A stretch of DNA of 64,000 bases from Natronobeatus ordinarius (lineage in GTDB: Archaea; Halobacteriota; Halobacteria; Halobacteriales; Natrialbaceae): the NCBI RefSeq assembly GCF_024362485.1, contig NZ_CP101456.1:930001-994000 (forward strand), read 5' to 3'. The notes under the pieces were generated by a model. It made no database searches. It worked only from the letters and a program-made list of their open reading frames with translations, and was not told the origin of the DNA. A program made the translations under genes and the position numbers. This document shows, in pieces, positions 1 through 64,000 of this stretch (within the stretch, counting starts at the first letter, position 1; every line of letters starts with the position of its first letter).

Positions 1-30
1 CGGCGACGGCGACGCGCAGACTCATATCGA

Positions 31-1764
31 TCAGCGAAGCGCCTCGAGGTCGAACTCGAACGCCGCGACGGGCAACTCGAGGTCGTGTTCGACGAGCACT
101 TTCGGGTGAACCTCGCCGATCACGCCGACCGCCTCGCCGTCGACGACGACGGCCGCGGTGCGACCCGGGATGAACGTCGGGTGCTCCGTCGGCGGCGTCT
201 CGAGGTCGACGTCGAAGTTGCGCGCGAGCGCCTGGAGGCGCGCTTTCGCGTCCTCGTAGGCGGCGTCGTGGCGCGCGAGGACGGCGCCGACCGACCGACG
301 TTCGCCCACGCCGGTGTTTTCGGACCCCTCGAGCTCGGCGGCGAAGCCGATCTCGGCCAAATCCTGCGGATAGGCGCGGTGGGTGTTTCGCTCGAGGACC
401 ATCAGCAGCGATGGCAGGACCCACGTCCGGAGCATGGTGTAGTCCTCGCTGTAGGGCTCTTTGATCGTCGCCGGCTCGCCGGCGCCGTAGACGTCGTCCT
501 CCGAACTGAGCCCGAGGCGGTCGTAGTTCTCCGCCTCGCTGATCATGTGGAAGTTCAGCATGTCCTCGAAGCCCAGGCCCACGAGGAGGTTTCGAGCGGC
601 GTTCTCGAGGCGGCTGCGCTCGTGGCGGCCGCCGACGGTGCCCACGTCGGGGTACTTCGGCTCGAGTTCGTTGAAGCCGTAGGCGCGCCCGAGGTCGTCG
701 ATCACGTCGACGGGATGGAGGACGTCGACGCGGTACGGCGGGATCGTCACCTCGTAGACGAGGCCCTCGTCGGTTTCCTCGCGCTCGGCCTCGAGGCCGG
801 AGCGCTCGGCGAGGTCGATCACCTCGTCGGGATCGAGGTCGATACCGAGGACCGTCTCGATGCGATCGTGACTGACGGTCTTCGTCTTGGTCGAGAGGTC
901 GGGTCGGACGAGTTCGGTGCCGACCGACTCGTACGCCGGGTCGTCGGGGTACTCGACGGTCACCTCCTCGATCCGAGCCCCGCGTGCGGCGAGGGCGTAG
1001 CAGACGATGGTGCACATCTTGTCGATCGTCCACTGGTCGGTGCCGGTCATCTCGACGAAGAGGTCCCGCGAGTCGGTGGTGACCTCCGTCCGGCGGCCGT
1101 TGATCACCGGCGGGAACGAGAACAACCCGATATCGTCGTAGATCGCCGGATACCGGTCGTACTCGCTCACGAGGTCGGCGTAGGTGCGCCCCGTCTGGTG
1201 CTCTTCGAGCACCTGTTCGGGCGTCATCTCCTCGTCGGCGTCGAGCGGAACGAATCGGTCGCCGTCGGGGGACACGCCGACGTAGCGGATGGTCGGGTTG
1301 CCATCCGTCGCCGGGCTTCCTTTCAGCATCGTCAGGTCGTGAATGCCGATTGCGCCCTTCGCGCGCTTTCGGCCCATCGTCGCGTGGAGCTTCTCCTGGA
1401 GCTGGATCAGCGACTCGAGGGCGTCCTCGTCTAAGTCGACGTTTCGGATCACGGCGCCCGTGACGTAGGGGCGCTCGTCGGGCACCGACTCCTCGACCTC
1501 GATGGCCCAGTCGGGCGAATTGGTCGACGGGACGGCGACCCCGCGAGCGTCGCCGTACTGGTAGCGAAGCGAGCGGGCGACGCCCTCGACCGAGAGCCGG
1601 TCGAGCCGGTCGGGGGCGAACTCGAGTTCGAACTCGCCCTCCTCCGTTTCGCCTTCGTACTCCAGGCCGAGCGCGAAGAGGTCCTCGATCAACTCGTCGT
1701 CTCCTTTCTCCTCGTGGCCGGTCAACTCGCGCAGTTCGTCGGGGTCGACGTCGACGGTTGGCAT
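31..1764 (-). CDS. pheT: Phenylalanine--tRNA ligase beta subunit
   Basis: PheT is the beta chain of the cytoplasmic alpha2beta2 PheRS that charges tRNA-Phe. The 577-residue protein has the archaeal-type beta-subunit architecture: an N-terminal region beginning MPTVDVDPDEL, the B3/B4 tRNA-synthetase core around residues 90-270 (RKRAKGAIGIHD, FPPVINGRRTEV), a B5 domain around 290-370 and a catalytic-like C-terminal module ending in AFEFDLEALR. It lacks the bacterial N-terminal tRNA-binding domain, as is normal for archaea. Its ATG overlaps the TGA of pheS by one base, so the two are translationally coupled in one operon. The stop codon lies only 30 bases from the window edge. Confidence 0.96.
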   Translation of the reverse strand: MPTVDVDPDELRELTGHEEKGDDELIEDLFALGLEYEGETEEGEFELEFAPDRLDRLSVEGVARSLRYQYGDARGVAVPSTNSPDWAIEVEESVPDERPYVTGAVIRNVDLDEDALESLIQLQEKLHATMGRKRAKGAIGIHDLTMLKGSPATDGNPTIRYVGVSPDGDRFVPLDADEEMTPEQVLEEHQTGRTYADLVSEYDRYPAIYDDIGLFSFPPVINGRRTEVTTDSRDLFVEMTGTDQWTIDKMCTIVCYALAARGARIEEVTVEYPDDPAYESVGTELVRPDLSTKTKTVSHDRIETVLGIDLDPDEVIDLAERSGLEAEREETDEGLVYEVTIPPYRVDVLHPVDVIDDLGRAYGFNELEPKYPDVGTVGGRHERSRLENAARNLLVGLGFEDMLNFHMISEAENYDRLGLSSEDDVYGAGEPATIKEPYSEDYTMLRTWVLPSLLMVLERNTHRAYPQDLAEIGFAAELEGSENTGVGERRSVGAVLARHDAAYEDAKARLQALARNFDVDLETPPTEHPTFIPGRTAAVVVDGEAVGVIGEVHPKVLVEHDLELPVAAFEFDLEALR

Positions 1765-3284
1765 CAGTAGGTCACCTCCGTTTCCCGCAGCAGTTCGAGG
1801 TCACAGAGCGTTCCGTGGATGTCGCGGATGTCCTCGAAGCCGTACATCAGCATGAGCAGTCGCTCGAGGGCGAGCCCCCAGGCCATCACGTCACAGTCGA
1901 CGCCCAGCGGTTCTAACATCTCCGGGCGGAAGATGCCGGAGTTGCCGATCTCGACGAGCTCGCCCGTCGTCGGGTGGGTACCGAACAGCTCGAAGGAGGG
2001 TTCGGTGTAGGGGTTGTAGTGGGGTTTGAACTCGATGTCGTGGATGCCGAACTGGGCGTAGAACTCCTCGAAGGTGCCCATCAGGTCCCGGACCGAGAGG
2101 TCCTCGGCCATCACCCAGCCCTCGATCTGGAAGAACTCGAGTAAGTGCGTCGGGTCGAGCGTGTCGTTTCGGTACACCTTCTCGACGCTGAAGTATCGCT
2201 GGGGCGGCTCCAATCGCCCGATCTCCTCGCCCGACAGGTAGCGCGCAGAGAGCGACGTGGTGTGCCCGCGAAGCGCGAGCGCGCGGGCGAAGTCCTCGTC
2301 CCAGGGGGAGTGATACCCCTCGCCGTCGGCGCCGACGCCCTGGCGATGGGCGCGCTCGACGCGCTCGACCAGGTCTGCGGGGAGCTCGTCGATGTGGGTC
2401 GGCTGCTCGAGGGCGAACCGGTCCCAGTGCGTTCGCGCCGGGTGGTCCTGGGGCATGAACAGGCAGTCGTTGATCCAGAAGTCCGCGTCGGCGTGGGGGC
2501 CTTCCATCTCCTGGAAGCCCATCCCGACTAAGACGTCCTTGACTCGTTCGGCCGTCTGGCGCAGGATGTGGACCTTGCCACCGTCGATGCGTTCTGCGTC
2601 GGCCCCCACGTTGTACTCGGCGAACTCGACGTCGCGCCACTGGCCGCTCGTGAGCAGGTCGGGCGTCACCGCGCCGACCGTCTCGGCCGTCTCGACGCCC
2701 GCCATCAGCGTCGTCACACCCTCATCGGTGAGCGTGACCTCGCGGATCGTCGTCTCGCGGCGCTCGACGAGGTCGCGGCGCTCGAGGTGCTCGAGGACCT
2801 CGTCGTCGAGGTCGCTCGGCTCCTCGCTCTCGCCCGCAGCCAGCGCCGAAAGTGCCGTCGCCTCGGGATCGGCGTCGCTTTCGGCGTCCGGCGCGGCGGT
2901 GATCTCGCCGCTCTCGATCGCGCCGTAGCCCTTCCGGGCGTAGTTCGACAGCGCGATGTTCACGCCAGCGCCCTCGAGGCCCGACGCGCCGATGACCTGT
3001 CCCATCTGAACGGAGTCATCGTCGGCGCCGGCCTGGCGGGCGGCCTCATAGAGGCGGACCTCCGGGAGGCCGTCCTCGACGTACTCGCTGCCCTCGTCGG
3101 TGAGGGTGATCGTCTGCTCGACGCGCTCGTCCACGGCGACCAGCCCCTCCGCCTCGAGTTCGAACGCCGCCCCGGTGACGGTCTCAGGCGGAAGGTCGGT
3201 CGCGGAAGCGAGGGCGTCGACGGACTGTGCCTCGTCTGCGCTCGCGGTCTCTAACACCGCGGCCTGTGCTTTCGGTAGTTGCAT
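1764..3284 (-). CDS. pheS: Phenylalanine--tRNA ligase alpha subunit
   Basis: PheS carries the class II catalytic site that activates Phe and charges tRNA-Phe with PheT. The 506-residue protein has winged-helix-like N-terminal repeats (about 1-210) and a C-terminal catalytic domain. Class II motif 2 is visible as KVYRNDTLDPTHLLEFFQIEG, split here as KVYRND and FFQIEG, and motif 3 as GLALERLLMLMYGFEDI. It is the first full-length gene of pheST. The 5' region of about 190 bases is unusually long for a haloarchaeal gene and carries a Phe-rich small ORF and a hairpin (see the entries at 3392-3472 and 3353-3371), which suggests control by Phe or tRNA-Phe charging. Confidence 0.96.
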   Translation of the reverse strand: MQLPKAQAAVLETASADEAQSVDALASATDLPPETVTGAAFELEAEGLVAVDERVEQTITLTDEGSEYVEDGLPEVRLYEAARQAGADDDSVQMGQVIGASGLEGAGVNIALSNYARKGYGAIESGEITAAPDAESDADPEATALSALAAGESEEPSDLDDEVLEHLERRDLVERRETTIREVTLTDEGVTTLMAGVETAETVGAVTPDLLTSGQWRDVEFAEYNVGADAERIDGGKVHILRQTAERVKDVLVGMGFQEMEGPHADADFWINDCLFMPQDHPARTHWDRFALEQPTHIDELPADLVERVERAHRQGVGADGEGYHSPWDEDFARALALRGHTTSLSARYLSGEEIGRLEPPQRYFSVEKVYRNDTLDPTHLLEFFQIEGWVMAEDLSVRDLMGTFEEFYAQFGIHDIEFKPHYNPYTEPSFELFGTHPTTGELVEIGNSGIFRPEMLEPLGVDCDVMAWGLALERLLMLMYGFEDIRDIHGTLCDLELLRETEVTY

Positions 3285-3352
3285 TCGCTTACCTCTATGG
3301 CTGTGGGTCGGTCAGTTAGCGGTTCCGACTCGGCGCGGACGGTTTCGCCCTC

Positions 3353-3371
3353 GGCGCCCGGTGTGGGCGCC
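3353..3371 (-). promoter_or_regulatory. Perfect GC hairpin in the pheS leader
   Basis: Seven-base-pair inverted repeat GGCGCCC / GGGCGCC with a five-base loop. It lies 20 bases after the stop codon of the Phe-rich small ORF and about 70 bases before the pheS ATG. No T-run follows it, so it does not look like a classical archaeal terminator. It could act in translation or in ribosome-dependent folding. The function is inferred. Confidence 0.5.
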
Positions 3372-3391
3372 TCGAGGTCCACCGGCCCGGC

Positions 3392-3472
3392 TCATCGGGC
3401 GAAGAAGAAGCCGAACCCCGGCCGTGCTGGGTGCTCGCCTGCGATCGACCGTCTGTGGGGTTCGGATGCCAT
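3392..3472 (-). CDS. Putative Phe-rich leader peptide of pheST (26 aa)
   Basis: An ATG-initiated ORF of 26 codons ends GFGFFFAR then TGA, with all four Phe codons (TTC) inside the last seven residues. A TATA-like box (minus strand GTTTTTTACG, 3494-3504) is centred about 27 bases before the ATG, the spacing expected for a leaderless haloarchaeal transcript starting at this ATG. The ORF ends about 107 bases before pheS and is followed by a perfect hairpin. This layout resembles bacterial aminoacyl-tRNA-synthetase leader peptides such as the E. coli pheST leader, whose Phe codons sense charged tRNA-Phe. No attenuator T-run is visible, so the mechanism is open. The ORF is too short for codon statistics. 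Confidence 0.6.
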   Translation of the reverse strand: MASEPHRRSIAGEHPARPGFGFFFAR

Positions 3473-3493
3473 GTGCGAACGGTTGTGAGGGGT

Positions 3494-3504
3494 CGTAAAA
3501 AACG
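3494..3504 (-). promoter_or_regulatory. TATA-like box of the pheST transcript
   Basis: Minus-strand CGTTTTTTACG is centred about 27 bases upstream of the leader-ORF ATG at 3472 and about 215 bases upstream of pheS. This is the only good TATA-like stretch in the intergenic region, which argues that the pheS message begins with the small ORF. Confidence 0.55.
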
Positions 3505-3544
3505 TTACGCGTCGCGTCCGGTCGACGTCGTGCGGTGGCGCCCG

Positions 3545-4378
3545 CTACCCCGCAGAAACGTCAGGATCGTCGGCCGGTGACAAGCCCGTCGCCATCAGCC
3601 GGCGAGCGATCACCACCAGCCCGTTGTCGAACCCTCTGCCGAACACCGCCTTCTCGGTCTCGAGGCCATCGCCGCCGGTTTCGTTGACCGAACTGACGAG
3701 GATCGTGTTTCGGTCGACCAACAGGAGCCGGCTGATCGTCGTCTCGTCTGCGGGGTCGATCGGTGAACTCGCCAGCCACTCGAGCCCCGAGACGAACACG
3801 TCGGTGTCGGGAAGCGCGTCCTGGAGTGCCCCCTGCATCTCCTCCGTCGACGCACCGACGATGACGGTGAGGCCCGCGTCTCGAGCCGCGTGCAGTTCCT
3901 CGAGCAACTCCTCCGTGACGACGTCGCCCCGGCCGGCGACGAAGATGACCTCCCGTCCGGCACCCTCGACGAGTTGCCGCGTCCGGTTCGCGATCGACGG
4001 ACTGCCCGACAACGCCCAGACCTCGTGGGTCACCTCCCGGTCGTCGTCACCCGACGCGGGGGCGATCGTTTCGATCAGGTCGACGAGCGTCTCCGTTCGC
4101 GATTCGTACTCCTGGCGGAGCGTCTCGGCCGCCTCCCCGACCGGAACGGACCGAAACTGCTTCGGACTCGAGTGTTGAACCTCGACGAGCCCCTTGCTCT
4201 CTAACACCCGGATCGCGTCGTACACGCGGGTCCGGGGGACGTCGGAGTTCTCGCTTATTTCCTTGGCCGTCCCTTTCGGGAGGCGCGTCAGCGCCACGAA
4301 GCACCGCGCTTCGTACTCTTTCAACCCGAGTTGCTGAAGCAATTCGACTGCTTGCTGCCGATTAGATAATTCGTCCAT
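3545..4378 (-). CDS. TrmB-family transcriptional regulator
   Basis: This DNA-binding regulator has an N-terminal TrmB winged helix (about residues 8-80: LGLKEYEARCFVALTRLPKGTA, given here as LGLKEYEARCFVAL and TRVYDAIRVLESKGLV) and a coiled segment. Its C-terminal domain resembles the phospholipase-D-like regulatory half of haloarchaeal TrmB proteins (VIFVAGRGD, LTVIVGAS). The ATG at 4378 (MDELSNRQQ) is preferred over an in-frame TTG at 4387. The gene stands alone between pheST and an Lrp gene. A TACCGG-N6-CCGGTA dyad lies just upstream and may be its own operator. The effector is unknown; haloarchaeal TrmB proteins often respond to sugars or central metabolites. Confidence 0.88.
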   Translation of the reverse strand: MDELSNRQQAVELLQQLGLKEYEARCFVALTRLPKGTAKEISENSDVPRTRVYDAIRVLESKGLVEVQHSSPKQFRSVPVGEAAETLRQEYESRTETLVDLIETIAPASGDDDREVTHEVWALSGSPSIANRTRQLVEGAGREVIFVAGRGDVVTEELLEELHAARDAGLTVIVGASTEEMQGALQDALPDTDVFVSGLEWLASSPIDPADETTISRLLLVDRNTILVSSVNETGGDGLETEKAVFGRGFDNGLVVIARRLMATGLSPADDPDVSAG

Positions 4379-4393
4379 GGGTCCCAACCATGC

Positions 4394-4411
4394 TACCGGG
4401 AGCTTCCGGTA
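4394..4411. promoter_or_regulatory. Inverted repeat upstream of the TrmB gene
   Basis: TACCGG-GAGCTT-CCGGTA forms a perfect six-base dyad ending 16 bases upstream of the TrmB start. Its position over the core promoter fits an autoregulatory operator. This is inference; I have no second copy in the window to support a consensus. Confidence 0.3.
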
Positions 4412-4634
4412 CCGTCTCCGGTGTTATGCCGCCGCTTACAAGATAGTTCCTGTCCCACCAACCGGTCTCGACAATCATACCAACTTCGAGTGCGTCAACG
4501 GCTATGAATCACACTCATACAAAAGCCGATACGTTGCGAATATTGTGGCTTATGGAGCATTATACTCCGGTATTCACAATCAAAGATATTTGAAACACGG
4601 AAATGGCTCCGAAATACTGTGGATTCCAGAACTA

Positions 4635-5129
4635 TCACGGTCCTGCATCCGACGTCCCACCATCCAGGTCGGCGAAATGGAAGTGATCGAACGGCTGCCT
4701 CCGTCGCCGTTTGATGAGTTCGGAGCTCTCGATCTCGAGGCCGAGGTCGTGGATCGCATCCGTGATCCGGGAGATGTCGGTCGTGCTCGTCGCGACGACC
4801 TCGACGTGGATGTTATGTCGGCCAGTCATCATCTCGCGGAGATCGACCACCCCCTGTACGTCCAGAATTCGATCGGCCAGTTCGGACCGGTGGCTCGCCG
4901 GTGCGGTGCAGATGAAAAGCACCTGTAACGGCAGGTTCGCCGCTTCGTAGTCGATCTCCGGATGATAGCCGTTGATCACCCCCTCCGTTTCGAGCCGGTC
5001 GATTCGGTTTCGAACCGTGCTCGGCGAGACGCCGACGGTCTCGGCGATCTCCTGGGCGGTCGTGCCTCGAGCGTCACGCTGGAGGCGATACAGAATTCCT
5101 CTGTCGACCTCGTCCAACTCCCTGGGCAT
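4635..5129 (-). CDS. Lrp/AsnC-family transcriptional regulator
   Basis: A 164-residue Lrp-type regulator. The N-terminal AsnC winged helix (MPRELDEVDRGILYRLQ, SPSTVRNRIDRLETEGVI) is followed by a RAM/ACT-like effector domain with the typical pattern ILDVQGVVDLREMMTGRHN and the C-terminal helix IHDLGLEIESSELI. A palindromic ACATATGT around 5150-5158 sits about 26 bases upstream of the ATG and can serve as TATA box. The low-GC stretch from 4388 to 4634 separates it from the TrmB gene; I see no further gene there. The ligand is probably an amino acid but cannot be read from sequence. Confidence 0.9.
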   Translation of the reverse strand: MPRELDEVDRGILYRLQRDARGTTAQEIAETVGVSPSTVRNRIDRLETEGVINGYHPEIDYEAANLPLQVLFICTAPASHRSELADRILDVQGVVDLREMMTGRHNIHVEVVATSTTDISRITDAIHDLGLEIESSELIKRRRRQPFDHFHFADLDGGTSDAGP

Positions 5130-5410
5130 ACCGATACAGTCGTGGACGACACATATGTACGCTGGGCCGTCGACGCGTCGAACGGTCCGATACAGATCGT
5201 CACCCAGATAATCACAGTAAGGTTATACCGGACCGGTTCGAAGGGGAACCTGGCACGGAATTCAGCAGGGTCCCAACCACTGACGTTCCGTGCCATCGTT
5301 TCTCGAGAGTCGCGACTCCTCGTCCAGTTAGCGAACCACGGGACGAGCCGCGTCGACAAAATTAGGACCCCGCCGCACCGTACACGTGAGCAGTCCTCGA
5401 GCGCCGATCG

Positions 5411-5731
5411 CTACGGAGACAGGTCGCTGGGAAGCTCCTCGCGATTCTCGTGCAACAGGGTGAGCAACGGCTCGAGGTCGTCGAACCGTGGACCCTTGAT
5501 CACCGTTCCCGTCGACCGATCCCACTCGACGTATCCGGCCGCCGCCAGCTTGGGCAGGTGAACGTGTCGCAGTTCGATCGTCAACGCCCGTTCGTCGGCG
5601 GCCCGGTCCGATCGATCGGGTTCTACTGGTCGATCCGGCTGGGGATTGTGTGCCAGCAGCGAGAGCAGCAATCGCCGCCGATGGACGTTCGACACCATCT
5701 CGAACTGCTCGTCGAGCGCGTGAGAGGCCAT
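5411..5731 (-). CDS. Small HTH protein, DUF7344-like
   Basis: A 106-residue protein with a single winged-helix fold typical of the haloarchaeal DUF7344 group: an N-terminal helix (FEMVSNVHRRRLLLSLL), a spacer with acidic and Asp-rich residues, recognition-helix region ELRHVHLPKLAAAGYVEW and a C-terminal helix. Such proteins are regarded as DNA-binding regulators of unknown targets. It stands alone; an AT-rich stretch upstream (5740-5790) would hold the promoter. Confidence 0.72.
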   Translation of the reverse strand: MASHALDEQFEMVSNVHRRRLLLSLLAHNPQPDRPVEPDRSDRAADERALTIELRHVHLPKLAAAGYVEWDRSTGTVIKGPRFDDLEPLLTLLHENREELPSDLSP

Positions 5732-5832
5732 ATCCAGTTATGGATCCCGAGCAACAAGAAAGACACAGCTTTTCAGAATTTACCACCGTTTGAGGAACTG
5801 AGTGACAGACCGAGTCGGCGGGAAGAAGCGGC

Positions 5833-7524
5833 TCAGCCGCCGTCCTCGAGCAGCTTCCGCCGCTTTATTTTCCCCGTCGTCGTCTGGGGGAGCGAGTCGA
5901 CGAACGCGATCTCGCGGGGATACTCGTACTGGGCCAGGTTCTCTCTGACCAGTGACCGAATCTCCTCGCGCAGGTCGTCGTCGCCGTCGACGCCCGAGAC
6001 GGGCTGGACGAACGCTTTGATCACCTCGCCGCGGGTCTCGTCCGGAACGCCGACGACGCCGACCTGTTCGACGTCGGGGTGCTCGAGGATGGCCCGCTCG
6101 ACCTCGCCCGGTCCGACCCGGTAGCCGCTCGTGATGATGACGTCGTCGTCGCGCGCTTTGAACCAGCAGTAACCGTCCACGTCGCGCCAGCCGAGGTCAC
6201 CGGTGCGGTGCCACTCGCCGACCGTCGCCGCCGCGGTCTGCTCGGGTTTGCGCCAATACTCCTCGAACACCACCGGATCGTCGCCGTCTCGACGAACCGC
6301 GAACTCGCCGACCTCGCCGAGCGGCAGCTCCGTCCCCGTCTCGGGGTCGATGACCGCCACCTCGTGGCCCGGTACCGGCTTGCCCATGCTGCCGACCCGG
6401 GCAGGGAACCAGTCGCGGCAGTTCGTCACCAGCAGGTTCGCCTCCGTCTGGCCGTAGAGTTCGTTGACGACGACGCCGTCCAGTTCCTCGTCGGCCCACT
6501 CGAGGATCTCCGGCGTCAGCGGCTCGCCGCCCGAGCAGATCGCCTCGAGTGCGAGGTCGTACGTGGTTGCGGGCTCGTCGACCTCCATTAACATGCGGAT
6601 CGCCGTCGGTGGGAGAAACGCGTCGGTGACCTCGAACGCCTCGAGGATCGAGAACGCCTCGTCGGCGTCGAATCCCGCCATCGGGGAGCCGACGACGGGC
6701 TGGCCGTAGTGCCACGCCGGAAAGAGGAGGTCGCCGAGCGCGCCGATCCACGCCCAGTCGGCGGGCGTCCAGTAGACCGACTCGAAGACGTCCCGCTCGA
6801 AGTACATGTGGAAGGCCGGACAGTGGCCGAGCCAGACGCCGTGGCCGTGTAAGACTCCCTTCGGCGGCCCGGTCGACCCGCTCGTATACATGACGATCGC
6901 CGGGGTATCGACGTCGGTCTCGGGGAGGTCGCGCTCGGCGGCGTAGCCGTCGAGTACGTCCGCGAACGGGTGGATCTCGGTGGACGATCCGGTGGCACCC
7001 ACCTCCTCGCGAGCGACGTCGGCGGCCGCCGCTGGCGCTCCGTCGTCGCCGACGACCACGACGTGCTCGAGCCCAGGACACTCCTCGAGGGCGTCGTCGA
7101 CACGGTCGCCGACGCTCGCGTCGACGACGGCCACCCGCGCCTCGCTGTCGGCCAGCCGGTAGCCGAGGGCGTCGGGGCCGAACAGCACCGAGAGCGGTAT
7201 CGAAATGGCTCCAAGCTTCCAGCAGGCGAGGTGGGTGAGGGGATTCTCGGGGCGCTGTGGCAGGACGACGCCGACGCGGTCGCCCCGCTCGACACCCAGC
7301 GCCTCGAGCGCGTTCGCCAGCCGGTTCGACCGCCGATCCAGGTCCCTGAACGTGTACGTCTCCCGTCGCCCGTCCGGGTAGGTCTGGTACAGCGCCACCG
7401 CATCGGGATCGTCGTGTTTTCGGACCAGATCGTGGGCGGCGTTGTACCCTTCCGGAACGTCCCACTCGAACGCCTCCCGGGCGGCCTCGTAGGTGTCTCC
7501 CTCGAGCGTGAGATGCCACGACAT
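5833..7524 (-). CDS. AMP-forming acyl-CoA synthetase
   Basis: A 563-residue ANL-superfamily enzyme that activates a carboxylic acid to its CoA thioester through an acyl-AMP intermediate. Visible motifs are the P-loop-like YTSGSTGPPKGV (about residue 215), NELYGQTEAN, RTGDLGWRDVDGYCWFKARDDD (hinge, read as RTGDLGW and FKARDDDVI) and the C-terminal lysine motif TTGKIKRRKL. The length and W-rich substrate region resemble the acetyl/medium-chain acyl-CoA synthetase group rather than acetyl-CoA synthetase proper, which is about 650 residues. The substrate is not certain. It may feed the EtfAB-linked acyl-CoA oxidation suggested by genes at 37-39 kb and 49 kb. Confidence 0.9.
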   Translation of the reverse strand: MSWHLTLEGDTYEAAREAFEWDVPEGYNAAHDLVRKHDDPDAVALYQTYPDGRRETYTFRDLDRRSNRLANALEALGVERGDRVGVVLPQRPENPLTHLACWKLGAISIPLSVLFGPDALGYRLADSEARVAVVDASVGDRVDDALEECPGLEHVVVVGDDGAPAAAADVAREEVGATGSSTEIHPFADVLDGYAAERDLPETDVDTPAIVMYTSGSTGPPKGVLHGHGVWLGHCPAFHMYFERDVFESVYWTPADWAWIGALGDLLFPAWHYGQPVVGSPMAGFDADEAFSILEAFEVTDAFLPPTAIRMLMEVDEPATTYDLALEAICSGGEPLTPEILEWADEELDGVVVNELYGQTEANLLVTNCRDWFPARVGSMGKPVPGHEVAVIDPETGTELPLGEVGEFAVRRDGDDPVVFEEYWRKPEQTAAATVGEWHRTGDLGWRDVDGYCWFKARDDDVIITSGYRVGPGEVERAILEHPDVEQVGVVGVPDETRGEVIKAFVQPVSGVDGDDDLREEIRSLVRENLAQYEYPREIAFVDSLPQTTTGKIKRRKLLEDGG

Positions 7525-7596
7525 GTGTTGACGAGCGACTCGAGCCCCGATAAACGTAACTGCCAGTTGATGACTCGAGGCGAACGGAGCGTTCCG

Positions 7597-8349
7597 TCAC
7601 AGCTTGTGTCGAAACGCCCGTAGCGCGTTCTGGCCCGTCTCGGTCAGCGACACCTGTTTGGACCGGCCGACGGTTTCGACCTCGAGGTAGCCGTCCGCGA
7701 CGAGCGGGTCGACGATGCGGTTGTTCAACAGCGCAAACTTGGCCTTGCCGTTGGCGGGTGCAGAACGAGTGATGAACTCGAGTTCGGCCTCCTCGGCGTA
7801 GTCGATCAGGTCGCTCTTTTTCGGCGTGTAGGCCGCGTCGTCGGTCTCCTCGACGTAGTTCAGGATGCGGACCTGGTCTTCGGTCGGCGTCTCGAGTGGG
7901 TACGACGGAAGCTGCTCGGCGACCCGCATACCCGCCGTCCGTGGTGTCTCCTCGACGGGGTGTGAGCGGGACTCGGGGTGGACGTGGTAGCCGATCGCAT
8001 CGGTCGCCATACACGCCAGTGCTGCCCCGATCGCCGCCAGCTTCGGCCCGCTCGAGACGTTGACTCGGACGATGTCCGCTGCGTAGCGATCGGCGATCGT
8101 CGTGATCTCGCCGAGCACGTCGTAAACGTCGCCGAGGTCGACCTCCCGGACGTGGACGGTGACGCCCGCGTCGGCGAGGACGGCCTCGAGTTCGTCGTGG
8201 TACGCCAGCCGGTCGCGGTCGGCGTCGTCGAGCGCGTACAGCACGTCCGCACCGTACTCGAGGACGGGGTCTTTGATCCGGTCGTACTCGTAGCCGAGTG
8301 GGGCGACGTGGACCTCGACGATCGACCGTAACTCGGTCTCACCTGCCAT
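7597..8349 (-). CDS. CARF-like/winged-helix regulator (HFX_2341/DUF6293 type)
   Basis: A 250-residue protein. The N-terminal half is a Rossmann-like CARF-type domain with the ligand-loop pattern VRVNVSSGPKLAAIGAALA (about residues 100-120). The C-terminal half is a winged helix (ALLNNRIVDPLVADGYLEV, QVSLTETGQNALRAF). I chose the ATG at 8349, which lies about 27 bases downstream of a TATA-like box and discards 66 unlikely N-terminal residues of an AT-rich extension. It is divergent from a small HTH gene and shares a dyad-bearing promoter region with it. CARF domains often bind cyclic oligonucleotides or related nucleotides, but no CRISPR array or effector is present here, so the ligand is open. 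Confidence 0.82.
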   Translation of the reverse strand: MAGETELRSIVEVHVAPLGYEYDRIKDPVLEYGADVLYALDDADRDRLAYHDELEAVLADAGVTVHVREVDLGDVYDVLGEITTIADRYAADIVRVNVSSGPKLAAIGAALACMATDAIGYHVHPESRSHPVEETPRTAGMRVAEQLPSYPLETPTEDQVRILNYVEETDDAAYTPKKSDLIDYAEEAELEFITRSAPANGKAKFALLNNRIVDPLVADGYLEVETVGRSKQVSLTETGQNALRAFRHKL

Positions 8350-8354
8350 TGTAG

Positions 8355-8379
8355 ATAGTATGGTTTGTACCCATACTAT
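8355..8379. promoter_or_regulatory. Operator-like dyad in the divergent promoter
   Basis: Perfect nine-base arms ATAGTATGG and CCATACTAT are separated by seven bases. The right arm coincides with the minus-strand TATA box of the CARF-like gene (start 8349). A partial third copy, GATAGTATATATGG, lies at 8398-8411, and a direct repeat GTATTGATTG occurs at 8384-8393 and 8411-8420. The arrangement suggests autorepression and co-control of the plus-strand gene at 8464, whose own TATA-like box is near 8436-8443. Confidence 0.5.
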
Positions 8380-8463
8380 AGAAGTATTGATTGTTTTGAT
8401 AGTATATATGGTATTGATTGTAATGTCATAGAAATGAATATATCGGTCGGAGAAGAGAGATGT

Positions 8464-8790
8464 ATGCCACAGACAGCGACGAATCGGCACGGAGGACCGA
8501 TCGACGCCGAGTCGGTGTTCACTCTGTTCGGTGACGACTACGTCCACGAACTCTTCGAGGCGCTCGAGGACGGGCCGGCGACCGTCGACGAGCTGACCGA
8601 CCGGTGTCGCGCCTCGAGGGTGACGATCTATCGGCGACTGAACGACTTAGAGGAGCTCGGGTTCGTCCGCTCGCGGACGAAGATCCGGTCGGATGGCAAC
8701 CACTGCAAGGTGTTCCGGACCGTCGACCGGACGGTTCGAATCACCCTCTCGCCGGACGGGGTCGATGTCGAACTCGAGGGCGACCGGTGA
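8464..8790 (+). CDS. Small winged-helix (ArsR-like) protein
   Basis: A 108-residue DNA-binding protein with one winged helix: VFTLFGDDYVHELFEALEDG, VTIYRRLNDLEELGFVRSR, then a short beta wing with HCKVFRTV. The ATG at 8464 is preferred because a TATA-like AATATATC lies about 25 bases upstream; in-frame upstream starts at 8365 and 8434 run into the promoter. It is divergent from the CARF-like regulator gene and shares its operator-like dyads, so the two are probably co-regulated. The target is unknown. Confidence 0.8.
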   Translation: MPQTATNRHGGPIDAESVFTLFGDDYVHELFEALEDGPATVDELTDRCRASRVTIYRRLNDLEELGFVRSRTKIRSDGNHCKVFRTVDRTVRITLSPDGVDVELEGDR

Positions 8791-8866
8791 CGCGCCCGGC
8801 CGTCGCCACGCGCGGCGCCAACCGGCGAACGACAGGTAGTTACGCCGCGGCCGTGACCCGTCTCGC

Positions 8867-10429
8867 ATGGAAGCGGCACTCGTCATCCTCGACGGCTGGG
8901 GACTCGGTGCGCACGATCGCCGAAACGCGGTCGAGGCAGCCCACACGCCGGTGTTCGACCGGCTCTCGAGGACGGGAGCCTCGGGCCGACTCGAGGTGTC
9001 CGGTCGGCGCGTCGGCCTCCCGCAGGGGCAGATGGGCAACAGCGAGGTCGGCCACCTCAACATCGGCGCCGGACGGGTCGTCTACCAGGAGTACACCCGG
9101 ATCGAAGACGCCATCGCGGACGGCTCGTTCCGCGAGAACGAGGCGATCAATACGGCGTTCGACCACGCCGCCGAGGAGGACGGCCGCGTGCACTTCCTCG
9201 GCCTCGTCAGCGACGGCGGCGTTCACTCCGATCACGAACACCTCCACGCGCTGATCGAGATGGCCGCGGATCGCGGCCTCGAGGCGGTCACCCACGCGTT
9301 CATGGACGGCCGCGACACGTCCCCCACGGGCGGGGCAGGCTACCTCGCCGAACTCGAGGACGTGATCGACGAGGTGGGGACGGGTCACGTCGCGACCGTG
9401 ACGGGCCGGTACTACGCGATGGACCGCGACCAGAACTGGGAGCGGACGAAGCGAGCCTACGACGCGATCGTGCACCGCGAGGGCGACCACACCGCGGAGT
9501 CGGCCGTCGAGGCCGTCGAAGAGTCCTACGAGCGCGGCGTCACCGACGAGTTCGTCGAGCCGACGCTGGTCGAGAGCGAGGCGATCCGCGCTTCGGAGGG
9601 CGACCGGCGAAGCCGTGAGCAGGGCGGTCCGGCGCTCGCAGACGGCGATTCTGTGATCTGGTTCAACTTCCGCTCGGATCGGGCCCGCCAGCTGACGCGG
9701 ATGCTCGCCGACATCCGGCCAGTGTGGGACTTCGAGACCGACCCGCCGGAGACGGCGGCCGTGATGATGACCCAGTACGACAAGACGTTCGACCTCCCGA
9801 TCGCCTTCCCGCCGAGCCAGCCGAAGAACACCCTGGGGGAGGTGCTCGCCGAGGCCGGCAAGACCCAGCTCCGGATCGCCGAGTCCGAGAAGTACGCCCA
9901 CGTCACCTACTTCTTAAACGGCGGCCGCGAGGTCGAGTTCGACGGCGAGATTCGCGAGATCGTCGAGAGCCCGGACGTCCCGACCTACGACGAGCGACCG
10001 GAGATGAGCGCCCCCGAGGTCACGGACACGGCGATCGACGTCATCGAGTCCGACGATCCCGACGTGCTCGTGCTCAACTACGCCAACCCCGACATGGTCG
10101 GCCACACGGGCGACTACCGCGCCGCCGTCGAGGCCGTCGAGGCCGTCGACACCCAGCTCGGCCGGCTTGTGGACGTGCTCGAGGCCCACGACGCGCACGT
10201 CTTCGTCACGGCCGACCACGGCAACGCCGACGACATGGGCACCGAAGACGACCCGCACACGGCTCATACCTACAACGACGTGCCGTTCGTCTACGTGACT
10301 CCAGACGGCACCGACGGGGACCGAGCAGTCCGGGAGGGCGGCACCTTAGCCGACATCGCGCCAACGCTGCTCGAGGCCATCGACGTCGACCAGCCCGACG
10401 AGATGACCGGCGAGCCGCTGCTCGAGTAA
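8867..10429 (+). CDS. gpmI: 2,3-bisphosphoglycerate-independent phosphoglycerate mutase
   Basis: The enzyme interconverts 3- and 2-phosphoglycerate in glycolysis and gluconeogenesis. The 520-residue length matches the family. The first metal aspartate is in LVILDGWG, and the catalytic Ser is Ser59 in QMGNSEVGHLNIGAG. The second metal set is visible as YANPDMVGHTGD and VTADHGNAD. A TATA-like GTAGTTACG lies about 27 bases before the ATG, consistent with a leaderless transcript. It converges with the LiaF-like gene; only 21 bases separate the stops. Confidence 0.96.
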   Translation: MEAALVILDGWGLGAHDRRNAVEAAHTPVFDRLSRTGASGRLEVSGRRVGLPQGQMGNSEVGHLNIGAGRVVYQEYTRIEDAIADGSFRENEAINTAFDHAAEEDGRVHFLGLVSDGGVHSDHEHLHALIEMAADRGLEAVTHAFMDGRDTSPTGGAGYLAELEDVIDEVGTGHVATVTGRYYAMDRDQNWERTKRAYDAIVHREGDHTAESAVEAVEESYERGVTDEFVEPTLVESEAIRASEGDRRSREQGGPALADGDSVIWFNFRSDRARQLTRMLADIRPVWDFETDPPETAAVMMTQYDKTFDLPIAFPPSQPKNTLGEVLAEAGKTQLRIAESEKYAHVTYFLNGGREVEFDGEIREIVESPDVPTYDERPEMSAPEVTDTAIDVIESDDPDVLVLNYANPDMVGHTGDYRAAVEAVEAVDTQLGRLVDVLEAHDAHVFVTADHGNADDMGTEDDPHTAHTYNDVPFVYVTPDGTDGDRAVREGGTLADIAPTLLEAIDVDQPDEMTGEPLLE

Positions 10430-10450
10430 TCCTGCCGAGTGGAACGGTAC

Positions 10451-11143
10451 TCAGTCGACCACGGAGACGCCACCGAAGGCGGCGAAGCCGGTCACGACGA
10501 GGTCGACTTCCTCGTGCTGGCCCTCGCGGCGGGGACGGTCGTCGGAGGCACCGCCCAGGATCGGCAGGACGTCCATCCGAACGTTCCACTCGCGGGGGAC
10601 GATGACGTCGACGCCGCCGAAGAGGGCGACGGCATTTACCTGCGCCGGGCGCTCTTCGAGCTCGACGTCACGGAGGTCGAGTTCGGTGCCGCCGAAGATG
10701 GCGGTCAGGTCGCCACCGGCGAACGACTGTGAGGTGTTGCGCTTTTCGACGCTCCCGAACGCGGCGAAGGTGGACGTGTAGGCGTCGTCGGTGGCGCGAA
10801 CGCGCGAGCGGTACTGGCCCAGAACGATCGAGAGGCCGAAGGCGATCACGAGCACCGGCCAGAAGACGACGACCTGGTCGACGGTCGCGTACTCGAGGGC
10901 GACCAGTTGCCACGCCCCGGCGACGCCGATCAGGACGACCGGGCCGACGAGGTTCCGAAAGCGACTCTGCACGAGCGCCCAGACGCCCACGAGGACGAAC
11001 AGCGACGGGACGTACAGCAAGAGGCTCCGCGTCGGAAAGAGACCGGTCGTCTGGAGCAAGAGCAAGACGCCGACCAGAATCACGATCGCTCCGAGCAGGA
11101 GCTGGCTGGTCGGAAGGCGCCGGGACGTGGAAGTGGAATCCAT
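10451..11143 (-). CDS. LiaF-like membrane protein
   Basis: A 230-residue protein with about four transmembrane segments in the first 110 residues (LLLGAIVILVGVLLLLQ, LLLYVPSLFVLVGVWALV, VGPVVLIGVAGAWQLVAL, VVVFWPVLVIAFGLSIVLG). The C-terminal half is cytoplasmic or external and has a repeated beta pattern (FAAFGSVEKR, LTAIFGGTELDL, AVALFGGVDVIVP, VTGFAAFGGVSV), the signature of the LiaF/DUF2154-type C-terminal domain. In bacteria LiaF senses cell-envelope stress, but haloarchaeal homologues have no assigned role. It is monocistronic. Confidence 0.75.
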   Translation of the reverse strand: MDSTSTSRRLPTSQLLLGAIVILVGVLLLLQTTGLFPTRSLLLYVPSLFVLVGVWALVQSRFRNLVGPVVLIGVAGAWQLVALEYATVDQVVVFWPVLVIAFGLSIVLGQYRSRVRATDDAYTSTFAAFGSVEKRNTSQSFAGGDLTAIFGGTELDLRDVELEERPAQVNAVALFGGVDVIVPREWNVRMDVLPILGGASDDRPRREGQHEEVDLVVTGFAAFGGVSVVD

Positions 11144-11241
11144 ACGAGGGAGACGACTCGAGCGGAGATATAAAATACCACTCTGTCATGTCGCTGCCGA
11201 TACCATTCATGGTCAACCGAGGAAGCTGACTCTCGACGTGA

Positions 11242-12564
11242 TCAGTCCTCGGTGGCGACCTCGTCAGTCGTCTCGAGTTCGACCGCCGGCGGCTCGTGCG
11301 TGCCGAACTCGGGGTGGGTCTCTTCCATCCAGAACACCACGAGCCCGCCCGAGAGGAACATCGCGATGGCAGTGCCGTAGAAGGCGGCCTCGATGGTGAG
11401 TGCGTCGACGGTCAGCCCGATGAGGATGGCGCCGACGGCGTAGCCGAGGTCGCGCCAGAGGCGGTAGACACCGAGGCCGGTCGAGCGCCACAGCGGGTGG
11501 GCGGCGTCGCTGGCGACGGCGATCAGGTTGGGATAGTGAAGCGCCATGCCGACGCCCGAGAGCGCCGAGAAGAGGATCCAGAGGGAGTAGCCCTCGACCA
11601 GCACCATCCCGAGGACGCCCGCGCCGGCGAGAAAGAAGCCGGCGACGATCGGCGGCTTGCGGCCGATCCGGTCGCTCAGCTGCCCGGTGTAGATCTGCAG
11701 GAAGTACGCCGCGCTGTGAGCCCCGACGACGACCCCGACCTGGGCGACGCCGAGGCCCTGTGAGACGAGGAAGATGGGGAAGGCGATCCAGACGAGCGTG
11801 TCGACGAAGTTCTCGACGTGACCCGCCTGGGCGGCCGTAAAGAGCGTCCGATCCTTGTACGTCGCTCGCTTGACGATCTCGGTAAAGGAGAGGTCGACCT
11901 CTCGAACTTCGCCGCCGTCGGCTTCGGCCGCGTCATCAGTGTCCTCGATCCCTGCGGCCTCCGCTTTCGCGTAGGGGAGGGTCTCCTGGATGAGGACGAC
12001 CGCGAGCAGGAGCGCGACGACGATCACCGCCGCGAGGAAGTAGAACGGCTCCGGTCGGAGGCTGTACTGGGCGGCGATCACGCCCGTGAGCCACGCGCCC
12101 GCGGCGACGCCGGTGTAGCCAAAGGCCTCGTCGATCCCGGCGGCGAGCCCGCGCTGGTCGGGGCCGGCGAGCTCGATCTTCGAGATCATGCTCATGCTCC
12201 AGGCGACGCCCTGGTTGACCCCCAGCAGGACGTTCCCGACCGCGATCCAGCTCCAGCTCGGCGCGTAGATCAGGATGAACGGGATTGGGATCGCGGCGAT
12301 CCAGCCTGCGATCAGGATCGGCTTGCGGCCGTAGGCGTCGGCCCACTTCCCCGAGTAGAGGTTGAGGACGGCCTTCACGATCCCGAAGCTCACGACGAAC
12401 GAGCCGATGACCAGCAGCGACTCGACGCCGAAGGTCTCCTCGCCCATGATGGGCACCACGTTGCGCTGAGAACCCATCGTGAGCCCGACGGCGAAGACCG
12501 TGGCTACCTGGAGGGCGAACTGCCGCCAGTTCCGGCGGATGCCCTGTGCGTACTCGCCGCTCAT
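11242..12564 (-). CDS. MFS transporter
   Basis: A major facilitator superfamily permease of about 440 residues with about twelve transmembrane helices in two halves, joined by a hydrophilic acidic loop near residues 200-235. The MFS loop 2-3 signature is seen as GKWADAYGRKPILIAG and its second-half counterpart as GQLSDRIGRKPPIVAG. The ATG at 12564 is preferred over GTG at 12567. The first ATG base overlaps the TGA of a 29-codon rhodanese-like remnant upstream. The substrate is unknown; the sulfur-gene remnants nearby hint at, but do not prove, a sulfur-related role. Confidence 0.85.
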   Translation of the reverse strand: MSGEYAQGIRRNWRQFALQVATVFAVGLTMGSQRNVVPIMGEETFGVESLLVIGSFVVSFGIVKAVLNLYSGKWADAYGRKPILIAGWIAAIPIPFILIYAPSWSWIAVGNVLLGVNQGVAWSMSMISKIELAGPDQRGLAAGIDEAFGYTGVAAGAWLTGVIAAQYSLRPEPFYFLAAVIVVALLLAVVLIQETLPYAKAEAAGIEDTDDAAEADGGEVREVDLSFTEIVKRATYKDRTLFTAAQAGHVENFVDTLVWIAFPIFLVSQGLGVAQVGVVVGAHSAAYFLQIYTGQLSDRIGRKPPIVAGFFLAGAGVLGMVLVEGYSLWILFSALSGVGMALHYPNLIAVASDAAHPLWRSTGLGVYRLWRDLGYAVGAILIGLTVDALTIEAAFYGTAIAMFLSGGLVVFWMEETHPEFGTHEPPAVELETTDEVATED

Positions 12565-12653
12565 CACTCAGTGTCGCGGATGTCGACCAGGGTGGAGTCG
12601 TCTTCCCCGCTCTCGAGTCGCTGTGCAACGGCTTCCGGCGTGACCTCCGTCAT
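12564..12653 (-). pseudogene. Rhodanese-domain 5' remnant (29 aa)
   Basis: The ORF reads MTEVTPEAVAQRLESG, then an acidic linker, LVDIRDTE and stop. This is a good match to the first strand and helix of haloarchaeal rhodanese domains, which continue DIRxxxEYxxGHIPGA. The remainder, including the catalytic Cys loop, is absent. The next frame, the MFS start, reads GEYAQGI, which resembles the missing EYxxGHI, so a deletion may have fused a rhodanese 5' end to the MFS gene. No function is expected, though it could still be translated and coupled to MFS. Confidence 0.55.
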
Positions 12654-12740
12654 CGACCATCCGTAGGCACAGCAGGGCCATATCAGCAGTGCCAGTTATG
12701 ACCGGCACTGTTATCGTCGATCGAGGTCGTCTACTGACGC

Positions 12741-13466
12741 ATGAGCATGTACGAAGTCTCCTTCAAACTCCGCCACGAGTGCCCGTACCGGGAGCTCTCC
12801 GAGCGGTTTCCCGGCGTGTCGATCCGGGAGTGGTACCTGCAGGACTGCCAGGTCCTCGAGCTCACCGCCCCGGACGCCGAGGACGACCTGCTCGAGGAGA
12901 TCGACGCACTCGGGACGGTGCTTCACACCTCGGTCGACGGTCCGGGCCTGCACGTGATCGTCCGGTCGTGTGCGTGCTCGCTCGAGGAGTCGATCGTCCG
13001 GACGTTCGAACGCCACAACTGCGTGCACCTCCCGCCGACGGTCTACCGCAACGGCTGGGAGCACTACACCGTCATCGGCTTCGACGAGGGCGACGTCACC
13101 GCCCTGCTGGCCGACCTCGACGAGAGCCGCGAGATTGACGTCCTCGCCAAGACCTCGATCGACCAGCGCCAGGTTCCCCACAGCTCGCTGCTTTCGGTCG
13201 ATCGGCTCTTCGACGGCCTCACCGGCCGTCAGCTCGAGGCGCTGCGGATCGCGCTGGACGCGGGCTACTACGACCAGCCCCGCGGCGCGTCGGTCGCCGA
13301 ACTCGCCGAGGAGACGACCGTCGCCCGGGCGACCTTCGAGGAACACCTGCGGAAAGCAGAGAACAAGCTCGTCACGAACGCCGGCCAGTTCGTTCGGTTG
13401 TTGACCGAAGCCCAGCGTGACGTACTCCGGGCCGAGACTCGAGAAGTCACGCCAGCTGATGACTGA
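12741..13466 (+). CDS. Bat-type HTH regulator
   Basis: A 241-residue haloarchaeal regulator. The N-terminal 150 residues form the GAF/PAS-like sensor-associated region typical of this group (FKLRHECPYRELSERFPG, HYTVIGFDEGD). The C-terminal HTH_10 domain reads LTGRQLEALRIALDAGYYD and ATFEEHLRKAENKLV. The ATG at 12741 follows an AT-poor region; an alternative ATG two codons later is possible. It lies between a rhodanese remnant and a DsrE remnant, a setting in which Bat-type regulators of sulfur-trafficking genes are often found in haloarchaea. It may be an orphan of such a cluster. Confidence 0.88.
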   Translation: MSMYEVSFKLRHECPYRELSERFPGVSIREWYLQDCQVLELTAPDAEDDLLEEIDALGTVLHTSVDGPGLHVIVRSCACSLEESIVRTFERHNCVHLPPTVYRNGWEHYTVIGFDEGDVTALLADLDESREIDVLAKTSIDQRQVPHSSLLSVDRLFDGLTGRQLEALRIALDAGYYDQPRGASVAELAEETTVARATFEEHLRKAENKLVTNAGQFVRLLTEAQRDVLRAETREVTPADD

Positions 13467-13570
13467 GACGGGCTGGTAGCACCAGACGATCCTGCGTCCA
13501 GTATTGCCGACGTCTCCGTCAGCCAGCCGACTGCCGACCGCTTCCGAGACGGGCGATGACGAGGAGGCGC

Positions 13571-13763
13571 CTACCCGATCGTCACCACCTTGTCGGCCAT
13601 CTCGATCAGCTCGAGCAGGTCGCCCATCGTCGACCGCGGGCGGAGGTCGTCTCCCTCGAGGTCGGGCGCCTCGACGCCGTCGCCGAGCAGGAACGTCTCG
13701 ACGGGGCCCCTCCTCGAGCACCGTGATCGCCAGTCGGACCGCGTTCGTCGCCGCCCAGTTCCA
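13571..13763 (-). pseudogene. Degraded DsrE-family gene
   Basis: In one minus-strand frame the sequence reads WNWAATNAVRLAITVLEEG. After a frame change near 13710 it continues VETFLLGDGVEAPDLEGDDL, then STMGDLLELIEMADKVVTIG and TAG. These match the start and end of archaeal DsrE/YchN-like proteins (WNAxRxAxTxLxxGH, VFLMGxGVEA, STMxDLxExxxxAD). The middle segment with the conserved Gly-Gly and Cys residues is missing, as is a proper start. I read this as a pseudogene with a two-base loss and an internal deletion. Confidence 0.65.
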
Positions 13764-13844
13764 GCCTCGAGCGCGTCGTCGGCGATCCCGTCCGCTTTTG
13801 CACCTTCTGGTAGCTTTACAACCCTCGGGGCACCTCCCCGTCGT

Positions 13845-15131
13845 ATGAGCGACGACGAACTCGAGCAGCGATTTTCGACGCGAAGCGTCCACGCCGGCCA
13901 GGAGCCCGACCCGACGACCGGTGCGCGTGCGCCACCGATCTACCAGACCACCTCCTACGTCTTCGAGGACACCGACCACGCCGCGAACCTGTTCGGGCTG
14001 AAGGAGTTCGGCAACATCTACTCGCGGATCATGAACCCGACGAACGCGATGCTCGAAGAGCGCCTCGCGAGCCTCGAGGGCGGCGTCGGCGCGCTCGCCA
14101 CCTCGTCTGGAATGGCGGCGTTCGACCTCGCGACGTTCATCCTCGCCGAGGCCGGGGACAACATCGTCTCGGCGTCGGCGCTGTACGGCGGGACCTACAC
14201 CTACCTCACCCACACCGTCGCGAAGCGGGGTATCGAGACGACGTTCGTCGACACCCTCGACTACGACGCCTACGCGGAGGCGATCGACGAGGACACCGCG
14301 TTCGTCCACTTAGAGACGATCGGCAACCCCGCGCTCGTCACCCCGGACATCGAGCGAATCGCCGACATCGCCCACGACCACGACGTCCCGCTGTTCGTCG
14401 ACAACACGTTCGCGACGCCGTACCTCTGCCGGCCGATCGAACACGGCGCGGACCTGGTGTGGAACTCGACGACGAAGTGGCTCACCGGCGCGGGCACGAC
14501 GGTCGGCGGCATCCTCGTCGACGGCGGCACCTTCCCGTGGGACGAAGGCGACTACCCCGAACTCGCCGAACCGAACCCGGCCTACCACGGCGTCAACTTC
14601 TACGAGACGTTCGGCGAGCAGGCCTTCGCCATCGCCGCCCGTACCCGCGGGCTGCGCGACCTGGGCAACCAGCAGTCGCCGTTCGACGCCTGGAACACGC
14701 TCCAGAAACTCGAGTCGCTCCCCGTTCGCATGGAAAAACACTGTGAGAACGCCCAGGTCGTCGCGGAGTACCTCGAGGATCACCCGAAAGTGTCCTGGGT
14801 CACCTACCCCGGCCTCGAGAGCCACGAGACCCACGAGAACGCGACGAAGTACCTCGATGGGGGCTACGGCGGCATGATCACGTTCGGCCTCGAGGGCGGC
14901 TACGACGCCGCCGAGACGGTCTGTAACGAAGTCGAGCTCGCGAGCCTGCTCGCGAACGTCGGCGACGCGAAGACGCTGATCATCCACCCCGCGAGCACGA
15001 CCCACCAGCAGCTCACCGAGGAGGAGAAGCTCGCAAGCGGCGTGACGGACGAGCTCGTGCGCCTCTCGGTCGGCATCGAGGACGTCGACGACATCGTCGC
15101 CGACCTGGATCAGGCGATCGAACAGGCCTGA
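13845..15131 (+). CDS. metY: O-acetylhomoserine aminocarboxypropyltransferase
   Basis: A PLP enzyme of the Cys/Met metabolism class (428 residues, the usual length) that makes homocysteine from O-acetylhomoserine and sulfide. The PLP lysine is in WNSTTKWLTGAGT. Upstream are the family motifs TRSVHAGQEPD, YSRIMNPTNAMLEERLASLEGG and FVDNTFATPYLCRP. The C-terminal half has NVGDAKTLIIHPASTTHQQL and VRLSVGIED, which distinguish it from cystathionine gamma-synthases. The ATG at 13845 (MSDDELEQ) is chosen because a TATA-like AGCTTTACAAC lies about 28 bases upstream. Confidence 0.93.
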   Translation: MSDDELEQRFSTRSVHAGQEPDPTTGARAPPIYQTTSYVFEDTDHAANLFGLKEFGNIYSRIMNPTNAMLEERLASLEGGVGALATSSGMAAFDLATFILAEAGDNIVSASALYGGTYTYLTHTVAKRGIETTFVDTLDYDAYAEAIDEDTAFVHLETIGNPALVTPDIERIADIAHDHDVPLFVDNTFATPYLCRPIEHGADLVWNSTTKWLTGAGTTVGGILVDGGTFPWDEGDYPELAEPNPAYHGVNFYETFGEQAFAIAARTRGLRDLGNQQSPFDAWNTLQKLESLPVRMEKHCENAQVVAEYLEDHPKVSWVTYPGLESHETHENATKYLDGGYGGMITFGLEGGYDAAETVCNEVELASLLANVGDAKTLIIHPASTTHQQLTEEEKLASGVTDELVRLSVGIEDVDDIVADLDQAIEQA

Positions 15132-15255
15132 ATCGGGGCACCGACCGACGTTCCGGCGTTCGAGCGGACCAGCGGTCGCGACGGACGCTCTCAGCCAGGG
15201 CCCCGACCGTTTACGCGGGGTAGGCTACTTCATCGCGGGGCTCGAACCGAATCGT

Positions 15256-15726
15256 ATGACGCAGACGATACTCGTCCCGACGGAGGGATCGCCACTCTCG
15301 ACGAAGGCGCTCGAGACGGCGCTGGCCGACTATCCGGACGCCGAGGTCGTCGTCCTGCACGTCGCAGATCCGATCGGGTCAGGTCTCGGCCTCATCGACG
15401 TCATGCGGCCGACCTTCCACGACGGCTCGCCGCCGGGGTCGGTCTCGCCGGAATACTGGCGCGAGTGGCACGAGAAGGCGGAAACGAAGGCGAAAGCGGT
15501 CTTCGAGGAGGCCCGCGAGAAGGCCGCCGAACGCGACCGGACCGTCGAGACCGTCCTCGAGTTCGGCGACCCCGAGGACGTCATCGTCGAGTACGCCGAG
15601 ACACACGACGTCGATCGGATCGTGATGGGAAGCAACTGCCGAACCGGGACGAACCGGTTCCTGCTGGGGAGCGTCGCCGAGACTGTCGTCAAGCGAGCGC
15701 CGACGCCAGTGATGATCGTCAGGTGA
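15256..15726 (+). CDS. Universal stress protein (UspA family)
   Basis: A 156-residue single-domain Usp with the alpha/beta fold: MTQTILVPTEGSPLSTKALE, EVVVLHVADPI, a central helical insert rich in Lys, Glu and Ala, and the C-terminal motif IVMGSNCRTGTNRFLLGSVAETVV. The ATP-binding Gly pattern (G-2x-G-9x-G-S) is only partly kept, since GSNCRTG replaces the usual GSHGRSG, so nucleotide binding is uncertain. It is monocistronic. Confidence 0.93.
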   Translation: MTQTILVPTEGSPLSTKALETALADYPDAEVVVLHVADPIGSGLGLIDVMRPTFHDGSPPGSVSPEYWREWHEKAETKAKAVFEEAREKAAERDRTVETVLEFGDPEDVIVEYAETHDVDRIVMGSNCRTGTNRFLLGSVAETVVKRAPTPVMIVR

Positions 15727-15769
15727 GCGAACGCGGGCTTCTCCCGTGCTCGTCGAAGCGACTTACGCT

Positions 15770-15860
15770 CGGTCACAGCCAGGCGGCCAGTCTCGACCTC
15801 GTTGCCGAGCCTGGCGGCCGACATTCGTGACCGGGGGTGCACTGACGGTCAACGGCTGCT
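15770..15860. repeat. Half-copy of a palindromic repeat family (copy D)
   Basis: A hairpin with arms around CCAGGCGGCCAG and CTGGCGGCC is followed by GTGACCGGGGGTGCACTGACGGTC. This resembles the 3' halves of the repeats at 24700-24789 and 24794-24909. It lies in the 300-base gap between the universal stress gene and the histidine kinase gene, where I see no coding sequence. Confidence 0.45.
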
Positions 15861-16026
15861 GGATCGGGGCCGTGGGAGACCGATGCCGCTCCGGGTCGCT
15901 CGAGCGGCCGTCGGAGACGGTACTCCCCACGGACACGTAGCCAGAGGCTGCGAATTCCGTCGTGAAACGAGACTGCCAGTCCGGAGACCGACGTCGACGC
16001 CTGCTGCGGGCTGTACACGAACCCGA

Positions 16027-17808
16027 TCAGTGGAGTTTCTCCGGCACGTGGCGCCGTTCGTCGGCTCGAGACGCGGTCTGCGCTCGGTCTTCGGGGCGTG
16101 GAACTCGCTGCGTGACGGGGAGCGTGAACGTCACCTCCGTGCCGACGCCCGGCGTCGACTCGATGTCGATCGTCCCGCCGTGGCGCTCGACGATCTTCTG
16201 ACAGATCGCGAGCCCCATTCCAGTGCCCGAATCGGGGTCGGACCCGGAGCCGCGAGTGAACAGCTCGAAGACGTACTCGAGGTCTGCGGGCTCGATACCG
16301 ACGCCGTCGTCACGAACCGAAAAGCGCCAGAAGTCGCCCTCTCGAGTGGCGGCGACGCGAACCGTCGGCGCCTCGCTATCGGCGTGTCTGAGCGCGTTCA
16401 CCAGCAGGTTCTGGAACAGGCGACGGAGCAGGTGGTCGACGCCGTGGACCGCCGGGAGGGTGTCGACGTCGATGGTCGCGTCGCGGTCTTCGATCTCGAA
16501 CCGCAACACCTCGAGGACGTCCGAGATCAGCCGATCGCAGTCGACCGGGCCGAACTCCACGTCCGTGGCGCCGATCCGGGTGTACCGGAGCAGCTCCGTG
16601 ATCATCGCTTGCATTCGCTGATTGTTCTCGCGTGCGACAGCCAGCAACGCCAGCGATTCTTCGTCGAGAGACGATGCTGAACTGTCCTCGAGCAACGCCA
16701 GGTACCGCTCTGTCGTCCGCAGTGGCTCTCGGAGATCGTGTGAGATCACGCCCGTGAACGCCTCGAGTTCGCGTTCGCGTCGGAGTCGCTCGGTGACGTC
16801 TCTGAGGACGACGACCGAGCCGACCGCTTGGCCGCGTCGTTGCAACGGCTGTGAGCGGACGTCGAGGAAGGTGGTGTCACCTGCGTCTGCCGACAGTTCG
16901 ACCGTCACGTCCGATCCGGGCGCCACGTCTAACGCCGGGTGAACGGACTCCAGCGGATCACCGACGGTCGGCGCGTTCTCGCCGAGCAGCGAGTGAGCGG
17001 TCTCGTTCGCGTGCACGATCCGCCCGTTGGAATCGAGAACCAGAACGCCGTCGGGGGAGTGATCGACGACCGTCCGGTGTGCGATCGGCTGGAGGTCGAG
17101 CAGCCGATACCTGAACGTCGCGAATCCCAGTGCAGCCGAGGAGACTGCCGTCGAGACCGGCACGAAGTTCACGCCGTCGAGATCGAACGGGTGGACGCCG
17201 GCTGCGGTGAGAAAACTCACGGCCATCGGCGTCACGATGGCGAGCCCCAGCAGGGACGCCTGTGGCAGGTACGATCGACCCCGGCGATGGGCTTCTGACA
17301 GGACGATGCCCAGCGTGAGAACGGCGATCACCCCTGCGTAGACGAAGCTGAACGCCACGCGTGCAGGGCCGGTCGTCGCACGCATGATCACGAGTCCGTC
17401 GACCTCGACGATTCGCGTCTCGACGATCACCACGTCGTACGGGTTAGTACAGAGGAGGATCCAGAACACGACCGGAACGACGAAGACGCCGACGACGACG
17501 TGGCGGCGAAGCCACCGGGTTCGATCGGTATACGCGAGCGCGAACAGGAGCAACAGCGGCCCGACGGACGAACTGCCGAGATAGAGCAGTCGGTACGCGT
17601 GAAACTGTACTGCCGGATCAGTGCTCAACAGTTTGATCGCCGAGAACCCGGTCCAGATTGCGATCGCGACGTTCATCGCAGCGAACACGTAGAGCGTCGG
17701 TGCGCGTTCGTGCCGACGACTGTAGCCGATCGCGTGGGCGGCGAGCAAGAGCGAAATCGCCGTTACAAACAGTATCGGGTAGGCGTAGATCGTGTGTTGC
17801 CAGGCCAT
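16027..17808 (-). CDS. 7TM-sensor histidine kinase with PAS domain
   Basis: A 593-residue membrane histidine kinase. The N-terminal 220 residues are a seven-helix membrane sensor of the histidine-kinase-N-terminal-7TM type (ILFVTAISLLLAAHAIGYS, VGPLLLLFALAYTDRTRWLR). A PAS domain follows (DHSPDGVLVLDSNGRIVHAN), then HisKA with H-box VISHDLREPL, and an HATPase_c domain with N-box LLVNALRHADS, G1 DDGVGIEP and G2 GTGMGLAIC. All catalytic features are present. It is two genes away from a receiver-kinase hybrid on the same strand, with about 240 bases between. The signal is unknown. Confidence 0.92.
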   Translation of the reverse strand: MAWQHTIYAYPILFVTAISLLLAAHAIGYSRRHERAPTLYVFAAMNVAIAIWTGFSAIKLLSTDPAVQFHAYRLLYLGSSSVGPLLLLFALAYTDRTRWLRRHVVVGVFVVPVVFWILLCTNPYDVVIVETRIVEVDGLVIMRATTGPARVAFSFVYAGVIAVLTLGIVLSEAHRRGRSYLPQASLLGLAIVTPMAVSFLTAAGVHPFDLDGVNFVPVSTAVSSAALGFATFRYRLLDLQPIAHRTVVDHSPDGVLVLDSNGRIVHANETAHSLLGENAPTVGDPLESVHPALDVAPGSDVTVELSADAGDTTFLDVRSQPLQRRGQAVGSVVVLRDVTERLRRERELEAFTGVISHDLREPLRTTERYLALLEDSSASSLDEESLALLAVARENNQRMQAMITELLRYTRIGATDVEFGPVDCDRLISDVLEVLRFEIEDRDATIDVDTLPAVHGVDHLLRRLFQNLLVNALRHADSEAPTVRVAATREGDFWRFSVRDDGVGIEPADLEYVFELFTRGSGSDPDSGTGMGLAICQKIVERHGGTIDIESTPGVGTEVTFTLPVTQRVPRPEDRAQTASRADERRHVPEKLH

Positions 17809-18048
17809 GCTGGATCCCGTCGAAGCCGGTCCGATCGACTCTGTGTCGAGTTTCGGTTATACAGTAATGAATGTACTTAAAACAGACATATGATTGTCAT
17901 ACGCTCACTCGAAGGGGGGCGGTCTCGAGCGATTCAGTCCCACTCCTTCGGTGGACGTGCGGTCGGGCTCGAAACTGAACGCCAGACTGAGACGTTCCGG
18001 TGGCGTTCCCCGTAGCCGACGAACGGTGGATCGAGGTGTCGGATCGAG

Positions 18049-19164
18049 TCAGGCGCCGTGGACTCGATCGAGCGTCACTGAGACGATCGTTCCGCTCGGG
18101 TAGTTGTCGTCGATCTCGAGCGTTCCTTCGAACGCCTCGATCAGCGTCGTCACCAGATACAGGCCGACTCCCATTCCCGATCGATCGTCGAAGCGAGCGT
18201 CGGGGTCAACGAGGAGTTGTTTTTGGGCGTCAGAGATGCCCACGCCGTCGTCTGCGATCTCCACCGTCGATCGTTCGCTCGTCGCCTCGACGCTCACCGT
18301 CACCGCTGGCGTAGATCGATCTGAGTGGTCGACGGTGTTCGTGAGGAGGTGGTCGAACACCGAGCCGAGCATCGGCGAGGCGTAGACGATCACTGGATCG
18401 TCACCGGAATCGTGTCGGTCGACGGTGAGCTCGACGTCGTGTTCCCGCCGGAGTCGGGTTACCGCCGCATCGAGACTGGCGTAGAGATCACACGGCTCGC
18501 GGTCGACGTCGTCGGTCGAAAGCACGTCCATCACCTCCGCCGCCGTGTCCGTGAGTTCGACGACGTGTTGGGCCGCCTCCAGGACCATCTCGACCGTCGC
18601 CTCGTCGTCCGGGTCAACCCGATCTCGGAGCTGATCGCCGAGTCCGACGATCATGCTCACGTCGTTGCGAATGTCCTGTCTCACGATTCGGTTCAGCAGT
18701 GCGAGCCGGTGGTTTCGATCGACGAGTTCACGCTGGTTGCGTGCGCGCTCGATGGCGTACCGGAGCGTTCGCAAGAGCAGTTCGCTCGTGGCGGTCCCCT
18801 TGGCGAGATAATCCTGTGCGCCACGCTGGATCGCCTCGACGCCGACGTCGGTCTCGTTCTGTCCGGTCAACACGACGATCGGGACGCCCGGTGCGTGTTC
18901 GACCATCCGATCGATCGTCTCGAGTCCCTGACTGTCCGGCAACATGAGGTCGAGGAGGACGACGTCCGGCGGGTTCGTGCGGACCCGTTCAAGGGAGTCA
19001 GTGAGCCGGTCGACGTGATCGATTTCGGTGATCTCGATCGGTCCCGTCCCCCCGTCGACGTTGCGGGCGAGCCGGTGCTCGTGAATCAGTCGTTCGACGT
19101 ACCGTGCGTCGTCGTGGTTGTCCTCGACGAGCAGCAGTTCCACGTCGGTTCCTTCGGTAGTCAT
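18049..19164 (-). CDS. Receiver-HATPase hybrid with a substituted H-box
   Basis: A 371-residue protein with an N-terminal receiver domain (MTTEGTDVELLLVEDNHDD, VLLDLMLPDSQG with the phospho-acceptor Asp, LAKGTA with the conserved Lys) and a C-terminal kinase-like half. The kinase dimerisation helix reads LLNRIVRQDIRNDVS, where homologues have RHDIRND; the codon for position 163 is CAG (18676-18678), so the phospho-acceptor His is Gln. The ATPase domain looks intact (DDGVGISD, GMGVGLYLV). Start chosen at ATG 19164 because it opens the receiver fold. It is divergent from the HxlR-receiver gene. Confidence 0.88.
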   Translation of the reverse strand: MTTEGTDVELLLVEDNHDDARYVERLIHEHRLARNVDGGTGPIEITEIDHVDRLTDSLERVRTNPPDVVLLDLMLPDSQGLETIDRMVEHAPGVPIVVLTGQNETDVGVEAIQRGAQDYLAKGTATSELLLRTLRYAIERARNQRELVDRNHRLALLNRIVRQDIRNDVSMIVGLGDQLRDRVDPDDEATVEMVLEAAQHVVELTDTAAEVMDVLSTDDVDREPCDLYASLDAAVTRLRREHDVELTVDRHDSGDDPVIVYASPMLGSVFDHLLTNTVDHSDRSTPAVTVSVEATSERSTVEIADDGVGISDAQKQLLVDPDARFDDRSGMGVGLYLVTTLIEAFEGTLEIDDNYPSGTIVSVTLDRVHGA

Positions 19165-19341
19165 TACTCGCTCACCTCGACCCGTGGGACGACGACCAAC
19201 CGACTCGATCCAGTCGAGGTACCCCCTCCGAGCGTACCCGTGGACTGAGCGTCGCTGAACTGTGTGAACATGAGAGCATCTCGGATAGTGTTGCCTGTAT
19301 GTGTGCTCAACAGTTATATGGTTCCACCGGAAACGAGCGCC

Positions 19342-20151
19342 ATGATCAGCCACAATACCGACGTATCAAAAGGACAACGTGTTGCGCTCAGCGTCTTTTC
19401 TCTGCTCTCGAAGAAGTGGCACCCCGTCGTCGTTGCCGTTCTCACCCGCCACGGGCCGATGGGATTCAACGAACTCCTCGAAGCGATCCCGGACGTCTCC
19501 GGCAAGGTACTTTCGGGAACGCTCGAGGCGCTTTCCGACGCCGGGCTGGTCAAACGAACCGTCGTGAGCGACTCACCACTCCGGGTCGAGTACCAGCTCA
19601 CGGAAGCTGGTCGCGACATGGAGCCGATCTTCGAAGCGCTCGCCGTCTGGGGAACCCGCCACCTCGAATCGACGACCCCGACCGTTCTGCTCGCCGACGC
19701 CGATCGGCGAATCACCGGGATGTACAGCGAGTGGCTGACCGATCGGTACACGGTTTCCCGAGTACACGACGGCGACGAACTCGAGGACTCCCTCGACGAC
19801 GCCGTCGACGTCGTGCTCTTCGACGAGGGGCTCCCCGGCGTCGATCCCTACGAACTCTCCGAAATCGTCGGCTCAGAGTATCGGACGATCGCGCTCGTCG
19901 GCGACCGCCCTGGCGTCGACCTGCTCGAGCTCGACTGCGACGACGTCCTCCGGAAACCGACCGTCCGCGAGTCGATCCTCGAAGCGATCGACGAACAACT
20001 GAATCGCCAGGGTGAACCCGCCGAGAAACGCGAACGCACAGCCCTTGCAGAACGGCTAGCACTCCTCGAGTCGATTTACCCGACCGAGCGCCTCGAGTCA
20101 GACGAGGCGTACGTCGAAGCACGGCGTCAGCTCGAGGAACTCGAGGTCTGA
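19342..20151 (+). CDS. HxlR-type winged helix fused to receiver and HalX-like domains
   Basis: A 269-residue regulator. The N-terminal HxlR winged helix reads LLSKKWHPVVVAVLTRHGPMGFNELL, here LLSKKWHPVVVAVL and SGKVLSGTLEALSDAGLV. A receiver domain follows with acidic pair LLADADRR, Asp in VVLFDEGLPGVD and Lys in LRKPT. A C-terminal helical HalX-like segment ends it (ALAERLALLESIY). The ATG at 19342 is preferred over two upstream in-frame ATGs because a TATA-like CAGTTATATGG lies about 27 bases upstream. It is divergent from the receiver-kinase hybrid, which suggests a common pathway with the two kinases at 16-19 kb. Confidence 0.85.
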   Translation: MISHNTDVSKGQRVALSVFSLLSKKWHPVVVAVLTRHGPMGFNELLEAIPDVSGKVLSGTLEALSDAGLVKRTVVSDSPLRVEYQLTEAGRDMEPIFEALAVWGTRHLESTTPTVLLADADRRITGMYSEWLTDRYTVSRVHDGDELEDSLDDAVDVVLFDEGLPGVDPYELSEIVGSEYRTIALVGDRPGVDLLELDCDDVLRKPTVRESILEAIDEQLNRQGEPAEKRERTALAERLALLESIYPTERLESDEAYVEARRQLEELEV

Positions 20152-20293
20152 GCTCGGCAACCGTCGATCCCGGCCCCCGACAAATTGGTGCTGTGAGAAC
20201 GGAACGTCCGGCCCGGGCGAGAGACGTGGCGTGAAAAGATCGTAGACAGCGTTCTTGAGGCTACGTCGTGGCCGAGAGTTCAGCGGCGATTGC

Positions 20294-21256
20294 TCAGCAG
20301 CCGTCGACTGGATCACCGCTGCGCCAGGCGTCGATGGCATCCCGGAGCAAGTTAGTGTCGATCTCACCGCCTCGCCAGGCGTCGATGGCGTCCCGAAGGC
20401 CGTTCGTGCTGACGGTGCCGTCGGCCTCGGTGTAGGCACACAGCGGATTGTCCTGGACGGTCAGGGTCGCCCCCTCGAGCGTCTCGAGGTCGTAGTCCGC
20501 GCCGTTCGTATCGGTGACGGTGGCATCGTCGACGGTGAGGTCGGTCGTCCCGCTGGCGTTGGCGGTCTCGAGGACGAGTTCGGCGACGACCACGCCGAAG
20601 TCCGGGTCGTGATCCTCGGCGAGGTCGACGTCGAGGCTCACCGAGGAGCCGTCGGCGGCGATCTCGCTGTCGTCGGTTGCTGCGGCGTTGATTAGCTCGT
20701 AGTCGACGAACTCGGCGACGTCGATGGGATCGAGATCGATCTCGACGTCGAAGGCGCTGACGCCCTCGTCTGGCGCGATCACGACGACCTCGAGCGTGGC
20801 CTCGTCGTCGGTCGTGGCCGTGGCGTCGGCCGGCCGGAGTTCGAGGCTCGTCTCCTCCGGTATTGCACCTGTGATCGTCCCGCTCGGAAGGGACTGCTCC
20901 TGGTCGCCGACCTCGATCGTGCCGGTGAGATCGAACGTCGACCCGGCGTCGGCATCCGTTGGCAGCGTCACCTCGTAGGTAACCGAGTACGTTTCTGCAT
21001 CCTCGTTCCAGACGGCGATGAGTTCGTCGTTGTCAGGGCCGGCGTCGGTGTTCCCACCACCGGGCGAGAAGTCGAGCACTTCGACGTCGGCAAACGCCGG
21101 CGAGAACTGCTCGTCGATACGGACGAGTTCCATCTCGCCGAGTTCGTCCTCGGTTTCGACGGCGACCTCGACGGTGGTACTCTCGCCGAAGGCGACTTCC
21201 GTCTCTTGAACTACTCGGCTCATATGGCCAATTGAAAGGGTAACAGTGTCAGACAT
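20294..21256 (-). CDS. Cohesin-like protein with paired dockerin-like motifs
   Basis: A protein of about 320 residues with two beta-sandwich regions. The first (about 15-130) resembles haloarchaeal secreted-protein domains (VEVAVETEDE, FSPAFADVEVLDF). The second (about 145-260) is cohesin-like (LEVVVIAPDEGVSAFDVEIDLDP). The tail carries a tandem motif LRDAIDAWRGGEIDTN and LLRDAIDAWRSGDP, recalling the two helices of a type I dockerin, though clear calcium loops are missing. It has no signal peptide of its own. The ATG at 21256 overlaps the upstream stop by eight bases, so it may be coupled to, or have been fused with, the beta-helix gene. Confidence 0.68.
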   Translation of the reverse strand: MSDTVTLSIGHMSRVVQETEVAFGESTTVEVAVETEDELGEMELVRIDEQFSPAFADVEVLDFSPGGGNTDAGPDNDELIAVWNEDAETYSVTYEVTLPTDADAGSTFDLTGTIEVGDQEQSLPSGTITGAIPEETSLELRPADATATTDDEATLEVVVIAPDEGVSAFDVEIDLDPIDVAEFVDYELINAAATDDSEIAADGSSVSLDVDLAEDHDPDFGVVVAELVLETANASGTTDLTVDDATVTDTNGADYDLETLEGATLTVQDNPLCAYTEADGTVSTNGLRDAIDAWRGGEIDTNLLRDAIDAWRSGDPVDGC

Positions 21257-22823
21257 CACAATCAACTCCGTCGTTGTTCTCGAATTCGTTTACTGCACAG
21301 ACGTCGCCGTTGATTTCTTCGTTTCCGCCAACGGCAACGCCTGCTGCGCCGCTTTCACGGATGGTACAGTCCCTGAGGTCGAGCGCACCGTCGTGAGTGG
21401 CGCCAGTCGCGACGTCGACGTTACCCTCGAGGTCCCGACCGCCGTACTCGATTGTCGCGTGGTGGATCTGGTTCAGCATGCTCGTGGAACGAACGTTAAT
21501 TCCGTCCCACCAGCCCCGTATTCCCGCGTCCCGACCGGCCTCAGTGGCAGTGAACGTGATCGGGTCGTCTTCGGTGCCGACGAACCTGATGTCGGTCTCG
21601 GCGTTGTCGTCGCCGATCCGTAGCCTCGCCTCTTGCTCGAATTCGACGTCGGTCCCCGGTGCAATTTCGAACTCGCCGTTCATCTCGAACGACGACGTCC
21701 CTCCGTCGAGTCGGTAAGGGACGCCCAGATCCGCCCAGTAAACGTCGCCGTCGGTTTCCCGGGTCTTCCCCTCGACCAGCACGGTATCGTCGTCGTTGCC
21801 GGTGAAATCCGACGACCAATCCAGCGTGTGGACGTTGTCCGACCGTGCCTTGACCGGTCCGGACGTGTTGGCGGTGTACGTGTTCGCTCTGGATTCGTCC
21901 CGTAGCTCGGCGTCCCGACCGAGCACGAGGCCGTGTCCGTCGCTTTCGCGTAACGTACAGCCCGTGAGTTCGAGTTCACCGGAGCCACCGGCCGATCCGG
22001 TCCGGGTCGCAACTCTAACGTTCGCGCTGTCTTCGTCGGTCGCGCCACCGTACTCGACGATCACGTGCTCCAGCACGTTGTCGGCCGCGGTGGTCTGGAT
22101 GTAGAGGCCGTTCCACCAGCCGCGCGTCTCCTCGGTGCCAGTGAACGTTATCTCCTCTACCTGTTCGTCTCGGCCGTCTCCACCATCGATGACACCCCGC
22201 ATGATCACCGCGGACTCCTCCTGGAACTCGAGCATCGAGTCCTGCGTGAACTCGAAGTACGCGCCGGGGTCGACGGTCAGTTCGACGTCGTGGATCTCTG
22301 TGTGGCCGTCCATTCGGTACGGTACCTCGATAGCGTCCCAGCTGATTGCGTCCTCTTCGGTGCGACTATCGCTAATGTCTTCGCCGTCCCGCGCCTCCAC
22401 GAACACGTACTCGTCGCCGTTGCCCGTGTAGCTCGAAGTGTCAGAGAGCATGTGTATCCGGCTCGAGCGCGTCCAGACTGGGCTGTCGTCGTTATCGGTG
22501 TAGGTATTCTCGCCCGATCCGTCGAACAGTGTGGCGTTCCGACCGAGGACGAGTCCGTGGCCTGCGCTCTCCCGGATCGTGCAGTTCGAGAGCTCGAGTT
22601 CGGCGTCGTCGGCGGCAGCCCCGGTCTTGGTCGCGATTTCGAGGCCGCCGTCGAGGTCGTTGCCGGCGTACTCGATGACGGCGTGGGACAGGACGTTGTT
22701 CAGGTCGACGGTCTGGACGTAGATCCCGTCCCACCAGCCGCGCGTCTCCTCGGTGCCGGTGAACAGGATTGGATCCTCCTCGGTACCCTCGACGCGCATG
22801 CCGCAGCCTTCCTCGAACTCGAG
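21249..22823 (-). pseudogene. C-terminal part of a frameshifted beta-helix surface protein
   Basis: In-frame sequence downstream of the frame break contains three right-handed beta-helix repeats with the recurrent pattern (TGTEETRGWWDGIYVQT, IEYAGNDLDGG, LSNCTIRESAGHGLVLG, PYRMDG, DPGAYFEFTQDSM). It continues the same repeat unit as the upstream fragment but in another frame. An ATG (MRVEG) at 22799 could start it, but it would lack a signal peptide. The stop overlaps the start of the cohesin-like gene. Confidence 0.75.
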
Positions 22824-23880
22824 TTGTGAACTCGAACGTCGCGCCGGGATCGATCGTTACCGTCACGTCTTCGACGGACGTCTTGCCGTCCATCCGGTAG
22901 GGAACGTCGATGGCCGACCACGTGATCGAGTCCTCACCCATCCCATCGTCGAGACTCGTGGCGTAGACGCGTGCGAACTCCTCGTCGTTGTTCTGGAAGG
23001 AGGAATCTGCCGACAACATGTGGATCTGCGTCGATCGCGTGCGGACCGGCCCTTCGGCGTTGTATTCGTACGTGCTCCCGCCGCTGTCTCCTCTCAGTTC
23101 GGCACCCGAACCCATCCACATACCGTGGCCTCCACTCCGTCGCAACGTACAGTTCGAAAGCGTGACCGAACTTGGTTCGCCGTACGACCCACCCTTGCTC
23201 GAGAGGTCGAGATTACTCCGGAGCGGATAATTTCGAATAGTGGACGTCCCTTCGCCACCACCGTACTCGATCGTCGTGTGTTCGATTGAGTTCTCGAGGT
23301 CGTCGGTGTTCATATAGACGCCATCCCACCAGCCACGATAGGCCCTCGTGGACGTGAGCAGGACCGGTTCGCTTTCCGTTCCCTCGATAAGGCAGGTGCT
23401 TCCCTCGTTGAAATCGAGACGCGTACCCTGTTCGAACTCGATTCTGACGTTCGGTTTGATCGTCAGCGTCGCCTCTACGTGGATAGTACTGGTAACCTTG
23501 TAGACGACGGGGTCGTCACCGGTTGCCTCAGGCGGATGTGCCTCCCACGTCGTATCCTCCGTGACGTCGTCCGATAGTTCGATGACCTCTTTGTCTACGA
23601 CGCGGGTTCCTTCGTTCCACGCGTCGATGACGTCATCGAGTTCTGCAGTAGTGATGTCGCCGTCGCTCCAATCGTCGAAGGCATCGTCTAACCCGTCGGT
23701 CATGACACGACCGACACGGTTCGCATAGTCGGCGACGTGATCGTCGCTTTGGGCTGCTACCGCTTTCTGTACGTCGCCGTTTCTGGCGCTTGTGCTCCCG
23801 ACACCCGCCAGTGTTCCGACACCAGTCGCTGCGAGTGCCCCGAGAACCGTTCGCCGTTGTAACGTTCGTCTATCGTTCAT
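22824..23880 (-). pseudogene. N-terminal part of the frameshifted beta-helix surface protein
   Basis: It begins MNDRRTLQRRTVLGALAATG, a Tat-type signal with twin Arg, followed by a dockerin-like helix pair (LDDAFDDWSDGDITT, LDDVIDAWNEG) and the first beta-helix repeats (YRGWWDGVYMNT, LSNCTLRRSGGHGMWMG). After PGATFEFT near 22824 the frame shifts. The other repeats have four residues between FEFT and the next Leu, but only one base is present here, so eleven bases appear to be lost. The intact protein would be exported and about 870 residues long. The remaining in-frame tail to 22492 is not homologous. Confidence 0.75.
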
Positions 23881-24329
23881 CGTTAGTGTTCGTTCGTAAG
23901 GTTGTCATCCAGACCGATTTCGCGTTCGCTGCCCCTGGACAGGGAGTACGATACCAATATCTGACACGGCTGTGCACCTCGAGCAGGGGCACCGTTTACT
24001 TATCGCCCCATTGAAGAGTTTATCCGATCGAATTATGATGTATATCATGTGATGTATGGGTAACCTACTAGCTTACTCTAAACTCACCTATGAGGAAAGC
24101 CAATCTAAGTTACTTTCAGGTAACTGGGAACGTACGTTCGGGTTAGCGAGTTGTTATTACACTCGCGAACGCACACGCTGTGGGGGAGGTGGTACGGCGT
24201 GTGTGACGACTGGCCGTTTACCGTAGAACAGCCCACCGCTCGAGGAACAATGAGACACACTATCACATCATCCGCGGCTACGGGCCGACCGATTCGAAGA
24301 CGGCGCGGTCGGGCGAGGGGTGATCGAAG
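23881..24329. other. Lower-GC intergenic region without an evident gene
   Basis: This 450-base stretch between the beta-helix gene and the 84-residue hypothetical is AT-richer than its surroundings, with TATA-like segments such as GATGTATATCATG near 24040. A 27-codon ORF (24250-24333) overlaps the next gene start but has no recognisable features. I see no conserved protein or RNA signature. Confidence 0.4.
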
Positions 24330-24584
24330 ATGACCCACGACAGTGACGGACACACGGCGATCGTCGAGTTCGAGCGGCCGACCGGAGAGGTAGCGACGAT
24401 CGTTCGGACGGCACCGTCGGCGGCGGAAGACGTGTTGGACGACGCACTCGGGCTCGTGCCTGCTACGGGCAAAGTGCGCCGGGTAGAGACGGTAGACGGA
24501 GACCCCATCGGCGAGCTCGACGTCGGTGCCTCCCGTCGAGGCGTCCGAGAACGTCTGTCGCCGCCGACGTACTGGAAACGGTGA
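24330..24584 (+). CDS. Hypothetical protein, 84 aa
   Basis: I do not recognise a family. The sequence is acidic and hydrophilic with a beta-rich start (TAIVEFERPTGEVATIVRT), an acidic helix (AAEDVLDDALGLV) and a second beta pair (VRRVETVDGDPIGELDV). The composition fits a small haloarchaeal cytoplasmic domain rather than an antisense shadow. It stands alone, followed by repeat copies C and A. The start is the first ATG in frame; no strong promoter is evident. Confidence 0.5.
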   Translation: MTHDSDGHTAIVEFERPTGEVATIVRTAPSAAEDVLDDALGLVPATGKVRRVETVDGDPIGELDVGASRRGVRERLSPPTYWKR

Positions 24585-24699
24585 AGACGGCACGGTCACT
24601 CTCCAGGCCGCCGAGAGAAGCCACACCGTTCGCAGGGTGAAACCGTCGACCTCGAGCGAACGGTCGTCGCTGGAGTGGTCGTCGGAACGATTTCCGCCT

Positions 24700-24789
24700 G
24701 ATCACAGTCGAGCGGCCAGCCTCGGCAACGAGACCGAGGCTGACCGCGGCCGTTCGTGATCGGACGTGCACTGCAGTTCAGTGGCTACT
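24700..24789. repeat. Palindromic repeat, half-copy (copy C)
   Basis: The internal hairpin pairs GCGGCCAGCCTCGG with CCGAGGCTGACCGC around a short loop. A conserved right end ending TTCAGTGGCTACT follows. That right end is shared with copies A (24794-24909) and B (31019-31115). C and A lie head to tail, so C may be an older copy that lost its left end. Confidence 0.55.
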
Positions 24790-24793
24790 CTAC

Positions 24794-24909
24794 AGTAACA
24801 ACTGAAACGGTTTACACACTGCTCGCGGTAGTGCGGCCAGAACTGGCTTACTCTGCCAGTTCTGGCCGCTTGATCGCGAGCAGGTGTGCAATGACTTTCA
24901 GTGGCTACT
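24794..24909. repeat. MITE-like palindromic repeat (copy A)
   Basis: A 116-base element. The left end AGTAACAACTGAAACGG and the inverse of the right end (AGTAGCCACTGAAAGTC) form imperfect terminal inverted repeats of about 35 bases that extend to GCTCGCG. Between them is a hairpin with arms GCGGCCAGAACTGGC and GCCAGTTCTGGCCGC. No coding sequence is present. The structure is that of a non-autonomous transposable element; I cannot assign its parent IS. Confidence 0.6.
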
Positions 24910-24933
24910 GTAACTGTTCGCACAAGAACCGTC

Positions 24934-25059
24934 CTACGTCGAGTCGCCGCCGCGGTCGATCCAGGCACACTCCGAACAGGTGTCGACGCCCTGTACGTTC
25001 GAGAGCGTCGAATCACAGTTCGGACACGACCGGGACGCGTACTGCGGTGGTCTAAGCAT
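24934..25059 (-). CDS. Small C4 zinc-finger protein, 41 aa
   Basis: Starting at ATG 25059 the ORF reads MLRPPQYASRSCPNCDST, then NVQGVDTCSECAWIDRGG and stop TAG at 24934. Two CxxC pairs (CPNC, CSEC) 13 residues apart form a zinc-ribbon knuckle. Very small zinc-finger proteins are common in haloarchaea, and some affect growth and biofilm formation. It lies between repeat copy A and the asparaginase gene. It is below usual ORF length cut-offs. Confidence 0.7.
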   Translation of the reverse strand: MLRPPQYASRSCPNCDSTLSNVQGVDTCSECAWIDRGGDST

Positions 25060-25155
25060 CAGCCGTCACGATGGTTTCGACGATAATAAACTCTCCCTAC
25101 GACGAACGTCGAAATCAGGTAGGTGGCGGCCCCGCCGTGCCCGGCCGAAACGGCG

Positions 25156-26055
25156 TTACCGACGGGCGCGAGCGGTCTGCATCGCGTCGCTGTTGTACGC
25201 CGATCCGAGGGAGCCGCTCGCGTCGATCGCGATAACGCCGGCCGACGAACCCGTGAGTTCGCCGAACTCCTCGATCGCGAGTTCCGTCGCCCCCTGGGCG
25301 TCGAGCCCGCGCTCGAGGTGACGGACGACGCGCCGGGAGAGCGTGACGCGCGCGATGTCCTCGCCGGCTCCCGTCGCGCTCGCGCCGCCGGCAGGCGAAC
25401 AGTAGTATCCCGACCCGATCTGCGGGACGTCACCGACGCGGCCGGCGAGGGCGAGCCAGCGGCCACCCGTGGAGGTCGCCGCGGCGAGCCGTTCGCCGTC
25501 GAAGGCGACCGCGCCGACCGTGTCGTGATCGTGTTCGTCGTCGATTCCCGGCGTCTCCTCCCCGAACTGATCTCGCTGGCCGAACCGGGCCTGAATCCAC
25601 TCGAGCTGAGCTCGCGACCCCCCTTCGGGCGCCTCGAGTTCCGCCCAGCGCTCGCGCGTCCGCTCGGTCCAGAGGTCGACCTCGGTCTCGACGCCGTAGT
25701 CCTCGGCGAGCGAAACGGCGTGCTCGCCGGCGACGAAGGTGTGGGGCGTCTCTTCGAGGACGACGCGGGCGACGCTGACGGCGTGCTCGACGCCCGGCAT
25801 CGAACAGACCGCGCCGACTCGACGGTCGTCGGTCATGATACCCGCGTCGGTTCGAACGACGCCGTCGCTCTGGACGGCGCCGCCGACGCCCGCGTTGAAC
25901 CGGGGCGAGGACTCGAGCACTCGAACTGCTGCTTCGACGGCCGAAAGCGGCGTCTCCGCGTCGACGCCGGCTTCGGCGGACTCCTCGAGGACAGCCTGTC
26001 GTGCATCCGGCTCCTCCGGCTCGCCGCCGGCACCGCCGTGAACGATGACGTGCAT
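25156..26055 (-). CDS. Isoaspartyl peptidase/L-asparaginase (Ntn hydrolase)
   Basis: A 299-residue type-2 asparaginase-like precursor. Autocleavage is expected before the Thr of HDHDTVGAVA, with the N-terminal subunit starting MHVIVHGGAGG and carrying SSPRFNAGVGGAV. The beta subunit has TSTGGRWLALAGRVGDVPQIGSG, read here as TSTGGRWLALAGRVGD and PQIGSGYYCSP, and GAGEDIAR. It would hydrolyse asparagine and isoaspartyl dipeptides. ATG 26055 is used because the 138 residues before it are an unrelated antisense frame. It is divergent from the small membrane protein at 26173. Confidence 0.9.
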   Translation of the reverse strand: MHVIVHGGAGGEPEEPDARQAVLEESAEAGVDAETPLSAVEAAVRVLESSPRFNAGVGGAVQSDGVVRTDAGIMTDDRRVGAVCSMPGVEHAVSVARVVLEETPHTFVAGEHAVSLAEDYGVETEVDLWTERTRERWAELEAPEGGSRAQLEWIQARFGQRDQFGEETPGIDDEHDHDTVGAVAFDGERLAAATSTGGRWLALAGRVGDVPQIGSGYYCSPAGGASATGAGEDIARVTLSRRVVRHLERGLDAQGATELAIEEFGELTGSSAGVIAIDASGSLGSAYNSDAMQTARARR

Positions 26056-26172
26056 ACGCCGGACCTGCGTGCGGGCCGGGATAATCGTCCCGATTCCGGA
26101 CGACGGCCGATCGCCGCGGCCGAACGACCACGAACCCCTACACTTACGACGCGTGCTCGAGTACCGCCGACG

Positions 26173-26427
26173 ATGACGCCCGTCGCGCTGCTCGCCGTCT
26201 TCTGTTGTCTGATGGTGATCATCGCCGTCGGCAAACTCGCGCTTGCAGATCGACGGGAGCCGATCGACGTGGGAACGAGCCTCCTGGTCGTCGGCGTCAC
26301 GGCGTTCGTCCTCGTCTGGCTCGACCTGCAAGTGGAGTGGTCGCCGGCCGGCGTCGGGCCGCTGCTGATCGCGCTGGGAGTGGTCACGATCGCAGTCGGC
26401 GTGGCGCTGATCGTCGACGACTGGTAA
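26173..26427 (+). CDS. Small membrane protein, 84 aa
   Basis: An 84-residue protein with three predicted transmembrane helices: VALLAVFCCLMVIIAVGKLAL, here VALLAVFCCLMVIIAVG, then SLLVVGVTAFVLVWLDLQV and LLIALGVVTIAVGVALIV, ending DDW. No family is recognised. ATG 26173 follows a TATA-like CTTACGACG region. It is divergent from the asparaginase gene and upstream of icd, with an independent promoter between. Confidence 0.68.
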   Translation: MTPVALLAVFCCLMVIIAVGKLALADRREPIDVGTSLLVVGVTAFVLVWLDLQVEWSPAGVGPLLIALGVVTIAVGVALIVDDW

Positions 26428-26577
26428 CGACGACTGCGTCGACGCCGAGCAGTCGCGTCCAGAAAACCACAACTGTTAGGTCTAAATCCCCCATACTCGA
26501 GGGTCGATCGTAATATTTTCCGATGCAAACCCAAATGGCAGCCCTTTTAGCGAGCGTATGAGAAGGTTAGGAACGAG

Positions 26578-27840
26578 ATGAGCTACGACAAAATCGAGGT
26601 TCCCGAGGACGGAGAGAAGATCACGCTCAAGGAGGGGTCTGACACCGAACTCGAGGTGCCCGACAACCCGATCATCCCGATCATCTACGGTGACGGCGTC
26701 GGAAGCGACGTCGGTCCGGCCGCCCAGAAGGTGCTCGAGGCTGCCGCCGAGGCCACCGGTCGCGAGATCCACTGGATGCGCGTCTACGCCGGCGAGTCCG
26801 CCCGCGAGAAATACGACGAGAACCTGCCCGACGAGACCGTCGAGGCGATCAAAGAACACCGCGTCGCGATCAAGGGCCCGCTGACGACGCCCGTCGGCGC
26901 GGGCTTTCGCTCGCTCAACGTCGGCCTGCGCAAGCTGCTCGACCTCTACGCGAACGTCCGACCCACCTACCACCTCGACGGTGTCCCGTCACCGGTCAAG
27001 GAGCCGGAGAAGATGGACATGGTCACCTTCCGTGAGAACACGGAGGACGTCTACGCCGGCATCGAGTGGGAAGCCGGCACCGACGAAGTCGAGCAGGTCA
27101 AGGAGTTCGTCGAAGAGGAGATGGGCGCAACGGGCGTCATCCACGACGGCCCCGTCGGCATCGGCGTCAAGCCGATCACGGAGTTCGGGACGAAGCGCCT
27201 GGTTCGGGAAGCCATCGACTACGCCCTCGAGAACGACCGCGACTCCGTCACCCTTGTCCACAAGGGCAACATCATGAAGTTCACCGAGGGGCAGTTCCGC
27301 GACTGGGGCTACGAGGTCGCAGACGAGGAGTACGGTGACGAGGTCATCACCGAGGACACCCTCTGGGAGGAGCGCGACGGCGAGATGCCCGAGGACGCGG
27401 TGGTCGTCAACGACCGGATCGCCGACAACATGCTCCAGCAGATTCTCACCCGTACCGACGAGTACGACGTCGTCGCGACGATGAACTTAAACGGCGACTA
27501 CATGTCCGACGCCTGTGGTGCCCAGATCGGTGGGCTCGGCATCGCACCCGGTGGCAACTTCGGTGAGGGCCGCATGCTCGCAGAACCCGTTCACGGTTCG
27601 GCACCCAAATACGAGGGCCAGGACAAGGTCAACCCGACCGCCATGATCCTCTCCGGTCGCATGATGCTCGAGTACATGGGCTGGAACGACGCCGCCGACC
27701 TCGTCCGCGACGCCGTTGAGGAGACCATCTCTTCGGGCAAGGTTACCTACGACCTCGAACGTCAGCTCGAAGACGCCGAGAAGCTCGCCACGAGCGAGTT
27801 CGCCGAGGAAGTCGTCGCCAACATCGAAAACCTGTCGTAG
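26578..27840 (+). CDS. icd: Isocitrate dehydrogenase (NADP-type)
   Basis: A TCA-cycle enzyme that decarboxylates isocitrate to 2-oxoglutarate. The 420-residue protein shows the beta-decarboxylating dehydrogenase features: IIPIIYGDGVGSDVG, substrate Ser/Asn loop GAGFRSLNVGLRKLLDLYANVRP (read as FRSLNVGLRK and YANVRP), TFRENTEDVYAGIEWE, LVHKGNIMKFTEG, metal Asp region MNLNGDYMSDACGAQ and GSAPKYEGQDKVNPTA. The AT-rich upstream stretch at 26500-26560 includes two TATA-like segments. The gene is monocistronic. Confidence 0.96.
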   Translation: MSYDKIEVPEDGEKITLKEGSDTELEVPDNPIIPIIYGDGVGSDVGPAAQKVLEAAAEATGREIHWMRVYAGESAREKYDENLPDETVEAIKEHRVAIKGPLTTPVGAGFRSLNVGLRKLLDLYANVRPTYHLDGVPSPVKEPEKMDMVTFRENTEDVYAGIEWEAGTDEVEQVKEFVEEEMGATGVIHDGPVGIGVKPITEFGTKRLVREAIDYALENDRDSVTLVHKGNIMKFTEGQFRDWGYEVADEEYGDEVITEDTLWEERDGEMPEDAVVVNDRIADNMLQQILTRTDEYDVVATMNLNGDYMSDACGAQIGGLGIAPGGNFGEGRMLAEPVHGSAPKYEGQDKVNPTAMILSGRMMLEYMGWNDAADLVRDAVEETISSGKVTYDLERQLEDAEKLATSEFAEEVVANIENLS

Positions 27841-27979
27841 AACTCCCCGTCGGCTGCATTCCGTTTTTCGGCACGTCACGACCTCGAAAAGTGTCGCGAA
27901 CGCTCCGTTCGTCGGCAGCGACCGCCACCTCGATACGGCGCGCACTCGAGCCCGAACGATCGGTCATCCGGAGACGGGC

Positions 27980-28237
27980 TCAGTCGGGTTCGATCCGTCC
28001 GAGCACGTCGTCGCGATGGAACTCCTCGTTCTCGCCGACCACGATCTCGGTGAGCGTCCCCGACGCCGGCGCGGGCACGTCGACGCTCACCTTCTCGACC
28101 TGGATCTCACAGATCGTCTCGCCCTCCTCGACGGTCCCGCCTTCTCGAGCAAACCACGTCGCGATGACGCCCTCGTCGACGTCCTCGGCGTCCTCGGGCC
28201 AGGCGGTCGCCGCGTCGACCTCGATCACGTCGCTCAT
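27980..28237 (-). CDS. Stand-alone lipoyl-domain protein of a 2-oxoacid dehydrogenase
   Basis: An 85-residue lipoyl carrier. The lipoylated Lys is in CEIQVEKVSVDVPAPASG, the usual hairpin position, and the flanking Gly-rich strand reads GVIATWFAREGGTVEEGE. No E2 catalytic or subunit-binding domain is attached. It is the last gene of the E1alpha-E1beta-lipoyl operon; its ATG overlaps the TGA of E1beta by four bases. The acyl acceptor or E2 partner must be encoded elsewhere, or the complex works differently. Confidence 0.88.
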   Translation of the reverse strand: MSDVIEVDAATAWPEDAEDVDEGVIATWFAREGGTVEEGETICEIQVEKVSVDVPAPASGTLTEIVVGENEEFHRDDVLGRIEPD

Positions 28238-29271
28238 TCGTGTATCGAGCGAACCGCGGCCTCGACGTCTCCGGCGTCGGGCAGCACTTCGTTCTCGAGC
28301 GGGCGGGCGTACGGGATCGGCACGTCCGGCATCGTTACCCGACGAACGGCCTCGAGCTCGTCGAGCGCTCCCTCCGTGGCCCGCGCGACGAGTTCCCCGC
28401 TGACGCCGTAAGAGTGGTAGTCTTCGTCGACGACCACGAGTTTCCCCGTCTTTCGGACCGACTCGAGCACCGTCTCCGTATCGAGCGGAACGAGCGTCCG
28501 GAGGTCGATCACCTCCGCGTCGATGCCGTCTTCTGCGAGGTCGGCGGCGGCCTCGAGCGCGCGATGGACGTGCAGCCCGAGAGTGACGATCGTCACGTCG
28601 TCGCCCTCGCGTTTGACGTCGGCCTCGCCGAACTCGATCTCGTAGTCCTCCTCGGGGACGCCGGTTTTGGGCCCGTCGGGGGCGGGCATCCACGCCAGGC
28701 CCATCAGCCGTTTGTGGAACATGTAGACGACGGGGTCGTCGTCCCGGATCGCGGCGTGCATCAGCCCCTTGGCGTCGTATGCGGTGGAGGGAACGACGAC
28801 CTTCATGCCCGGCAGGTGAGCGAAGGTCCCGTACAGGGTCTGGGAGTGCTGGGCGGCGTCGTTGTACGTGCCGCCGACGGCCGTCATGAACACCATCGGG
28901 ACCGAGACCGAGCCCCCGGACATGTAGGCGTTCTTCGCCATGTTGTTGTAGATTTGATCCATCGCGACGCCGAAGAAGTCGGCGAACATCAACTCGACGA
29001 TGGGACGCATCCCCTGCATGGCCGCGCCGACACCCGCGCCGATGAATCCAGTCTCCGAGATAGGGACGTCCATGATTCGATCGTGGCCGAAGTCCTCGAG
29101 CAGCCCCTGCGTGGAGTCGAAGATGCCACCGTAGTCGGCGACGTCCTCCCCCATCACGAAGACGTCCTCGCTCTCGCGCAGTTCGTGGGCGATGGCCTCG
29201 ACCATCCCCCGGCTCATCGTCAGTTCACGGTCGATCGTTTCGGGGTCGGGGACGTCAGCCTGCGCCATCAC
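28234..29271 (-). CDS. 2-oxoacid dehydrogenase E1 beta subunit
   Basis: A 345-residue E1beta chain of the thiamine-diphosphate-dependent 2-oxoacid dehydrogenase family (pyruvate, branched-chain or acetoin type). Features include MGEDVADYGGIFDSTQGL, the conserved SETGFIGAGVGAAMQGMRPIVE split here as SETGFIGAGVGAAM and RPIVELMFADF, and the C-terminal transketolase-like domain VVDEDYHSYGVSGELVAR. It overlaps E1alpha by four bases and the lipoyl gene by four bases, so the three are coupled. The substrate cannot be read from sequence. Confidence 0.93.
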   Translation of the reverse strand: MMAQADVPDPETIDRELTMSRGMVEAIAHELRESEDVFVMGEDVADYGGIFDSTQGLLEDFGHDRIMDVPISETGFIGAGVGAAMQGMRPIVELMFADFFGVAMDQIYNNMAKNAYMSGGSVSVPMVFMTAVGGTYNDAAQHSQTLYGTFAHLPGMKVVVPSTAYDAKGLMHAAIRDDDPVVYMFHKRLMGLAWMPAPDGPKTGVPEEDYEIEFGEADVKREGDDVTIVTLGLHVHRALEAAADLAEDGIDAEVIDLRTLVPLDTETVLESVRKTGKLVVVDEDYHSYGVSGELVARATEGALDELEAVRRVTMPDVPIPYARPLENEVLPDAGDVEAAVRSIHE

Positions 29272-30314
29272 TCCTCACCTCCGTCGGCCGCGGCCAGTTC
29301 CTTATCCGGACGCTCGGGCCAGCCCTCGAGTTCGTCCGTGAAAACGTCCTCGTAGGCCTCCTCGGGATCGGGCTGGGGCTGGTCTTTCGCCCACTCGATG
29401 GCCTCCTCGACGCGCTCGTGGGCGCGTTCGCGGATCTCCTCGAGGTCCTCGTCTCCGAGCCCGTGGTCCTCGAGGTGACGCTCCATCCGCTCGATCGAGT
29501 CGCGCTCGTGGGCCGCCTCGACGTCCTCGTCCGGGCGATACGCTTCGGGGTCGCCCATGAAGTGGCCCATCCGGCGATGGAGCTGTACCTCGAGCACCGT
29601 CGGCCCGTTGCCGTCGCGGGCGCGCCCGATCGCCTCCCCTGCGGCCTCGTAGACGGCGACGGCGTCGTCGACGTCGACGCGTTCGCCGTGTACCTCGAAG
29701 CCGTCGGCTCGCTGCGAGGCGTCTTCGACGTCGGTCACGCGTTCTTTGGGCATGCTGATCGCCCAGTCGTTGTCCTCGATGACGAACACGACGGGCAGGT
29801 TCTGCACGGCGGCGAGGTTGAGCGATTCGAGGAATGCCCCCTGGCTGACCGCCCCCTCGCCGAGGAAGGCGACGGCCACGGCGTCGGTGTTTCGTTTCTT
29901 CGCGGCCATCGCCGCGCCGACCGCCGGCGGGCAGCCCTGGGCGATGATCCCGCTGCAGGCGAAGTTCACGTCGGGATCGTAGAGGTGCATGTGACCGCCC
30001 TTTCCCTTCGAGAGGCCCGTCTGCCGGCCGAATATCTCCGCAGTCATTCGTTTCAGGTCGACGCCCTTCGAGATCGCGACGTGGTGTGGTCGGTGGGGCG
30101 CCGTTACCGTATCGTCGTCTCTGAGGTGAGCACAGACGCCCGCCCCCGACGCCTCGTGGCCCGCTGCGAGGTGCAACTCGCCGGGAATCGGCCCCGCTGA
30201 GATGTCGAAGGCCGGTTGTTTCCCCTCGAGGTACTCCTCCTGGAGTCGTTCCTCGTAGTGGCGTGCCGTCACCATCTCCTCGTACATCCGCTCGAGTGTG
30301 TTAGTTGATACCAT
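29268..30314 (-). CDS. 2-oxoacid dehydrogenase E1 alpha subunit
   Basis: A 348-residue E1alpha chain. The thiamine-diphosphate motif is seen as FLGEGAVSQGAFLESLNLAA (Gly-Glu-Gly to Asn), and the substrate-side loop as YEERLQEEYLEGKQPAF. The acidic C-terminal tail is long. It is the first gene of the operon; a TATA-like GTTTATACC lies at 30347-30355, so a short 5' leader is likely. In Haloferax, several 2-oxoacid dehydrogenase operons of this kind exist, some with unknown substrates. Confidence 0.93.
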   Translation of the reverse strand: MVSTNTLERMYEEMVTARHYEERLQEEYLEGKQPAFDISAGPIPGELHLAAGHEASGAGVCAHLRDDDTVTAPHRPHHVAISKGVDLKRMTAEIFGRQTGLSKGKGGHMHLYDPDVNFACSGIIAQGCPPAVGAAMAAKKRNTDAVAVAFLGEGAVSQGAFLESLNLAAVQNLPVVFVIEDNDWAISMPKERVTDVEDASQRADGFEVHGERVDVDDAVAVYEAAGEAIGRARDGNGPTVLEVQLHRRMGHFMGDPEAYRPDEDVEAAHERDSIERMERHLEDHGLGDEDLEEIRERAHERVEEAIEWAKDQPQPDPEEAYEDVFTDELEGWPERPDKELAAADGGEE

Positions 30315-30500
30315 TCACGGCACCAGTTGGCAGTACCACGAACCACGGTATAAACGCCGGCTACCGACGATCGAAACCGTAAACGTACACGCGGTATTTG
30401 TGAACAGAATATCATTTTTTGACGACGATCGCCTCGAATTGACCGAAATCGTATCAGGAAACCAGTAAAGTATTTCTAATGGTTACGCCATTCAACTGGT

Positions 30501-30812
30501 GTGACTGTCCCACCCGCACCCGACGATGGCGTGCCCTCGTTCATCGTCGAACGGTTCCAGGAGCACTCCGCGGAGGAGCTCCGAGAGATCGCATCGTACG
30601 CCGAATCCATGCTGGACTCGTCGCAAGTGCCGTCGTACGTCGTCCAGGCGTTCGCGATGCAGGACGACGAGACGCGGATGGTGATCGCCATCTACGCGGT
30701 CGAACTCGCGGAGTACCTCGAAGAACAGGAAGAACTCGAGGACGAAGCGGACGACGACACCGACGACGAGCCGCCTGCACCCGGCTCGATGGGTGGTGCG
30801 TTCTTCGGCTGA
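30501..30812 (+). CDS. Conserved haloarchaeal acidic protein, 103 aa
   Basis: A small cytoplasmic protein with helix-rich, strongly acidic sequence: VERFQEHSAEELREIASYAE, DDETRMVIAIYAVELAEYLEE, an Asp-rich linker and a Gly-rich end (GSMGGAFFG). The start is GTG at 30501, supported by a TATA-like AAGTATTTCTA at 30468-30478; the ATG at 30479 is in another frame. I do not know a function. Downstream, repeat copy B begins after about 180 bases without a gene. Confidence 0.7.
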   Translation: MTVPPAPDDGVPSFIVERFQEHSAEELREIASYAESMLDSSQVPSYVVQAFAMQDDETRMVIAIYAVELAEYLEEQEELEDEADDDTDDEPPAPGSMGGAFFG

Positions 30813-30992
30813 CCTCGATCCGGCCGGAATTTCCTGCCCGAGCATCGGCGAATCGAGGGATGGCTCAAGCGAGTTGCGTTCACTGCGTGGCGTGACCGCT
30901 CGCTCGTTCTCGACGAGGTACCGACGATTCTCTCTCACCGTGATACCGCTGGTGGCGCTGCTCACCGCACCAGCACGGTCGTTCTGAGGTAG

Positions 30993-31115
30993 AGTGACAA
31001 CTGAAACGGGTTACACGCAGTAACAACTGAAACGGGTTACACACTGCTCGCAGCGGAACGGCCAGTGCTGGCCGCTGAGTCGCGAGCAGGTGTGCACTGA
31101 CGTTCAGTGGCTACT
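30993..31115. repeat. MITE-like palindromic repeat (copy B) with a duplicated left end
   Basis: The full element (31019-31115) has left end AGTAACAACTGAAACGGG, a short hairpin (GCGGAACGGCCAG / CTGGCCGC) and right end GTTCAGTGGCTACT. A second left end, AGTGACAACTGAAACGGGTT, lies directly before it (30993-31017). The right end overlaps the last codons of the NRAMP-like gene on the minus strand, supplying its Tyr-Tyr-Ser-Ser-His terminus. Confidence 0.6.
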
Positions 31116-32453
31116 ATAATAGGTTCCGGCGAGGCCGACGATCGCCAGTACCATCGCGGCGGCGAACGCCACCACGAACGCCGACAGCGGTTCGGTGACG
31201 GTCGCGAGTTCGTCGCGAACGAACTCGGCGGCGACGACGGTCGCGACGAGCAACAGCACGAGGCCGCCGGCGTTCGCCACCCGGCCGTTCGTCTCGGGAA
31301 CCGCGTCGGGATCGTTCAGGAGGACCAGAATCACGGCGAGTGCGAAGGGCGTGCCGACGAGTCCGAACGCGAGCACGAGCACGAGCAGCTGGAAGAACGC
31401 ACCCCCGAGGAACGGCCCGACGGCCGACAGCAGGGCCACGGCAGCGAGCAACGTGCGGTACCGGTGGTCTTCGACCGAGCGCTCCCAGCCGAGTTTGTCC
31501 GCGAGGAGGTACGGCGGGACCAGCGTGTTCCCGCCGAGCGTCGAGACGGCCGCCCCGAGCAGTCCGGCGAGGAACAGCCACGTCGCGTACTCGCCGGCGA
31601 CGGGGCCGAGCGCCTCGGCGGCCCCGATCTGATCGATCGTTCCCGGGTCGACACCGAGTGCCGGTAAGACGGTCGCCGCCACGAGGAAGATCGCGAGGCT
31701 GTAGAGCCCGAAGGCGACGAGCATCGAGCTCACGACGTCGAACGTCGCGGCGTCGGCGTCGCGGCGGGTCCACCCTCGAGCGCGCATCGTGTAGCTCTGC
31801 ATCGTCAGGAGCGTGACGTGGACGGCGCCGCCGAGCACGCCGGCAGCGACGAGCGCGCCGCCGACGCCCGCCGGGATCTGCGGAACGAGACCGGTCGCCG
31901 CTTGCGCAGGATCGATCGGGACGACGACGGCTGCGACGACGAACGTGAGGACCACGAGCGAGACGAGCACCTTCGCCCCGAGTTCGGCGACGCGGTAGCC
32001 GCCGCCGGCCAGCCCGACGGCGAGGACGACCGCCCAGGCGACGCCCCAGATCCGTGGGTCAGCCAGGACGGCGATTCCCAGGTCCCCGACGATCGCTGCG
32101 CTGACCTCCGCCAGCGTCTTCATGATCACCAGCTGGGCTAACCCTGCGGCGAGCACGACGTCGATCACGAGCACCCACGCCCAGAACGAGCCCAGATGCT
32201 CGTCGACGACGGTCACGATCCCCGCCTCGGTGAGCAGCCCGAGCCGGGTCGCGAGGTACTGTCCGACGGTGCCGAGAACCGCCGAGCACACGACGACCCA
32301 CAACAGCGCGTAGCCAAAGCTCGCGCCGGCGATCAGCAGGCTCACCATCGTCGCCGGCCCCGCCGCGATCGCGCCGGCGAGCCACGTCGGTCCCAGCTGT
32401 CGCACGAACGCCCCGACCGTACCGCGCTCTCGAGTCGTCGCCTCCGTTGCCAT
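31104..32453 (-). CDS. NRAMP-like membrane transporter with altered metal-site motifs
   Basis: A 449-residue protein with about eleven transmembrane helices and the NRAMP/APC-like arrangement (GASFGYALLWVVVCSAVLG). The canonical TM1 motif Asp-Pro-Gly-Asn is replaced by Gly32-Pro-Ala-Thr35 (AIAAGPATMV), and the TM6 Met-Pro-His region reads GGAVHVTLLTMQ. The metal-coordinating Asp/Asn are therefore absent, so this may be an NRAMP-related transporter for a different substrate. The C-terminus is encoded by repeat copy B, so the original stop may have been altered. Confidence 0.72.
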   Translation of the reverse strand: MATEATTRERGTVGAFVRQLGPTWLAGAIAAGPATMVSLLIAGASFGYALLWVVVCSAVLGTVGQYLATRLGLLTEAGIVTVVDEHLGSFWAWVLVIDVVLAAGLAQLVIMKTLAEVSAAIVGDLGIAVLADPRIWGVAWAVVLAVGLAGGGYRVAELGAKVLVSLVVLTFVVAAVVVPIDPAQAATGLVPQIPAGVGGALVAAGVLGGAVHVTLLTMQSYTMRARGWTRRDADAATFDVVSSMLVAFGLYSLAIFLVAATVLPALGVDPGTIDQIGAAEALGPVAGEYATWLFLAGLLGAAVSTLGGNTLVPPYLLADKLGWERSVEDHRYRTLLAAVALLSAVGPFLGGAFFQLLVLVLAFGLVGTPFALAVILVLLNDPDAVPETNGRVANAGGLVLLLVATVVAAEFVRDELATVTEPLSAFVVAFAAAMVLAIVGLAGTYYSSH

Positions 32454-32536
32454 CGCTCTTCGTTGTCGACAGGGAGAGATAACTCCGTGGTATTACGAAC
32501 AGATCGCAGAACTCGGTTCGGTGGCGTGAGAGCGGC

Positions 32537-33466
32537 TCAGACGTAGGTGAACCACTCGTCGTACTCGTCGGTGCGACGCTCGACGACTTCGAAGAACGTC
32601 GACTGGATCTCTTCGGTGACCGGGCCACGCGACCCGTCGCCGATGACGACGTTGTCGACCTTACGGATCGGCGTCACTTCCGCTGCGGAGCCGGTGAAAA
32701 AGAGCTCGTCGGCGGTGTTGAGCTCACCGCGAGAGATCGAGACGTTGTCGTGGACGGTGTATCCGAGGTCGCGCGCGAGCGTGATGGCCGTGTCGCGGGT
32801 GATCCCGTCGAGGATCGACTCCGAGAGCCCAGGCGTGTAGAGCTCGTCGTCTCGCACCAGGAAGAGGTTCTCACCCGGTCCCTCGGCGACGTTGCCCTCC
32901 TTGTTGAGGACGATCGCCTCCGCGTAGCCGTGCCGGCGGGCTTCCTCGCCGGCCAGTAAGCTGTTGACGTACAGCCCCGTCGTCTTCGCGTTCGTCGGGA
33001 TCTGGCTCGAGGCGTGCTTTCGCCAGGACGAAACCATCACGTCGATGCCGTTCTCTAAGGCGTCCTCGCCGAGGTAGCTCCCCCAGGGCCAGACGGCGAT
33101 GGCGGTTCGAGTGGGACAGCCACCCGGGCTGATTCCCAGGCTGTCGTAGCCGTAGAAGACGATCGGCCGGATGTAACAGGAGGGAAGCTCCTGGCGGCGG
33201 ATGAGTTCGGCCGTCGCCTCGGTGAGTTCCTCGGGCTCGTGGTCGATCTCCATCTCGTAGGGCTTTGCGGACTGGAAGAGACGCTCGACGTGTTCGTCCC
33301 AGCGGAAGATCGCCGGCCCCTCCTCGGTGTCGTAACACCGCGCCCCCTCGAAGATCCCGGTGCCGTAGTGAAGTCCGTGGGTGAGCACGTGGATCTGCGC
33401 GTCGTCCCAGTCGACGAACTCGCCATCCATCCAGATCGTGTCGACGTCCATCTCGTCGAAGCTCAT
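32537..33466 (-). CDS. ilvE: Branched-chain amino-acid aminotransferase
   Basis: A class IV PLP aminotransferase (309 residues) that transfers amino groups between Leu, Ile, Val and 2-oxoglutarate. The PLP Lys is in PTNAKTTGLYVNSLLAG. Further family motifs are MDGEFVDWDDAQIHVLTHGLHYG (read as WMDGEFVDWDD and LTHGLHYGTGIFEG), AEGPGENLF and TGSAAEVTPI. A TATA-like CATTACGG around 33488-33498 precedes the ATG. It is followed after 70 bases by the NRAMP-like gene, which is a separate unit. Confidence 0.95.
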   Translation of the reverse strand: MSFDEMDVDTIWMDGEFVDWDDAQIHVLTHGLHYGTGIFEGARCYDTEEGPAIFRWDEHVERLFQSAKPYEMEIDHEPEELTEATAELIRRQELPSCYIRPIVFYGYDSLGISPGGCPTRTAIAVWPWGSYLGEDALENGIDVMVSSWRKHASSQIPTNAKTTGLYVNSLLAGEEARRHGYAEAIVLNKEGNVAEGPGENLFLVRDDELYTPGLSESILDGITRDTAITLARDLGYTVHDNVSISRGELNTADELFFTGSAAEVTPIRKVDNVVIGDGSRGPVTEEIQSTFFEVVERRTDEYDEWFTYV

Positions 33467-33590
33467 ACGCAGCGTGACGGATGCCTCCGTAATGAACGTT
33501 CTCGATTGGTACGGCTCCTCGCACTCTCGTTCTCGAACGGCGAGTGCGGGAGGATCCGGCGGCGGCCGACCGGACGACCGGACGCGGCGA

Positions 33591-34034
33591 TCACTCGAGG
33601 TCGTGACGCATACACATGGCCGTCGACGGGCAGATGTCGGTGAACTCCTCGGTACGGCAGACCGGCTCGGGAACGGCGGCTCGATCGACCGGCTCGAACC
33701 CGCGGTCGGCGAAAAAGTCCGCGGCCGTCGTCGTCAGCAGGTACGTCGTCGAGAAGCCGTCCTCGCGTGCGTGCTCGAGCAACCGTTCGGTGATCGCCGT
33801 CCCGTAGCCCTCCCCTCGCGCCGACGGCTCGACGGCGACCGACCGAAGGAGCGCGTACTCCGCACAGGGCTCCAGGCCGCCGACGCCGATTCGACGACCG
33901 TCGGCCGAACAGACGAACAGGTGCTCGAGGGCCGTCTCGAGGTCTGCCGTCGGCAGCCCACAGCGCTCGAGGGTCGACTCGACGTACTCGCGGTCGCCCC
34001 GTTCTGCCGGTCGGAGCTCGACGTCGGGGGCCAC
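33591..34034 (-). CDS. GNAT N-acetyltransferase, ArsN2-like
   Basis: A 147-residue acetyltransferase with the GNAT acetyl-CoA loop EPSARGEGYGTAITERLL. The order LPTADLETALEHLFVCSADG, LLRSVAVEP, STTYLLTTTAADFFADRGFEP and TDICPSTAMCM closely follows the ArsN2 family, some members of which acetylate organo-arsenicals or methionine sulfoximine-like compounds. It starts at GTG 34034, overlapping the ribB stop (TAG) by one base, so it is coupled to the riboflavin genes. The substrate is unproven. Confidence 0.82.
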   Translation of the reverse strand: MAPDVELRPAERGDREYVESTLERCGLPTADLETALEHLFVCSADGRRIGVGGLEPCAEYALLRSVAVEPSARGEGYGTAITERLLEHAREDGFSTTYLLTTTAADFFADRGFEPVDRAAVPEPVCRTEEFTDICPSTAMCMRHDLE

Positions 34035-34699
34035 TACCCCAGCCGCTCGAGGACGGTCGCGCCCTCGAGGTAGGTGAGGTCGTGTCGGTTGGCGTAGGAC
34101 CGGGCTGCGCCAGGGGTGAGCGCCTCGCCGGTTTCGTCGTCGAGCATCTCACAGACGACGACGGCGGGTGGCAATTCGGCGGCGTCGGCGAGGGCGAGGG
34201 CGAGTTCGGTGTGGCCTTCGCGCTGGGCGAGCAGCTTCGGCGCGCCCTTGAGGACGTGGACGTGGCCGGGAACGCGAAACTCCTCGTCGAACGCGGTCGA
34301 GCCGGGGGTCGCGGCGGCGTCGGCCAGCGCGCGGATGGTCAGCGAGCGGTCGTTGTCGGTGATTCCCGTGTAGGTGTCGCGGTGGTTGACGGTGAACGAG
34401 AACGAGGAGCGTTCGTCGTAGCCGAGGTCGTGACCGTCCGTCGCGGGGTGATCGACGGCCTCGGTGAAAAAGGGGAGGTCGAACGCGTCGGCGACGTCGT
34501 GGCCGAGGGCGACGCAGATCAGCCCGCCCGCGTCGTTTCGCAGCCGAGTGACGGCCTCGGGAACGACAGCATCCGCGTGGTAGATGAGATCCGTCTCACC
34601 CTCGCGGTCGGCTGCGTCGTGGACGAGAATCGGTTCGCCGGCGGCGAGCGAGTCGAGCGCGCGGTCGAACGCCGAGACGCCGGTGGATCGGCCGGTCAT
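34034..34699 (-). CDS. ribB: 3,4-dihydroxy-2-butanone-4-phosphate synthase
   Basis: RibB makes the four-carbon precursor of the riboflavin xylene ring from ribulose 5-phosphate. The 221-residue protein has the family start VSAFDRALDSLAAGEPILVHD, acidic metal site DREGETDL, and RNDAGGLICVALG, RDTYTGITDNDRSLTIR and GHTELALALADAAEL. I prefer ATG 34699, one base after the rbkR stop, over the in-frame ATG 34717. It is the middle gene of rbkR-ribB-GNAT, a flavin supply operon. Confidence 0.94.
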   Translation of the reverse strand: MTGRSTGVSAFDRALDSLAAGEPILVHDAADREGETDLIYHADAVVPEAVTRLRNDAGGLICVALGHDVADAFDLPFFTEAVDHPATDGHDLGYDERSSFSFTVNHRDTYTGITDNDRSLTIRALADAAATPGSTAFDEEFRVPGHVHVLKGAPKLLAQREGHTELALALADAAELPPAVVVCEMLDDETGEALTPGAARSYANRHDLTYLEGATVLERLG

Positions 34700-34700
34700 A

Positions 34701-35405
34701 TCAGTGATCTCCGACATAGATGGTGAGGTGGTCGTCGTCGCTGAGGTCGAGTTCGTCCCGGAGTTTCGCCGGTGCGATGACCTCGAGTTTGTCGTCGTCG
34801 TGGTGGGTGCGTTCGGGCTCGATCGTGTGTGCACCCTCGTAGCACTCGCCGTCGGCTGTCTCGAGCGTCGCCGGGTAGCAGACGGCCGGGCCGTAGGTCC
34901 GTTCATCGTCCTCCCAGCCGTCGATCGGCACCGGCTCGAGCGAGGAAACGGCGCTCCGACGGCGGACGCTCTCCTCGAGCAGGTCGACGTTGAGCGTCCC
35001 CGGGTAGGGTTCGTAGCCGAGGCGATCCTCGAACTGGCGGTTGTAGCCGGGAAGCGAGATGTAGTGTCGGCCCTCGCCCATCCCGCCGGTGACCGTCCCT
35101 TCGAGTTCGATCTCCGACCCGTCCTCGAAGATTCGGCGGTAGTCCTCGTACTCGGCGCGGAGCGCACGTTCGCCCGCGTCGGTGATGGCCACCCACTGTC
35201 CGTCGCTGACCGTATCGCGCTCGAGGAGCGTCGCGCTCTCGAGGCGCTGGAGGCGGCGCGAGGCGGTCTGGTTCGACGCGTCGAGCTGGTCGGCGAGCGC
35301 CGAACAGGAGATTTTGAGATCACCCGAGAGTCCGCCCTCGATGGCGAGCAACTTGAGAACGGCGAGCTCGGCCTGCCCGACGGCCGACGTCGCTGTGGTC
35401 GACAT
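34701..35405 (-). CDS. rbkR: Bifunctional riboflavin regulator/CTP-dependent riboflavin kinase
   Basis: A 234-residue protein with an N-terminal winged helix ([21 protein letters not shown]) and a C-terminal DUF120 CTP-dependent riboflavin kinase ([47 protein letters not shown]). This matches archaeal RbkR, which both makes FMN and represses riboflavin genes. The ATG at 35405 is supported by a TATA-like GCTTTTACG about 27 bases upstream. It begins the operon with ribB, in line with its known role. Confidence 0.9.
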
Positions 35406-35427
35406 ACTCGATGGTTCGGAGTACCTA

Positions 35428-35457
35428 CGTAAAAGCATACCGAATGTGGCATGCATA
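35428..35457 (-). promoter_or_regulatory. rbkR promoter with palindromic upstream element
   Basis: A TATA-like minus-strand GCTTTTACG (35428-35437) is followed upstream by an AT/GC palindrome-rich segment with GCATGC and ATGCAT (35447-35457). The latter is a candidate site for RbkR, which is known to control its own operon in archaea. I cannot verify the consensus from this window. Confidence 0.35.
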
Positions 35458-35615
35458 GCAAAACTGTGATGCTGTTGGTCAGCGTTTCTTCGCGTCTCCG
35501 GTGTTGGTGGGTCCAATAAAAAAGTCACCGGTCGGCAGATGCCGGGAGAACTCGCGGTCAAACTGATCGAATATAGACTACGAAGACGGGCGAGTTCGAT
35601 TCGACGTCGGTACAG

Positions 35616-36047
35616 TTAGCTGACTGGTTCCTCGATGCGCGCCCAGCCGATCGCGTCGAGGACGACGATGCGATCATCACAGCGGACGTACACGCCGTTG
35701 TACGTCGATCCATTGCCCTCGTAGTACGGCAGCAAGTGACGAAGCGCGTCGACGACCTCCCAGGCGTGGTCGTGCTCGAGCGTGGCGTTCGCCCACTCCT
35801 CGCGGGCGTCGTCGCTGAGCGCACGCTGGATAACCGTGTCAGCGAGGGGTAACTCCCTGAGTTGTCGAGAGGAGACATCAACGACGGTGGCGTCTTCGGG
35901 GACGTCCGTCACGATTCGTGCGCCGACATCGGCTTTGACCCGTCCGCCGCGCTGTCGCGTGCTCCGTCCCTGGAGGAGGTAGCCCACGACCGCAGCCGTG
36001 CCGACTGCGAGCACCGACAGCGCCAGGTCTTTCCCCCTGATGGCCAT
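35616..36047 (-). CDS. Haloarchaeal membrane-anchored protein, 143 aa
   Basis: One N-terminal transmembrane anchor (LALSVLAVGTAAVVGYLLQ) followed by a basic stretch and a soluble alpha/beta domain (VGARIVTDVPEDATVVDVSSR, EHDHAWEVVDALRHLLPYYEGN, YVRCDDRIVVLDAIGWARI). I do not recognise a family; it looks like a conserved haloarchaeal orphan. The orientation suggests an independent promoter in the AT-rich 36050-36110. Confidence 0.62.
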   Translation of the reverse strand: MAIRGKDLALSVLAVGTAAVVGYLLQGRSTRQRGGRVKADVGARIVTDVPEDATVVDVSSRQLRELPLADTVIQRALSDDAREEWANATLEHDHAWEVVDALRHLLPYYEGNGSTYNGVYVRCDDRIVVLDAIGWARIEEPVS

Positions 36048-36125
36048 GCGTTCACCTTACAGCAATTGACTAAGTATCTTTCGACGGAGTGTCCCTCCTC
36101 GAGAACGGTCTCCCCCTCGTGAGAT

Positions 36126-36617
36126 TCAAACGTACCGCGTTGCCAGTCCCGTCGTGATCAGTCCCGCGACGACGAACAGGACGACGCCGGCGACGGCCGC
36201 AGCCCGAAACAGCGGGAGCGCATCCCGGGCCGGCTCGCGGAGCTTCTTCCCGGTGAGTCCGGACTCGAGTCGCTTGGCCCCGACCTCGACCAGCGCAGCC
36301 ATGACGAGCCAGAGCGCGAGCATCACGAGAACGAGTTGGCCGTTCGTCGACGCAAAGAGGTCGGCGCCACCGTTGTCACCGATCGTGTAGCGCGTACCGG
36401 CCATGTGACCGCCGGTCACGAAGAGCACGACCGCGCTCACTCGCGAGATGGTGGTGAGCTTGCTGGATATACCCTCGAGCGGCTTCGTCGAGTTGAACGT
36501 TCCGTCCCGGGCAAGTGGCAGGACGACGAGTGCGACGTAGAACACGCTTCCGGCCCAGATCGCGGCGAACACCAGGTGCGCGATCTGGAAGACTGCAGAG
36601 ACGATGAATTCGGCCAT
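36126..36617 (-). CDS. CopD-like membrane protein
   Basis: A 163-residue protein with four to five transmembrane helices (VFQIAHLVFAAIWAGSVFYVAL split as FQIAHLVFAAIWAGSVF, ISRVSAVVLFVTGGHMAG, LVLVMLALWLVMAALVEVG, AVAGVVLFVVAGLITTGLA). The His-containing helices (IAHLVFAAIWAGS and VTGGHMAGTR) fit a CopD domain, which is thought to act in copper or haem handling. Function in haloarchaea is unproven. It is monocistronic. Confidence 0.72.
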   Translation of the reverse strand: MAEFIVSAVFQIAHLVFAAIWAGSVFYVALVVLPLARDGTFNSTKPLEGISSKLTTISRVSAVVLFVTGGHMAGTRYTIGDNGGADLFASTNGQLVLVMLALWLVMAALVEVGAKRLESGLTGKKLREPARDALPLFRAAAVAGVVLFVVAGLITTGLATRYV

Positions 36618-36769
36618 ACCCGATGGCTCGAAGACGGCCGCTATGAGCCTTGCGGCTCGCGTCCACCATCGCTCATCTGTCGGCCTGATCCGCGCGGCTC
36701 ACGGTCGTCGACCCACGGAAGAGTGCGATTGCTGCTGCTCGTGGTGTGGCCCGCTCGCGGACGGCGGGA

Positions 36770-37204
36770 TCAGGAGCCCCAGAAGTTCTCGCGGCTCCCG
36801 AGGCGTTCACGCCCGCGCCGCCGGTCCGCGTCGGCCGGTTCCTCCTCGTCGTCAGCGTCGTCCTCGGGGTCCATCGGCAAGCGCTCGAGTTCCTCCGCCC
36901 GGGCGTGGTTGCTGTGAACCCGCGTGATCTCGACGCGGGCGCGGGCTTCGGGAAGGACGCCGTCGACCATCACGATGAATCCGTCTTCGGTGCGGCCGAC
37001 GCCGGCCCCGCTCTCGTGGATGTCCTCGACGTCGATGATAACCTCTTCGCCGGCTTTGACCGGCTGGGTCTTCAGGTCCTGAATCGGCTGACTGTAATGA
37101 TTGCACCACTCCTTGCCACCCCGGTCGCCATAGTGTTGACAACCCATCCCGGCAATGCGCTCGGAAAAACTCGGGCACTCGTCCGCGAGTGGACAATTTG
37201 GCAT
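36770..37204 (-). CDS. TRAM-domain protein with N-terminal zinc-binding segment
   Basis: A 144-residue protein. The first 40 residues hold CPLADECPSF, GCQHYGDRGGKEWCNHY, a cluster of four Cys and His suitable for a metal. A TRAM domain follows (about 50-110: VKAGEEVIIDVEDIHESGAGVGR, here EEVIIDVEDIHESGAG and VDGVLPEARARVEITRVHS). TRAM domains bind RNA and are abundant in archaea, where some act as RNA chaperones. The acidic, Arg-rich tail is disordered. ATG 37204 is preferred over upstream frames. It is divergent from etfB. Confidence 0.82.
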   Translation of the reverse strand: MPNCPLADECPSFSERIAGMGCQHYGDRGGKEWCNHYSQPIQDLKTQPVKAGEEVIIDVEDIHESGAGVGRTEDGFIVMVDGVLPEARARVEITRVHSNHARAEELERLPMDPEDDADDEEEPADADRRRGRERLGSRENFWGS

Positions 37205-37348
37205 ACGGTACACTACTCGTGGCGCCGTTAAACCGCTTGCGTCTCGAGAAGACGACGGGGACGAAATCCCGACGAAGGTTCGACAACTGGTCGGGCAGGT
37301 ACAGCCGTTTCGAAAACGTTTACGATGGCGGGCCCACACTGGTCGATT

Positions 37349-38140
37349 ATGAAAGTTCTCGTAACGGTCAAGGAGGTCGCGACCGTCGACGACGAGTTCG
37401 AGATCGCCGGGACCGAGATCGACGACCGGTTCCTGGGGGCGGACCTGAACGAGTGGGACGAGTACGCCCTCGAGGAGGCCGTCCAGCTGACAGAAGACGG
37501 CGTCGCCGACGAGGTCGTCACCGTCACCATCGGCCCCGAAGACGCCGAACAGACCATCCGCCAGGCGCTCGCGAAGGGCGCCGACCGCGCCATCCGGGTG
37601 TGGGACGACGCTCTCGCCGACGTCGACTTACTCGACGTCGGCGCGAAGACGGCGATCCTCGAGGCGGTCGTCGCCGAGGAAGAGCCCGACCTCGTGCTGA
37701 CGGGCGTCCAGACGGGTGACGACAGCTTCGGGGCGACGGGCGTCGCGCTGGCTGCCGACCTCGGCGTCCAGTGGGCCGCCGTCGTCAACGAGCTCGAGCT
37801 CGACGCCGACGCCGGTGTCGCCTCGGTCCACCGCGAACTCGAGGGCGGCGTCGAGGAGCTCACCGACGTCGAGCTGCCGGCCGTCCTCTCGATCCAGACG
37901 GGGATCAACGAGCCCCGCTACGCCAGCCTCCGGGGCATCCGCCAGGCCCAGCGCAAGGAGCTCGCCGCGAAGACGCTCGCCGACCTCGGCCTCGAGGACG
38001 ACGACGTCGCCGCCGAACTGACGCTCACCGACATGTACGAGCCCGAGACCGAAACCGACGTGACGATCTTCGAGGGCGACGCCAGCGATACCGCCGGGCA
38101 ACTCGCTGACCTGCTTCGCGACAAGGGGGTGGCACAATGA
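37349..38140 (+). CDS. etfB: Electron transfer flavoprotein beta subunit
   Basis: EtfB (263 residues) pairs with EtfA to carry electrons from acyl-CoA and related dehydrogenases to the membrane. Features include MKVLVTVKEVATVDDEFEI, ADLNEWDEYALEEAVQLTED, GVQTGDDSFGATGVALA and LSIQTGINEPRYASLRGI split here as LSIQTGINEPRYAS. ATG 37349 starts the conserved domain; an upstream in-frame ATG at 37325 is rejected because it adds unconserved residues. It overlaps etfA by four bases (ATGA). Confidence 0.93.
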   Translation: MKVLVTVKEVATVDDEFEIAGTEIDDRFLGADLNEWDEYALEEAVQLTEDGVADEVVTVTIGPEDAEQTIRQALAKGADRAIRVWDDALADVDLLDVGAKTAILEAVVAEEEPDLVLTGVQTGDDSFGATGVALAADLGVQWAAVVNELELDADAGVASVHRELEGGVEELTDVELPAVLSIQTGINEPRYASLRGIRQAQRKELAAKTLADLGLEDDDVAAELTLTDMYEPETETDVTIFEGDASDTAGQLADLLRDKGVAQ

Positions 38141-39096
38141 CCGACGTGCTCGCGGTTGCCGACCACCGCCGCGGCGAACTGCGCGACGTCAGCTACGAAC
38201 TCGTCTCTGCGGGTCGCGAACTCGCCGACGCCGCCGGCGGCGAGCTCCACCTCGCGGTGATCAGTGGCCCCGTCGAGGAGTACGCCGAGAAACTCAACCG
38301 CGAGGGCGTCGACGCCGTCCACACCGTTTCCCACGGCGAGGAGTTCAACCACGACGTCTACACCCAGGCCATCTCCCAGCTCGTCGACGCACTCGAGCCA
38401 GGGTTCGTCCTCGCGCCCAACAGCGTCAACGGGCTCGACTACGCCCCCGCGGTCGCCACCCAGCTCGACCGCCCGCTGGTGACCGACGTCGTCGGCGTCG
38501 CCGTCGACGGTGACACCCTCGAAGCGACCCGCGAGATGTACGGTGGCAAAGTCGAGACGACCGTCGAGGTCGACGCCGCCGACGGCGCCGTCGTGACGAT
38601 CCGCGAGGCCGAGTGGCCGCCCGCCGAGGGCACCGGCGACGCCGCGATCGAGGCGTTCGACGCCGCGATCGACGAGGCCGCCGTCGGCTCGACCGTCACC
38701 GGCTTCGAGGAGGTCGCCGGCGGCGACGTCGACATCGCCGACGCCGAAGTCCTCGTCTCCGTCGGCCGTGGCATCGAAGACGAGGAGAACCTCGAGCTGG
38801 TCGAAGAGCTCGCCGACGCGATGGGCGCGACGCTCTCCTCGTCGCGACCGATCGTCGACGCAGGCTGGCTGCCGCCGAACCGCCAGGTCGGCCAGTCCGG
38901 CAAGGTCGTCACCCCCGAAGTCTACATCGCCGTCGGCATCTCCGGCGCCGTCCAGCACGTCGCCGGCATGAAAGGCTCCGAGACGATCGTCGCGATCAAC
39001 ACCGATCCGAACGCCCCGATCATGGACATCGCCGACTACGCCATCCACGACGACCTCTTCGACGTCGTCCCGGCGCTGATCGAGCAGTTCCAGTAG
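38137..39096 (+). CDS. etfA: Electron transfer flavoprotein alpha subunit
   Basis: EtfA (319 residues) carries the FAD domain of ETF. The C-terminal FAD-binding region is clear: [22 protein letters not shown], split as [16 protein letters not shown], then [20 protein letters not shown] and [18 protein letters not shown]. The N-terminal half is typical ETF ([19 protein letters not shown]). It is followed by a hairpin terminator and by an almost exact duplicate of its own last 13 codons 221 bases downstream. Confidence 0.94.
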
Positions 39097-39113
39097 AGCG
39101 ACCCGCACGAGCG
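39055..39113 (+). repeat. First copy of a 59-base direct repeat (3' end of etfA)
   Basis: This 59-base segment spans the last codons and stop of etfA and continues to GAGCG. It recurs at 39276-39334 with a single base difference (G versus C). The intervening 162 bases hold no gene. The repeat points to a past tandem duplication or a recombination event between etfA 3' ends. Confidence 0.75.
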
Positions 39114-39133
39114 AAGCGAGTGCGGCCGTTTTT
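39103..39133 (+). terminator. etfA hairpin terminator
   Basis: The stem CCGCAC / GTGCGG with an 11-base loop is followed by CCGTTTTTGG. It starts just after the etfA stop codon, within the first repeat copy, and supports transcription termination there. Confidence 0.55.
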
Positions 39134-39275
39134 GGTCTCTCGTCGAGCGTCGCGAGACGACGGTCAGCGAGACACTCCGTGTCTCGCCAGACAGCTTTTT
39201 TGCGTGAGTGGTGAGCGACGCGCGGCGCTCGCGCCGCGATAGAGCGAACCCGAACGGAAAAAAGGTGGGACTGGA

Positions 39276-39334
39276 CTCTTCGACGTCGTCCCGGCGCTGA
39301 TCGAGCAGTTCCAGTAGAGCCACCCGCACGAGCG
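39276..39334 (+). repeat. Second copy of the etfA 3'-end repeat
   Basis: A 59-base near-identical copy of the etfA 3' end. Its 3' part forms the hairpin CCCGC-ACGA-GCGGG followed by a T-run. That T-run also lies about 27 bases before the cupin start codon at 39369, so it may double as TATA box. Confidence 0.75.
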
Positions 39335-39368
39335 GGGCTTTTTGTTTCGAACAGCCGAACGGGCGAGC

Positions 39369-39863
39369 ATGCGGAAGGTTTCGATCGACGGCGTTCCGCC
39401 GGAGCCGGCAGACGAGTACCACTCAGACCGACGGCCGCTGTCCGAACCGTTGAACACGTCGGACGTCGCGATCACTCGCTACGTACTCGAGCCCGGCGAA
39501 CGGTTCAGCGGCTCGGTCCACGCCCACGTGGATCAGGAGGAGGTGTTCGTCGTCCTCGAGGGGGAAGCGACGTTCGAGACCGAGGATGGCGAGGTCGTCG
39601 TCGGCGAGGACGAGGCGGTCCGATTCGGACCCGGTGAGTTCCAGACGGGTGCCAACGACGGGGACGAGCCGGTCGTGGCGCTCGCGCTCGGTGCACCCCG
39701 CGAGACGAACGACATCCGGATCTCGCGGATTCCAGTCCTCGGGGACCGGGACGTCGCGTGTTCCGACTGTGGTCACGACCATATGCGGGTTCCGACGGGA
39801 GCGGAATCCGGGCTCGTCTGTCCGGCGTGTGGGGCGACCCTCGTCGTGGAGGAGCCGACCTGA
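39369..39863 (+). CDS. Cupin-domain protein with C-terminal zinc ribbon
   Basis: A 164-residue protein. Residues about 20-105 form a cupin beta-barrel with metal-type motifs SGSVHAHVDQEEVFVVLEGEATFE, here SVHAHVDQEEVFVVLEGEA, and GPGEFQTGAND. The tail has CSDCGHDHMR and CPACGATL, a C4 zinc ribbon. The substrate is unknown; cupin-zinc-ribbon fusions are common in haloarchaea. The ATG at 39369 is chosen from the TATA-like CTTTTTG located 27 bases upstream, inside the second etfA repeat copy. Confidence 0.82.
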   Translation: MRKVSIDGVPPEPADEYHSDRRPLSEPLNTSDVAITRYVLEPGERFSGSVHAHVDQEEVFVVLEGEATFETEDGEVVVGEDEAVRFGPGEFQTGANDGDEPVVALALGAPRETNDIRISRIPVLGDRDVACSDCGHDHMRVPTGAESGLVCPACGATLVVEEPT

Positions 39864-39963
39864 CGAACGCCACGGGTGGCACGGTGTGGTATCAGGTGAC
39901 TCGAGTCAGTACGAGTCGTCGACAACCGTCACCTACTTTTTCACCCCCTCCTAAGCGCGTGTA

Positions 39964-40806
39964 ATGGAACTTCTGGAGCGCCGTCGGGCGCTGATCGAAG
40001 AGCGGCTCGTCGCCGTGGTCGACGGCGTCGAACCCGAGCCGCTCAGAGACGAAGTTCGACACGTCGTGCTTTCTGGGGGAAAGCGGGTTCGACCGACGGT
40101 AACGGTGCTCGCCTGTGAAACCGTCGGGGGGTCGGCCGAGGACGCCGTCGACTTCGGCGTCGGAATCGAACTCGTCCACACGGCCTCGCTCGTCGTCGAC
40201 GACATCATCGACCGCTCTGAGCTGCGCCGCGGGACGACCAGCGCGTGGGCCGAATTCGGCCACGGGCCGGCGATCGTCACGAGCGATGGGCTTCTCGGGG
40301 AGGCGTTCGCGCTCTTCTCCTCGGATCCGAAAGCCACGCAGGTCGTCGCCGAGTCGATGGTCGAACTCGGCGTCGGCGAGGCCACCGAACTCTCGGCGAA
40401 GCCGGCCACCGAGGAGGAGTACATGACGCTCGCTCGCCGGAAGACCGGCGCGCTCTTTCGGGCGGCGGCCGAACTCGGCGCGATCGCGGCCGGCTCCGAC
40501 GCCTTCACCGTCGAAGCCCTCGGCGAGTACGCCGAGCGCGTCGGCATCGCCTTCCAGATCCGCGACGACGTGCTCGATACGGTCGCCGACCCGAGGGCGC
40601 TCGGCAAGCCGACCGGCATCGACGCGGAGATGGAACGACCGTCGCTCGTCCAGGTGACCGATCTCACGCCCGAGGAAGCGACCGACCGCGCCCGAGCGGA
40701 GGCCGACCGCGCCATCGACGCCCTCGAGACCGTCGACGTGGTCGACACCACGGCGCGGGACTACCTGCTCGAGCTCGCCGAGTTCGTCGTCGAACGGGAA
40801 CGATAG
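39964..40806 (+). CDS. Polyprenyl (geranylgeranyl) diphosphate synthase
   Basis: An all-helical isoprenoid chain-elongating enzyme (280 residues). The first aspartate-rich motif is Asp79-Asp80-Ile-Ile-Asp83 (LVVDDIIDRSELRRG) and the second is QIRDDVLDTVAD. GGKRVRPTVTVLACE and HTASLVV flank them. The chain length is not certain but C20 GGPP for archaeal lipids is likely; the first motif lacks the bulky residues I would expect for short chains. It lies upstream of the TnpB-type hairpin. Confidence 0.92.
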   Translation: MELLERRRALIEERLVAVVDGVEPEPLRDEVRHVVLSGGKRVRPTVTVLACETVGGSAEDAVDFGVGIELVHTASLVVDDIIDRSELRRGTTSAWAEFGHGPAIVTSDGLLGEAFALFSSDPKATQVVAESMVELGVGEATELSAKPATEEEYMTLARRKTGALFRAAAELGAIAAGSDAFTVEALGEYAERVGIAFQIRDDVLDTVADPRALGKPTGIDAEMERPSLVQVTDLTPEEATDRARAEADRAIDALETVDVVDTTARDYLLELAEFVVERER

Positions 40807-40851
40807 CGACCGATCGACGGACGGTCGGTTTATACAAAACCGAGGAGAATA

Positions 40852-40880
40852 CCTGACCCTTTAGGGTCAGGATGAATTCA
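40852..40880 (+). mobile_element. Solitary IS200/IS605-type (TnpB) right-end hairpin
   Basis: A perfect hairpin with nine-base arms CCTGACCCT and AGGGTCAGG around a two-base TT loop is followed by ATGAATTCA. This matches the right-end format of IS1341/TnpB elements (stem with CTTTAG centre then GATGAAxTCA), which also forms the 3' end of the omega RNA. No tnpB gene is present, so this looks like an end left after excision or decay. The low-GC gene at 40904 begins just downstream. I may be misled by a chance palindrome. Confidence 0.45.
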
Positions 40881-40903
40881 GAGGTTAGTGAGTATCGAGT
40901 GTT

Positions 40904-41368
40904 ATGGAACGCGATGTTCGCGTCGGGTCACTGCGGATTCGGAGTCCGATAGTAGCTGGCGTTGTTGTCGGGTTGCTCACTGGTCTGGCAGGGCTATTCT
41001 TGACGTCAATTCTTGGAAATGGGAATCCTGTCGGAGGGCTTGTTGGTGCGGTCGGCTGTGGCATTACAGTAGCATACCTGTCTGAAGATCGACTGTCCAC
41101 CGTCATCGGCTATGCGGTCATTGCGGACGTGTTGAGTTCGATCGTGTTTTTCTGTCTCGTTCTCGTTACCTATCTCACGGTGGTCGCGTTGACCGAGGGG
41201 CTCGCAGTTATCTCCGCCATCTGGTTTACGGTGTGGTACGTCGCATTTGGTGGTGTTCTGGCAGTATTCGTCGGCAGTATCTCGATCGTTATCACGGTTA
41301 TCTCTGCAACGGTCACCGCGCTCGGTACGCGACACGAGACGGACACAGCGGCGAGTAAGCAGGGGTAG
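40904..41368 (+). CDS. Membrane protein, DUF5518-like
   Basis: A 154-residue protein with about four transmembrane helices (IVAGVVVGLLTGLAGLFLTS, GYAVIADVLSSIVFFCLVLVT split as VIADVLSSIVFFCLVLV, FGGVLAVFVGSISIVITVIS) and a short polar tail. The Gly-rich GNGNPVGGLVGAVGCGITVAYL resembles DUF5518. Base composition is clearly lower in GC than the neighbours, and it sits next to the TnpB-type hairpin, so it may be a transferred gene. Function unknown. Confidence 0.6.
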   Translation: MERDVRVGSLRIRSPIVAGVVVGLLTGLAGLFLTSILGNGNPVGGLVGAVGCGITVAYLSEDRLSTVIGYAVIADVLSSIVFFCLVLVTYLTVVALTEGLAVISAIWFTVWYVAFGGVLAVFVGSISIVITVISATVTALGTRHETDTAASKQG

Positions 41369-41497
41369 CTCACCGTTACCCCCTCGAGTGATCTGGCCTG
41401 TTCTGATTCGGTACCGGTAATTGCTCGAACGGTGGGGCGATCATCGATACCACGGGACGACGATCCGTATGAGTGGGACGGCGGCAGCTACGTGACG

Positions 41498-42601
41498 TCA
41501 CGCGCCTTCCGCCCGCCGGGTTCCGTCCTCGGTGAAGTGTGACTCGGCGATGGCGAACGCGAGCGTGCTCGCGATCCCCAGCAGCGTCCCGGCGGTCAGC
41601 GCGGTCGCGACGTACGCGATGGAGACCTCGCCGAGGAAGAAGGCGCTCACGGCGTGCAGAACGACTGCGATCGCGACGACGTAGAAGGGAGCGTTGAGAT
41701 AGCGCCACTCGAGGCGGCCGGCGATGTACTCGTCGGTGATCTGGCCGAGGCTGGTGGTGACGCCGGCGGCGGCGAACCACTGGATCGAGCCGTAGACGAG
41801 CGCCGCGAGTACGATCGGGATGTCGAGCGGGCCGTCGGCGGCCGTCTGGTGGTGCTCGAGGGTGTTCACGCCGCTGACGCCGCCGAGGATGAGCAACGCC
41901 GCGGCGACGACGTAGGCGATCAGCGTCATCCGACCGGCGTACAGCGATCGACGGGCTTGTTCGGCGGCCGTGTCGATCCGTTCGCCGAGGCCGAGTCCGC
42001 GGGAGATGAGGTAGAGGCCGAGCAGCGCGGAGGTCGTCCCGAGGACGAGGCCGGGGAGTTCGAGCAGCGTGCCGATCAGGGCGAGTGGGTAGATGAGCAA
42101 CAGGATGCCCATCGGGATGAGGATCGTCCCCCGCGTCTCGGGGTCGTCGAGCACCTGCTTGATCGTGTAGTACATCGACTCTAAGTCCTGTGCCTGTCGG
42201 ACGACGACGCGGCGGACGCCGTCGATGGGGACGCGAGAGCGGATGACGGGGATGACGGACTCGTCCTGTGCGCCGTCGGTGACGACGAGGGCGCTGACGT
42301 CCTCGCCCGTCGAGAGCGTTGCGAGGACCGTGTCGACCTCCTCCCCGACTTCGCGATTGGCGCTGACGTCGGAGCCGTCGTTGCCGGTGACGACGGCGAC
42401 CTCGACGCTCTCGTTGCGCGTCTCGAGGTCGTCGTAGACGTGCAGCCCCTGGAAGATGACGTTGACGTCCGAATCCTCCGGATCGGCGGTCGCCAGCGCC
42501 ACGGCTGCCTCCTCGACCGCCTCGCGGCCGACGACCGGCGTCGAGAAGCCGGTTTTGCGGCCGAGATCGTCGTCGAGGTCGACACAGAGGACCAGCAGCA
42601 T
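41498..42601 (-). CDS. DUF373 family membrane protein
   Basis: A 367-residue archaeal protein. The N-terminal 140 residues form a soluble alpha/beta domain (MLLVLCVDLDDDLGRKTGF, VAVVTGNDGSDVSANREVGEE split here as VAVVTGNDGSDVSANR). The rest has about seven transmembrane helices (ILIPMGILLLIYPLALIGTLL and similar). It is a conserved archaeal family of unknown function. ATG 42601 is used because the preceding 54 residues of the open frame are not conserved. Confidence 0.88.
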   Translation of the reverse strand: MLLVLCVDLDDDLGRKTGFSTPVVGREAVEEAAVALATADPEDSDVNVIFQGLHVYDDLETRNESVEVAVVTGNDGSDVSANREVGEEVDTVLATLSTGEDVSALVVTDGAQDESVIPVIRSRVPIDGVRRVVVRQAQDLESMYYTIKQVLDDPETRGTILIPMGILLLIYPLALIGTLLELPGLVLGTTSALLGLYLISRGLGLGERIDTAAEQARRSLYAGRMTLIAYVVAAALLILGGVSGVNTLEHHQTAADGPLDIPIVLAALVYGSIQWFAAAGVTTSLGQITDEYIAGRLEWRYLNAPFYVVAIAVVLHAVSAFFLGEVSIAYVATALTAGTLLGIASTLAFAIAESHFTEDGTRRAEGA

Positions 42602-42839
42602 CGGTCGGTGGTTCGAGGGCGCGGTATTTCCCTCTTCTGGGGACGACGAAATTGACCCGCCGTCGGGCACGACGGCGCTGTCGTCGAGCCTGGTTCGGTG
42701 TCGAACCCGGCTCGGTCCGACAGCCTGCCCGGCGCCGTCCCGGACCGTTCGGTAGCGAACCAACCCGGGACGCGTCCCCCTTCAGTGACGGCTGTGGGGG
42801 TTTAGGAACCGCGTCGTTGGAGTCTCACTCGAGACGACA

Positions 42840-43292
42840 ATGAGAGACGAAGGGCACAAACAGGCAGCGGAGTCGACTCGAAAGTGGACGAAGACTGGAG
42901 CGCGCGCGGCGGGCCTTGCAGTCGGCACCGGGGCGGCGGTAAGCACCCCGGGAGCGATCGCGGCGGCAACGGAGTACGAGACCGTCGTGATACAGGCCCA
43001 ACACTACCGTCCGGACGTGGATTTCGACGTCCTGGCACAGTTCGGGACGTTGGCGAGGGATACGTTCTTCGAGCACTACGACGACGTGGACGCGTTCGAC
43101 GACCCGAGCGACTGGGAGGTGTACGCGATCCGTATCGACGACGATGGGCCGGGCATCCAACTGGGATACCTGCTGATCGAACCCAACGACGACGACGAGC
43201 CGGAGCCAGGGGATTCCGGGACGATGCCCGAGACCGCGTCCTTCTGGAACCTCGAGCTGAACCTGCTCGAGCTCGACGACGTCGACATCTAG
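42840..43292 (+). CDS. Putative exported acidic protein, 150 aa
   Basis: The N-terminus has basic residues and a hydrophobic Ala/Gly/Val stretch (GARAAGLAVGTGAAVSTPGA) ending at IAAATEYET, resembling a Tat or Sec signal with an unusual start. The mature part is acidic and beta-rich (YETVVIQAQHYRPDVDFDVL, WEVYAIRIDDDGPGIQLGYL). No family is recognised. It is separate from the GH15 gene by about 150 bases. Confidence 0.55.
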   Translation: MRDEGHKQAAESTRKWTKTGARAAGLAVGTGAAVSTPGAIAAATEYETVVIQAQHYRPDVDFDVLAQFGTLARDTFFEHYDDVDAFDDPSDWEVYAIRIDDDGPGIQLGYLLIEPNDDDEPEPGDSGTMPETASFWNLELNLLELDDVDI

Positions 43293-43448
43293 CGTCGCGA
43301 GGGTGAACCGCAGCCGTGTCGGCGCGACAGCTGGCCAGACCGTCTTCGATCGACGACTTTCCTCGCGGGCGGAACGCACGCTTTTCGGGATTCACGTGGT
43401 ACGTCGCCCGACGGACCGAGCCACCGCTCGGCCGAACCGCACGCCGCC

Positions 43449-45335
43449 ATGGACTCAGCATATCCGCCGATCGACGACTACGGCATCATCGGCAACGACA
43501 ATCGCTGTGCACTCGTCTCCCGCGACGGCTCGATCGACTGGTGTTGTTTTCCCCACCTCGAGTCGCCCAGCGTCTTCGCGGCGATCCTCGACGCGGACGA
43601 CGGCGGGCGCTTCGCCGTGTCTCCCACAGACGAGTACGACGCGAGTCACGCCTACCTCGAGGAAACGAACGTCCTCGAGACGACGTTCGAAACCGACTCG
43701 GGTCGGGTAACGATGACCGACTTCATGCCCGTGACCGACGGCCCGCAACCGTACGAGGGGTTCCAGCAGTCGGTGTACCGCAAACTCGAGGGAACGTCGG
43801 GGTCGGTTTCACTCGACGTCCGATTCGAACCACAATTCGACTACGGCCGTGAATCGACTGCGGTGAAGACGGCGGGTCGAGACGAACTCGTCGCGAGCGC
43901 CGCGGGCGAACACCTGCACCTGCACCTCCCCGAGGACGTCTCCGCCGAGTGTGCGGCGGGGCAGGCGACGACGACGCTGTCGGTCGAGGAGGGAGAGACG
44001 GCGTGGCTCTGCCTGCAGTACGAACACTCACAACGCCTCCCGCACGCTGAGCGCGAGGAGCTGCTCTCGGAGACGGTCGCCTACTGGCGGGACTGGCTCG
44101 AGACGTGCGCGCAGTCGGCGGGCGACTTCTTCTCGTTCGAGGAGGGGTGGCGGGACGCGCTCGTCCGCTCGACGCTCGTCCTCAAGTTGCTCATCCACGA
44201 GGAGACGGGGGCGATCCCCGCCGCGGCGACGACCTCGTTGCCCGAAGAGCTCGGCGGGGAGCTCAACTGGGACTACCGCTACAACTGGATCCGGGACGCC
44301 AAATTCACCGTCCAGGCGCTGTACAACGTCGGGCAAGCCGAAGAAGCCGAACGCTACTTCGACTGGTTCCGGGAGATCGGCCACGAAGAACCCGCGGAGA
44401 TCCAGCCGCTGTACGGCCTCCACAGCGAGACGAACATCGGCGAGGAGTTCCTCGAGCACCTCGCCGGCTACCGGGACTCACAGCCGGTGCGGATCGGCAA
44501 CGCGGCCGCGAAACAGGAACAGCTCGACGTCTACGGAACGATCGTCCAGGGGATCTACGAGACGGTCCGCTACGAGGACGGACTCTCGACGTACGACTGG
44601 GAGTCGATCCACGCCCTCGCCGACTACGTCTGTGCCCACTGGGACGAACGCGACGCGGGCATCTGGGAGTTCCGGGACGACCCGCGCCACTACGTCCACT
44701 CGAAGCTCCTGTGCTGGGTCGCCCTCGATCGCGCGATCCAGCTCGCCGAGGAGTACGACCGCGATGGGCCGCTCGAGCGCTGGGAGCGCGAGCGCGAAGC
44801 GATCAGAGCGGAACTCCTCGAGCGCGGCTACGAGGAGTCGATCGGCAGTTTCGTCCAGCACTACGACACCGAGGAGGCACTGGACGCGACGGCGCTGCTG
44901 ATCCCGCTGTATGACTTCCTGCCGCCCGACGACGAGCGCGTCCAGTCGACGATCGATACCGTGCGCTCCGAGCTGACGACCGACGAGGGCCTCGTCTACC
45001 GGTTCGCCAACAGCGAAGCCCGCCCACGCGAGCCGGGCGGCTTTCTGCTCTGCTCGTTCTGGCTGGTCGACGCGCTCGTCGTCTCCGGACGGCTCGAAGA
45101 GGCCGAGGAGCTCTTCGAGAGCGTCCTCGAGTTCACGTCGCCGCTCGGCTTGCTCTCTGAGATGGGCCGGCCGGACGGGACGCTCCTGGGGAACTACCCC
45201 CAGGCGTTCAGCCACATCGGCTTGCTCAACAGTGCGCTCTACCTCGCGAGCGCGACTGACGACGCGCAGACCCTCCGCGTCGAGGCACTCGGCGACGGTG
45301 CCCAGGCGCCGCTGTTCAGGCGACACGACTCCTGA
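43449..45335 (+). CDS. Glycoside hydrolase family 15 protein (glucoamylase/trehalase-like)
   Basis: A 628-residue protein with an N-terminal GH15-associated beta-sandwich (YPPIDDYGIIGNDNRCALVSRDG as YPPIDDYGIIGN and SIDWCCFPHLESPSVFA) and a C-terminal (alpha/alpha)6 barrel (LNWDYRYNWIRDAKFTVQALY as NWDYRYNWIRDA, then EFRDDPRHYVHSKLLCWVAL and GNYPQAFSHIGLLNSALY). The family includes glucoamylases and trehalases; the substrate here cannot be decided. Length and order match haloarchaeal members. Confidence 0.93.
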   Translation: MDSAYPPIDDYGIIGNDNRCALVSRDGSIDWCCFPHLESPSVFAAILDADDGGRFAVSPTDEYDASHAYLEETNVLETTFETDSGRVTMTDFMPVTDGPQPYEGFQQSVYRKLEGTSGSVSLDVRFEPQFDYGRESTAVKTAGRDELVASAAGEHLHLHLPEDVSAECAAGQATTTLSVEEGETAWLCLQYEHSQRLPHAEREELLSETVAYWRDWLETCAQSAGDFFSFEEGWRDALVRSTLVLKLLIHEETGAIPAAATTSLPEELGGELNWDYRYNWIRDAKFTVQALYNVGQAEEAERYFDWFREIGHEEPAEIQPLYGLHSETNIGEEFLEHLAGYRDSQPVRIGNAAAKQEQLDVYGTIVQGIYETVRYEDGLSTYDWESIHALADYVCAHWDERDAGIWEFRDDPRHYVHSKLLCWVALDRAIQLAEEYDRDGPLERWEREREAIRAELLERGYEESIGSFVQHYDTEEALDATALLIPLYDFLPPDDERVQSTIDTVRSELTTDEGLVYRFANSEARPREPGGFLLCSFWLVDALVVSGRLEEAEELFESVLEFTSPLGLLSEMGRPDGTLLGNYPQAFSHIGLLNSALYLASATDDAQTLRVEALGDGAQAPLFRRHDS

Positions 45336-45355
45336 TCGCCGGCGTCGTCGGCCGG

Positions 45356-45685
45356 TCAGAACGACAGCTGGTCGTCCTCTCGACGCTCGCCGAGGGCGGG
45401 TGGCGTCCGATCCGAGTAGTACCGTCGCCCGATCGCTCGGCTCCCGACCATGGTGAAGACGCCCTGTCGAACGTCCGCGGGCGACTCGTAGGTCACCGTC
45501 GGGAGCACGCCGAGGACCTCACCTACCGTCGCCGACCCGTTCGGAAGCTCGACGACGTGATCACCACACTCTTCGAGGAGATCCTCGCACGTCGTGGGAT
45601 ACTCCTGGGCCTCGAGTTTCGACTCGAGATCGCCGAACTCGATTCCGAGTTCGCGGTCGACGTCGTGCGTGTGCGTCTCTCTCAT
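45356..45685 (-). CDS. DUF5789 family protein
   Basis: A 109-residue haloarchaeal family protein (LGIEFGDLESKLEAQEYPTT, ELPNGSATVGEVLGVLPTVTY, GVFTMVGSRAIGRRYYSDRTPP). These motifs closely follow DUF5789. The function is unknown. It converges with the GH15 gene. Confidence 0.8.
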   Translation of the reverse strand: MRETHTHDVDRELGIEFGDLESKLEAQEYPTTCEDLLEECGDHVVELPNGSATVGEVLGVLPTVTYESPADVRQGVFTMVGSRAIGRRYYSDRTPPALGERREDDQLSF

Positions 45686-45913
45686 CGGTCCGAGGATCGT
45701 ACCCCGCCGAGGACCATACTTCTGGGGGGTTCACTGGCAGGCCCGGATGGACCGACCCACCTCGAGCGAGCAGTTCGGTACTCTGTCGGACGAGCGTGAA
45801 CGATCGGGTTCGTTCCCGGCCGCGAGCAAGCGGTCGGCGCAGCTCGACGCAAAATCGTCAGGAACGATCGTCGCGGACAGGGTTTTGCCTGCTCGCCACC
45901 TACCTCGAATACC

Positions 45914-46108
45914 GTGAATGCCCCTCCATCCACGCCGACCGCGGTAACGAACCGAAAGGGGGTGCTCTTTTGCCCCCACTGTGATCACGCGAGTCCGGTC
46001 GACGGCGACTGGGCCCTCCACGAACGGCCGACTCGCGACGTCTATACGTGTCCCGACTGTGGCGGAACCGTCATCAGTCGGCGCCGTTTCGAGGCGCGCT
46101 GCTGGTGA
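45914..46108 (+). CDS. Small zinc-ribbon protein, 64 aa
   Basis: The protein has one C4 ribbon: FCPHCDHASPVDGD and YTCPDCGGTVISRR, then an Arg/Phe-rich end and a final Cys. The start ATG at 45914 is supported by a TATA-like GGGTTTTGCC about 28 bases upstream. The upstream 228 bases hold no other gene. A nucleic-acid or protein-binding role is likely but not shown. Confidence 0.72.
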   Translation: MNAPPSTPTAVTNRKGVLFCPHCDHASPVDGDWALHERPTRDVYTCPDCGGTVISRRRFEARCW

Positions 46109-46149
46109 ATCATCCCGGGGAATTCCCCTAGTCCGCCTGTAAAATCATC

Positions 46150-46998
46150 CTACGGCCAGATCGCGAACTGTACCTCGTCGACGAACTCGTCGTCGATCCG
46201 GTAGTGTTCTTCCCGTTCGCCCTCCCGCGTCCAGCCGGTCTCCTCGAGGAACGCGATCGCACGCTCGTTCGTCGCGGGAACGCTCTGGTAGACCTTCCGG
46301 TACTCCCCTTCGGCCCAGTCGAGACCGTACTCGAGCAGCGCCGAGCCGATCCCCTCCCGGCGGTGGTCGGGGACGACGCCGACGGTGAGTTCGGCGGTGT
46401 GACACAGCGACGGGAGTTCGGGTGCGTCGACGTGGAGCCAGCCGACGACCGTCGCCGTCGATTCGACGGCCGCCCGCTCCTCGTCGCGGCCCGTCTCCGA
46501 ATCGGCCGGCTCGCGCTCGAGGACGGCGACGAAGAACACGCGTGATCGCTCCTCGTCGACGCGGACGAGCGCGGGTTCGCTCTCGAGGTGGTCGGCGACG
46601 TCCTCGGCCACGACGTAGGTCTCCTCGCTCCCGACCGTCCGCATTGCGGCGATCAGTTCCGCCCGATCTTCCTCACGAGCGGGGCGGATCGTCACCGTGC
46701 CCGCAGCGACCTCGCGTTCGGTCGGCGATCCCTCGAGGGCGAGCCGGAGCTTTCCGTCGGTCTCGACGAGGTGCCCCTCTCGTTTCAGCCCCTCGATGGC
46801 AGCCTCGAGCGCGTCGCGGGAGAGCAAGACGTCCGGAGTATCCGTTCCCGAGCGGGCGGGTTTCGACTGTGGCGGTTCGTCCTCGATCCGGACGGAGCGC
46901 GCGAGTTCCGCCGGCGAGGCGGCCCCGTGACGTTCGACGTACTCGTACACCGACTGCCGAACGTCGTCTTCGAACGACCGCGGCGAGTGAAGGCCCAT
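46150..46998 (-). CDS. GNAT acetyltransferase with N-terminal winged helix
   Basis: A 282-residue fusion. Residues about 1-90 form a winged-helix-like module (SFEDDVRQSVYEYVERHGAA, LEAAIEGLKREGHLVE). Residues about 95-282 form a GNAT domain with acetyl-CoA site VVPDHRREGIGSALLEYGLD and YQSVPATNERAIAFLEETGW. ATG 46998 is chosen; the 30 residues before it are a divergent-promoter extension. It is divergent from the Sua5 gene. The acetyl acceptor is unknown. Confidence 0.82.
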   Translation of the reverse strand: MGLHSPRSFEDDVRQSVYEYVERHGAASPAELARSVRIEDEPPQSKPARSGTDTPDVLLSRDALEAAIEGLKREGHLVETDGKLRLALEGSPTEREVAAGTVTIRPAREEDRAELIAAMRTVGSEETYVVAEDVADHLESEPALVRVDEERSRVFFVAVLEREPADSETGRDEERAAVESTATVVGWLHVDAPELPSLCHTAELTVGVVPDHRREGIGSALLEYGLDWAEGEYRKVYQSVPATNERAIAFLEETGWTREGEREEHYRIDDEFVDEVQFAIWP

Positions 46999-47185
46999 AC
47001 GCGGTGCCAGACGGCGGCAGCCATTATTATGGCCGACGTACTGTCGGGCAGCACTCGAGTGGGTGCGGGCAGCCACCGATTGTTCCACGGTGACGAACCG
47101 TTTCGACCCCCATCTCTCGTTCGAAACGGCTCGCTGTCCGCGGCGAACGCGGTACGTTTTTGTCCACCACGAGCCGACACCGGAT

Positions 47186-47767
47186 ATGGACCTCGAGCGT
47201 GCTGCGGAGGCGATTCGCGCCGGTGAGCTGGTCGTCTACCCGACCGAGACGGTGTACGGGCTGGGGGCCGACGCCCTCGACCACGACGCCGTCGAACGCG
47301 TCTTCGACGTGAAAGGTCGGGATCGCTCGAATCCGATCTCGCTCGCGGTGCCGTCGGTGCCGGCGGCGTTCGAGTTCGTCCGCGTGACCGATCGCGAGCG
47401 GCAGTTCATGGCCGAGTTCCTCCCCGGCCCCGTGACGGTGCTCTGTCGCCGCCGCGACGTCGTCCCCGACGTCCTGACGTCGGGAGCCGATCGGGTCGGC
47501 GTCCGGGTCCCCGCCCACCACGCCGCGCTCACCCTGTGTGAACGGGCCGGCACGCCGATCACCGCGACGAGCGCGAACGTGAGCGGCCGGGAAAGCGTCC
47601 GGCGCGTCGCGGACCTCGATCCCGAACTCGCCGACGCTGCTGCCGTCGTCCTCGACGGAGGCGAGACCGACGGCACCGAGAGCACGGTCGTCGACGTCTC
47701 GAGCGACGCGATCTATCGCCGAGGTGCGCTGGCCGACGAGATCGCCGAGTGGCTCGCCGTGAACTGA
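47186..47767 (+). CDS. Threonylcarbamoyl-AMP synthase (Sua5/YrdC)
   Basis: The first enzyme of universal t6A tRNA modification, which makes threonylcarbamoyl-AMP from Thr, bicarbonate and ATP. The 193-residue protein is YrdC-type without the Sua5 C-terminal domain. Motifs are VVYPTETVYGLGADALDHDA, the Lys/Arg site VKGRDRSNPISLAV, GVRVPAHHAA and TATSANVSGRES. ATG 47186 begins the conserved helix (MDLERAAEAIRAG). It is convergent with the Cas4-like gene. Confidence 0.92.
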   Translation: MDLERAAEAIRAGELVVYPTETVYGLGADALDHDAVERVFDVKGRDRSNPISLAVPSVPAAFEFVRVTDRERQFMAEFLPGPVTVLCRRRDVVPDVLTSGADRVGVRVPAHHAALTLCERAGTPITATSANVSGRESVRRVADLDPELADAAAVVLDGGETDGTESTVVDVSSDAIYRRGALADEIAEWLAVN

Positions 47768-47772
47768 TCGAT

Positions 47773-48447
47773 TCATCCGAATCCCAGCAACGACCGCAAC
47801 GTCCGCGTCCGGACGCCACACTCTCCCGCGTACGAACAGGACGCGCACTTCTCCCGGTTTCGTGTCCGCGCGGGCGGCCCGTCGAGTTCCCGGACTGCCC
47901 TGAGCGCCCGCCGGTAGCGGGCCTTCCGGCGAGTCGTCAACTCGAGTCGACGAATCGCTCCGTAGGCGGGATACTCGAGCCAGGCCGTCTCGACCGGCGT
48001 CTCGTGTTCCCAGGCGAGGGCCTTCGCGGCGGCGACGGCGTGAACGGTGTGGGGCTCCCAGACGCCTCGGTCGGGTGGTCGACCCGGCGAGACGAGCGCG
48101 GGCTCGAGCGGATCGGCGAGCACCTTGTGGACGACTCCGCGGCAGTGTCGCCCCGTCGTCAGGTGGTCGCGCTCGCTCGGGTGACACAGCGCGGTCCAGC
48201 GGTCGTGTTCCTCGAGCCGCGTTCGGGTGCGCTCGAGTCGGGCGCGATACGTCGCGGGCGGGAGCGCGATCGGTTCGTTCGCAAGCGCCTCGTCTTCGGT
48301 CTCGAGGAGTTCCTCGTACCGAAACGCGAGGTCGCGAACGGCGTCGACCTCGGGCGGCGGCTCGCGACGCTCCTCACGCCTGACGTAGTAGAGTTTCCGT
48401 GGACAGTACGCTGCCGTCCTGAGGTCGCTGAACGAAACCCGCGTCAC
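47773..48447 (-). CDS. Stand-alone Cas4-like protein
   Basis: A 224-residue protein of the Cas4/DUF83 type: N-terminal SFSDLRTAAYCPRKLYYVRRE, a central region and a C-terminal Cys cluster KCASCSYAGECG that, with the N-terminal Cys, could hold a 4Fe-4S cluster. I do not see a clear PD-(D/E)xK core: the place of GxxD reads RGVVHKVLADP, and no ExK follows. No CRISPR array, cas1 or cas2 is nearby. It may be a DNA-repair-associated family member or an inactive relative. Confidence 0.78.
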   Translation of the reverse strand: MTRVSFSDLRTAAYCPRKLYYVRREERREPPPEVDAVRDLAFRYEELLETEDEALANEPIALPPATYRARLERTRTRLEEHDRWTALCHPSERDHLTTGRHCRGVVHKVLADPLEPALVSPGRPPDRGVWEPHTVHAVAAAKALAWEHETPVETAWLEYPAYGAIRRLELTTRRKARYRRALRAVRELDGPPARTRNREKCASCSYAGECGVRTRTLRSLLGFG

Positions 48448-48484
48448 GGGGGCTCTCGCCCCGGCATCCGATAAAAAGCCTGGC

Positions 48485-49075
48485 TCAGAACGAAACGTCG
48501 GTCTCCATGCCTTCCGTGGCGTCGGCGAGGCCGTCCTCGCGGACGTCCGTGGCCAGCCGCTCGGAGAGGGCGGAGTCGGCTAAGACGTCGTCGAACTCGT
48601 CGCGGTAGCGGTCGTTGGCTGCCCGCGATTCGTCTTTCGCCGCCGCGACGCGCCGGTAACGACGGATTCGCGTCTCGTCGACGCCGTACTCCGCGGCGAG
48701 GGTCGCGTCGTCCTCCTCGCGGTCGCGGATCGCGACCAGATCGACCTCGTCGGCATCGTCCTCGGCGACGAGATGCAGCGCCATCCGGGCCTCGAAGACG
48801 GTCTCGGCGTCGACGCCGAGTTCCTCGGCGATCGCCTCGTCGCTCTCGCCCTCGTAGAAGCGCTTCGCGACGGTGAGGTACGCCTCGTCCTCGAGCCCCG
48901 CGTCGAACCCGTAGCGCTCGCGCATCTGGGCGACGACGCTCTCGAGGCGTTCGTCGACCGTTCGCTCGTCCTGCTCGAGCGAACCCCGGGTATCCACCTG
49001 GGATTCGGTGATCGTCTCCTCTCCGTCGGTGACGCTGGTGAAGATGTCCCTGAGTTCCTCCGTTTTCTCGTTCAT
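48485..49075 (-). CDS. Conditioned medium-induced protein 4-like (Cmi4)
   Basis: A 196-residue acidic protein with helical repeats that look like HTH or response elements: YLTVAKRFYEGESDEAIAEEL with VDAETVFEARMALHLV, and LAAEYGVDETRIRRYRRVAA. Domain order and composition match the haloarchaeal Cmi4 family named after Natrialba conditioned-medium induction. Its role is likely in regulation or density response but is not known from sequence. It lies 300 bases from the Fe-S oxidoreductase in the opposite direction. Confidence 0.65.
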   Translation of the reverse strand: MNEKTEELRDIFTSVTDGEETITESQVDTRGSLEQDERTVDERLESVVAQMRERYGFDAGLEDEAYLTVAKRFYEGESDEAIAEELGVDAETVFEARMALHLVAEDDADEVDLVAIRDREEDDATLAAEYGVDETRIRRYRRVAAAKDESRAANDRYRDEFDDVLADSALSERLATDVREDGLADATEGMETDVSF

Positions 49076-49252
49076 GGATGGACACTGGCGACGGGCGGCT
49101 ATTTAAGCCTGTTGCCAGATAGCGTCGGACGAGAGGGATCGACACACATCCATAGAAACTCGAAACGAGGGTATAATTCCCGGAAGACGGCACAGGGGTT
49201 AGCTCGGGACAGTGTGACAAGAATTAAGTCGTCTCTGAACCGGGAGTAGTAC

Positions 49253-51436
49253 ATGCAGGTCGTAGCACAGGCGGACGTAACGAGGGAGACCTACCTGGGG
49301 ATCAGCAGCGTCGAGAAGGCGCTGTTTTACTTCCTCGCGGCCGTCACTATTCTCGTCTTCGCGTACGGCGTCTACGCCCGCTTCGCACGGTACGCGGCGG
49401 GCGACGACGACTCGTTCCCCCGCGTCGACGAACTTCCGGGACGGATCGTATCGGCGACGAAGATCGTCTTCACGAACGAAAAGCAGTTCAACAGGGATCT
49501 GTACGGCGGGCTGATGCACGCGTTCATCCTCTGGGGGTTCCTGTCGCTGTTCATCGCGACGTCGATCCTGGCGTTCGACGAGTACGCCTACGGGCTCGTC
49601 GTCGGGGAGTCGTTCTGGTACGGCGACTTCTACCTCGGTTACCAGTTTATGGTCGACGCGATGGGGCTGCTGTTCGTCGTCGGGATCGGGATGGCGATGT
49701 ACCGACGCTACTGGGTCCGCAACCACCGCCTCTGGGGTCGACACACTTCGAACGAGGACGACATCTTCATCTGGACGCTCTTCGGCCTCGGCGTCGGCGG
49801 ATTTCTCCTGGAAGGGCTTCGCATCTACATCACCGGCATGCCCGAACACGAGGTCGTCAGCTTCGTCGGCTACGGGCTGGCGATGCTGTTTGGCGCGGTC
49901 GGCCTGCCGACCGCCGGCGGGGTGGAGTTCGGTCTTGGCGTCGTCGGGGCCAACGCCGAGACGCTCCACTGGCTCTCCTGGTGGAGCCACTCGCTGCTCG
50001 CCTTTTTCTTCATCGCGTGGATCCCCTACGCCAAGCCGTTCCACATGCTCTCCTCGTTCGCGAACGTCGTCACCCGCGACGAGAAGGCCGGCCGGCGGCT
50101 GCCGAACGTCCCTGCCGACCTCGACGCGACCAACGCCGAATCCATCGACGACTTCACCTGGAAGGAGCTGCTCGACCAGGACGCCTGTACCAAGTGCGGC
50201 CGGTGTTCGGCCGTCTGTCCCGCGAAGGCCTCGAGTCGACCGCTCGACCCGCGTGACGTCATCCTCGACCTCAAGTCCTACCGCGAATCGCTCGACGCCG
50301 ACGGCGAGGAGAAACCGATCGTCGCCGACGGCGGCGGCGTGATCGACACACGGACGATGGAGTCGTGTATGGCCTGTATGGCCTGCATGGACGCCTGTCC
50401 CGTCGAGATCGAACACCTCAAGTCGTTCACCCGGCTCAACCGCCAGATGGCCGACCAGGGCGACGTCGACCCGAACGTCCAGGACGTCTTCCAGAACCTG
50501 ATGCAAAACGGGAATACGTTCGGCGACTCACCACACTCGCGCGCGGACTGGGCCGACGACCTCGAGTTCGACCTCACCGACGCCCGCGAAGAAGAAGTCG
50601 AGTACCTCTGGTACGTCGGCGACTACCCCAGCTACGACGAGCGCAACAAGCAGGTCGCCCGCTCGCTGGCGACCATCCTCCAGGAAGCCGACGTCAGCTT
50701 CGGCATCCTCTTCGAGGACGAGAAGTACGACGGCAACGACGTCCGCCGGATCGGCGAGGAGTTCCTCTACCTCGAGCTCGCCGGCCACCACGTCGAGTCC
50801 TTCGAGGCCTGCGAGTTCGAGAAGCTCATCTGTACCGACCCACACTCGTACAACACCTTCAAGAACGAGTATCCGGAGGTCGACTTCGCGGAGTTCGCCG
50901 ACGACCCGATGATGCCGTTCGAGTACGAGGAGTTCTGGAACGCCGAGGGCGAGGTCGAGGTGCTCCACTGGACCCAGGCCATCGAGGAACTCGTCACCGA
51001 GGGCGCACTCGACTTGTCGGGAACAGAACTCGACTACACCGTCACCTACCACGACCCCTGTCACCTCGGCCGGTACAACGACGAGTACGAGGCCCCCCGC
51101 GAGATCATCCGCGCGACCGGCGCCGAACTGTACGAGATGCCCCGTTCTCGCGCCGACTCCTTTTGCTGTGGCGGCGGTGGCGGCGGCCTCTGGATGGACT
51201 TCGAGGAAGAGCCCAAGCCGAGCGAGGAACGCCTGCGCGAGGCGCTCGAGGACACCGACGCCGGCGCCGAGGTCGAGAAGTTCGTCGTCGCCTGCCCGAT
51301 GTGCATGACGATGTACGAGGACGGCCGCAAGACCGGCGGCTTCGAGGACGACATCGAGATCGTCGACGTCGCCGAGTTGCTCGTCGAGGCACTCGGCGCC
51401 CAAGAACGGGCCGGCCTCGAGGAAGCGACGGCCTAG
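49253..51436 (+). CDS. HdrD-like membrane Fe-S oxidoreductase, candidate ETF:quinone oxidoreductase
   Basis: A 727-residue protein. The N-terminal 270 residues have about six transmembrane helices with His residues fit for b-haems (GLMHAFILWGFLSL, WLSWWSHSLLAFF, KPFHML). Two 4Fe-4S motifs follow (CTKCGRCSAVCP, CMACMACMDACP), then HdrD-type CCG modules. The second is intact (DPCHLGRYND, FCCGGGGGG at residues 638-639, CPMCMTMYED). The first lacks its Cys set (EKYDG at 490-494, TDPHSYN at 528-534). This order matches bacterial EtfAB:menaquinone oxidoreductase. A TATA-like AATTAAGTC lies 28 bases upstream of the ATG. Confidence 0.86.
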   Translation: MQVVAQADVTRETYLGISSVEKALFYFLAAVTILVFAYGVYARFARYAAGDDDSFPRVDELPGRIVSATKIVFTNEKQFNRDLYGGLMHAFILWGFLSLFIATSILAFDEYAYGLVVGESFWYGDFYLGYQFMVDAMGLLFVVGIGMAMYRRYWVRNHRLWGRHTSNEDDIFIWTLFGLGVGGFLLEGLRIYITGMPEHEVVSFVGYGLAMLFGAVGLPTAGGVEFGLGVVGANAETLHWLSWWSHSLLAFFFIAWIPYAKPFHMLSSFANVVTRDEKAGRRLPNVPADLDATNAESIDDFTWKELLDQDACTKCGRCSAVCPAKASSRPLDPRDVILDLKSYRESLDADGEEKPIVADGGGVIDTRTMESCMACMACMDACPVEIEHLKSFTRLNRQMADQGDVDPNVQDVFQNLMQNGNTFGDSPHSRADWADDLEFDLTDAREEEVEYLWYVGDYPSYDERNKQVARSLATILQEADVSFGILFEDEKYDGNDVRRIGEEFLYLELAGHHVESFEACEFEKLICTDPHSYNTFKNEYPEVDFAEFADDPMMPFEYEEFWNAEGEVEVLHWTQAIEELVTEGALDLSGTELDYTVTYHDPCHLGRYNDEYEAPREIIRATGAELYEMPRSRADSFCCGGGGGGLWMDFEEEPKPSEERLREALEDTDAGAEVEKFVVACPMCMTMYEDGRKTGGFEDDIEIVDVAELLVEALGAQERAGLEEATA

Positions 51437-51495
51437 GTGCAGTCGGTATTTGACCTCCCCGAAGGCACTTGTTCTCCTCGTTCGTCGACTCGAGT

Positions 51496-51933
51496 ATGGA
51501 TCGACGGCGGTTTCTCGCGCTCGCGGCCGGAAGCGGCGTCGTCGCCGGCGCCGGCTGTCTCGACCGGATTCCGGGGATCGGCCTCGACACGTCGTTCGAA
51601 CTGACCGGCACCGAGCTGGGCGTCGACGACCCGCCGGACGTGACCGTCGACGGCGACACCGTCGTCGTCCGGGGCACGGTCGAGTACGCGTCAAGCGAGT
51701 GCGGAACGGTCGAGCTGGCCCACGCGGCGTACGAGACCTCACAGGCCCGACTGGACCTGCTCGTCGCCGCCGTCGACGACTCGCGATGGCCGATGTCGTG
51801 CTCGGACGACCTCGTCGAAACCGGCTACCGCATCGAGGCGACGGTTCGCGGCGACCTCCGGCGCGTCACCGTCACCGAACACCACGTCTTCGGCGACGCG
51901 TATTCGACGACCGCCGACCTGACCGACTGGTGA
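51496..51933 (+). CDS. Putative Tat-exported lipoprotein, 145 aa
   Basis: It starts MDRRRFLALAAGSGVVAGAGC, a twin-Arg signal with lipobox (GAGC), expected to be anchored to the outer face of the membrane. The mature part is acidic and beta-rich (TGTELGVDDPPDVTVDGDTV, RIEATVRGDLRRVTVTEHHV). It has three further Cys. No family is recognised. ATG 51496 is selected for the signal. Confidence 0.75.
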   Translation: MDRRRFLALAAGSGVVAGAGCLDRIPGIGLDTSFELTGTELGVDDPPDVTVDGDTVVVRGTVEYASSECGTVELAHAAYETSQARLDLLVAAVDDSRWPMSCSDDLVETGYRIEATVRGDLRRVTVTEHHVFGDAYSTTADLTDW

Positions 51934-52042
51934 GCGCGGTGCTCGAGGACGGTGTTTGCACACCGCACCCATCTCGTTTCCCGACTCAAATCGCACTTTG
52001 AGTTCCCCGAGACTCTTTCACTCGCCGTAACGATCACCGCGT

Positions 52043-53179
52043 ATGGACCGTCTGGCCGGCCGACTCGTCGAGCGTCTGCGCGGCGAGCCGGAAGAGCCCT
52101 CCGTCGTCGGACTGGACGACGAGGAAGCCGACAAGCTGTTCGACGCCCTCGGCTCTGAGACCTCCCGGGCCGTCCTCGCCGCCTGTTATGAGCGCGGCCG
52201 GACCCGATCCGAGCTGGCCGACGACCTCGAGACCAGCATCCAGAACGTCGGCTACCACGTCGACAAACTCGAGTCCGCGGGCCTGCTCGAGCCCGTCGAG
52301 ACGCGATATGGCGAGAACGGCCGCGAGGTCCGGGTGTACGAGCCGAGCAAGCGAGCGGTGATCGTCGCCGCGGGCGAGCCTGGGCTGGTCGAGCGCCTCG
52401 CGGACGCCCTCGAGCGACTGTTCGCGCCCGTGGTGCTCGTCGGGCTGGTGGCGATGGTCGCAGCCGTCGTCGCTCGTGGCCCGGAACGGCTCAAAATGCT
52501 CGGCGACGACGCCGCCGCGGAGACGACCACGCGGGCCGCAGAGACGGCTCCGCTGGCCGGGGAGGCGACGACGGTATCCGCTGTAGTCGCCGGCGTTGCC
52601 GCCTTCCTCCTCGGTCTGGCCGCCGTCCTCATCGCCGATCGTCGCGGCGCGTTCGACCGCGACGAGACCCGTCGGACGGGTCGGCAGGCGCTCCTCGTCG
52701 GTCACGACTCGAGGCAGACCCGACGGACCGCCGCCTGGAGCGTCGCACTCGGCCTCGGCGCGTTTCTCGCCGTCGACGTCACCCTCACGGGGGCGACCCG
52801 CGTCGCGGGTGCGGCGGCTGTCGCCGCGCTCCTGGCGGTTCCGCTCGGGACGGTTGTGGCCACCTTCCACGCGCGCCTCGACGGCGGCATCCTGGTGAGC
52901 TGGCTCGCCTCGAGCGCCCCCATCGCCGGGATCTGGGGCTATTTCGTGGCAGGTGAGGCCGTCAGGTCGGGACTCGAGCCGGGACTCGTCGCCGCCGGCG
53001 TCGCGAGCTTCCTCCTGCTCGGATTCCCGCTCGGATCGGTCGCCTACCTCGTCGGAAGTCTGGCTCGAAGACGAGCCGGGGACGCGTCGGGGCCGTCGCG
53101 CCGCGTGGTTGTCGCGCTGGCGGCGCACCCCGTCGCGGTCGTTCTCCTCGTCGTCGGCTGGCTTCGATTCGTACTATGA
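52043..53179 (+). CDS. ArsR-like winged-helix membrane protein
   Basis: A 378-residue protein. The first 110 residues are a winged helix (LFDALGSETSRAVLAACYERG, SIQNVGYHVDKLESAGLL). The rest has about six to seven transmembrane helices (FAPVVLVGLVAMVAAVVARG, VAGVAAFLLGLAAVLIADRR, ASFLLLGFPLGSVAYLVGSL). Such one-component membrane regulators may sense the envelope and bind DNA directly. Its stop overlaps the next gene start by four bases, so the pair is coupled. Confidence 0.76.
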   Translation: MDRLAGRLVERLRGEPEEPSVVGLDDEEADKLFDALGSETSRAVLAACYERGRTRSELADDLETSIQNVGYHVDKLESAGLLEPVETRYGENGREVRVYEPSKRAVIVAAGEPGLVERLADALERLFAPVVLVGLVAMVAAVVARGPERLKMLGDDAAAETTTRAAETAPLAGEATTVSAVVAGVAAFLLGLAAVLIADRRGAFDRDETRRTGRQALLVGHDSRQTRRTAAWSVALGLGAFLAVDVTLTGATRVAGAAAVAALLAVPLGTVVATFHARLDGGILVSWLASSAPIAGIWGYFVAGEAVRSGLEPGLVAAGVASFLLLGFPLGSVAYLVGSLARRRAGDASGPSRRVVVALAAHPVAVVLLVVGWLRFVL

Positions 53180-54075
53180 CGGGCGACGAACGCGCCACGA
53201 TCGACGGCGGTTTCGACTCGAGTCGGCGGGCGGTGGCCCGGGCGGCGCTCCTCGGTGCCGCAGGCCTCCTCCTCGTCGTCGCCGTCGCGTTTTCGATCCT
53301 GCCGGCCGGCTCGCCGGTCTCCTGGTGGCGACAGTACGACGCCACGACGTGGCTGTTCTTCGTCGGGGTGTTCGGGTTCGTCGGCGCGACGCTCGGGGTC
53401 GGCTGGCAGCAGGGGTGTCGGGTCGCGGCCGCCGGTATCGTGGGGCTGTTGCTCGTCCTTCCGGCCGTTCCACCCATCGCGTTCGGCGAATCACCCGACT
53501 CCTGGTTCGTCCTCGGTGGAACCGCGGTCGTCGTGGTCCCGTTCGCGCTGGTCGCCGTCCCGATCGAGCACGTCCGCAGGACCGCAGACCGGTCCCGACC
53601 GACGCGACTCGAGTGGCTCGCGCTGGCCGTCGGCGTCGGCCACCTGCTGGCGGTCGACCGACTGAAGACCGCGCTCGAGCACCGCCCCCTCCTCCCGCCG
53701 CCGACCGAACTCGGTGCCGTCGACCCCTACGGACTCGCCCTTCTGATCGCGTTCACCGTGAGCCTGGTCCTCCTCGGAGCGGTGCCCGTCGTCCTCGCGG
53801 GGCGGCTCCGCCTCCTCACCCCGCCAGCAGCCGTTCTCGTCGCCTTCGGCTGGGCGAGCTACCGGACGTGGCTGCGCTCGCTCGAGACCCTGCCGCCCGA
53901 GGGCCCGGGCTTCGGGATCAGTCCGACGCCGCTGACGCTGTACGCGTGGGGCGCGTCGGCACTCCTCGTCGGCGTCCTCGTGCTCGCGGGCCTCGAGTAC
54001 CTGGTACGCCGGACGCTGGGGATCGCGCCGCCGCCGTCGCTCGTCGGTGATGGCTCCAGGGGCGAACGACGCTAG
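53176..54075 (+). CDS. Multi-pass membrane protein coupled to the wHTH gene
   Basis: A 299-residue protein with about eight transmembrane helices (ALLGAAGLLLVVAVAFSILPAG, WLFFVGVFGFVGATLGVGW, VAAAGIVGLLLVLPAVPPIAF and others), beginning MTGDERATIDGGF. I do not recognise a family. Its ATGA overlap with the wHTH-membrane gene suggests they form one unit, possibly a sensor or transporter complex with the regulator. It ends before a large inverted repeat. Confidence 0.68.
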   Translation: MTGDERATIDGGFDSSRRAVARAALLGAAGLLLVVAVAFSILPAGSPVSWWRQYDATTWLFFVGVFGFVGATLGVGWQQGCRVAAAGIVGLLLVLPAVPPIAFGESPDSWFVLGGTAVVVVPFALVAVPIEHVRRTADRSRPTRLEWLALAVGVGHLLAVDRLKTALEHRPLLPPPTELGAVDPYGLALLIAFTVSLVLLGAVPVVLAGRLRLLTPPAAVLVAFGWASYRTWLRSLETLPPEGPGFGISPTPLTLYAWGASALLVGVLVLAGLEYLVRRTLGIAPPPSLVGDGSRGERR

Positions 54076-54081
54076 TGCTTT

Positions 54082-54149
54082 GTCAAGCCTGATCTGCAGG
54101 GTCGAATCCGTCGCCGAAGGCCGGTTCGACCCTGCAGTCGACGCTTGAC
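54082..54149. terminator. Large inverted repeat between convergent genes
   Basis: Arms of 25 bases, GTCAAGCCTGATCTGCAGGG... and its near-complement, match at 21 of 25 positions and enclose an 18-base loop. The repeat sits exactly between the stops of the membrane-protein gene and the VapC-like gene. It most probably serves as a bidirectional terminator, or may be a mobile remnant. No T-run is evident. Confidence 0.5.
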
Positions 54150-54155
54150 GGAGTA

Positions 54156-54593
54156 CTAGTCGGCGAGCGTAGTGGGATCGAGTCGCTCGACGATCCCGTC
54201 GAAGTCGTCGTCGAAGCTGAGCACGGCGTCGATCTCGTGCTCCTCGAGGAGCGTGATGGTGTTCGCGTCGGTGAAGCTGAGTGTATGGTCGTCGTACTGT
54301 TCGAACGTCTCGATCGTCGCCTCGAAGATCGACTCCGTCACGTACAGGAGTTCAACGACCGACGGGTACTTCCCTCGACCGAGGATCCGTCGTCCGACGG
54401 TCACGGCTGCGTCGTATCGACCCGTACGGGTTCGGGTCAGCGTCACGGTTTCGTCGAAGACGTACTCACTCGTGTACGGCTGGCCGAATTCGCCACCGAG
54501 AACGGTGTCGAGTGCCGCTGTCGCCGACTCGTGTCTCGCCGCGTCCCGGTCGTGATGGGCAAAAAACACGCCAGTATCGATGAACACGCTCAT
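54156..54593 (-). CDS. PIN-domain toxin, VapC-like
   Basis: A 145-residue PIN-domain ribonuclease. The first acidic residue is in SVFIDTGVFFAHHDRDAAR, the second Asp/Glu set in YTSEYVFDETVTLT, and the third in LSFTDANTITLLEE and VLSFDDDFDGI. These fit the PIN catalytic pocket. It overlaps the antitoxin gene by four bases and lies in the standard antitoxin-toxin order. The RNA target is unknown. Confidence 0.88.
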   Translation of the reverse strand: MSVFIDTGVFFAHHDRDAARHESATAALDTVLGGEFGQPYTSEYVFDETVTLTRTRTGRYDAAVTVGRRILGRGKYPSVVELLYVTESIFEATIETFEQYDDHTLSFTDANTITLLEEHEIDAVLSFDDDFDGIVERLDPTTLAD

Positions 54594-54868
54594 TCGCCGT
54601 ACAGGATGTCGTCGATGTCGTCTTCGTCCGTTTCGACTCCCGAAGCGACCGTTCCAGATAGCCACCGCTCGGTCTCTTCGTCCGAAAGCGGTTCGAACTC
54701 GTCACGAAACGAGTCGATCACCTCGGCTCTCGACTCGTACGTGTCCGTGACGATCCGTTCGAGGAGTTCCTGCTGGGTCACCTTCCGACCCGTCTCGAGA
54801 CGAATCTCCGCCTGAAGTTTCTCGAGGCAGTCTTTCGTCCGGTCAGTGACCTTGACCGACGTGGACAT
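54590..54868 (-). CDS. Antitoxin of the VapBC-like pair
   Basis: A 92-residue acidic antitoxin. The N-terminal half (TSVKVTDRTKDCLEKLQAEI) has a ribbon-helix-helix pattern for DNA binding and dimerisation. The Glu/Asp-rich tail (ETDEDDIDDILYGE) would wrap and block the PIN toxin. It is the first gene of the pair. AT-rich sequence upstream (54869-54900) is likely the autoregulated promoter. Confidence 0.82.
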   Translation of the reverse strand: MSTSVKVTDRTKDCLEKLQAEIRLETGRKVTQQELLERIVTDTYESRAEVIDSFRDEFEPLSDEETERWLSGTVASGVETDEDDIDDILYGE

Positions 54869-54990
54869 AGTTGTAGTAGTAGACTCTACCAGGTAAATGG
54901 TTCTGCCGAGACCGTGATCCCCTATACCGGCACCAGCCGTTCGCTCGAGCGACCAACAGCTACAGGTGTTTTCGACATATCAGTGAACCC

Positions 54991-56571
54991 ATGTCACGAT
55001 CTTCGGCCCCACCGATCTTCGGGGAGACGCGTCTGACCACCAGGCGACTCGAGTCCCTCGCCGGCCGGATCGACGCCGAGCGCGAGGGCGGGATCGAGGT
55101 CCGGACCCCGATCACGGACGACGAGATCTGTCGGATTCCGGACTGCGACGAGGCAGACGTCGACGCCGCGGTCGAGCGCGCTCGCGAGGCGCAGGCGTCC
55201 TGGGAGCGCGTCCCCGTCGACGCCCGTGCGGAGACGCTTCGCCGGTTCGGCGACCTCGTCCTCGAGCGCCGCGAGCAGTTGCTCGACCTGCTCCAGCTCG
55301 AGACGGGCAAATCTCGACGCCACGGCGTCGAGGAGGTCCTCGACGTCCCGCTGACGAGTTCGTACTACGCCGAGCGCGGGCCGTCGATGCTCGCCGACGA
55401 GCGACGAGGCGGCGCGATTCCGCTGGCGACCGACGCTCGCGTAACGGTCGACCCCGTGGGCGTCGTGGGGATCATCGCGCCGTGGAACTACCCGCTGACG
55501 CTCGCGGTGACCGACGCGATCCCCGCCTTACTGGCGGGTAACGCCGTCGTGCTCAAACCCGACGAGAAGACGCCCTTTATCGCGCTCGCGCTCGCCGAAT
55601 TGCTCGAGGAAGCGGGGCTGCCCGAGGGCGTCCTCGAGGTCGTCACCGGCGAGGGGCCGACCGTCGGTCCGGCGCTGATCGATCGGGTCGACTACGTCGC
55701 GTTCACGGGCAGCACGGAGACGGGGCGGACCGTCGCCGAGCGTGCCGGGCGGAACCTGATCGGCTGCTCGCTCGAGCTCGGCGGCAAGAATCCGATGATC
55801 GTCCTCGCCGACGCCGACCTCGAGGCGGCCGCCCGCGGTGCGGTGCAAGGGGCGTTCACCAACGCCGGCCAGCTCTGTCTCGCCCCGGAACGCATCTACG
55901 TCGAGGAGTCCCGGTACGAAGACTTTCTCGACGCCTTCGTCGGGACAACCCGCAGGCTCTCGATGGGCCTCGAGTTCGAGTACGGGCCGGACGTCGGCTC
56001 GCTGATCGACGGCGCCCAGCTCGAGCGAGTCGAGTCACACGTCGCCGAGGCGGTCGAGTCGGGCGCCTCGGTGCTCTCGGGGGGTCGTCACCGCCCCGAC
56101 GTCGGGCCGTACTGTTACGAGCCGACGATCCTGACCGACGTCGATCCGGGCTCGCGGGTCGCCTGCGAGGAGACGTTCGGCCCCGTGGTGTCGGTGACGC
56201 CGGTGGCCGACATCGAGTCGGCAATCGAGGCGGCCAACGACTCGCCCTACGGCCTGAACGCGAGCGTCTGGACGGCCGATCGCGAACGAGGGGTCCAGGT
56301 CGCCCGCGAGATCGACTGCGGAACCGTCTGCGTGAACGACGCCTACACGGCGGGCTGGGCGGCCGTCGACGCGCCGATGGGCGGCGTCGGCGACTCGGGG
56401 CTCGGCAGACGACACGGCCCCGAGGGGCTGCGTCGCTACCTCGAGCCCCGAACGATCGCCGTCTCCCGGCTGGGGCCGCTCGACGCCCCGCCGGGCGTGC
56501 CGGCGTCGGCGTTCGTTCGCATCCTGAGCGGGCTCACGCAGTTCCGGCGGCGGCTGATGAGGTGGCTGTGA
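54991..56571 (+). CDS. Aldehyde dehydrogenase (succinic-semialdehyde/fatty-aldehyde type)
   Basis: A 526-residue NAD(P)-dependent aldehyde dehydrogenase. Motifs include GIIAPWNYPLTLAV, FTGSTETGRTVAERAG, the general-base region ELGGKNPMIVLADADLE and the catalytic Cys in NAGQLCLAPERIY. The C-terminus extends past the core with a partly hydrophobic tail (FVRILSGLTQFRRRLMRWL), a feature of membrane-attached fatty-aldehyde types. Its stop overlaps the next gene by one base. The substrate is not certain. Confidence 0.88.
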   Translation: MSRSSAPPIFGETRLTTRRLESLAGRIDAEREGGIEVRTPITDDEICRIPDCDEADVDAAVERAREAQASWERVPVDARAETLRRFGDLVLERREQLLDLLQLETGKSRRHGVEEVLDVPLTSSYYAERGPSMLADERRGGAIPLATDARVTVDPVGVVGIIAPWNYPLTLAVTDAIPALLAGNAVVLKPDEKTPFIALALAELLEEAGLPEGVLEVVTGEGPTVGPALIDRVDYVAFTGSTETGRTVAERAGRNLIGCSLELGGKNPMIVLADADLEAAARGAVQGAFTNAGQLCLAPERIYVEESRYEDFLDAFVGTTRRLSMGLEFEYGPDVGSLIDGAQLERVESHVAEAVESGASVLSGGRHRPDVGPYCYEPTILTDVDPGSRVACEETFGPVVSVTPVADIESAIEAANDSPYGLNASVWTADRERGVQVAREIDCGTVCVNDAYTAGWAAVDAPMGGVGDSGLGRRHGPEGLRRYLEPRTIAVSRLGPLDAPPGVPASAFVRILSGLTQFRRRLMRWL

Positions 56572-57662
56572 TGGCCGACCCCCGGATCTTCCTCACCGGC
56601 TTTCCGGGCTTTCTCGGCTCCGCCCTGATCGAACGCCTGCTCGCCCGCGGCGACGGTCCCGTCGCGTGTCTGGTCCAGCCGGCCTACCGCGACCAGGCCG
56701 AGCGGCGGGCGACGGCGATCGTCGAGGAACTCGAGGCCGACGTCGGCGACGACTCGATCCAGCTGTACGAGGGCGACATCACGGACCCTGACCTGGGGCT
56801 GGGGGACGCCCTCGAGGACCTCGATTCCGTCGAAGAACTGTACCACCTCGCGGCGGTCTACGACCTGGGCGTCGACCGGGGGCTCGCCGAGGCGGTCAAC
56901 GTCCGCGGCACCGAGCACGTCCTCGACGTCGCCGAGGACCTCGCCGTCGATCGGTTCCAGTACGTCAGCACGTGCTACGTCAGCGGCCGGTACGACGGCG
57001 TGTTCACCGAGGCCCACCTCGAGGAGGGTCAGGGCTTCAACAACCACTACGAGGCGACGAAGTACCTGGCCGAGGTCGCGGTACAAGATCGGATGGTCGA
57101 GGGGCTCCCGGCGACGATCTACCGGCCGGCGATCGTTGTCGGCGACAGCCAGAGCGGGGAGACCGACAAGTACGACGGGCCGTACTACCTGCTCCGGTGG
57201 CTGCTCGCCCAGCCGCGGTGGGGCTCGCTCTCGTTCTCGCTCCCTGGCTCGGCCGAGGCCGAACTGAACGTCGTCCCCCGCGACTTCGTGATCGACGCCA
57301 TTGCCCACCTGAGCGGCCGCGAGGACACCGTCGGCGAGGTCTACCAGCTCTGTGACCCCGCCCCGCTGACCGTCCCGCAGTTCGTCGACGCGCTCGCGAC
57401 GGCGACGGGCCACCGGACCGTGACGGTGCCGACGACGAAATCGATCGGCCGGGCGACGATGGAACGCCTCGCCGCCCGCGGTGCGCCACTCGAGCCGGCC
57501 GCACTCGACTATCTCGATCACCCCACCCGGTATGCCTGTCCGAACACCCATCGCGCGCTCGAGGGGAGCGGCCTCGAGTGCCCGCCGTTCGAATCGTACG
57601 TCGATCGTCTCGTGGCGTACGTCCTGAAGCATCCGGACGTCGGCGACGAGGCGATGGTCTGA
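56571..57662 (+). CDS. SDR-fold NAD-binding protein, fatty-acyl-reductase-like
   Basis: A 363-residue extended short-chain dehydrogenase of the NAD_binding_4/male-sterility type. The Gly motif is TGFPGFLGSALIERL, the active-site pattern is YVSTCYVSGRYDGVF with NNHYEATKYLAEVAV, and the second half carries GDSQSGETDKYDGPYYLLRW. It is coupled to the aldehyde dehydrogenase by a one-base overlap. Together they suggest fatty aldehyde or acyl interconversion, but the direction is not fixed. ATG 56571 is preferred over GTG 56562. Confidence 0.8.
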   Translation: MADPRIFLTGFPGFLGSALIERLLARGDGPVACLVQPAYRDQAERRATAIVEELEADVGDDSIQLYEGDITDPDLGLGDALEDLDSVEELYHLAAVYDLGVDRGLAEAVNVRGTEHVLDVAEDLAVDRFQYVSTCYVSGRYDGVFTEAHLEEGQGFNNHYEATKYLAEVAVQDRMVEGLPATIYRPAIVVGDSQSGETDKYDGPYYLLRWLLAQPRWGSLSFSLPGSAEAELNVVPRDFVIDAIAHLSGREDTVGEVYQLCDPAPLTVPQFVDALATATGHRTVTVPTTKSIGRATMERLAARGAPLEPAALDYLDHPTRYACPNTHRALEGSGLECPPFESYVDRLVAYVLKHPDVGDEAMV

Positions 57663-57671
57663 ACGGGTTCG

Positions 57672-59162
57672 TTACTCGTCCTCGAGCGCGCCGGTCGCCT
57701 CGAACGTCCGCCCCTCGTAGGCGATCGTGCGTCGCTCGCTTTCCTCGTAGCCGAACCGTCGGAGAGCCGTCCCCCGGTCGGTCTTCACCCGGACGGTCTT
57801 CACGCCGTCGTCGAACAGGGGGAGTGCGTTCCGAAAGCCACGCAACGGCCGCCGGGGAAGCTGCTCGGGGAGCAGCCGCTCGTCGACCTCCTCGACGTCG
57901 GCGTCGGCGCGCGTGACGGTGACCGTCGCCGGTCGACGGGCGTCGGCGTAATTCGGCAACTCGACGACGATCGTCTCCCCCTCGTCCTCGATCGTCGCGT
58001 TGGGTTCGGGCTCGACCTCGAGTGAGGGTGCCTCGAGGTCGACCATCGCCGCGTGGGTCTCGCCGTCTCGGCTGTAATCGACCGTGTAGGCGTACCGACC
58101 GCCGCCGAGGTAGCCGACGGTTCGTTCGCCACGCCTGTCGATCGGCTCGCCGTCGTAGAGGAACAACGCAGTTTCGTCGACGGCGCCGGGTTTGAGAGAC
58201 GCGTACGGAAGCACCCACTCCCACGGCCCGATCGGAAACCACGCGTCGTCCTCGAGTTTGTACAGCCGCCAGTAGTAGGGATTGCCGCTCATGGTCTCCC
58301 GGCTGTGGTTGACAAGTTCGAACGAGACCTTCGCCGGGGCCGTCACCGATTCGACGTCGGGCTCGAGGTACGCTTCCGCCGCGGGCGTCGCCTCGTGGTA
58401 CCACGCGAGTTCGTCCTCGGTGGGCAGGTCGGGCACGGACGCCCCGTCGAATCGCGACGTCTCGTCGGGGCCCGGCGCGTCCGTCTCCCAGACGGCGATC
58501 GTGAACCCGCGGCCGCGCCAGCGGAAGTCGTACCGGCCGACGTCGATCGGCGGCTCGTTTCGCGCGTGATGTCCCAGCAGGTAGTGCTCGCCGACGACCG
58601 TCTCCTCGCCAGCCAGGGTGATCGTCTCCGGGAACCAGTCCTCACCCACCGACTCGAGCCGCCAGCGGCCGTCGTCGTCGTCGCGGGCATAGTCCGGTGA
58701 CGTCTCCGCGAGCGGGTGGTCTCCCGCGGGGACGAGGTACACCGTCTCCCTGTCCGCAGTTCGTCCGGTGGTGGGGTCGTCGAAGGCCACCAGCCGGCGT
58801 GGTCGGAACGTCTGTTCGTACGACATCCCGTTTCGCACGGCCGCGACGAGCGTCGCCGGCGACTCCTCGGTCGCCGGTTCCGCGAACTCGAGGCCGACCT
58901 CGAGGCCGTCGTCGGTGCGAATCCGACCGCCGACGACGGCCGCCGTCAGCGGCGCCGTCTCGAAGTCCACGACGGACGGTTCGTCGAACACGGGCAGTTC
59001 GGGGTCGTCCCGACTCGTCGGTTCGGAGTCCGATTCAGATGGGTCGTCTTCGGATTCTGGTTCGCTCCCGGGATCCGTTCCGGAGTCGTCGTCGGCCCCG
59101 AGACAGCCCGCGAGGAGGGCGGCGCCACCGGCCGTGGCGGTGAGGAGGGTGCGGCGGTTCAT
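57672..59162 (-). CDS. Tat-exported lipoprotein, 496 aa
   Basis: The signal peptide MNRRTLLTATAGGAALLAGC has Arg-Arg and a lipobox Cys20, followed by a long acidic linker of Asp, Ser and Glu repeats. The mature part is beta-rich, with repeated DPELPVFDEP, WRLYKLEDDAWFPIGPWEW, and a C-terminal domain with VVELPNYADARRPATVTVT. No enzyme signature is recognised. A large surface-protein role is likely. The start is confirmed by the signal; the 41 preceding residues are excluded. Confidence 0.78.
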   Translation of the reverse strand: MNRRTLLTATAGGAALLAGCLGADDDSGTDPGSEPESEDDPSESDSEPTSRDDPELPVFDEPSVVDFETAPLTAAVVGGRIRTDDGLEVGLEFAEPATEESPATLVAAVRNGMSYEQTFRPRRLVAFDDPTTGRTADRETVYLVPAGDHPLAETSPDYARDDDDGRWRLESVGEDWFPETITLAGEETVVGEHYLLGHHARNEPPIDVGRYDFRWRGRGFTIAVWETDAPGPDETSRFDGASVPDLPTEDELAWYHEATPAAEAYLEPDVESVTAPAKVSFELVNHSRETMSGNPYYWRLYKLEDDAWFPIGPWEWVLPYASLKPGAVDETALFLYDGEPIDRRGERTVGYLGGGRYAYTVDYSRDGETHAAMVDLEAPSLEVEPEPNATIEDEGETIVVELPNYADARRPATVTVTRADADVEEVDERLLPEQLPRRPLRGFRNALPLFDDGVKTVRVKTDRGTALRRFGYEESERRTIAYEGRTFEATGALEDE

Positions 59163-59290
59163 GTCGGTACCGTGTCCAGTGTGGGCCATAAGTTTTCGGA
59201 ACACTGAAATGCCGATTTCACCGACGCGAACGCGAGCACGAGCGAAGATCGAACGCGTGGTTTTTTCGCCTGCCGGCCGGAGCACTGGAC

Positions 59291-60283
59291 ATGGACCTCA
59301 CTCATCGCCCGCGGCGACTCCGCCAGGATCGCATCCGCGAGCTCGTTAGCGAGACGAGCCTCGAGCCGACGGACTTCATCGCACCCGTCTTCGTCGACGC
59401 GACGACCGACAGCCGGATTCCGATCGAGTCGATGCCCGGCCACGAACGCGTCCCGCTCGAGGAGAGCGTCGCCCGCGTCGAGGAGGTACTCGAGACGGGC
59501 GTCGAGGCCGTCATGCTGTTCGGCATCCCGACCGAGAAAGACGCCGAGGGTACCCGGGCGTGGGCCGACGACGGCGTGATCCAGGAGGCGACGCGACGGA
59601 TCACGACGGAGACAGACGCCTACGTGCTCACCGACGTCTGCCTCTGTGAGTACACCGACCACGGCCACTGTGGGACGCTCGAGACGGGCATCCGGGAGGG
59701 TGACTGCGGCCACGCCTCGCTCACCGTCGACAACGACGCGACCCTCGAGAGCCTCGAACGGATCGCCGTCTCTCACGCCGAGGCCGGGGCGGACATGGTG
59801 GCCCCGAGCGGAATGATGGACGGGATGGTCGCCGCGTTGCGAGGCGCACTCGATCGCGAGGGATTTACCGAAATTCCGGTGATGAGCTACGCGGCGAAGT
59901 ACGAGAGCGCCTTCTACGGGCCGTTCCGGGACGCCGCCGACGGCGCGCCCGCCTTCGGAAATCGTCGTCACTACCAGATGGACCCCGCCAACGCGCGCGA
60001 GGCGCTACGGGAGGTTCGCCTCGACGTCGAGCAGGGCGCCGACGTGCTGATGGTCAAACCCGCCTTGCCCTACCTCGACATCGTCTCGGCGCTCCGCCGG
60101 GAGTTCGACCATCCGATCGCCGCCTACAACGTCTCCGGCGAGTACGCGATGCTCCACGCCGCCGCCGAGAAGGGCTGGCTCGACCTCGAGGAGACGGCCC
60201 TCGAGTCGCTGCTGTCGATCAAACGTGCCGGCGCGGACCTGATTCTCACCTACTTCGCCGAGGACGTCGCCACCCAGCTGTAA
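59291..60283 (+). CDS. hemB: Delta-aminolevulinic acid dehydratase (porphobilinogen synthase)
   Basis: The enzyme condenses two 5-aminolevulinate molecules to porphobilinogen for haem and siroheme. The 330-residue protein has the zinc site DVCLCEYTDHGHCGTL, the first Schiff-base Lys in MSYAAKYESAFYGPFRDA and the second in MVKPALPYLDIV. PSGMMDGMVAALR and ISG-like YNVSGEYAML complete the family. A TATA-like GGTTTTTTCG lies 28 bases upstream. It is divergent from the lipoprotein gene. Confidence 0.95.
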   Translation: MDLTHRPRRLRQDRIRELVSETSLEPTDFIAPVFVDATTDSRIPIESMPGHERVPLEESVARVEEVLETGVEAVMLFGIPTEKDAEGTRAWADDGVIQEATRRITTETDAYVLTDVCLCEYTDHGHCGTLETGIREGDCGHASLTVDNDATLESLERIAVSHAEAGADMVAPSGMMDGMVAALRGALDREGFTEIPVMSYAAKYESAFYGPFRDAADGAPAFGNRRHYQMDPANAREALREVRLDVEQGADVLMVKPALPYLDIVSALRREFDHPIAAYNVSGEYAMLHAAAEKGWLDLEETALESLLSIKRAGADLILTYFAEDVATQL

Positions 60284-60618
60284 GATCGCGCCGGCGCGTT
60301 CAGCCGCCGAACCCGACGAACGTCCACCCCGTCCGATTTCGACCCGCTCGAGCGCCCCGGTGTGACAATATTTGCCGCGCACGGGCGAGAACGAACCAAC
60401 GGTCGGGCCGAATTGTCGGATTCGACGACGGTCGGGCGTTGTGACGGTCGTCGTTCGCCCAGTTTCAGACCCGAAACCGGCCGATTTCTGGACGGTCGAA
60501 GACCTTATATCGACTAGACTGTACCCACCTCTGTACGCTCGTCACCATCACACCATTATACATAGACGAACGTCAACGCTAATCCTTATACTATAGACAG
60601 ACATCCGATTCAACCGTG
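60284..60618. other. Long AT-rich leader upstream of the amt unit
   Basis: A 335-base region without a convincing ORF. It contains several TATA-like segments: CCTTATATCG near 60501, CATTATACATA near 60553, and CTTATACTATA at 60585-60595. A 12-base direct repeat ATAGACGAACGT occurs at 60562-60573 and again at 60655-60666 inside the small ORF. This suggests a multi-site regulatory region, as expected for a nitrogen-controlled gene. Confidence 0.4.
60585..60595 (+). promoter_or_regulatory. TATA-like box for the small ORF and amt
   Basis: CTTATACTATA is centred about 29 bases upstream of the ATG of the 31-codon ORF at 60619. A second candidate GTTTACAAATT (near 60665) could direct transcription of amt alone. 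An SD-like GGAGG lies about eight bases before the amt ATG. Confidence 0.45.
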
Positions 60619-60714
60619 ATGTTCGAAATACTCGCAGGATATTCGCCGAATTCGATAGACGAACGTTTACAAATTCTCGGACACAGTGCCGAACTCGAGG
60701 AGGTGGCCGGATGA
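60619..60714 (+). CDS. Small ORF coupled to amt (31 aa)
   Basis: A 31-codon ORF reading [20 protein letters not shown] and ending AELEEVAG, then TGA, which overlaps the amt ATG as ATGA. A TATA-like box sits 29 bases upstream of its ATG, so it may be translated from a leaderless transcript and feed ribosomes into amt. The peptide has no recognised motif. It could be a regulatory leader or a real small protein of the operon. Confidence 0.5.
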
Positions 60715-62438
60715 TCGAGCCGACCGTCCTCGAGGTGACGACGGGCGACCTCGAGTCGCTGGCGACGGGGATGAACCTGATGTGGGCGCTCACCGTCACC
60801 TTCCTCATCTTCTTCATGCACGCCGGCTTCGCGATGCTCGAGGCGGGCCAGGTGCGCTCGAAGAACGTGGCGAACCAGCTGACGAAGAACATGCTGACCT
60901 GGGCGGTCGGCATCGGCGTTTTCTTCCTGATCGGGATGGGGATCGCGAACAACGTCGGCTCGATCCTCGGCGGCGGGGAGTCCTCGCCGTTGACGATGTT
61001 CGGCGCGGGCTCGTTCGACTGGGCGATGTGGCTCTTTAGCGCGGTGTTCGCGATGACCGCGGCGACGATCGTCTCCGGTGCGGTCGCGGGTCGCGCGAAG
61101 CTGCGCGCGTACGTCGCCTACACCTTCCTGTTGGCAGCGGTCATCTACCCGGTCGTCGCGGCGCTGGTCTGGTACGCCCCCGGCGGGACGCCGATCCTCG
61201 CGAGCCTCGGCTTTGCCGACTTCGCGGGCGGGATGGTCGTCCACGGCGTCGGCGGCGTCGCCGGGCTCACCGCGGCCTGGATTCTCGGTGCCCGGATGGA
61301 CAAGTACGACGACGACGGCTCGCCGAACGTGATCCCCGGCCACTCGATGACGTTCGCCGTGCTCGGCACGCTGATCCTCTGTTTCGGCTGGTTCGGCTTC
61401 AACGTCGGGACGGCCGCGACGGTGATCGATCCCGGCACCTTCGAACTGGCCGACTTCGACTACGTCGGCAGCGTCGCGATGGTCACGGCGCTGGGGATGG
61501 GACTGGGCGCGATCGGCGCCGCGACCGTCTCGCTGTACCTGAACGGGAAGGTCGACACCCTCTACGTCGCCAACGGCATGCTCGCCGGGCTGGTCGGCGT
61601 CACGGGGCCGACCGACCTGCTCACCCCGATGGGTGCACTCGCGATCGGATTCATCGCCGGCGCCCAGCTCCCGATCGTCTTCCGGTTCGTCGAGAAGCGC
61701 CTGAAGATCGACGACGTCTGTGCCGTCTTCCCCGTCCACGGTAGCGCGGGGATGCTCGGCCTGATCCTCTTCCCGCTGTGGTCGAATGCCGAGGGCGCGA
61801 CGACCGTGGGTGACGGTGTGATCGCCGGCGGCATCTTCTCGATCGAAGCGGGCGCGTTCGTTCCCCAGCTCGTCGGCGTCGCGGTCATCACGATCTGGAC
61901 CGTCCTCGCGACCGCGGCGGTCTGGGGTGCGTTCAAACTCGCCGGCCAGGCTCGCGTGACGCCCGAGCACGAGCGCGACGGCCTCGACGTCGCCGAGCAC
62001 GGCGTCGACACCTACCCCGAATTCGGCAGGCCCGAACTCGCGACCGACGGAGGCGTTCCGGAAGAGAGCCTGCGCACCGACGGGGGGTACGCGACCGACA
62101 TCGAACTGGTGACCGCGATCGTTCGCCCCGACCGCCTGAGTGCCGTCAAGAAGTCCCTCGCGGGCGTCGGCGCCCCCTCGCTGACCGTGACGAACGTCTC
62201 CGGTCGGGGCTCCCAGCCCGCGAAGAAAGGCCAGTGGCGCGGCGAGGAGTACGCCGTCGACCTCCACCAGAAAGTCAAGATCGAGGTCGTCGTCGCGGAC
62301 GTGCCCGCCGAGGAGGTCGTCGAGGCGATCCGCGAGGCAGCCAACACGGGCGAACCCGGCGACGGGAAGATCTTCGTGCTCCCGGTGACGGACGCCTGCC
62401 AGGTCCGCACCGGCGACACCGGCCCGGAGGCGGTCTGA
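60711..62438 (+). CDS. amt: Ammonium transporter fused to a PII (GlnK-like) domain
   Basis: A 575-residue fusion. The first 440 residues are an Amt channel with eleven transmembrane helices ([36 protein letters not shown] with pore His, [16 protein letters not shown] with the second His). A linker follows, and residues 462-575 form a PII domain ([47 protein letters not shown]). The T-loop Tyr is Tyr514. Fusion of the sensor to the channel removes the need for a separate glnK, which is absent here. Confidence 0.9.
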
Positions 62439-62645
62439 GACGACGAACCGTTCTCGAGCCGGCAGCGGCTACTCGAGTTCGTCCTCGCGGTCGTAGAACA
62501 CTGGTGCGATACTGAGAGGGATTAGCAACGCGACTCATAATTTTGTTTTGTTTCTCTCCAGTAGTTGAGAGATAGGATCTGATGAATACAGAGCGCATGT
62601 CGGTCACGCTGATATTGATATGGTTAGCGAAAGAACTCACGTTAT

Positions 62646-62855
62646 ATGGTTGAGGTACCTCCACGGTGTCCGGATTGTGGTGTCGGAACGGACGAAATGA
62701 CTCTTACTGCAAGTGGCTATAATCTACAGTTCGTCTCTGAAGAAGATAGAGAGGGGATTCTTGGTTCCCTCGGAGCCAAACAAAAATTTAGTGTAAACAC
62801 CTTCGTCTGCTCTGAGTGTGGATTAAGTCGGCTGTATGCTGATCTGGACGAGTAA
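62646..62855 (+). CDS. Small zinc-ribbon protein, 69 aa
   Basis: The protein has two CxxC pairs: RCPDCGVGTDEMTL and FVCSECGLSRLYADL. A central stretch (TASGYNLQFVSEEDREGIL) looks strand-rich. The start ATG at 62646 is preceded by TATA-like TGATATGG about 27-30 bases upstream. GC content is well below that of the neighbours, so it may be a recently acquired gene. Function unknown. Confidence 0.68.
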   Translation: MVEVPPRCPDCGVGTDEMTLTASGYNLQFVSEEDREGILGSLGAKQKFSVNTFVCSECGLSRLYADLDE

Positions 62856-62924
62856 AGTAGTTCGAACCAGCTGTTGTGCAAGATCGGGTCGGCCGACGGT
62901 GGCGTCGGACTGCCCCGTCGTTGC

Positions 62925-63740
62925 CTACTGGATCGTCGCGGCGGCCGGGTCGTCGACGAGACTCCGATAGTAGGTGATAAAGTAGGTGTAGGCGTAGGCC
63001 ATCGCGATCGTCCCGATGACGAGCGTCACCGCGACCGAGAGGTACAGCGTCGATTCGGAGGCGAGCACGGTCTCGCCGGTGTCGGTGAACTCGACGGCCG
63101 AGAGGTAGAGTGCCATCCCTGGTCCCTGTCCGAGGAGGGTGATCACAAGGAAAGCGATCGAGAAACCGACGACGCTGAGGAAATTATCCCGAACGAGACC
63201 GATGCTGTGGGAAAAGGACTCGATCGCCCTGGCATCGCTGACCACGATCGCGGCGTCGTAGAACTGGATGAACAGAAACAGAAGCGCCAGGACCGCGAGC
63301 AGGAGAACGGCTCCGACTACTATGCCAGCCAACCCTGCGCCGGCAACCGCTGCAATGACGCCGACGAATACCATCAGCAAACTTCCAATGAACGAGACAC
63401 CCATCAAGAGCACCACGAACAGGAACGTCGCCCCGAGCAGCGACACATAGTTTTCCTTCCCGCCACGAACGAACGATCCGAGACGGGTCGATCCCTCGAG
63501 TCCCTCGTTGATCATCGTGATCAGGCCACCGAGCAGAAACGGCGTAACGAAAAGTGAAATCAGAATGAACAGCCACTGGGCGAGCGGACTCACGTAAATG
63601 TCCAACAGGACCGATATTTCGCCAGGGAGTATGAAAAACACCCCAATGAGCAAAATCACAGGGTTATTTCGAAGGACTGATACTGCAGTCGATAGCGAAC
63701 CGATTACGCTCATACTCAAGTCGTCGAGCAGGATGGACAT
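62925..63740 (-). CDS. Multi-pass membrane protein, DUF7847-like
   Basis: A 271-residue protein with about six transmembrane helices (ILLIGVFFILPGEISVLLDIYV as NPVILLIGVFFILPG, LATFLFVVLLMGVSFIGSLLMV as TFLFVVLLMGVSFIGSL, AVTLVIGTIAMAYAYTYFIT). It resembles the haloarchaeal glycerophosphodiesterase-type membrane domain family, without the catalytic part. The ATG at 63740 (MSILLDDLS) is chosen over 63767. Function unknown. Confidence 0.68.
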   Translation of the reverse strand: MSILLDDLSMSVIGSLSTAVSVLRNNPVILLIGVFFILPGEISVLLDIYVSPLAQWLFILISLFVTPFLLGGLITMINEGLEGSTRLGSFVRGGKENYVSLLGATFLFVVLLMGVSFIGSLLMVFVGVIAAVAGAGLAGIVVGAVLLLAVLALLFLFIQFYDAAIVVSDARAIESFSHSIGLVRDNFLSVVGFSIAFLVITLLGQGPGMALYLSAVEFTDTGETVLASESTLYLSVAVTLVIGTIAMAYAYTYFITYYRSLVDDPAAATIQ

Positions 63741-64000
63741 ATAACGGATACCAGGTTTTCCGGTCAAGAAACTCCTCTGTAGTCAGTAGGGTTTGATGTG
63801 TCTCGGTGAAATCAGACAATCGTCTGTAGCTCAGTTTGCACGTGTAATGAGCAGATGGTTCACCGCTCTCAACGTGGAAGAAACGGAGTCGTCGTGCTGC
63901 ACTAATCCTCTGTATCTTGCACGCCGGGTTCAACATATCCGTGATTTGCCACACTGAAAAGCATGAGAACCGAAGCTAACCCCCTATGATTCCCGGGCAA
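63741..64000. other. Right-edge region without a supported gene
   Basis: A 260-base lower-GC stretch with a minus-strand open frame (63664-63954) that overlaps the membrane gene and has no family features. It could be part of a gene or element that continues past the window. I cannot support a call. Confidence 0.3.

Follow-up and report, generated by a model that had tools for sequence, protein, structure and literature searches.

A conserved phenylalanine-rich leader ORF upstream of haloarchaeal pheST as a probable attenuation-type sensor of Phe-tRNA

Ribosome-mediated attenuation is a textbook bacterial mechanism. The pheST (pheM), pheA, trp and his leaders of Escherichia coli all operate in this manner, each by means of a short open reading frame (ORF) with clustered codons for the cognate amino acid, while the T-box leaders of bacterial synthetase genes bind tRNA directly and thereby sense its charging. 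Here we analyse a 64,000-nucleotide window of the Natronobeatus ordinarius genome (contig NZ_CP101456.1, positions 930,001 to 994,000; coordinates below count from the first letter of this stretch unless otherwise indicated), in which pheST is preceded by a leader that resembles the E. coli systems in placing an ORF with cognate codons, surrounded by RNA structures, ahead of a synthetase or biosynthetic gene. The haloarchaeal leader differs from the E. coli attenuators in its host domain, its leaderless ORF, its archaeal promoter and its unrelated sequence, and additionally in a stem that joins its own start to the control codons, in the absence of a U-run terminator and in a promoter-like element located next to pheS. 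Like a T-box, it is a cis-acting RNA that precedes a synthetase gene and is predicted to sense tRNA charging, but the sensing would be carried out by a translated ORF with cognate codons. Rfam returned no family for the leader region at E values up to 10 except for a chance match at 9.5, and a T-box leader was ruled out by the lack of any match to a T-box RNA family.

In the searchable open literature (subscription journals lie mostly outside it, and absence is not proven) we found no report of leader-peptide control in Archaea. Start-site mapping in Haloferax volcanii (Babski et al. 2016, PMC4983044, Table 2) lists, within a pheS (HVO_2948) 5'-UTR of 150-250 nt, an ORF of 26 residues (pI 5.9, 2772 Da), as well as a 23-residue ORF ahead of the tryptophan--tRNA ligase gene HVO_A0127, both with mapped start sites. 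Both are presented there as small-protein candidates; that paper does not mention attenuation, and its passages on these ORFs do not discuss Phe or Trp codon content, conservation or RNA structure. In the genomes that we infer to be Haloferax the pheS leaders are 26 residues long, with a pI of 5.94 and a mass of 2792 Da. The two H. volcanii ORFs are very probably the same two elements, Phe and Trp, that we describe here, a judgement based on the published table.

All features of the pheS leader in the window lie on the minus strand. The leader ORF (3392-3472, with its ATG at 3472 and its stop at 3392) has 26 codons and encodes MASEPHRRSIAGEHPARPGFGFFFAR, with Phe at codons 20, 22, 23 and 24, exactly as the original prediction had described it, coordinates included; homologues precede pheS throughout the class Halobacteria, and the 26-residue ORF tabulated for H. 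volcanii is its probable counterpart. We refer to F22-F24 (TTC TTC TTC, 3401-3409) as the control codons. The stop codon is followed after 107 nt by the controlled gene, pheS (1764-3284), whose 506-residue product is the alpha subunit of phenylalanine--tRNA ligase by NCBIfam (NF003210, 609 bits; TIGR00468, 280 bits). The beta-subunit gene pheT (31-1764), identified by gene order and sequence, overlaps the pheS stop by one base. By pheS, the nearest relatives of the host are Natrialbaceae. Within 2.45 Mb of the same genome (about 58%), no other leaderless small ORF standing before a gene has four clustered Phe codons, and a strict filter applied to the same 2.45 Mb for leaders of other amino acids found none that was convincing besides pheS, overlooking the Trp leader described below, which has two Trp codons only.

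To what extent the leader is conserved was assessed across the class Halobacteria, from whose genomes we assembled 156 distinct regions upstream of pheS. By a strict test, 126 of them carry a homologous leader (118 distinct leaders), so that a cluster of cognate codons, with the consensus GFGFFF, stands before the controlled synthetase gene in 126/156 regions; lack of conservation of the Phe run among relatives, which the original prediction had named as refuting it, was not observed, and this check came out in its favour. The leaders span at least seven families, with members including Natrialba, Natrinema, Halorussus, Haladaptatus, Halorientalis, Halobacterium and Halogranum, and follow the consensus M[APT]-S/P-E-P/S ... 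G-F-G-F-F-F-A, the peptide ends being conserved around a variable middle (24 to 48 residues in the 118 leaders). About one fifth of the regions lack a leader by the strict test. Among these failures are diverged or frame-shifted leaders (L012, L026, L079, L103 and L136), and in some Haloferacaceae and Haloarculaceae no leader was found in the pheS upstream region. The locus L079 / L130, from a metagenome-derived genome, has a one-base frame shift ahead of the Phe run, either a sequencing error or a recent loss. In the Halomicrobium group (L097 / L160) the promoter box and the CGAAACCG side of the downstream RNA element (element C, below) are recognisable upstream of pheS and no intact leader ORF was found there, an arrangement that looks like a decaying leader. 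Another locus, L057 (PWGL01000012.1), is labelled Candidatus Pacearchaeota and has a Natrialbaceae-like pheS, 82% identical to that of the window, together with a leader; it is probably a mis-binned haloarchaeal contig.

A covariance model of the leader RNA gave a single match in its own genome (E 1.2e-21, the next at 0.2). Over 148 genomes of the phylum it matched 17 Halobacteria and one genome elsewhere, whose marginal score (E 0.005 over many genomes) we take as chance; all seven of the matched loci inspected lie before pheS. Weak matches (L191, L192 and L197) were considered as further in-genome members of the RNA family and rejected, as they are not leaders. The leader RNA is present in 15/15 genomes of a genus (g46). 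We take this genus as Haloferax on the grounds that one of its genomes (G210) encodes a trpS2 leader peptide (L358) with the same sequence as the one in Haloferax larsenii (L185).

Upstream of the ORF lies the putative leader promoter P1 (3496-3509), composed of a BRE-like CGTAACG (3509-3503) and a T-run or TATA-like box (3502-3497) that begins 30 nt before the ATG in the window. Among the 118 distinct leaders, the start of the TTTT-like box falls at -29/-30 relative to the leader ATG in 112 and at -31/-32 in the remaining 6, so that all 118 have a TATA-like box starting 29-32 nt upstream. As read from sequence, this spacing is that of a leaderless archaeal transcript. Since it is fixed, P1 would yield an RNA with its 5' end at or beside the leader ATG, and the ORF is probably leaderless, in agreement with the start originally proposed. 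Regarding whether leader and pheS share a transcript, the P1 spacing would place the transcript start at the leader ATG and, in another species, the H. volcanii pheS 5'-UTR is reported (PMC4983044) to hold the 26-residue ORF. A second, P2-like element with BRE/TATA-like character (TCGGAACCGCTAACTGAC, 3311-3328; GGAACCGCTAACTGAC, with variants GAANCGNTAAAC and GAACCGTTAACTGAC) adjoins pheS and is followed 24-25 nt downstream by a conserved A-A (3290-3289), a spacing that is retained although the A-A lies at variable distances from the pheS ATG. Its one perfect match in the genome is the copy at pheS, and the element is also kept in lineages without the leader; locus L202 has GGAACCGCTTTCC in its place. 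The P2-like element would fit a core promoter with a start near pheS and suggests that pheS may have a promoter of its own, which would bypass the leader. The H. volcanii start-site data mark no additional start at pheS (PMC4983044).

Two RNA structures accompany the ORF. The first, stem A, is a strongly covarying helix of 9 bp that pairs leader codons 3-6 (CCGAACCCC, 3457-3465) with the Gly19-Phe20-Gly21 codons (GGGGTTCGG, 3411-3419). The second, element C (3335-3389), lies 3' of the leader stop codon, with its GGA usually 7-13 nt past the stop, and follows the pattern CGGYGGAN-stem-CGAAACCG. It forms a long rod consisting of an outer stem, a strictly conserved purine internal loop (GGAN/CGAA) and an inner stem-loop with an unconserved apical loop, and is present in a single genomic copy by the covariance model. 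The perfect 7-bp hairpin initially noticed before pheS (GGCGCCC-ACACC-GGGCGCC, 3371-3353) is there, and corresponds to the distal tip of this larger conserved element. A K-turn reading of element C was set aside upon inspection, the purine loop being nearly symmetric. Both structures were recovered without guidance by RNAalifold from 50 diverse sequences. For stem A and element C together, pair counting gave 89.2% paired cells against 77.1% in shuffled alignments, 138 double-change cells against 52, and a covariation of 0.342 against 0.135 (at most 0.130 in slid versions); the structure used for these counts was partly fixed by inspection beforehand, and the RNAalifold run is independent of that choice. 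The minimum-energy fold of the window sequence additionally contains a possible hairpin around the leader stop (GCCCG-ATGAGC-CGGGC, 3385-3400), but a re-pairing test of the leader end with the post-stop sequence was not convincing across loci (6.58 vs 6.44 in Natrialbaceae, 6.56 vs 6.23 elsewhere), and no set of mutually exclusive structures emerged at the level of the class.

We consider it probable that the ORF is translated as the leader peptide of pheST mRNA and that it senses Phe-tRNA in the manner of an attenuator. On RNA made from P1, scarcity of Phe-tRNA(Phe) would slow the ribosome that follows RNA polymerase at the late Phe codons of the leader, and its position would select which RNA helices form. 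The ribosome footprint reaches about 15 nt to either side. A ribosome on the Phe codons would mask the 3' arm of stem A, and one on the stop codon would mask the 5' strand of the outer stem of element C, which starts a few nt downstream. As the ribosome on the Phe codons covers stem A, slow Phe decoding would thus shift the balance of helices, and the choice of helix would set the amount of pheST mRNA or protein. Four parts of this model are inferred: that ribosomes stall under Phe limitation, that the helical states exclude each other, which way the control runs, and the output step. For the latter, our first guess would be termination or polarity of the leader transcript brought about by aCPSF1/FttA; termination by this factor that is sensitive to translation, pheS translation and RNA decay are all possible outputs. 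The leader works, in kind, like ribosome-mediated attenuation, as first interpreted, with a putative mechanism: sensing of Phe-tRNA by the ribosome stands as the best-supported reading in the light of conservation, codon use, RNA covariation and the published H. volcanii start sites.

The output step is where the first alternative arises. Between the leader stop and pheS, a run of four or more T is found in 0/118 loci and the longest has at most three, consistent with the absence of a T-run terminator anticipated from the window. The intergenic termination signal of Haloferax is a T stretch (PMC7237163), so this signal is absent here; an intrinsic terminator in the pheS leader is rejected, and the leader is not an attenuator of the intrinsic-terminator type because the hairpin-plus-T-run feature was looked for and not found. 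The missing T-stretch terminator would suit a ribosome-sensing leader whose output is translational or acts on RNA stability, with the presentation of element C altering pheS translation or decay and not termination. The long rod of element C with its conserved purine loop also points in this direction, as does the Haloferax pheS gene, for which a 5'-UTR of 150-250 nt and no separate start site are recorded. Inspection, however, reveals no conserved pairing between element C and the pheS start, and the distance from the leader stop to pheS ranges from 97 to 231 nt; we regard this variant as rather unlikely.

Selection on the codons bears on the second alternative. The leaders contain 448 Phe codons in the reading frame, compared with 92 and 102 when the two remaining frames are read, and neighbouring Phe codons are found in the reading frame of 107 of the 118 homologous leaders but in the remaining frames of 5 and 3. 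At the three control positions TTC is used 231 times and TTT 85 times, and TTT, a rare codon, is five-fold enriched relative to the pheS coding sequences, where it accounts for 82 of 1435 Phe codons (5.7%; Fisher p = 9e-25, a value that overstates the independent evidence because the sequences are related). Phe is retained while the wobble base varies, and the Phe run is therefore held as Phe and not as nucleotides, whereas the Phe codon within stem A is TTC in 116/116. The codons are thus selected as codons, and the variable control codons and the invariant stem codon provide, at the level of sequence comparison, an internal contrast between peptide-level and RNA-level constraint. A structured RNA operator bound by a protein (e.g., PheRS in a feedback loop or another regulator), with the ORF merely incidental, would account for the strictly conserved internal loop and the covarying helices of element C. 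It is nonetheless improbable: RNA-level selection alone is insufficient to keep Phe at three codons with a free wobble base, the start codon stands at a fixed spacing from the promoter, and the apical loop is unconserved, so that no mimic of a tRNA anticodon loop is visible.

The pattern of changes in stem A weighs on a third reading, that of a micropeptide acting in trans as a protein and unrelated to pheST control. Where position 1 of codon 5 faces the wobble position of the paired Gly codon, the combination is C/G in 49 leaders, T/A in 52, T/G in 15 and C/A in none, and the state changes 13 times along the pheS tree; rarer compensatory pairs (CCT/AGG, GGATCC/GGGTCC and TCGAA/TTCGA) alter the peptide on both sides; in GGATCC/GGGTCC, Glu changes to Gly together with Phe to Ser. 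The conserved peptide ends could speak for a function of the protein itself, and a bacterial leader peptide, peTrpL, reportedly has such a role in trans. Here, though, the N-terminal and Gly-Phe-Gly residues track the RNA pairing, compensatory changes alter the amino acids, the length varies from 24 to 48 residues with a variable middle, and the ORF is located at pheS wherever checked, leaving this reading with very little credence. Finally, a chance ORF in a GC-rich intergenic region would be in keeping with the leader of the window, which when folded singly does no better than its shuffles (z = -0.95), but it is refuted by conservation, that is, by codon-level and pair-level selection in at least seven families, and the structural evidence is the covariation among relatives.

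The Phe leader is one of at least two, since a conserved Trp leader precedes trpS2. It was found through the table of PMC4983044 and the upstream regions of TrpRS genes, which were fetched with an approximate haloarchaeal TrpRS query used solely to retrieve real loci. In the same genome (contig 1, about 378587-378664, plus strand) the leaderless ORF MTSALGWPWYAPSRADSVAVGRDAA lies before a trpS2-type TrpRS gene at 378749 (+), with TTTTA near -30 and a stem, GTCCGCTCTC/GAGAGCGGAC, that encloses the Trp codons. Of the 30 haloarchaeal trpS2 loci fetched (L335-L364), 28 have a homologous leader in front of the gene, the stem covaries (GTCCACTTCC/GGAAGTGGAC, GTCCGCTCCC/GGGAGCGGAC), and past the leader there is a conserved pyrimidine-rich GCTCCCTYCGYTC tract with T-runs of 4-5 in 9/28 loci. 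Both leaders therefore have in common a leaderless ORF with clustered cognate codons, a TATA-like box near -30, a covarying stem that starts from the leader start region and a conserved element afterwards; the trpS2 leader differs in holding its Trp codons in the stem loop, in the GCTCCCTYCGYTC tract with its T-runs and in that GGAN/CGAA was not seen. The stem joining the start to Gly-Phe-Gly, the post-stop element, the promoter-like element at pheS and the Trp counterpart were all absent from the original prediction.

The Trp counterpart suggests a general strategy of amino-acid sensing. We tentatively propose, at somewhat less than even confidence, that Archaea have a ribosome-mediated attenuation of their own, in which class-wide leaderless Phe (pheST) and Trp (trpS2) leaders would sense tRNA charging and use a conserved RNA element to act on the fate of the transcript; the Phe system would do so with no intrinsic terminator, and perhaps by aCPSF1/FttA termination that depends on translation. 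A leader of this kind across a class would show archaeal translation coupled to gene control as it is in bacteria, in the setting of leaderless mRNAs and archaeal termination. Because probable homologues occur in H. volcanii, which is genetically tractable and for which start-site mapping and ribosome profiling have been published, the question is testable at once.

Two further observations concern genes of tryptophan metabolism. On Haladaptatus plasmids (L183 and L189), a different trpS gene has a short leader, ...TAGGRFWPTTAH, about 105-50 nt upstream, where the hairpins CCACCACTGCCGGTGG and GTGGTCGATTTTGGCCGACCAC overlap around the Trp codon and look mutually exclusive. On contig 1 of the N. 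ordinarius genome (401510-401611, minus strand), a small ORF with a Cys-rich start, MLGCCYGCGHERPTAAFEIHPRLKIVGFLPEPL, lies about 100 nt before a tryptophanase-family gene.
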